From: a virus | Length of the DNA: 23,704 nucleotides | Direction: 5' to 3' (one strand) | Virus record (IMG/VR): IMGVR_UViG_3300031767_000003 | Span: 1-23,704 of that record | Shown: positions 1 through 23,704 of the stretch, in pieces | Layout of the letters: every line of letters begins with the position of its first letter | Numbering within the stretch: the first letter of the stretch is position 1 | The notes under the pieces: model-generated | Seen by the model: only the letters and a program-made list of their open reading frames with translations | Told to the model about the DNA's origin: nothing | Database searches by the model: none | Made by a program: the position numbers and the translations under genes

Positions 1-194
1 TGGAGCAGCGAACGATTACGCTGCCCGCGCTGGACTGGCTGCTCGGCGAGTTGGAGATGTTCAGCGTCGAGATCGGCGCGTCCGGTCGCGCACGCTACAG
101 CGCGCCGGAGGGGTGTCACGACGACGGAGTAATTGCGCTCGCGCTCGCGGTGTGGGGCGCGTCGCGAAGCGCAGAGGTGCTGTTTGATGTCTAG
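1..194 (+). CDS. terL: Terminase large subunit, C-terminal end (partial)
   Basis: The reading frame is open from base 3 to the stop at 192-194, giving 63 residues of a protein that begins upstream of the window. The motif EGCHDDGVIALALAVW is the hallmark end of the RNaseH-like nuclease domain of large terminases, where the HDD aspartates help bind metal. In the family this protein is the ATP-driven motor and nuclease that packages DNA through the portal. Its position directly before the portal gene agrees. Its stop overlaps the start of the portal gene by 8 bases, so the two are probably translationally coupled. The ATPase domain and small terminase lie outside the window. Confidence 0.88.
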   Translation, partial: EQRTITLPALDWLLGELEMFSVEIGASGRARYSAPEGCHDDGVIALALAVWGASRSAEVLFDV

Positions 195-2100
195 AACGAC
201 TGCACAACTCGTGTTGTCGCCGACCGAGCGCTACGACATCAAGGCGCTCAATCTGGAGGATTTCCTTCCGTCCGCGTGGACGGGCGTGTTTACCGGCGAC
301 GGCGATGCGGTCGATGTGGAGACGGCGTATGAGCGCGTCGCGGTGGTGCGGACGGCGGTGACGTTGCGGGCGAACGCTCTCGCGTCGCTGCCGTGGGAAA
401 TTACCACCCGGCGCGGTACGCTGGTCGCATTCGACGCAGAGCGACTGGCGGCGCTCATTCGCGGAATTGAGATCGATCTGTGTCTGTACGGCGCAGCGTA
501 TCTGCTGCGTGATCCCGCCGCCCCGTTGGGATTGCGTCGGTTGCACCCCAAAACGATCACCCCCGTCACCGATCCGAAACGCGGATTGGTCGGGTTTGTC
601 CGCCGCGCGAACAATACAGAAGTGCGGCTTGAGCCGGAAACCGAACTGCTGCACCTCTGGGAACCGTCGGTTCGCAGCGAGGCTGAGCCGGGGGTTGGAT
701 TGGTGACGACCGCGCTGACGCAAGCCCGCGCACTGCTGGCTGCCGAGCGCTACCAGACCGCGTACTTCGAGCGCGGCGCGGTGCGCCCGACGGTGTGGAT
801 GTTCGCCCAGCGCCCGACGGACGCCGAGCGGTCGCGCTTTGAGCAGTGGCTGCGCCAACTCGTCAGCGGCATCCGCAATGCGTTCCGGCACCTCGCGCTG
901 TCAAGCGAGATCAAAACCGTCACGCTGGGGGATACGCTGTCAGACGCGATCCAGCCCGAACTGCTCCAGCGCGCGGCGGAACTGATGCTCACCGCCTTTC
1001 AAGTGCCGATGTCGCTGGTGTTCTCGAACGCCAGCAACTACGCCACCGCTCAGCGTGATTATCAGACGTTTATTCTACTGACGATCCTCCCCCGCACGCG
1101 CGAAATTGCGGCGATGCTGCAACCGCACTTTACTGCGTACAATCAAGTTTTGCGTTGTAGCGAAGCGCGCATTGATGCAGTGCAGAGTTCGGAGTTGGAG
1201 AAGGCAGAGGCGATCCAGCGCCTCACCGGACAGCCGGTGCTCACACTGAACGAAGCCCGCGCACGTCTCGATCTGCCGCAGTTCGTTGAGGACGCGGCAG
1301 ACCAAGAACTGCTGCGTCTGCGCAACCGGCTGGCGATTGCGCGGGAAGCAGTTGCTGCCGGTCTCGATACGAGAACGGCGCTGCGACTTGCGGGCGTCAA
1401 CGGCGCGGCAGGTGAGGAACCGGAGGAGGATGCAGCGAAATCGCTGAAGAAAGACGACGCCGAACCGGGGCTGATGCCGCACGAGGTGCAACTCTACCGC
1501 GATCTCAAGCGCGCGTTTCAACAGTTGCGTCAGGTGATGCTCGACGGCGCAGATGAGATTACGGCGCAGATGTTCAACGAGACGCTCTATCCCGCAATGC
1601 GCCGCAACATCGAAACAATTGCACGTCTGTTCGCGGACGAAATGCGCGCCGAGGTCGGCGTTGCGGTCAACGTTGACGCGCTGCTGGCGGATTGGGCGGA
1701 AGAAGCGACGCGCCGCCAGGTGGAAGAATTGCTCTATCCGTACACGCGCGACTACATCGCCCGCGCGGTAGCGGCGTGGCGAAGGATGCCGGGCGCGGAT
1801 CGCGCCGAACTCATCCAGATGATCGAACCGGTCGTCGGGGCAAAGCGCGCCGAGACCGTCGCCATCACCGCCGCGACCGAGGCGGCGACGGCGGGCGTGC
1901 GGGCGTACCGCGACGGGATGCGCGCCGAGCATAATCTGGAGTACGTGATGATTTGGGAGACTGCGAATGATGAGCGCGTCTGCCCGATATGCGGCGCGCT
2001 CCATAATAAGCGTGAGGACGAGTGGGGCGGGCGTTCCGGACCGCCCGCGCACCCGCGCTGTCGGTGCGGCGTCAGACTGGAGCGGATCGATGCGGGTTAG
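187..2100 (+). CDS. Portal protein fused to a MuF-like minor head protein domain
   Basis: This is a 637-residue protein if started at ATG 187, which overlaps the terminase stop; an in-frame start at 133 would lie inside the terminase and is less likely. Residues about 1-400 look like an HK97/SPP1-type portal, the dodecameric ring at the packaging vertex (for example VVRTAVTLRANALASLPWEI, and the helical SNASNYATAQRDYQTF region). Residues about 420-637 look like the SPP1 gp7/Mu gpF head morphogenesis domain: AETVAITAATEA, then IWETANDERVCPICGALHN and PPAHPRCRCGVRL with four Cys and a His that could hold zinc. These are usually two separate proteins; portals are commonly 400-500 residues, so the length supports a natural fusion. 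No frameshift or stop was seen between the halves. Confidence 0.87.
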   Translation: MSRTTAQLVLSPTERYDIKALNLEDFLPSAWTGVFTGDGDAVDVETAYERVAVVRTAVTLRANALASLPWEITTRRGTLVAFDAERLAALIRGIEIDLCLYGAAYLLRDPAAPLGLRRLHPKTITPVTDPKRGLVGFVRRANNTEVRLEPETELLHLWEPSVRSEAEPGVGLVTTALTQARALLAAERYQTAYFERGAVRPTVWMFAQRPTDAERSRFEQWLRQLVSGIRNAFRHLALSSEIKTVTLGDTLSDAIQPELLQRAAELMLTAFQVPMSLVFSNASNYATAQRDYQTFILLTILPRTREIAAMLQPHFTAYNQVLRCSEARIDAVQSSELEKAEAIQRLTGQPVLTLNEARARLDLPQFVEDAADQELLRLRNRLAIAREAVAAGLDTRTALRLAGVNGAAGEEPEEDAAKSLKKDDAEPGLMPHEVQLYRDLKRAFQQLRQVMLDGADEITAQMFNETLYPAMRRNIETIARLFADEMRAEVGVAVNVDALLADWAEEATRRQVEELLYPYTRDYIARAVAAWRRMPGADRAELIQMIEPVVGAKRAETVAITAATEAATAGVRAYRDGMRAEHNLEYVMIWETANDERVCPICGALHNKREDEWGGRSGPPAHPRCRCGVRLERIDAG

Positions 2101-2440
2101 TGTTGCTGTCGATCTGGATAACGCATTGCGCAAACTGCTGCCGCGTGAGGTGCGGATCGAAGCCGCGCTCGATGCGGGCGCGACCGCTGCGCACGGTATG
2201 ATGCAAATCTATCCGCCGCCGCCCGCCGGATCGCGCTACCGGCGAACGGGGAACTTGCGGCAGAAGTTGAGGATCAAGAAACTGTCGAAAACGTCGCGGA
2301 TCGTCGAGAACACCGCATCGTACGCGCGGTACGTCTACGGAATGCCGCAAGCGCGCGTCCATCGCGGGCGCTGGGCGTCGGTGCGCGATGCGGCGGAAGA
2401 GGCGAAGAAGGAAGCAATCGCGGTGCTGAAGGGGAGGTGA
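2090..2440 (+). CDS. HK97 gp10-like / Mu gpG-like head-tail connection protein
   Basis: This is a 116-residue protein from ATG 2090, whose start overlaps the portal-MuF stop (ATGCGGGTTAG); longer upstream starts would run inside the portal gene. The pattern YRRTGNLRQKL, then ENTASYARYVYG and a Lys/Glu-rich C-terminal helix, matches the usual layout of HK97 gp10-like or tail-completion proteins, which join head and tail. Its location between the MuF domain and the protease is like Mu gpG after gpF rather than the HK97 order, where gp10 follows the adaptor. Function is inferred from the pattern and position; no catalytic residues are expected. Confidence 0.55.
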   Translation: MRVSVAVDLDNALRKLLPREVRIEAALDAGATAAHGMMQIYPPPPAGSRYRRTGNLRQKLRIKKLSKTSRIVENTASYARYVYGMPQARVHRGRWASVRDAAEEAKKEAIAVLKGR

Positions 2441-2444
2441 GGAG

Positions 2445-2924
2445 ATGGAGTGGCAGACCGCGCCCGGCGCGGCGTTGAAAGCAATCGAGAGCGGTGATGT
2501 TGAAGGGCTGCTCGTGGTGTTCGGCAGTCCCGACGCAACCGATCTCGAAAACGAGTTCTTTACGCGGGAAACCGACTTCGGGCGACTGCGCGAAACTCCG
2601 ATCTGGCTCAACCACGCGCAGCCCGTCAAAACCGCGTCGGGGGTTATCTTGATAGAGGAACCGATTGGCTACGGCGCGCTGGAGATGACCGATGAGGGGG
2701 TGATCATTCGCGGGCTGCTCGACGCGAAATACCGCTACCTCGCCCAGATTGCGGACGAGTTGGGCTGGTCGAGCGGCACGGCGGCGCATCTCGTGGTGCG
2801 CCAGCCGGTCGGGAAAGCGCTCCACATCAAACGCTGGCTCTTGGGCTTGGACGCCAGTATTACGCCGACGCCCGCAGAGCCGCGCACAATGCTACGAAAC
2901 GTCTATCGGTTAGTCATCAAGTGA
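2445..2924 (+). CDS. Prohead maturation protease
   Basis: This is a 159-residue protein with a strong ribosome binding site (GGGGAGGTGAGG) just before ATG 2445. It has the fold pattern of the HK97/XkdF-type prohead serine proteases: an N-terminal strand set (EGLLVVFGSPDATDLENEFF), a His in WLNHAQP (residue 57) and a Ser in LGWSSGTAAHLV (109 or 110), matching the His and Ser of the catalytic pair. The family cleaves the scaffold (delta) region of the capsid protein inside the prohead before expansion. It lies directly upstream of the major capsid gene, as usual. The protein is shorter than many relatives and has no extra C-terminal scaffold domain. Confidence 0.85.
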   Translation: MEWQTAPGAALKAIESGDVEGLLVVFGSPDATDLENEFFTRETDFGRLRETPIWLNHAQPVKTASGVILIEEPIGYGALEMTDEGVIIRGLLDAKYRYLAQIADELGWSSGTAAHLVVRQPVGKALHIKRWLLGLDASITPTPAEPRTMLRNVYRLVIK

Positions 2925-2941
2925 AGGAGGAGAAGGAGAAG

Positions 2942-4105
2942 ATGACGGAAATCGTAATGAACCAGTCGGAACTCGCTGCCGAGATCGCTGCGCGGCTGCG
3001 TGACGAGGTGGCGGCGGCGGTGAAGGCGCAGAGCGTCGGCGTGGCGACAACCGCAACCACTGCGGAAGGCGAAGGCGTATCGTTCGGCGACTTCTTGAAG
3101 TGCGTTGCAACCAACGACGTTCAGCGTCTGCGCGCGGTCTACAAGAGCAGCAAAGCGCTGGACGAAACCACCGGCGCGGGCGGCGGGTTTCTGGTGCCCA
3201 CCCAGTTCGAGGAACGCATCCGCGCCGTCGGCGCGCCGATGCTGTTTGATCAACTCGTCGCCGCCGGTCGCGGTCCGTTGATGCTGCGCACGAACGCTGC
3301 GGAACTGGCGCTGCCGGTGCTGGAGCAAGACCAAGCGCCGAACGTTGAAAGCAGCGCGCTGGTGGGCGGGGTGCGGCTGGTCTGGCGTGAGCAGAGCGCA
3401 GACGTTGCGGAAAGCGAACCGCGCTTCGAGCAGCGCATCTTCCGCCCGCACGCGGCGGACGCCTACGTTGCGGCAGCGACCGAACTCATCACCGACGCGC
3501 CGCAGGCGTTGGAAGACACGCTCGTTACGCTGTTCGGGCGCGCGTACGCGGTGCTGAAAGCGCGCGTGATGCTGCGCGGCACCGGCGTCGGACAGCCGCG
3601 CGGGATCGTCGGACATCCGGCGGCGATCAGCGTCGCCCGCTCCACCACAGGCACGCAGGTTGAGCGGGACACCACCACCATCCTCGATATGATCCAGCGC
3701 CTGCTGCCCGGCAGCGCAACCGCCGTCTGGATCGCCCATCCGTTCTGGAGGGCGCGGCTGATGGCGACGCGGCTTGCGGAAACGCTGCTCTATACCGTCA
3801 ACGGACAGTCGCTCGTGTACGGCGATACGCTTGCCGGTATTCCGATTGCGTACAGCGAGCACCTGCCGGCGGTGACCGGCGCGGGATCGCTCATCCTCGC
3901 CGATCTGTCGTACTACGCTTTCGTCGAGCGCGCGGGGTTCAGCGTTGCGTTCAGTGAACACGTGCGATTTTTGAAGCGTCAGTCGGTCTGGTTGTTCGGC
4001 GTGCGGATCGACGGCGCGCCGCTCGTCAACGCGCCGCTGATCCTCGCCGACGGCGCGGGTACGAACACCGTCAGCCCGTTCGTCGAGATCGCAGCCGGGC
4101 AGTAG
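2942..4105 (+). CDS. HK97-fold major capsid protein
   Basis: This is a 387-residue protein from ATG 2942, which sits just behind a purine-rich site (AAGGAGGAGAAGGAG). A GTG at 2921 would start inside that site and is less likely. Residues 1-70 form a short charged delta-like region. The signature ALDETTGAGGGFLVPTQF then opens the mature HK97 fold. Later blocks include ELITDAPQALEDTLVTLFGRA, LRGTGVGQPRGIVG, WIAHPFWRARL and the beta-rich C-terminus LILADLSYYAFVERAG. It builds the icosahedral shell. No separate scaffold gene was seen, which fits scaffolding by the N-terminal region plus the protease upstream. It is followed by the three-copy palindromic repeat region. Confidence 0.95.
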   Translation: MTEIVMNQSELAAEIAARLRDEVAAAVKAQSVGVATTATTAEGEGVSFGDFLKCVATNDVQRLRAVYKSSKALDETTGAGGGFLVPTQFEERIRAVGAPMLFDQLVAAGRGPLMLRTNAAELALPVLEQDQAPNVESSALVGGVRLVWREQSADVAESEPRFEQRIFRPHAADAYVAAATELITDAPQALEDTLVTLFGRAYAVLKARVMLRGTGVGQPRGIVGHPAAISVARSTTGTQVERDTTTILDMIQRLLPGSATAVWIAHPFWRARLMATRLAETLLYTVNGQSLVYGDTLAGIPIAYSEHLPAVTGAGSLILADLSYYAFVERAGFSVAFSEHVRFLKRQSVWLFGVRIDGAPLVNAPLILADGAGTNTVSPFVEIAAGQ

Positions 4106-4116
4106 TAAGCAAGGGC

Positions 4117-4160
4117 GTCACAACACGCTATAGAAATAAAAGAAGATCGCGTGTTGTGAC
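4117..4160 (+). repeat. 44-bp palindromic element, copy 1
   Basis: The arms GTCACAACAC and GTGTTGTGAC lie exactly at the ends of a 44-bp unit. In this copy pairing extends inward (GC/GC) and outward (C-G, G-C), giving a perfect stem of 14 bp with a 20-nt A-rich loop containing TATAGAAATAAAAGA. It begins 11 bp after the capsid stop codon. It is not a standard terminator because no T-run follows. It could act as DNA (operator, promoter or recombination site) or as an RNA hairpin. Confidence 0.9.
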
Positions 4161-4215
4161 GCTGCTGATGACACCGGCGGGCGCGGGGGAGTACTACGTT
4201 TGGGTGAGGCGGACT

Positions 4216-4259
4216 GTCACAACACTGCATATAGATAAAAGAAGATGCGGTGTTGTGAC
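4216..4259 (+). repeat. 44-bp palindromic element, copy 2
   Basis: The same ten-base arms occur at the same 44-bp spacing. The inner bases differ from copy 1 but still pair (TGCAT with ATGCG, one T-G wobble), extending the stem to 15 bp. The central core is ATATAGATAAAAGAAG. Retained pairing despite changed bases hints at selection for RNA or cruciform structure, though only a few positions are informative. Confidence 0.9.
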
Positions 4260-4297
4260 GGCGGTTGAGGACAACGGCTGATCAGAAAACGGGCGCT

Positions 4298-4341
4298 GTC
4301 ACAACACGCTGTATAAATAAAAGAGATGCAGGTGTTGTGAC
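4298..4341 (+). repeat. 44-bp palindromic element, copy 3
   Basis: The arms are identical (GTCACAACAC at 4298-4307, GTGTTGTGAC at 4332-4341) and the length is again 44 bp. The core is TATAAATAAAAGAGA. Inner pairing continues as CTGTA/TGCAG if one G (4308) is bulged. The element ends 24 bp before the ATG of the decoration-like gene, so it lies next to that gene's ribosome binding site. Confidence 0.9.
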
Positions 4342-4365
4342 GGCGCACGAGAGGAGGGACATACA

Positions 4366-4770
4366 ATGCTTGTTCAGGAGACCATCCAGCCGCTGCTGCG
4401 CTACTTCAACGCAGCGGCTTCCGGAACGGACACGTCGGTTATCAGTATCGCAAACGCGCAGGCGGTGCGTATCGTTGCACACACCGGGACGGTGACCGGT
4501 TCCGCGTCGTTGCAAGTGCACGTCAACGACACAAACAACACAAACAACTCGGCGCAGTTGACGGATAAGACAATCGCATCGCTGGCGTCTAACCGCACCT
4601 ACGAGATTTTCGTAACCGGCGCGGAGGCATACGCAGCGAAAACGCACGCATCGCATATGTTTGTACGCATCGCCGGAACGGGTACAGCGCCGATTGCGAT
4701 TGAGATTTCGGCGTTCCCGGCGCGTGACGTTCCCGCGACGCTGCCGACCGACTGGACGCGCGTGTTGTGA
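4366..4770 (+). CDS. Probable capsid decoration / head protein
   Basis: This is a 134-residue protein with a clear site GAGGAGGG before ATG 4366. It is rich in Thr, Ala, Asn and short beta-prone stretches (VRIVAHTGTVTGSASLQVHVND), with no membrane segment or signal peptide, and looks like a small beta-sandwich protein. Its place right after the major capsid gene and before the head-tail adaptor is the usual place for a decoration or stabilising protein, but I do not recognise a specific family. The three palindromic elements separate it from the capsid gene, so its expression may be set independently. Its last codons and stop read GCGTGTTGTGA, which resembles one arm of the 44-bp element; probably chance. 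Confidence 0.5.
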   Translation: MLVQETIQPLLRYFNAAASGTDTSVISIANAQAVRIVAHTGTVTGSASLQVHVNDTNNTNNSAQLTDKTIASLASNRTYEIFVTGAEAYAAKTHASHMFVRIAGTGTAPIAIEISAFPARDVPATLPTDWTRVL

Positions 4771-4778
4771 GGTAAGCG

Positions 4779-5351
4779 ATGTACGCAACGCCGGCGCAAC
4801 TCAAGACGTATCTCGGCGTCACGTCGACCGCAGACGATGCGCTGCTAACCGATCTGCTTGTGCGCGCAACTGCGATTATTGAGCAGATAACGCGCAAGAC
4901 GTTTGCCGCGCCGGCGGCGACATCCCGGACGTTCGGACGCGAGATGATGCTGTGGGACGCGCAGTTGCAGCGGGATTATCTCCTGTTGCCGTCCGGCGTC
5001 TCCGTCGCACTGCTGGTCAGTGCGACCGACGGCGACGATGCGCCGATCCCGCTCACCGAGATCGACACGCACCCGCCCGACGCGCCGTATACGGTGCTGG
5101 CGCGGCGTGACCGGCGCTGGTGCGGCGCGTCGCAGCAGGCGACGATCACCGCGCGGTGGGGCTACAGCATCGCCCCGCCCGCGGATATTGTGCACGCAAC
5201 GATCCGGCTGGCGGCGTGGCTGTACCGGCAGCGGGGAACCGCGAACGACCCGGATCGCCCGACGGTCGCCGACGGCGGGCTGGTGCTGCTGCCGTCAGCG
5301 CTGCCGGACGATGTGCGGTTGATACTGGAGCGCTACCGCGATGTCGTCTAG
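4779..5351 (+). CDS. Head-tail adaptor (HK97 gp6-like connector)
   Basis: This is a 190-residue protein starting 9 bases after the previous stop. The N-terminus YATPAQLKTYLGVTSTADDALLTDLLVRATAIIEQITRKTF is a typical phage gp6-like/connector start: a short helical layout with a conserved Tyr-Leu-Gly turn and a helix leading to a conserved aromatic. The C-terminal part (ADIVHATIRLAAWLYRQRG, then a helix ending in LILERYR) also fits the family. The protein forms a ring below the portal to which the tail docks. It overlaps the following gene by 11 bases, so translation is probably coupled. Confidence 0.78.
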   Translation: MYATPAQLKTYLGVTSTADDALLTDLLVRATAIIEQITRKTFAAPAATSRTFGREMMLWDAQLQRDYLLLPSGVSVALLVSATDGDDAPIPLTEIDTHPPDAPYTVLARRDRRWCGASQQATITARWGYSIAPPADIVHATIRLAAWLYRQRGTANDPDRPTVADGGLVLLPSALPDDVRLILERYRDVV

Positions 5352-5802
5352 TGCGGTCACCGACATTATCGAGTTGCTGGCGGGGCTGGCGGTGCAGTAC
5401 AACAGCGCCGTCGTTCCCGTTCAGCGCCTCGCGTCACAGCCGAACTGGTCAGACGCCGCGCAGTTGCCGGTGCGGATTATTCCGGCGCTCGGCGGGCTGC
5501 GGTTGGTCGAAGGCGGCGTCTACACTCCGACGCGCGCAACGCGGGCGGTGTGGGAGATCGACGATCTCCTACTCGTGCGCGATGTCGGAATGGGGCGCGG
5601 CGTCGCGGATACGGCGGCTGCGCTGGTTGACTACATCGAAGACTACGTTGCGCACCTGCGGTTCGCGTGGCTCACGCGCGGCGATGTGCAGTTGCTCAAC
5701 GTCAGCGGGATAATAGACGTTATCAGATACGGCGAGCGGGCGTATGAGGGCGTTGCGATGACGACGCGCTTTGCACATCTCGTACGCGCGCCGTCGAGTT
5801 AG
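5341..5802 (+). CDS. Probable tail terminator / neck protein
   Basis: This is a 153-residue soluble protein whose ATG (GATGTCGTCTAG) overlaps the end of the adaptor gene. It has an N-terminal helix (VTDIIELLAGLAVQYNSAV), a central beta region (QLPVRIIPALGGLRLV, VWEIDDLLLVRDVG) and a helix LVDYIEDYVAHLRF. This helix-sheet-helix plan and the slot between adaptor and tail tube match tail terminator or tail-completion proteins, which cap the tail tube and bind the head. The call rests mainly on gene order; sequence identity to a named family is not obvious to me. Confidence 0.55.
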   Translation: MSSSAVTDIIELLAGLAVQYNSAVVPVQRLASQPNWSDAAQLPVRIIPALGGLRLVEGGVYTPTRATRAVWEIDDLLLVRDVGMGRGVADTAAALVDYIEDYVAHLRFAWLTRGDVQLLNVSGIIDVIRYGERAYEGVAMTTRFAHLVRAPSS

Positions 5803-5812
5803 GAGGGTACGA

Positions 5813-6328
5813 ATGTCGCACTCTGGAGTTATTGCCGGACTGTACGCCGGAAATTATGCGGTCGAAATCTCGACCGATGCTACAACCTGGACGGCAGTAT
5901 CTAATGCAACGGTGAAGATAGACGACGTTGAACTGAGCCGCCCCAGCGGGGAGGCGTACGTCGGCGGGAGCAGCGACTACGCGACGGTAACAATCGGTAA
6001 ACAAGAGCCGGTCGAACTGACGCTGACGTTTCTCTACAGCGAGGCGTCCGGTTCCGCTGCGAACACGATCGTTGATCGGTTCCGGAGCGCCACGCCGACG
6101 CTCGGCGTACGCTGGTCGCCGCGCGGGTTGGTCGACAGCGCCCGCGCGTATGCGACGAGCAACGACGGCGGAACGTCGTTCGGGCTGGGGGTGATTACCG
6201 GCGTGACGCTGAGCGCGCTCGATCCGAGCGACGCGGAACCCTACGTCGCAATGGTGACGGTGCGAACGCCGTCGTTGCGGCAGTACACGCTTGGATCAAA
6301 CCCGACCAACCTCAACCCGGCGTCATAA
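5813..6328 (+). CDS. Major tail tube protein (probable)
   Basis: This is a 171-residue protein from ATG 5813 with an AGGAGGG site 5 bases upstream; an upstream in-frame ATG at 5771 lies inside the previous gene and lacks such a site. The sequence alternates short beta strands and loops (GNYAVEISTDATTWTAV, YATVTIGKQEPVELTLTFLY, EPYVAMVTVRTPSLRQYTLG) as in tail tube proteins. It is the last gene before the tail assembly chaperone and tape measure, the normal position of the tube gene. It would polymerise around the tape measure to form the long non-contractile tail; no sheath gene was seen. Confidence 0.68.
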   Translation: MSHSGVIAGLYAGNYAVEISTDATTWTAVSNATVKIDDVELSRPSGEAYVGGSSDYATVTIGKQEPVELTLTFLYSEASGSAANTIVDRFRSATPTLGVRWSPRGLVDSARAYATSNDGGTSFGLGVITGVTLSALDPSDAEPYVAMVTVRTPSLRQYTLGSNPTNLNPAS

Positions 6329-6341
6329 GTAGGAGGGTATT

Positions 6342-6791
6342 ATGGACAAACCGGCAGAGATTTACGACACCGAAGCGCTTCGCGTCGACCGCAGCGCGCT
6401 GACGATCCGCGAGGCGGCAAGCGTACTCAACAACGAGTTGACCGCGCCGGTCGTAGCACGGCTGGTGCGCAAAGCAATCGGCACGCAAGCGGATCGGCTC
6501 CCGCTGAAGGCGCTGAAGCGCGTCTACGAGCGGGTGCTGCCGCAGATTTTCGAGCCGGACGAGGCGGTACGGTCGCGGGTGGCGGGGCTGACCCCGGCGG
6601 TCGGCGAGATCACCCTCGGCGAGTATCACGAGTTTCTCGACGCGAGTGAGCGCAAAATTGCGTTCCCGCCGGTCGCCGCGACGCTGCTGATCAAAGCATA
6701 CGGCGAGGACATCCTCAACGAACCGTATGCGGCGGCGGCGCTGCTGCTCAAAAAGATTTTTGACAGCGTCGCCGAAGAGGGAAACGAGTAG
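6342..6791 (+). CDS. Tail assembly chaperone, short form (gpG-like)
   Basis: This is a 149-residue, mostly helical, charged protein with a good ribosome binding site (AGGAGGG before ATG 6342). Position between tail tube and tape measure and the frameshift signal near its end identify it as the lambda gpG equivalent, which coats the tape measure protein during tail assembly. Near the 3' end codons read G-GGA-AAC (6779-6785) before the zero-frame stop TAG at 6789-6791. I see no sequence similarity to a specific named family; assignment is by context and recoding signal. Confidence 0.8.
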   Translation: MDKPAEIYDTEALRVDRSALTIREAASVLNNELTAPVVARLVRKAIGTQADRLPLKALKRVYERVLPQIFEPDEAVRSRVAGLTPAVGEITLGEYHEFLDASERKIAFPPVAATLLIKAYGEDILNEPYAAAALLLKKIFDSVAEEGNE

Positions 6792-6997
6792 CGCGGGCGA
6801 CGGCGTTAGGTCTGCTCGACCTCGCGCCGCTGCCCGCCGCGTACACAGAATTGGTGTTGTGCAGAGACATCTACCACTGCCCGCCCGACGCGCTTGACCG
6901 TCAACCGCTCCGGCGCGTCGCGCAGCATCTTGCGGCGCTGCGCGCGGAGCGGCGGCATCAAGCGCTGGTCGCGGCGCATCAACGGAAACGGCGATGA
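6342..6997 (+). CDS. Tail assembly chaperone, -1 frameshift fusion product (gpGT-like)
   Basis: If ribosomes slip back one base on GGGAAAC (6779-6785), translation continues from codon CGA at 6785 in the -1 frame to the stop TGA at 6995-6997. This adds 70 residues (RVARATALGLLDLAPLPAAY and onward, ending in the basic tail AAHQRKRR) to the first 148, for 218 residues. In lambda the T extension links tape measure and tube. The extension frame has no plausible start of its own and overlaps the tape measure start (ATGA), so frameshifting is the simplest way to express it. Efficiency cannot be judged from sequence. Confidence 0.78.
6779..6837 (+). promoter_or_regulatory. Programmed -1 ribosomal frameshift signal
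   Basis: The heptamer G GGA AAC (6779-6785) is in the correct phase for tandem -1 slippage of the X XXY YYZ type; lambda uses GGGAAAG. After a 7-nt spacer, 6793-6805 (GCGGGCGACGGCG) pairs with 6825-6837 (CGCCGCTGCCCGC) to form a 13-position stem with one G-U pair and one A-C mismatch and a 19-nt loop. Slippery site, spacer and stem are arranged as in known stimulatory structures. Confidence 0.82.
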
Positions 6998-9258
6998 GCG
7001 ATGTCGTCATCAAACTGAGCGCAGTTGACGCAGCAAGCGGCGTGCTGGAGCGCGTCGCCCAGAACGTTCGCGGCGTCGGACAAGCCGCGGACGCCCAACG
7101 CGGCGCGTTCGGGGCGCTGGAGCAAGTCGCCGTTGGCGCGCTGCGGCAGATCGGCGCGGCTGCGGTCAATCTGGCGGCGACGGGGATTGCTGCACTTGGA
7201 GATCAACTGCGTTCGAGTATCGACGTTGCCGCGAACTTCGAGAGCGCACTCTTCAAGTTCCAGGCGGTGGCGGGCGACTCGCTGACGAAAGCCGGGTTGT
7301 CGTTTGACGACGTAAAAACGAAAGCGCTTGAGTTGGGGTCGTCAACGCAGTTCAGCGCACAGCAGGCGTTGGACGCAATGACGGAACTTGTGAAAGGCGG
7401 CGTCAACGTCAAAGATGTGCTGGGCGGTGCGACGGATGCGACGCTGGCGCTTGCCGCAGCCGCGCAACTCAACCTCGCCAACGCCGCCACAATCGTTGCG
7501 AAGCAGTTAGGCGTCTGGGGCGAGACCGGCGTGACCGCCGCGAACGTCGCCGACCTTCTCGCGTCTGCGGCGAACGCGAGTACGGTGGACGTTGAAGAAC
7601 TCGCGTTGGGGTTGGCTAACGTCGGCGGAAGCGCGAAAGTCGCCGGGTTGTCGTTTCAAGAAACCGTCCAGACGATGGCGCTGATCGCGCCCTCGTTCAG
7701 CAGCGCTGCCGACGCCGGAACGTCGCTCAAAACGTTCCTTCAGCGCCTGATCCCGACGACAAAAGACGCAACGCGGATGATGGTCGAGTTAGGGCTGGCG
7801 ACGGAAGACGGGAAGTCGCGATTTTTCGACGCGAAAGGCGAGTTTATCGGGATGGAGGCGGCGGCGCGGTTGTTGCACGACGCAACGAAAAACCTCAGCG
7901 AGGAGCAGAAATTTCTCGCATTGAACACCATCTTCGGAACCGACGCAATCCGCGCCGCTGCTGCAATCGCCGGAGCCGGCGCAGAGGGGTTCAACGAGAT
8001 GGGGCAGGCGATGAAGGACGCGGGCGGCGCGGCGCAAGCGGCGGCGATAATGCAGCAAGGGTATAAGTTCACGCTTGACCAGTTCAACGCCGCCGTCGAA
8101 ACGCTGCAAATCACCGTCGGCAGCGCGCTGTTGCCGCATCTCACGCAACTCGTCGCTGCGGCGGCGGAAGGCGTCAATACGTTCACCGCTTGGGCGTCCG
8201 GCATCCTCAGCGCCGCCGATCCCGTCGCAGCGCTCGCGGCGCAGATCGGGCTGGTTGGGGTGACGACCGGCAGCGTGCAGCAGACGGTCGCCGTTGCAGC
8301 GGGCGCGATCTTTGCAGCGTGGGACGCGCTGAGCGCCGCACTTGCGCCGTCTGCGCAAACGGCGTGGAGCGCAGTGCAGTCTACGGTGCAGACCGCGCTT
8401 GCGGCAGTGCAGCAAGCGGTGCAGTTTGCGACTGCGCTGGCGGCGCAAATCTGGAACGCGCACGGTGCTGACATTCTCGCGTTTGCGAAACGGACGTGGG
8501 ACGGGGTGATGAGCGTCGTCATCGCTGCCGCACAGTTCGTTCAAGCGGCAATTGAAGCGCTGGTCGCGGCGGCGCAGTGGGTGTGGCGCAATTTCGGAAC
8601 TGAGATCACTACAGTCGCGCGGTTCGCGTGGAACCAGGTCAAGACGCTGACCGAAACCGCGCTTGCAGTGTTGCGCGGGCTGTTCGAGGCGGGGACTGCG
8701 GCGCTGCGCGGCGACTGGAGCGCGGCGTGGGGGGCGATCAAGCGCGTCGCGGAAGCGCTGTGGAACGGGATACGCACATCTGCTGAACATCTGATGAACA
8801 CGCTTTCGTTGCTGTTTCAGTCGCTGTACCCGCGTCTCGAAGAGGCGTTCCGTCACGCGATTGCGGGCGCGGCGTCGCTCGGCGCGGCGCTAATCGACGG
8901 AATACGCAGCGGCGTGGAGAGCGCGGCGCGCGGGTTGGCGCAGGCGGCGGCAGACGCGGCGAAGGCGGCGCTGGACGCAGCAAAAGCGGCGCTCGGCATC
9001 CGCTCGCCGTCGCGCGTCGCGGCGCGCGAGGTCGGCGTACCGCTCGCCGAAGGCATTCTGCGCGGGCTGACGGAAGGGCTTGCCCCGCTGCCGCTCCTCA
9101 CCCGCGACGCGGTGACCGCACAACCGGCGTCGGCGACGGTCAACGTCGGCGGCATCACCGTCAACGCCGCGCCGGGGATGGACGAGCGCCGGGTAGCGAT
9201 GCTGGTGCGCAGCGAGATCGATAACCTCACGCGGTTAGCGCGGTTCGGGAGGATATAA
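6994..9258 (+). CDS. Tail tape measure protein
   Basis: This is a 754-residue protein whose ATG overlaps the stop of the frameshift extension (ATGA). The N-terminal 300 residues carry the TP901-type tape measure core: FESALFKFQAVAGDS, then LGSSTQFSAQQALDAMTELVKGG and AGTSLKTFLQRLIPT. The middle is Ala-rich and helical, with Trp-containing hydrophobic repeats at about 400-640 (such as TWDGVMSVVIAAAQF), which may act in membrane passage of DNA. The C-terminus has the typical ALGIRSPSRVAAREVGVPLAEGILRG motif. It sets tail length; at about 1.5 Angstrom per residue, 754 residues predicts a tail near 110 nm, a family-based estimate. Expression is likely coupled to the chaperone pair. Confidence 0.93.
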   Translation: MSDVVIKLSAVDAASGVLERVAQNVRGVGQAADAQRGAFGALEQVAVGALRQIGAAAVNLAATGIAALGDQLRSSIDVAANFESALFKFQAVAGDSLTKAGLSFDDVKTKALELGSSTQFSAQQALDAMTELVKGGVNVKDVLGGATDATLALAAAAQLNLANAATIVAKQLGVWGETGVTAANVADLLASAANASTVDVEELALGLANVGGSAKVAGLSFQETVQTMALIAPSFSSAADAGTSLKTFLQRLIPTTKDATRMMVELGLATEDGKSRFFDAKGEFIGMEAAARLLHDATKNLSEEQKFLALNTIFGTDAIRAAAAIAGAGAEGFNEMGQAMKDAGGAAQAAAIMQQGYKFTLDQFNAAVETLQITVGSALLPHLTQLVAAAAEGVNTFTAWASGILSAADPVAALAAQIGLVGVTTGSVQQTVAVAAGAIFAAWDALSAALAPSAQTAWSAVQSTVQTALAAVQQAVQFATALAAQIWNAHGADILAFAKRTWDGVMSVVIAAAQFVQAAIEALVAAAQWVWRNFGTEITTVARFAWNQVKTLTETALAVLRGLFEAGTAALRGDWSAAWGAIKRVAEALWNGIRTSAEHLMNTLSLLFQSLYPRLEEAFRHAIAGAASLGAALIDGIRSGVESAARGLAQAAADAAKAALDAAKAALGIRSPSRVAAREVGVPLAEGILRGLTEGLAPLPLLTRDAVTAQPASATVNVGGITVNAAPGMDERRVAMLVRSEIDNLTRLARFGRI

Positions 9259-10479
9259 ATGCGGATACGGCAGATCGGGACGTTGGTCTTCGACAGCAAT
9301 ACAAATATCGTCGTTGATGCGAACAACCAGGACGCACCCGGCATCGGGTTTCGCGCGAATAGTCTCAACGACCCGCAACCGTTTGCAGTCGAGATCGCGT
9401 TTAGCCGCGCAACGCGCCAGCAAGCGTTGGACGCAGTGAACGCGCTCGCGCGCGAACTGCACAGTTCCGCGCAGCGACGGCAAGACGGGCGTCTTGCGGT
9501 CGCGGGCGGCGTGTTGGTCGTAGCGGAAGATGCAACCGGCGGCACAACGCTACGGTCGTATCTGCGCGACGGCAGCGTGACGTTGCTCGGCGTCGAGGCG
9601 ACCGCGACGGGCGTGATCGCGCGGGTGCGGGTGGCGGGGACGCTCATCAATCCGTTCCTCAACTATCCGTTTACAGCGACAACGATTTCGGCGTTAGCGC
9701 CGTATGAGCGCCGTCTCGTCACGCTGACGGGAACAAGCGATGCGTATCTCTACAAAAACGATCTCATATGCACCTCGATTGTAAATATGCCCGGGCTTTA
9801 CAACGCACTGATCGCAGTTGAGGAGTTGGAAAGCGCGACGGGGACGAGTCGCATTCAAGCAATCAGTCCCGCGACGGTCACGAGCGGGATCACAATGCAG
9901 AATCAGAGTTGGAACGCGGGCTGGCAGACGCTGACGCGCGCGTATTTCGTTTCGGCGACAAGCGGAACGATCACGTACACCATCACGACCGGTTTTCCGC
10001 ACGACGTATATCGCCTGTTCATCGAGATTTTCTGTCCGTCTACGCCTTCGTCAAACGCGCGCTACCTCGTCAGTTGGAGCGGACAGCCGCAGATCGCCGA
10101 AACGATAACGGGGGATCGCTCGTGGTACGCTCCCGCGCTGTTCGTCCGTGGAGACGATCCGATCACGGTGACGCTCGACATTCAGAATGTACCGACGGGG
10201 ACGTTGGTGATGCCGCTCATTCTACTCCCGATCGATGGTGTTTCTGTCTGGAACATCATCGGGACGCCGCCGATCACGTATTTCCACATCCTCGACCGCC
10301 AAAGCGCGTCGTTTCGTCCGTTGCGCGTTGATCCATCCGGAACGATCTACGGCGCGCCGGGATGGATCTCAAGTCGTTACATCGCGGTGTTCGTCGGGAT
10401 GATGACGACGATACTTACCAACGCGTCCGCCGGTTTGACTATCCGCTCGTACCGTGTAGAGCCTGCATCGTTTGCGTGA
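9259..10479 (+). CDS. Distal tail / tail-tip protein (Dit-like, with extra beta domains)
   Basis: This is a 406-residue protein starting right after the tape measure stop with a site GGGAGG. The N-terminal 130 residues (MRIRQIGTLVFD, FAVEIAFSRATRQQALDAVNALARELH) resemble the belt domain of distal tail proteins that form the hub ring at the tail end. The remaining about 270 residues are strand-rich (GTITYTITTGFPHDVYRLFIEIF, PITVTLDIQNVPTGTLVMPLILL) and look like one or two jelly-roll or carbohydrate-binding domains, as in evolved Dit proteins that help host adsorption. Identification relies on gene order after the tape measure and general layout. Confidence 0.6.
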   Translation: MRIRQIGTLVFDSNTNIVVDANNQDAPGIGFRANSLNDPQPFAVEIAFSRATRQQALDAVNALARELHSSAQRRQDGRLAVAGGVLVVAEDATGGTTLRSYLRDGSVTLLGVEATATGVIARVRVAGTLINPFLNYPFTATTISALAPYERRLVTLTGTSDAYLYKNDLICTSIVNMPGLYNALIAVEELESATGTSRIQAISPATVTSGITMQNQSWNAGWQTLTRAYFVSATSGTITYTITTGFPHDVYRLFIEIFCPSTPSSNARYLVSWSGQPQIAETITGDRSWYAPALFVRGDDPITVTLDIQNVPTGTLVMPLILLPIDGVSVWNIIGTPPITYFHILDRQSASFRPLRVDPSGTIYGAPGWISSRYIAVFVGMMTTILTNASAGLTIRSYRVEPASFA

Positions 10480-10486
10480 GGAAGAT

Positions 10487-11941
10487 ATGCTTGTTGCAAT
10501 CACCAGACCGCATCAGCAATTCCCCGTCCCGCTCACCGTCGCGGACTACGAGTTCTCAACCTCAGACGACGGCGACGAGCGCGGGCGCGTGACTTTACCG
10601 CCGGGCTACGCGCGCTCCGGCGTGATGACGCAGATCGGCGATGAGTTGATCGTCTACTGCACGCAACTCTCACGCACCGTCTGGCGCGGGCAGATCGAGC
10701 GCATCGAGGAAGCGAAGGACGGTAACATCACCTGGCACGCGCTGGGGTTCGGCGCGCTCCAGCGTGATGCGCGCATCTCGGTGGTACAGAATATGTTCGA
10801 TATGACGCGCTGGCAACCCGTTGGTACTGGGTTTATGACGGGAAGCGGCTACGATTCGCGCGGGGATTTGTGGGAGTATGAGGTTGTTGCGACCGGTGGC
10901 ACCCCACGCGTACAAATAAGGACGAAGAAAACATTTACGATCACAAACACAACGCTCTTTTTTCTCGTGTATTTATACGATCAACCAGAGCGTTACGGAA
11001 AAATTTCAACCAGTGAGAATATAAGTATATTTTCAGCGGTTTCAACTGGGCTAGCGGACGGTGTTTGGGTTGCGCCGGTGACGGCGATACCGCAACCAAA
11101 CGCATATACGCTGACATTGGGGACGTTTACCGGAATAAGTGTCAACGGAAATGTTCCATCGTCAAACTGTGTCGGTTGGGTAGTTGGCATACGGGCGGCT
11201 GGAAACGAAATAGTTGCCGGTACGACATCAGTTACGTTTCACGCAATGATCAATAACCCAGCGTTCGGGGGTATCAATTCTTCGCTACTCTCGTCAGCGT
11301 TGATAGAACGCGGCGGGTGTTGTGATGTGTTTTTACCGGAATTTGCAGGTATTATGATCGAAAAAACGGACGCAAATTTACGCGAAATTGTTGAACAGAA
11401 TAATGATGATTTCGTACAAGTCAGATATTACCACAAGCGCTTCTTGCGCGACCGACCGCGACCGACGATTGACTTTCGCGCAGACAGTACGCTGGTGTGG
11501 CGCTTTCCGGAAGCGACACGCGTCGTTGATATTTCCAAAGCGCCGAACCGCGTCTACGGGCAGTACCGCGGTTATTGGACGGATCATCTAACCGCAACGA
11601 CATCTGTCGCGTCGCTCGAATCGCGTCGTCAACTCGCCCGGCGTCTCGCAAGCGTCGGCGAGTACGGCAGCAAAGCGATTGCGGAAGCGCGTCGCAACGA
11701 GGCGGCGGTCGCGCTGGATCGCCAGATCGCGCCGCTGACGGTCGAACTGGATAACTCGCGGTACGAGTTGATGACACGCGAAGGAGTAACGGTGCCGAAC
11801 TGGGCGGCGGATGTCAGCGACTACGTGATCGTGCCGGGGTATTTCCGCAACGCGAAAATCACATCGCGGGTGATAACGCGCGAACGAACAACGTACACCG
11901 TCTCGTTCAACCCCGATGATTTCGTGACGGTGCTGAGATGA
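10487..11941 (+). CDS. Tail hub / tail-associated protein (gp44/Tal-like) with inserted low-GC domain
   Basis: This is a 484-residue protein from ATG 10487, preceded by TGAGGAAG; a TTG start at 10472 would overlap the previous gene. The N-terminus (PLTVADYEFSTSDDGDERGRVTLPPGY, ELIVYCTQLSRTVWRGQIERIEE) and C-terminus (LARRLASVGEYGSKAIAEAR, YVIVPGYFRNAKITSRVITRE) fit baseplate hub or tail-associated proteins of siphophages, which sit below the Dit ring. Residues about 140-318 form a strand-rich region encoded by DNA that is visibly more AT-rich (roughly 10905-11440) than its surroundings and probably carries host binding. No peptidase or lysozyme motif was recognised. Confidence 0.6.
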   Translation: MLVAITRPHQQFPVPLTVADYEFSTSDDGDERGRVTLPPGYARSGVMTQIGDELIVYCTQLSRTVWRGQIERIEEAKDGNITWHALGFGALQRDARISVVQNMFDMTRWQPVGTGFMTGSGYDSRGDLWEYEVVATGGTPRVQIRTKKTFTITNTTLFFLVYLYDQPERYGKISTSENISIFSAVSTGLADGVWVAPVTAIPQPNAYTLTLGTFTGISVNGNVPSSNCVGWVVGIRAAGNEIVAGTTSVTFHAMINNPAFGGINSSLLSSALIERGGCCDVFLPEFAGIMIEKTDANLREIVEQNNDDFVQVRYYHKRFLRDRPRPTIDFRADSTLVWRFPEATRVVDISKAPNRVYGQYRGYWTDHLTATTSVASLESRRQLARRLASVGEYGSKAIAEARRNEAAVALDRQIAPLTVELDNSRYELMTREGVTVPNWAADVSDYVIVPGYFRNAKITSRVITRERTTYTVSFNPDDFVTVLR

Positions 11942-11954
11942 GGGAGGGCGTCTT

Positions 11955-12857
11955 ATGCCGCGTCAACTCTTTCCGTACATCGGCGGCAAATACACCATCG
12001 CGCCGGAGATCAACCGGCGGTTCGGAGAGATCACCACGCGCATCGATGCGTTTACCGGATCGTCGAGTTGGATCCTCGCGTCACCGCCGACCAAATACGA
12101 GATCGTCAACGATCTGGACGGCTACGTTGTCAACTATCTGCGCGCGGTCAAGTACGCGCCGGACGAGGTTGCGCGGCATCTCGACTTCCCGCGCGCCGAA
12201 CTGGAGTTGATCGCGTATCACCACTACACTAAAGACAGATTGCCGGAACTCGTCGCCCGGCTGGGCGGCGATCCGGACTACTACGATCCGGTTCTCGCGG
12301 CGCGGTGGGCGTATGTGATGGCGTATAAGTTAGACCCGTCGCTCACCAAGCCCGGCGGGTGGTCGGTGCGCGACGGGCGGCTCATCTACGAACGCGGGGA
12401 AGGGCGAATACGCGGCAGTCTGACATCCACACCTCGGCTCCTCGCCCGACTCGTCAAAGAACGCCGCGTTTCCGAGTACGTCGCCGCTCTTTCTGAGCGA
12501 CTGCGCAACGTTCAGGTGTGGTGGAACGACTTCGAGGTTGTCGCCGCGAAAGCGACCCGCCCCGAACTCGGCGTTGCCGGTATTCTGCTCGACCCGCCCT
12601 ACCCGCGCCACCTGCGTGACTTCGACTACGACAGCGACGCCGCGGATGTCTGGCAGCGCGCGGCGCGTTGGGCAGTCGCCAACGGCGACAATCCCCGACT
12701 GCGCATCGCGGTCTGCGGCTACAACGACGCAGAAAGCGACGCGCTGTTCCCGTCTGGGTGGCGGCGGTTTTTCTGGAAACGCAGCGGTATCGGACAGCAT
12801 AAGGATCGAGAGTGCATTTGGTTTAGTCCGCACTGCGGGGGAGGCAGTGATGATTGA
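11955..12857 (+). CDS. Dam-like DNA N6-adenine methyltransferase (D12 class)
   Basis: This 300-residue protein has the D12/Dam order of motifs: FPYIGGK at 6-12 (first SAM-binding block), DAFTGSSSWIL at 31-41 in the place of the usual FxGxG motif, YEIVNDLDGYVVNYLRAVK at 48-66 and the catalytic DPPY at 213-216. It would transfer a methyl group from SAM to adenine N6, perhaps at GATC, a site common in this genome by eye. Its recognition site cannot be read from sequence. It sits between tail and lysis genes in the late operon and its end overlaps the endolysin start, so it is probably made late. Possible roles are protection from host restriction or marking of DNA for packaging. The unusual TGSSSW block may shift specificity. 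Confidence 0.88.
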   Translation: MPRQLFPYIGGKYTIAPEINRRFGEITTRIDAFTGSSSWILASPPTKYEIVNDLDGYVVNYLRAVKYAPDEVARHLDFPRAELELIAYHHYTKDRLPELVARLGGDPDYYDPVLAARWAYVMAYKLDPSLTKPGGWSVRDGRLIYERGEGRIRGSLTSTPRLLARLVKERRVSEYVAALSERLRNVQVWWNDFEVVAAKATRPELGVAGILLDPPYPRHLRDFDYDSDAADVWQRAARWAVANGDNPRLRIAVCGYNDAESDALFPSGWRRFFWKRSGIGQHKDRECIWFSPHCGGGSDD

Positions 12858-13332
12858 CGATAATCCGCTTATCTTCGCACCGCACAGCATCAGCGCCGCG
12901 ACGTTCCGCCGCGTGCTGCGCAGCGCGCGCAGCCCGGCGTTCGTCGAGACCGAGACGCTGCTGGCGGCGCTCGACGACTGGGGCGCGGATCGCGGCATCG
13001 CGCTGGCGTTCTTCGCGAAGGAAAGCAGTTACGGGCTGCGCGGCGTTGCGGTACGCACGCGCAATTGGGGCAATCTCCGGCGCGGCAAGCGGATGATCGG
13101 GCAGACACAGCATCCGTTTGCGGTGTACGCGCGCTGGGTAGACGGTCTCAACGACTGGTGCGAACTGCTCAAAGAGCACTACTGCAAGCGCCGCGGATTG
13201 TGCCGCTTGCGTCAGATACTGCCGCGCTACGCGCCGTCTGCGGACGGCAACAACCCGGAACGCTACGCGGATTTCGTTGTGGCGCTCGTTCGGCGTTGGC
13301 AGAGAGAGGAGCAACGAGATGGACATCATTGA
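12850..13332 (+). CDS. Endolysin, glucosaminidase family
   Basis: This is a 160-residue protein from ATG 12850, overlapping the methylase stop by 8 bases. It matches the glucosaminidase/lysozyme-like family: PHSISAATFRRVLRSARSPA, ALAFFAKESSYG with candidate catalytic Glu58, RTRNWGNLR (74-78 region), FAVYARWVDGLNDWCELL and NNPERYADFVV. The family hydrolyses N-acetylglucosaminyl bonds of peptidoglycan. No signal peptide or cell-wall-binding domain is present, so release across the membrane would need a holin, in line with the two small membrane genes that follow. The protein is a single catalytic domain. Confidence 0.82.
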   Translation: MIDDNPLIFAPHSISAATFRRVLRSARSPAFVETETLLAALDDWGADRGIALAFFAKESSYGLRGVAVRTRNWGNLRRGKRMIGQTQHPFAVYARWVDGLNDWCELLKEHYCKRRGLCRLRQILPRYAPSADGNNPERYADFVVALVRRWQREEQRDGHH

Positions 13333-13648
13333 AATCTTTCAACTGTTGGCAGCGGGGCACGTCGGGCTGACCGCAACTGATTATCTCTGGAACGCGGTTT
13401 TCGGCGCAATCGGCGCGGCGACGGCGTATCTCGCAGACAAAGAGGGCGTGGTGCTGCTGCCGCGTTACGACGCGGAGCAACACAGCGTCGAGTTGGGCGC
13501 GTTGGGGCGCGTGCTGGTCGGCGCGGGGGCGGGGACGCTGGTCGGCTATTCCGGCTACGTCCCGTTCATCGCGGGCGTCGTTGCGCCGACGCTGCTGCCG
13601 GCGCTGATCGATAAGATCGCTTGGTTTGTGGAGCGGAGGCGGAAATGA
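13319..13648 (+). CDS. Small membrane protein, holin candidate
   Basis: This is a 109-residue protein from ATG 13319, overlapping the endolysin end by 14 bases and preceded by GAGAGGAG. It has hydrophobic stretches at about 22-39 (YLWNAVFGAIGAATAYLA), 61-80 and 81-103 (VPFIAGVVAPTLLPALI) and ends in a positive tail FVERRRK, which is holin-like. Its place right after the endolysin supports a lysis role, but sequence does not match a named holin family that I recognise. It could alternatively be an unrelated membrane protein. Confidence 0.55.
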   Translation: MDIIEIFQLLAAGHVGLTATDYLWNAVFGAIGAATAYLADKEGVVLLPRYDAEQHSVELGALGRVLVGAGAGTLVGYSGYVPFIAGVVAPTLLPALIDKIAWFVERRRK

Positions 13649-13806
13649 AACTCGATATACTGCTGCCGGTCAGCGCGTTCGCACTCGCGTTCGTTCACCC
13701 CGACGCGGCGCAAGTCGCGGCGACGGCGGTGTTGGTGCTGCTGGTGACGCGCATCGAGCGAGGGCGACGGGCGAGGAAAAAGAGAAGCGCCCCGGTTGCT
13801 CCCTGA
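13645..13806 (+). CDS. Very small membrane protein, possible second lysis protein
   Basis: This is a 53-residue protein from ATG 13645 in an ATGA overlap with the holin candidate and behind GGAGGCGG. It has one or two short hydrophobic segments (ILLPVSAFALAFV at 5-17 and VAATAVLVLLV at 24-34) followed by a strongly basic tail (RIERGRRARKKR). It may be a holin partner or antiholin. A long upstream extension to 13621 would put its start inside the holin gene. Its last codons overlap a terminator for the convergent - strand gene. Assignment is by size, topology and location only. Confidence 0.5.
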   Translation: MKLDILLPVSAFALAFVHPDAAQVAATAVLVLLVTRIERGRRARKKRSAPVAP

Positions 13807-13811
13807 GGCGC
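13775..13811 (-). terminator. Intrinsic terminator of the 13826-14179 gene
   Basis: Read on the - strand, GCGCCTC pairs with GGGGCGC around an 11-nt loop (13787-13811) and is followed by TTCTCTTTTTCC. One pair is U-G in the - strand RNA but C-A in the + strand RNA, so the hairpin favours - strand transcription. It overlaps the 3' end of the small membrane gene. Confidence 0.7.
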
Positions 13812-13825
13812 GGTCGGCGAGTGGT

Positions 13826-14179
13826 TTAGAAACGCTGAATGTTGAGGATGAGGTAGTTGAGCGCCTCATCCGGCGTGCTGCCCTCACCCCGCCGAAATAC
13901 TTTTTGTCCTTCACGCTCAACGAAAACGTCGGCAAACCAAAAACCCGCGTTGGTTTGCCAGAGTTCGATGTTGATGATATTCGGGTTGTCGAGAAGCGTC
14001 GTAACCAACGCACCGCACAGCAACTGATACTGTTCGGGGATGTGCGTATCGACTAGTACTTTGTGATCGATAAATCGCAGAAAGAGTTTCTCCGGCAAGG
14101 GATTGATTGGGTTGTGCGATATGACGAACACCGCGCCGGGGGTGTCGTCGTAGCGGCTAATCTTGATTGATTTGAGCAT
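13826..14179 (-). CDS. Unknown protein, paralogue A of a tandem pair
   Basis: This 117-residue soluble protein lies on the opposite strand to all neighbours except its paralogue. It is clearly related to the gene at 14308-14658 over its C-terminal 70 residues (HIPEQYQ, GALVTTLL, IELWQ, RRGEGSTPDEALNYL). The end motif GEGxTPxEAL recalls the beta-beta-alpha end of HicB-like and other small folds, but that is a weak resemblance and no function is claimed. It has its own strong promoter and an AAAGGAG ribosome site before ATG 14179. Strand, small size and promoter suggest an early gene such as a host-takeover, defence-evasion or regulatory factor. No catalytic or DNA-binding motif was recognised. 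Confidence 0.78.
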   Translation of the reverse strand: MLKSIKISRYDDTPGAVFVISHNPINPLPEKLFLRFIDHKVLVDTHIPEQYQLLCGALVTTLLDNPNIINIELWQTNAGFWFADVFVEREGQKVFRRGEGSTPDEALNYLILNIQRF

Positions 14180-14216
14180 AAGCGGTCTCCTTTCTGGATA
14201 AAACGGTTACACCGAC

Positions 14217-14245
14217 AGTATACCCCGCTTTCGCGGGGTTGTCAA
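14217..14245 (-). promoter_or_regulatory. Sigma70-type promoter with palindromic spacer, for the 13826-14179 gene
   Basis: On the - strand TTGACA (14240-14245), 17-bp spacer, TATACT (14217-14222): a near-consensus promoter starting about 30 nt before the ATG. The spacer is part of a perfect 7-bp palindrome ACCCCGC/GCGGGGT with a 4-nt centre (14222-14239), which could be a repressor operator. Confidence 0.8.
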
Positions 14246-14250
14246 GAGGG

Positions 14251-14284
14251 AAAAGAAAAGCGCCCCGCATTTGGTGCGGAGCGC
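14251..14284 (-). terminator. Intrinsic terminator of the 14308-14658 gene
   Basis: On the - strand a 10-bp stem (GCGCTCCGCA with TGCGGGGCGC, one U-G pair) and 5-nt loop are followed by TTTTCTTTT. It lies only a few bases ahead of the next promoter's -35 box, insulating the two paralogous genes from each other. The stem base and T-run resemble the terminator at 13775-13811, as if gene and terminator were duplicated together. Confidence 0.85.
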
Positions 14285-14307
14285 AGAAGGCGGGGAGGAA
14301 GCGCGGA

Positions 14308-14658
14308 CTAGGAACGCTGGACATCAACAACGAGATTGTTGAGCGCCTCAACCGGCGTCTTTCCCTCACCGCGACACAGGCGATGCCCGCGCGCGGTCTC
14401 TACCGTCGCGTCGGCAAGCCATTCGCCGCTGTCGGGCTGCCAAACTTCGATGTCCAGAACCGTCGGTTCTTTCAACAGCAGCGTCGTCAGCGCCCCCGAC
14501 TGAATCTGATACTCGTCCGGGATGTGCGTCCCGACGAGCATCATATAGTGAAGCGTGCGCTGTAGGTACTTATTCGTCGCCGGCGTAGTCTCACACAGCG
14601 AGTCAATGTGCACCAACTCTTTACCTTCCAGTCGTTTGATTTTGGTTGAAGTGATCAT
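14308..14658 (-). CDS. Unknown protein, paralogue B of a tandem pair
   Basis: This is a 116-residue soluble protein paralogous to the gene downstream of it on the same strand: shared blocks are THIPDEYQ, SGALTTLLL, IEVWQPDSGEWLAD and CRGEGKTPVEALNNL, while the first 45 residues differ. A strong ribosome site (AAGGAGG) precedes ATG 14658. It is monocistronic, with its own promoter (14699-14727) and terminator (14251-14284). Divergent N-termini with conserved C-terminal domains suggest different partners with a common core. I do not recognise the family; an early regulatory or anti-host role is inference from position beside the replication promoter. Confidence 0.78.
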   Translation of the reverse strand: MITSTKIKRLEGKELVHIDSLCETTPATNKYLQRTLHYMMLVGTHIPDEYQIQSGALTTLLLKEPTVLDIEVWQPDSGEWLADATVETARGHRLCRGEGKTPVEALNNLVVDVQRS

Positions 14659-14698
14659 CAGTAGCCTCCTTCTTATAATAGATAATTGTCACACCCAT

Positions 14699-14727
14699 AC
14701 TCTACCACACACCACGCCGTTTGTCAA
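14699..14727 (-). promoter_or_regulatory. Sigma70-type promoter for the 14308-14658 gene
   Basis: On the - strand TTGACA (14722-14727), 17-bp spacer, TAGAGT (14699-14704). The predicted start point is about 34 nt ahead of ATG 14658. It is divergent from the replication promoter, with 36 bp between the two -35 boxes. Confidence 0.72.
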
Positions 14728-14763
14728 GAGCCGAATCTCAACCGAAATCCCCTCCGAAAGCCC

Positions 14764-14792
14764 TTGACAGACCGGAACTTGTGTGCTAGGCT
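14764..14792 (+). promoter_or_regulatory. Sigma70-type promoter of the replication operon
   Basis: TTGACA (14764-14769), 17-bp spacer, TAGGCT (14787-14792). The -10 box is weak but the -35 and spacing match the two divergent promoters nearby. The leader to ATG 14840 is about 40 nt and contains an inverted repeat at 14799-14815. Confidence 0.65.
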
Positions 14793-14798
14793 AACGAC

Positions 14799-14815
14799 CG
14801 GCGTAGTAGACGCCG
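14799..14815 (+). repeat. Inverted repeat at the predicted start point of the replication operon
   Basis: CGGCGT and ACGCCG are perfect 6-bp arms around AGTAG, beginning 6 bp after the -10 box. It could be a repressor operator or a 5' leader hairpin. Confidence 0.5.
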
Positions 14816-14839
14816 ATTTAGACGAGGAGAAAGGAGCCT

Positions 14840-17740
14840 ATGTCCATCTCATTTACAGATTACCTCGACTTGCTCTACGGTGACGATACCGCCGCCTATA
14901 CGACCGTCAGCGTCAAGCGCGCGGACGGTCGCTTTGACTGCAAGACGTTCAACCTCTCGCAGCGCGCCGAGATCGTCAAGCATATCGAGCGTCATCTCGC
15001 ATACGACATCTACATCAAACGCGCTTCCCAGTTTATAAAGCCGGATCGCGGCTCATCGGGAACCGCCGAAATCGCCTACTACCAGCGCGTCATCACCGCC
15101 GACATCGACATCCGTTCCGACGCGCACGCGAAGGATACGCTCCCCGCGTCAAAAGACGACGCACTCCGGCTGCTGGAGGAGAGCGGCTTGCCGGAACCGA
15201 CGCTCGTCGTCCACACCGGCAACGGTCTGATGCCGATGTGGGTTCTGCGCGAACCGCAGTGGGTCAACTACGTCGCCCCGGTCCAGGCGGGCGTCGAGGC
15301 GCAACTGCGCATCACCGCCGCGCGCTGCGGCTGGACGTTGGACAACACCGGCGACGCCGCGCGGTCGATTCGCGTGATCGGATCGTACAACTGGAAGCAG
15401 CGACCGCAGAAGAAGCCCGTCACCATCATCCGCAACAGCGACCGCTACTACGACCTCGCCGATTTCGCCGCGTTCGCCCGCCGTCCGCTCCTCACGCCCC
15501 GGCGCGTCGGCGGCGCAGCGACGCGCGAGACAATCGAGACGTTGCTGCGCTACATCCCCGGCGACGGTCTGGAGTACAATATGTGGCTGGCGGCGGTCTG
15601 GGCTATCCAGTCGGCGTTGTCGGAAGACGTTGCGACTGAAATCCTGGATCGCTGGACATACGACTGGGAGAAGCACCGGAAGCCCGATCACGTCGAGAGC
15701 AACATCGGGGTGTTGATCAACCTCGCCCGCGAACACGGGTTCGAAGGAACGATCCCCGGCGTACGCGGCGGATACGTCGTCTCGCCGGAGCTGCCCGACG
15801 CGATGAAGATCAATCAGCGTTATCTGGATATCGAGATTGACCCGGACGACGATTATCCGAATATCGTCGTCATCAAGTCGCCCAAGGGAACCGGAAAGAC
15901 GCAGTGGCTGGCAGAAGCCGCGAAGTGCTACCCGCGCGTGTTGTCGGTGGGGCACCGAGTCTCGCTGGTGCGCCAGAGCGCGGCGCGGCTGAATCTTACC
16001 CCGTATTACGAGGACGGGCGCTGGATTACCAACGCACCGCGCGTCGCCACCACCATCCACAGTCTCGACAAAATCGAAACAGACGCGCCCTACGATCTCG
16101 TGATCATCGACGAGATCGAGCAGGTGCTGAAAGCAATCGTCAACGACCGCAACCTGAAAAGCCGGAAAGTCAGTGCAGTCGGGGCGCTGATGGAGCATCT
16201 CCGCAAGGCGCGGCTGATCATTCTCGCCGACGCCGATGTTGGCGAAGCGACGCTGACGTTCATTCAGTCTGCATTTCCTAACCCGAAGATAGCCTACGTC
16301 GAAAATGAGTATGTCCACCGTATGATAGATCATCTCGTACTGCTGCCGTCGCCGGAAGACGTACTCCAGAAGTCGCTGGAGTGGTACGAAACCAATGCGT
16401 GGAAAATCGCGCTTGCGTGCAACACGCGCGCCGACGCCGACCGCGCCGAACTGTTCTATCGTCAGGTTTTGCCGGACGCGCGGATATTGAAGATTACGGC
16501 GGAAACGAGCGAGAACAACAACGAGACGCTTGAGCGCATCAACGATATTCTGAAAGACGTTGATGTATTCATTTATTCGCCGTCCGTCGGCACCGGCGTC
16601 TCAATTGACATAGAGGGATTTGCGTTGTTCGGCATCGCCAGAAACGGCGTCGGCGTCGGCGACGTAGACGATTTCCGCCAGCAGTTGGGGCGCATCCGCA
16701 ACCCGCTTGAGCGCGAGATCAACGTGTACGTTGAGACCAAGCGAATGAACGAACCGACATCGCCGGAGGCGTACCGCGATCTGGCGAAACTACGCGAACT
16801 GGAAGATGACTTCCGCATTTCACGCGCGAACGGCGCGCCGGAACCGGCGACGGAGTGGGATCGCGTGTATCTCGATCTGTACTGCGTTGTCAAAGCGAAG
16901 ACCGCAGCGCAGAAGAACGACTTCTTCAACAATTTCGTCGGCGCGTATGCGGCGGAAGGCGTTGAGGTCTGGGACGACCGCGACAAGCCGAACCTGCCGA
17001 CCGACCGCCGCCGCGAACTGGCGAAAGCGCTGCGCGAACAGCGCGAGGCGAAGGAACGCGAGCGCGCCGAACGGATCGCCAACGCGCCCGCGCCTGATGA
17101 CGCGAAGACGGCGGAAGAGAAGCGCGACGCAGAACGGAAGGTCGAATTGGAGGAGAGGTACGGCATCGACGTTGACGCCGATCTGGTGCTCGACGACGAG
17201 CGCGGCGCATACGGCGCGGCGCAGCGCTTCGCGGCGGTGGAAGATGCAGAGGTTGCAAAAGCGCTGGATGAAATAGAGGCGACGCGGCGGTTCAGTGCAG
17301 ATCGCAACCGATTCGCGCTGTTTGCGATTTGGTTCAATATGCTGCTTGCCGCGCTGAAATTGCGGATTGAAGAAGGTGCAGAAATTGCAATCACCGAAGA
17401 GTTTGTCGATCTCGTCGAGCGCAACCGGTTGTTGATCCACGCCTCGCTGGGGATCAGAGTGCGCAACGACTTCCGACAGAAGCCGATGTCGTTTATCAGC
17501 GCACTGTTCCAGAGGATCGGCGTCGGCATCGAAGGGAAACAGCAGCGGGTAGACGGCGGGAAGCGGGTGCGCGTCTACCGGCTGGTCAACATCGAGCGGG
17601 CGCGGCTACGCACCACCGGCATCCGCAAGCGACATCAAGAGCGAACCGCGCCGGTGTATGAGTTTCTCGGAACGCCTGTCACAACACATCATATAAATAA
17701 AAGAAAGTCCGGCGTTGTGACGGCTGCTGCTGTACACTAG
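14840..17740 (+). CDS. Primase-helicase: AEP-type primase fused to SF2 origin-binding-like helicase
   Basis: This is a 966-residue protein behind GGAGAAAGGAG. Residues about 80-210 look like an archaeo-eukaryotic-type primase: ITADIDIRSD (metal-binding Asp88 and Asp90), VVHTGNGLMPMWVL and GDAARSIRVIGSYNWK. Residues 230-300 resemble a PriCT-type linker domain (YNMWLAAVWAIQSAL). Residues 340-640 are an SF2 helicase: Walker A SPKGTGKT (347-354), IIDEIEQ (Asp424, Glu425), SPSVGTGVSID and QQLGRIRNP, closest in pattern to herpes UL9-type origin-binding proteins. Residues 690-790 are a charged, probable coiled coil; the C-terminal domain is unknown. It would open the origin and prime DNA synthesis. 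Its final codons (residues 947-961) coincide with the fourth 44-bp element. Confidence 0.82.
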   Translation: MSISFTDYLDLLYGDDTAAYTTVSVKRADGRFDCKTFNLSQRAEIVKHIERHLAYDIYIKRASQFIKPDRGSSGTAEIAYYQRVITADIDIRSDAHAKDTLPASKDDALRLLEESGLPEPTLVVHTGNGLMPMWVLREPQWVNYVAPVQAGVEAQLRITAARCGWTLDNTGDAARSIRVIGSYNWKQRPQKKPVTIIRNSDRYYDLADFAAFARRPLLTPRRVGGAATRETIETLLRYIPGDGLEYNMWLAAVWAIQSALSEDVATEILDRWTYDWEKHRKPDHVESNIGVLINLAREHGFEGTIPGVRGGYVVSPELPDAMKINQRYLDIEIDPDDDYPNIVVIKSPKGTGKTQWLAEAAKCYPRVLSVGHRVSLVRQSAARLNLTPYYEDGRWITNAPRVATTIHSLDKIETDAPYDLVIIDEIEQVLKAIVNDRNLKSRKVSAVGALMEHLRKARLIILADADVGEATLTFIQSAFPNPKIAYVENEYVHRMIDHLVLLPSPEDVLQKSLEWYETNAWKIALACNTRADADRAELFYRQVLPDARILKITAETSENNNETLERINDILKDVDVFIYSPSVGTGVSIDIEGFALFGIARNGVGVGDVDDFRQQLGRIRNPLEREINVYVETKRMNEPTSPEAYRDLAKLRELEDDFRISRANGAPEPATEWDRVYLDLYCVVKAKTAAQKNDFFNNFVGAYAAEGVEVWDDRDKPNLPTDRRRELAKALREQREAKERERAERIANAPAPDDAKTAEEKRDAERKVELEERYGIDVDADLVLDDERGAYGAAQRFAAVEDAEVAKALDEIEATRRFSADRNRFALFAIWFNMLLAALKLRIEEGAEIAITEEFVDLVERNRLLIHASLGIRVRNDFRQKPMSFISALFQRIGVGIEGKQQRVDGGKRVRVYRLVNIERARLRTTGIRKRHQERTAPVYEFLGTPVTTHHINKRKSGVVTAAAVH
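17678..17721 (+). repeat. 44-bp palindromic element, copy 4
   Basis: The left arm GTCACAACAC is intact and the right arm is GCGTTGTGAC (one change); length is again 44 bp and the core is ATATAAATAAAAGAAAG. It lies within the last codons of the primase-helicase gene and ends 28 bp before the next ATG, similar to copy 3. The inner bases do not pair here, so the arms and the core, rather than a long stem, are what is shared by all four copies. Confidence 0.85.
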
Positions 17741-17749
17741 GGGGCGCGT

Positions 17750-18043
17750 ATGGCGAGATACATCGATATAACGTTCGCGTCGGGCGCATCTGACGAGACG
17801 CACTGCGAGATCGTAACCGCACGGGTGCGGTTGCTGGGGATGACGATTGATCTGGGCGACGACGAGCGTCCGGATAAACTCGTTGCGGTGTACGAGGTGG
17901 AGGAGGGCGGAGTTATTGTGTACGACGTAGAATACGTTCAAGTGAAGGATTACATACGCGCCCGCTTGCGGCGGTACGGTTCGTTTGAAGAAGTCCGGTG
18001 TGACGACGTTTACTCTGCGTATCTGGAGCGGCTTGAGTTGTAG
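17750..18043 (+). CDS. Unknown small protein
   Basis: This is a 97-residue acidic soluble protein with a site AGGGGGCG before ATG 17750. It appears to have an alpha/beta layout (YIDITFASGA, CEIVTARVRLLGMTIDLG, VAVYEVEEGGVIVYDVEYV, then a helical C-terminus). No known motif was seen. It is the first gene after the fourth palindromic element, in the replication operon between primase-helicase and nuclease, so a replication accessory or regulatory role is possible but unproven. Confidence 0.65.
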   Translation: MARYIDITFASGASDETHCEIVTARVRLLGMTIDLGDDERPDKLVAVYEVEEGGVIVYDVEYVQVKDYIRARLRRYGSFEEVRCDDVYSAYLERLEL

Positions 18044-18049
18044 CGTTCA

Positions 18050-18496
18050 ATGAAATCGTTTGACGAACAAGCCGCATACGGACTTCCCTACGAACGCCTG
18101 ATCGCGCAGACGGCGGCGCTGCTGCTCTACCCGCATCGTCTCGATCTGACGCTGGTGCGGCTGGACGCCTACGCGCCGCTGGATTTTCTGATCGTTGACG
18201 ACGCGCGACCGATCGCCGCGCTGGAGGTCAAGCGTCGGTCGATTCGATCCGATACGTACCCGACGACGATTATTCCGCAATCCGTCGTCGACGCGGCAAA
18301 GCGCTTGACAATCCCCGTCTATGCTGCTATTCTCTTCACCGACGGACTGGCAGTATTCGATGTGCTGCGCACGCCCTCAAGCGTTCGCTGGCTGCGCACG
18401 CGGCGCGGGGCGCTGCGGAAGCATCGAGAATACGACATCTCAGAAAGGTTGGTGAAAGTTGAGGAAGTACATCAACGACAGAGAAGAAGCGCTTGA
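18050..18496 (+). CDS. PD-(D/E)XK-type nuclease-like protein
   Basis: This is a 148-residue protein. Asp45 in PLDFLIVDD and Glu59-Val-Lys61 in IAALEVKRRS form the D...ExK active-site pattern of PD-(D/E)XK nucleases, on the expected strand-turn-strand. YPTTIIPQSVVDAAKRLTIPVYAAILF follows as the next helix-strand. Size and basic C-terminus (HQRQRRSA) suit a DNA junction or end-processing enzyme. Its substrate cannot be told. Its end overlaps the polymerase start by 38 bases, and a promoter for the polymerase lies within it. Confidence 0.68.
   Translation: MKSFDEQAAYGLPYERLIAQTAALLLYPHRLDLTLVRLDAYAPLDFLIVDDARPIAALEVKRRSIRSDTYPTTIIPQSVVDAAKRLTIPVYAAILFTDGLAVFDVLRTPSSVRWLRTRRGALRKHREYDISERLVKVEEVHQRQRRSA
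18305..18333 (+). promoter_or_regulatory. Predicted internal promoter ahead of the DNA polymerase
   Basis: TTGACA (18305-18310), 17-bp spacer, TATTCT (18328-18333) inside the nuclease gene, about 125 nt before the polymerase start. It is the same architecture as the other promoters in the window, but being inside a coding region makes chance more likely. Confidence 0.45.
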
Positions 18497-20762
18497 CGCG
18501 GTGCAGACGCTGATCGAATGCGAAGCGCTCGCGTTCGATATCGAGACGCAGCCGCTCTTTCACTATCCGAAAGAGCGGACGAAAACGGCGTATCGGGCGT
18601 ACTTCAACTATCTCAAGCGAAACCGGTGGGGTCTGACGTTTGACCCCGACCCCGACGACCTTCCCGACCCGCTGCCGCCGCCGGTTGACCGCCTCGCCGA
18701 GAAGCAGCGTCTGCAACGCCTCCTCAACGACGCCCCGCGCGGCGGGAAGACCTCGGCGCGGCGCATCCACGATCTTGAGGACGCGCTTGCAGCGCTTGAC
18801 GATGAGGTTGTTCCGGCGTGGGTGATGCGCCACGTCGCCCGGCTGCTCCAAACCGGCGACTACGCCAACGACCCGGTGCGCCCGGGGCTTGACCCGCGCA
18901 CCTCGCGCATCTTCCTCGTCCAATTCGCGACGATGTCCGGCGACGCCTATTGCTTCAACGCGCTGCGCGTCGGGCTGGATATCTTTATCCTGATATTCGA
19001 GCGCGTGCCGCTGGTCGGCGCGAACCTCACCTTTGATGTGCAGTTTGTGCTGCACACCGTCGGCGTTTTTCCGCGCGTCGCGTGGGATGTGGTGGTTGCC
19101 GACCGCGTCATCACGCTTGGTCTCGACGTTCCGCACTCGCTCGCAGCAGTAGCCGAGCGCTGGGTTGGAGAAACGCTTGATAAGAGCGTGCGGGAGACGT
19201 TCAGCAACCCGCACGTGCTGGAGCCGACGCCGGAGCAAGTGGAATACGCGCTCAAAGACGTTGAGGTTCTTTTCCCGATCCAACGCCGCCAGCAACAGCG
19301 CGCTGAGGCGCTGGGCGTGTTGGACGCGGTGCGGCTGTTCGTCAGCCTCACCGTTCCGACCGCCGCCGTCGAGTATTGCGGGCTGCGCATCGACGCCGTC
19401 CGCTGGAGCGAACTGACGGACGAGGCGGAGCGGCGGCTGCGCGCCGCAGCGGAGGAGTTTGCTGAGTACCTCGGCGTCGAACCGGAGGATTTGACGAAGC
19501 GCGAACTCGTAAAGACGACGGCGAGAATGCGCGGGATTGACATCGCCTCGCTTGACAAGCAAGAGTTGGGCGAGGCGGAACGCGAATACGAAGACGACCC
19601 GGAGCGGCGTCGGTTTTTCGACCTCTACCGCGCCTGGTCGCACTGGCAGAAGCGTGCAACCACATACGGACGCGGCTTTCTGGCGCATATCCACCCGCTG
19701 ACCGGACGGGCGCACCCGAACCTCAAGATAGCCGGGGCGGACACCGGAAGGTTCGCGTGCGGGGAGCCGAACCTTCTGAACATCCCGCGCGGCGAGGGCG
19801 ACGACCTGGACTACCGAAGCGCGTTTCTCGCGCCGGAGGGGTATGTGTTCGTCAACGCCGACTACGCTGCGATGGAGCAGCGCATCGCGGCGGACTTGTC
19901 AGAAGACCCCGCGCTTTTGGCGCTGTTCCGCGCGGGCGGCGACAATCACAGCGTTACCGCGGCGCTGATGTTCCACTTGCGGCGCGGCGACGTTGCGGAG
20001 CCGAAGCCGACAACGTTGACGTTTCAGCAGACGCCGGTTGAGGGATACATCATTCCGGCGGGCTGGGACGCTCAGCGCACGGTGCGGTTTGTAATCGAAA
20101 GCGGGTTGATGGAGAAGATCGGAAAGACGTACAAGAAGACGACGCGACAAGTCGCAAAGGTGGTTGCGTTCTTATACTTCTACGGCGGCACCCCGGTAGG
20201 GCTGGCGAAGAAGTTGCACTGCGAACAGAGTGAAGCCGAGCAATTCTTCAAAGACTTCAAATCCGCGTACCCGACGCTCAGCCGTTGGTTCGCCGACTGC
20301 GGGCGCGCGCCGTTTGAGCAGAGCGCCAGGCGCGTCGACGGATCAACCGCCGGGTACGTTTCGACCTACGTCGGTCTGCGCCGCTGGTTTACGTTGCCGA
20401 AGCCCGCAACGAGCCGCGCGGATGAGGGGCGCGTCTGGCGCGAGCGCGGTGCGATCCGGCGCCAGGCGATGAATTTCCCTTGTCAAGGGGGCAACGCGGT
20501 CGTTATGGCGCAAGCGATGTTAGACGCCTTCCGGCTCACCGAGCCGCGCGAGGGCGGGGTTGAGGCGACGTTGGGGATCGAACGAATGATCGTCGCGCCG
20601 ATTTACGACGAGGCGCTTGCTATCGTACCGGAAACGCTTTCAGAAGCGGAGGCGCAGCGCTGGTTGGAACAAGTGATGATGAACGCGGCGCAGCGGTATA
20701 TGGTGCGCTGCCCGCCTGCGGTTGAAGCAAATCCGATTTCAAAGAACTGGAGGAAATACTGA
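18459..20762 (+). CDS. Family A DNA polymerase with 3'-5' exonuclease
   Basis: This is a 767-residue protein using TTG 18459. Exonuclease motifs are present: FDIET (Asp27, Glu29), NLTFDVQF (Asp193) and YALKDVEV (Asp267). Between the first and second lies an extra segment of about 110 residues (35-148) rich in Pro, Asp and Arg. Polymerase blocks are TGRFACGEPNLLNIPRG, motif A NADYAAMEQR (Asp468, Glu473), motif B RQVAKVVAFLYFYGG (Arg563, Lys567, Phe571, Tyr575) and PIYDEAL (Asp717, Glu718). Motif C is normally HDE; here His is Tyr716. A further insertion of about 50 residues lies between motifs A and B. No 5'-3' exonuclease domain is present. It is the phage replicative polymerase by context. 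Confidence 0.94.
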   Translation: MRKYINDREEALDAVQTLIECEALAFDIETQPLFHYPKERTKTAYRAYFNYLKRNRWGLTFDPDPDDLPDPLPPPVDRLAEKQRLQRLLNDAPRGGKTSARRIHDLEDALAALDDEVVPAWVMRHVARLLQTGDYANDPVRPGLDPRTSRIFLVQFATMSGDAYCFNALRVGLDIFILIFERVPLVGANLTFDVQFVLHTVGVFPRVAWDVVVADRVITLGLDVPHSLAAVAERWVGETLDKSVRETFSNPHVLEPTPEQVEYALKDVEVLFPIQRRQQQRAEALGVLDAVRLFVSLTVPTAAVEYCGLRIDAVRWSELTDEAERRLRAAAEEFAEYLGVEPEDLTKRELVKTTARMRGIDIASLDKQELGEAEREYEDDPERRRFFDLYRAWSHWQKRATTYGRGFLAHIHPLTGRAHPNLKIAGADTGRFACGEPNLLNIPRGEGDDLDYRSAFLAPEGYVFVNADYAAMEQRIAADLSEDPALLALFRAGGDNHSVTAALMFHLRRGDVAEPKPTTLTFQQTPVEGYIIPAGWDAQRTVRFVIESGLMEKIGKTYKKTTRQVAKVVAFLYFYGGTPVGLAKKLHCEQSEAEQFFKDFKSAYPTLSRWFADCGRAPFEQSARRVDGSTAGYVSTYVGLRRWFTLPKPATSRADEGRVWRERGAIRRQAMNFPCQGGNAVVMAQAMLDAFRLTEPREGGVEATLGIERMIVAPIYDEALAIVPETLSEAEAQRWLEQVMMNAAQRYMVRCPPAVEANPISKNWRKY

Positions 20763-20763
20763 A

Positions 20764-21456
20764 ATGAACACCTTTTTCGGCGTCCAAATCCAGAAGAAAC
20801 AACCGCTCGTTGACGCGATCCGCGGCGTCGTTGCCGCGAAGCGTCGCCCGGTCGCGGCGCGGGATCGGGTGTACGCGAGCGAGATTTCCGCGTGCGACCG
20901 GCGTATCACCTTCGGGCTGCTGGGCTGCGAACCGGACGCGCCGCGCTCAGATAGCCCGTCGGCGCTGCTGGGCGACGCGATCCACGCGCATTTAGAAGCA
21001 CTGTTGAAGGAAGCGTTTCCGGGGCGTGTGGAAACAGAGGTTCGAGTGATGAGCGGCGCGATCTCCGGGCGGATCGACGCGCTGCTGGTCGAAGACGACA
21101 ACACGCTGACGGTGATCGACATCAAAACCGTCAGCGCGAAAGAGTGGGCGACGCGATCGAAGATGAACGAGTACGTTGACCAGATCAGCGTCTACGCCGC
21201 GCTGGTCGAGGCGCAGACCGGCGTGGTGCTGTTGGTCAACCGCGACACCGGCGAGATGGAGGAATTACGCTTCGAGATCGACCGCGCCCGCGCTGAAGCG
21301 TTGCTGTATAAGGCGCTGCGACTTCAGTCGCTGGCGCTGGAGGGGTATATTGCAGAAGCGACGGCGTGGGGAACGGAAGAGTGCCGGTGGTGTCCGTTCC
21401 GAAAACGGTGTGAGCCGATTGACAAAACGGGTGTTCTGGTGTATACTGCGGACTAA
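20764..21456 (+). CDS. Cas4/RecB-like nuclease with predicted 4Fe-4S cluster
   Basis: This is a 230-residue protein from ATG 20764 behind GGAGG; a start at 20722 would lie inside the polymerase gene. It has all RecB-family landmarks in order: Cys44 (SACDRR), His74 (GDAIHAH), Asp105 (GRIDALL), Asp119-Ile-Lys121 (VIDIKT, D in place of the more usual E), QxxxY (Gln140, Tyr144) and CRWCPFRKRC (Cys207, 210, 216). The four cysteines are spaced as in Cas4/AddB iron-sulfur nucleases. There are no cas genes nearby, so a recombination or DNA-end-processing role is more likely than CRISPR adaptation. It sits between polymerase and SSB-like genes. Confidence 0.88.
   Translation: MNTFFGVQIQKKQPLVDAIRGVVAAKRRPVAARDRVYASEISACDRRITFGLLGCEPDAPRSDSPSALLGDAIHAHLEALLKEAFPGRVETEVRVMSGAISGRIDALLVEDDNTLTVIDIKTVSAKEWATRSKMNEYVDQISVYAALVEAQTGVVLLVNRDTGEMEELRFEIDRARAEALLYKALRLQSLALEGYIAEATAWGTEECRWCPFRKRCEPIDKTGVLVYTAD
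21419..21447 (+). promoter_or_regulatory. Near-consensus sigma70-type promoter for the SSB-like gene
   Basis: TTGACA (21419-21424), 17-bp spacer, TATACT (21442-21447), within the last codons of the Cas4-like gene, about 55 nt before ATG 21503. The leader includes GGAAGGAGAGG as ribosome site. This would raise SSB-like expression above that of the upstream genes. Confidence 0.75.
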
Positions 21457-21502
21457 GGCGATTGTACCGAAGCAGTAAGAAAGGAAGGAGAGGAACCCGA
21501 AT

Positions 21503-21979
21503 ATGTTCAAGGAACTCATCCACAACGGAAGCCGAAGCGAACGACCGGAACTGAACGGCGCGTATATCGGGCGGTTTCTGGGCGTCAAAGAGCGTCAGCG
21601 TCCGACGTTTGAGACGAGGCTTAGCCCAGAACCGACCTACGAAGAAGTGTTCGTGTTTGAGTTCGAGGTTGTAGACCCAGAACTCGACGCGCCGCTCCGC
21701 GTGTCGCGATGGGTGCGGAAACCGCCGCGTCTCGATCACCCGGCGAAAAACGGGAAGGTCTCGAACCTCTACAAGACGCTGGCAGCGTTGTACGGCGTGT
21801 CGGTGATGTCAGACGAACAACTCCAGAATGCGGAGGAATTCGTCCAGAACGCCGTTGGGCGCGAGTATCAACTCACCCTGGAGACGAAACCCTCCGGGTG
21901 GGTTGAGATTGTGCACATCGCCCCCGTCCGTAAGACGCGCAGCCGGAAGAAAGAAGAAGATGAAGAAGTCCCGTTCTGA
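21503..21979 (+). CDS. Single-stranded DNA-binding-like protein (SSB analogue)
   Basis: This is a 158-residue protein. The first 145 residues alternate strands and loops compatible with an OB-fold (YIGRFLGVKERQRPTF, YEEVFVFEFEVVDPELDAPLRVSRW, YQLTLETKPSGWVEIVHIAP). The C-terminus is a charged linker ending KEEDEEVPF, very like the DDDIPF acidic tip by which bacterial SSB recruits replication partners. SSB binds and protects single strands during replication and recombination. It has no strong overall similarity to E. coli SSB visible by eye. A dedicated strong promoter and its place among polymerase and nuclease genes agree with an abundant replication protein. Confidence 0.72.
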   Translation: MFKELIHNGSRSERPELNGAYIGRFLGVKERQRPTFETRLSPEPTYEEVFVFEFEVVDPELDAPLRVSRWVRKPPRLDHPAKNGKVSNLYKTLAALYGVSVMSDEQLQNAEEFVQNAVGREYQLTLETKPSGWVEIVHIAPVRKTRSRKKEEDEEVPF

Positions 21980-22373
21980 ACCTCGTTGGAAGAGAAAGGA
22001 GCGCGAAGCACTCAAAGCCTTGCAAGCACTGTTCGGGCGGGTGAGCGATCCGTCGCTTGCCCGCCTTTTGACGCCGACGGGGCGTGTGGGACACCTCACG
22101 CGCTTCGGCGTTGATGGATTTGTCGGCGACAATCCGGGATTTGCGGTAGAAGTGAAAGCGAGGCGAAAGATGTTGACCAAACCAACGCTTGACGCGCTGC
22201 TTCAGACCATCGACCGCGCGGCGCGCTTTGAGCGCATCCCGCTGTTCGTTTTGGTGTTCGGGGACGATGTGCCGACCAGAACGGAGAACGGCGCGCGGGT
22301 GGATCGGGAGTGGGTAATGATGCCGCGCCGCGTGCTTGATGAACTCGTCGGGAAGGAGCGGAAGGATGAATGA
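21960..22373 (+). CDS. Small PD-(D/E)XK nuclease-like protein (resolvase-like)
   Basis: This is a 137-residue protein from ATG 21960, whose first 20 bases overlap the SSB-like gene; a longer upstream frame is a shadow of that gene. A basic N-terminus (MKKSRSEPRWKRKERE) and GVDGFVGDNPGFAVEVKARRK contain Asp52 and Glu64-Val-Lys66 in D...ExK arrangement. This matches small phage PD-(D/E)XK nucleases such as Holliday junction resolvase-type enzymes, but I cannot name the exact family. It is the third such nuclease in the replication module. FVLVFGDDVP forms the next strand. Confidence 0.65.
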   Translation: MKKSRSEPRWKRKEREALKALQALFGRVSDPSLARLLTPTGRVGHLTRFGVDGFVGDNPGFAVEVKARRKMLTKPTLDALLQTIDRAARFERIPLFVLVFGDDVPTRTENGARVDREWVMMPRRVLDELVGKERKDE

Positions 22374-22731
22374 CGCTGAAGAGCGCTTTGTGCGCCGGTA
22401 CGCACATCTCCCGCCGGATGCGCCGCTCGACCGCCACGCGGCGCGGGCGCTGCTGCGGCGCGCGTTGGCGGATCGGGAAGCGCTGGCGGAGTATCTCTTG
22501 AACAACGAATGCGCGCCGTCGCTGCTCGGCGAGTTCATCAACCGCCACTGGAACGACGCGCTGAGCAATACGGCGCGCGGCGCGTCGTTGCGTCTGGCGT
22601 CACGGACGCTGCGGGCGCTGGATTGTCTTGAGGAACGCGACCGATGGGCGGTGCTGGAGTGGATGCAGCGCGGGGTTGTTCCGTCAACGCGCATTCTGTG
22701 TCGGTTGTGTGAGGAGATCGACGATGCGTGA
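22366..22731 (+). CDS. Unknown small helical protein
   Basis: This is a 121-residue protein from ATG 22366, overlapping the preceding stop (ATGAATGA) and with GGAAGGAG upstream. It is nearly all helical, with repeated Arg-Ala-Leu stretches (AARALLRRALADREALAEYLL). It holds three Cys (Cys46, and two in ILCRLCEEIDD) but no clear zinc motif. I do not recognise a family. It lies in a run of short overlapping genes after the resolvase-like gene. Confidence 0.6.
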   Translation: MNDAEERFVRRYAHLPPDAPLDRHAARALLRRALADREALAEYLLNNECAPSLLGEFINRHWNDALSNTARGASLRLASRTLRALDCLEERDRWAVLEWMQRGVVPSTRILCRLCEEIDDA

Positions 22732-23236
22732 CAACGATCTGCGTAACGACGATCTGCGCGCCGCGATGTCGTTCTTCGCCGAGCGGCTGCGCGGCGTTGA
22801 TGGAGACGAGACGCGACTGCTGCGCCGGACGCGCCACAAACTGCGCAACGAGACGCGACTGCTGCGCTGGACGCGCCACAAACTGCGCAACGACGCGCAA
22901 GCGGTCGCAGAACTGATGCTGACGGTCGGGTACCGACCGACGTACATCAGATATTTTCTGCGGTATCACATTCCGGCGCTCAACGAAAGCGCGGCGGTCG
23001 GGGAAACATACACCGATCCCGATGCGACGGCAGAAGCGCATCTGGGGTTGTGCTGGCGTCTTGACGAGGACGTACTGACCGTCTACACCGACCTCCACGC
23101 CGCCGCGAAGCGTCTGCGGCAGCCGCACCGCGATCTGGCGGCGGTGTGTCTGAAGTGGGGGTATGTCCACGAGACGGTTGTACAAATGTTAGCAAAAGCG
23201 CTAGAAAGGAAACCTCGAAATGTGGTGGAAGATTGA
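22724..23236 (+). CDS. Unknown protein with tandem 14-residue repeat
   Basis: This is a 170-residue protein from ATG 22724, overlapping the previous stop by 8 bases. An N-terminal DNDLRNDDLR duplication is followed by two nearly identical 14-residue units (ETRLLRRTRHKLRN and ETRLLRWTRHKLRN) forming a strongly basic helix, then a helical body (YRPTYIRYFLRYHIP, LHAAAKRLRQPHRDLAAVCLKWGYVHETVVQML). The last part may form a helix-turn-helix-like bundle (DLAAVCLKWGYVHETVV), which with the basic repeat suggests nucleic acid binding; not proven. Confidence 0.6.
   Translation: MRDNDLRNDDLRAAMSFFAERLRGVDGDETRLLRRTRHKLRNETRLLRWTRHKLRNDAQAVAELMLTVGYRPTYIRYFLRYHIPALNESAAVGETYTDPDATAEAHLGLCWRLDEDVLTVYTDLHAAAKRLRQPHRDLAAVCLKWGYVHETVVQMLAKALERKPRNVVED
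22808..22891 (+). repeat. 42-bp in-frame tandem duplication within the coding region
   Basis: Two 42-bp units, 22808-22849 and 22850-22891, are almost identical in DNA (one visible difference, CGG versus TGG). Near identity at silent positions indicates a recent duplication. Its length is a multiple of three, so the frame is kept. Confidence 0.9.
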
Positions 23237-23453
23237 AGAAATCCCGGAGCAAGAGTTGGAGAATTGGGCGAACGCGGTCGGTCGGTTTGAACGCGCCGCG
23301 AAGCGTGATGTTGCGGTGCGCGTGGCGGGGGCGTTCGTCATCTACGACCTGAACGGGGTGTTGGGCTACGTGGCGGGGCGCGAGGCTCCAGACGGAGCCT
23401 ACCTCGTCGAGCGTTGGGTGCGCGGTAAGAAAGGATGGACGCTGTATGAGTGA
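23220..23453 (+). CDS. Unknown small protein
   Basis: This is a 77-residue protein from ATG 23220, overlapping the previous gene by 17 bases and with GAAAGGAAA upstream. It has an N-terminal aromatic and acidic stretch (MWWKIEEIPEQELENW) and a strand-rich second half (VAVRVAGAFVIYDLNGVLGYVAG, YLVERWVRGKKGWTLYE). No motif recognised. Confidence 0.6.
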   Translation: MWWKIEEIPEQELENWANAVGRFERAAKRDVAVRVAGAFVIYDLNGVLGYVAGREAPDGAYLVERWVRGKKGWTLYE

Positions 23454-23704
23454 TCTTATCGCCTGGATCATCGCCGGGGGCGTCATTCTCGCCCTCGTCA
23501 ACAGCAACGTCGCAGACGGACTGCTGAGCGCGCTCGACCTCAGCGACAACCTGCGCCGCGCGGTCGACTGGGCGCGCGGGGTGCGGGGCGTTCCGGCGGG
23601 CGTGGCGTCGGCGTGCTTCTTCATCCTAGCGTATGTCTTCGGTGCTTTGGCGTACCGCTACGACCTCGTACCGACGTGGAGATTTATTCAGCCGATTGCT
23701 GCAG
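23446..23704 (+). CDS. Probable membrane protein (partial, runs off window)
   Basis: The frame opens at ATG 23446 (overlapping the previous stop, ATGAGTGA) and is still open at the last base, giving at least 86 residues. Two hydrophobic segments are visible: IAWIIAGGVILALV near the start and SACFFILAYVFGALAY near residue 60. It is a two-pass or longer membrane protein of unknown role in the early/replication region. Confidence 0.6.
   Translation, partial: MSDLIAWIIAGGVILALVNSNVADGLLSALDLSDNLRRAVDWARGVRGVPAGVASACFFILAYVFGALAYRYDLVPTWRFIQPIAA

Follow-up and report, generated by a model that had tools for sequence, protein, structure and literature searches.

In the host-takeover module of SPO1, the early genes, most of which are small, have strong promoters and ribosome-binding sites (PMC6873191). 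In cluster K mycobacteriophages, the SAS/ESAS-linked genes are likewise small and numerous; they have a common upstream control element, which in some cases includes an inverted repeat, and this element is found at genes of different families (PMC3203893). Morons have their own promoter and terminator, lie antisense to late genes and are variably present (PMC7067206). The gene cassettes analysed here have the trait of host-takeover and early accessory genes that small genes are clustered in a compact region, each behind a strong consensus promoter and a ribosome-binding site, as in SPO1. They differ from SPO1, where the genes are mostly in operons, come from mixed families and were tested for toxicity, in that each unit contains one gene, nearly all genes belong to one paralogous family and all are known from sequence alone. 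Here, too, a control element is common to genes of different families, but the ESAS repeats have arms of 17 bp and lie upstream of the start site, whereas in the cassettes a palindrome of 18 bp is placed between the -35 and -10 boxes and the repeated unit consists of terminator plus promoter.

The window, that is the whole stretch of DNA analysed, is a 23,704-base virus record coding for a portal protein, an HK97-type capsid protein, a tape-measure protein, a D12 methyltransferase, a primase-helicase, a family A polymerase and a PD-(D/E)XK exonuclease. All of these genes are located on the plus strand. The two cassette genes are encoded on the minus strand, with the end of the late operon on one side and, on the other, the divergent promoter (14764..14792, plus strand; promoter scan and comparison with class P1, see below) and gene (14840-17740, plus strand) of the primase-helicase. 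A first-pass annotation had placed them next to a replication switch, which is not supported; the genes of the window and its relatives that were tested against the libraries included no integrase and no repressor, and the neighbour is the primase-helicase promoter. The window has few consensus promoters, and these are located before the cassettes and the replication genes: TTGACA-N16-18-TANNNT occurs five times (0.08 expected), and two cassette promoters were found in the region (0.6 expected). On the plus strand, two further TTGACA-N17 promoters (18305-18333 and 21419-21447) lie in the body or at the tail end of the genes that directly precede the polymerase gene and the ORF at 21503. A small ORF (18050-18496) has a match to the phage PD-(D/E)XK endonuclease family PF24579 that stays below the cut-off (E 6.6e-4). 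Cyanobacterial CyRepA1 plasmid replication proteins and RepA of phage phiHAP-1 share about 25% identity with the primase-helicase; for the cyanobacterial proteins this similarity is too distant for a host assignment, which was rejected. Neither the cassette protein nor the portal protein had a match in GenBank phage records.

Counted from the primase side, the first cassette (A') starts with a promoter of class P1 at 14727-14699 (TTGACA-17-TAGAGT with a TG before the -10 box), which was found by promoter scan and belongs to the class that precedes the first cassette in most relatives. Gene A' (14308..14658, 116 amino acids, AAGGAGG upstream) is followed by a strong hairpin with T run (14260..14284, -19.6 kcal/mol, z -4.4), after which TTTTCTTTTC leads into the next promoter. 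This promoter, also found by the scan, belongs to cassette C and is of class P2 (14245-14217, TTGACA-17-TATACT); between its -35 and -10 boxes lies the 18-bp palindrome ACCCCGCGAAAGCGGGGT (14222..14239, seven of nine pairs symmetric), a probable regulator site. Gene C (13826-14179) codes for 117 amino acids. Both genes are preceded by a purine-rich ribosome-binding site, and their products are homologous, with 41% identity over 116 amino acids (E 6e-31). The pair of related minus-strand genes of about 117 residues, each with its TTGACA-N17 promoter, is thus as first annotated, and so is the sequence common to both terminators (AGCGCCCCG). The claim of a hairpin-T terminator for each gene holds fully for A'; the cassette C hairpin (13787..13811, -16.5 kcal/mol, z -1.1) is weaker and is followed by an interrupted T run (TTCTCTTTTT). 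It was missed in the initial terminator scan and recovered by later folding, and relatives carry stronger terminator versions at this position. To call the C-terminal halves conserved and the N-terminal halves divergent had been an overstatement: 21 of 57 N-terminal and 27 of 59 C-terminal positions are identical in the window pair, and among 86 pairs of different types in the whole family the means are 34% and 37%. A duplication with change of partner, which had been proposed on this basis, depends on a contrast that is small.

Relatives were gathered via the primase-helicase, which yielded 16 loci on other IMG/VR contigs with 67-93% identity; part of these had been recovered by earlier scans with the cassette proteins. 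Altogether, 22 intact cassette genes were identified in 11 phages including the window, always at the same genomic place and with one to three per phage, on contigs that may all be fragments. Each cassette consists of a promoter, a ribosome-binding site, a gene of 102-140 codons and a terminator. The genes fall into six types, A to F, which are combined differently between phages. In order from the primase side, the window has A'-C and its relatives have A-C (L028), A-D (L029), E-A-D (L035, and L030 with D cut by the contig end), A-B-C (L031), A-B-D (L036), A-B (L041), a remnant of A followed by B (L033 and L040) and F followed by the contig cut (L034). Types C and D never occur together in these arrays and each takes the last slot. 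At first sight types D (128-131 amino acids) and E (102 amino acids) are dissimilar to A, B and C, but profile comparison relates them to these with 95% and 94% probability, respectively. An ORF at L045:7173-7499 that looked like a distant member by eye was rejected (hhalign P 0.085).

The first 420 bases upstream of the primase-helicase contain deletion remnants in five contigs. In L032, L039 and L043 promoter and ribosome-binding site are joined to approximately the C-terminal half of a gene, and in L033 and L040 about a dozen codons of the lost type A gene are joined to its terminator. In the primase tree, L028 is the fully supported sister of the window, and close relatives elsewhere on the tree differ in their cassettes, for instance L031 (A-B-C) and L034 (F first). 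Cassettes are swapped, gained and lost between close relatives. The duplicated cassette of the first annotation is indeed a paralogous pair, but one that samples two genes of a larger family whose members are swapped. Genes of the same type mostly give dN/dS values of 0.12-0.45 (0.65 in one near-identical pair), so that they are kept for their proteins. In one relative (L011:9371-9994), only the first two dozen codons of the D12 methyltransferase gene (11955-12857 in the window) seem to remain, fused to the ORF that follows.

We read the locus as a modular array of early accessory genes, the acidic products of which would bind host proteins for host takeover or counter-defence, and give this reading an even chance of being correct. 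Early expression and binding of host proteins are suggested by the strength and class of the promoters, the neighbourhood, the small size and acidity of the products (net acidic in 21 of 22) and the turnover. The individual control, the position by the primase-helicase promoter and the turnover under purifying selection fit host-directed accessory genes, as which the pair had been annotated, and to this extent that proposal stands. Selection is purifying and not diversifying; an arms race need not show the latter, but the case would be more convincing if it did.

The same anatomy could also belong to morons of a prophage type, which their own promoters would express during a dormant state and which would protect the host cell, for instance by superinfection exclusion or by defence against other phages. 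Like morons (PMC7067206), the cassettes have their own promoter and terminator, are antisense to late genes and are accessory, with a presence that varies among relatives. In addition, relatives carry an FtsK-like gene, which together with the distant likeness of the primase to plasmid CyRepA1 proteins would make a plasmid-like dormant state possible. However, no sign of lysogeny was found here, the genes tested include neither integrase nor repressor, and several related copies in a row set the cassettes apart from the described morons. Moreover, searches of species genomes with the family and the primase profiles revealed no related prophage; these scans of cellular genomes, in which neither profile found a relative, rely on a short peptide pattern or two and can detect close relatives only. 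We consider the moron reading rather improbable, but the strongest of the alternatives.

The cassette proteins have no family match in Pfam, PHROG, NCBIfam or PADLOC. A hit to DUF6566 has an E-value of 0.034 and stays below its cut-off, none of the 19 family members tested matches a PADLOC-DB defence profile at E <= 1, and no known anti-defence or takeover protein matches them. The profile search thus bears out the annotation of a protein family of unknown function, which is absent from all libraries searched. The AlphaFold2 model of the type C protein (pLDDT 94.7, pTM 0.87) shows the fold βββα-βββα, for which no PDB or BFVD structure matched at E <= 1e-3. We predict with confidence, on the basis of the models, that the cassette proteins are a new family of two βββα units. 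The first half of type D contains GTWFADVYV, and the second half of type C has the nearly equal GFWFADVFV (shuffle p 0.0005). This likeness suggests that an internal duplication took place long ago, although within type C the halves do not resemble each other in this way (p 0.78).

Modelled alone, the C-terminal half folds as αβββα (pLDDT 94.4), and in Foldseek it is most like protein Y/HPF, archaeal YcaO, dsRBDs and Rv1738, with a best E-value of 8e-3. The best matches are chiefly entries of protein Y/HPF, which has a βαβββα fold (probability 1.00; TM, by query length, 0.59-0.67). The putative HPF Rv1738 (PMC9386245) fits at 1.8 Å over 60 columns. With sequences read from the K-12 record, E. 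coli RaiA came first in hhalign among 49 ORFs from four E. coli stretches (P 4.4e-4) in the structural register β5-β6-α2, which is a ranking within a small set, two of the stretches having been picked because they hold RaiA and HPF. It is conceivable from these models that the C-terminal half acts like protein Y/HPF and binds the ribosomes of the host, so that translation in the infected cell is slowed or redirected, but we consider this quite unlikely. No Foldseek E-value reaches 1e-3, the HPF alignment gives a probability of only 12-20%, and three of four single HPF sequences are at background in hhalign. The Ribosomal_S30AE profile (PF02482) has no match in the window DNA, in a search whose control matched in 11 genomes, nor in 19 cassette proteins at E <= 5, and a PDB sequence search yielded no HPF. 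Further, the cassette proteins have an extra N-terminal βββ, they are acidic, which counts against an HPF-like action, and the lysine/arginine-rich C-terminal helix of HPF (K-L-x-R-Q-L-x-K) is not kept in the cassette helix EALNYLILNIQRF or in that of relatives. The likeness to protein Y/HPF is a lead, and membership in that family is not supported. Were the second unit nevertheless a remote domain of this type, the swappable, operator-controlled sets might reprogram or protect host ribosomes in infected cells, with paralogues for each ribosome state or host variant, a scenario with little chance of being right. For the dsRBD, the αβββα shape is similar, but a likeness by sequence is not supported: PF00035 gives no match, TPxEA replaces the KKxAK motif at helix 2, and hhalign with RNase III gave P 0.23.

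A hairpin with T run follows 21 of the 22 family genes but none of 1000 random stretches in a simple script test, the single cassette missed being cassette C of the window. The T run of internal terminators continues directly into the -35 box of the next promoter (GGGGCGCTTTTCTTTTCCCTC-TTGACAACC), and linkers that precede different gene types are 68% identical, compared to 48% for the genes themselves. P1 promoters are mostly located before the first gene, end in GTGTGGTAnnnT and have no palindrome. P2 promoters are mostly internal and their spacer is filled by the 18-bp palindrome ACCGCGCnnnnGCGCGGT, with a mean symmetry of 6.4 of nine pairs over 15 spacers (2.7 in shuffles). The exact P2 pattern was found in seven of 2.9 million viral contigs, all from this phage group. 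Spacer covariation is no better than in shuffles, so that a spacer hairpin maintained by compensatory change was rejected; the palindrome is kept by sequence, which makes a protein-binding palindrome the better reading. It is probably where a regulator binds to limit or time expression. In one relative (G001), P1 promoters also precede genes of a second family of small paralogues, unrelated to the cassette family, and the promoter of the primase-helicase resembles P1 in its -10 region, which suggests that P1 promoters may be a common early class. In contig IMGVR_UViG_3300027279_000007 (L045:5971-9122), the second family of small paralogues has five copies on both strands that begin with 'IWSG', are 29-35% identical to the first copy and have no Pfam match; several of these genes have P1-type promoters like that of the first cassette.

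With a palindrome that covers the core of the internal promoters and is unique to this phage group, the paralogues could themselves be transcription regulators, which would bind the palindromes of their cognate promoters and control when the array is expressed. This has a slim prospect only: the P1 promoters of the same family have no palindrome, and the proteins match no DNA-binding family or fold. Their acidity and predicted fold make autoregulation unlikely. That the proteins are HicB-like antitoxins neutralising host HicA-type toxins is scarcely probable: their βββα unit with the G-x-TP-x-EA motif at the helix start resembles HicB, but hhalign with E. coli HicB gave P 0.45, Pfam scans detected no HicB family and the best Foldseek matches listed include no HicB entry.

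In the modular array of early accessory genes that we prefer as a reading, each cassette is, judged by its sequence, a transcription unit of its own in this tailed-phage group. The alike terminator-promoter linkers might offer sites for cassette exchange; the pattern is observed, and recombination there would be the route. The proteins would be made early, bind host proteins and redirect host physiology or block a defence, with paralogues possibly serving different targets or target variants, and a regulator at the palindrome of the internal promoters would limit or time their expression. None of the family libraries searched contains these proteins, and no entry of the structure libraries confidently matches their fold as a whole. 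If this reading is true, these phages carry a library of host-directed proteins that is assembled cassette by cassette under uniform control elements. The swapping, with C and D in the same slot and remnants of lost cassettes, would then be a natural experiment in which cassette content could be matched to host strain and defences once the hosts are known.
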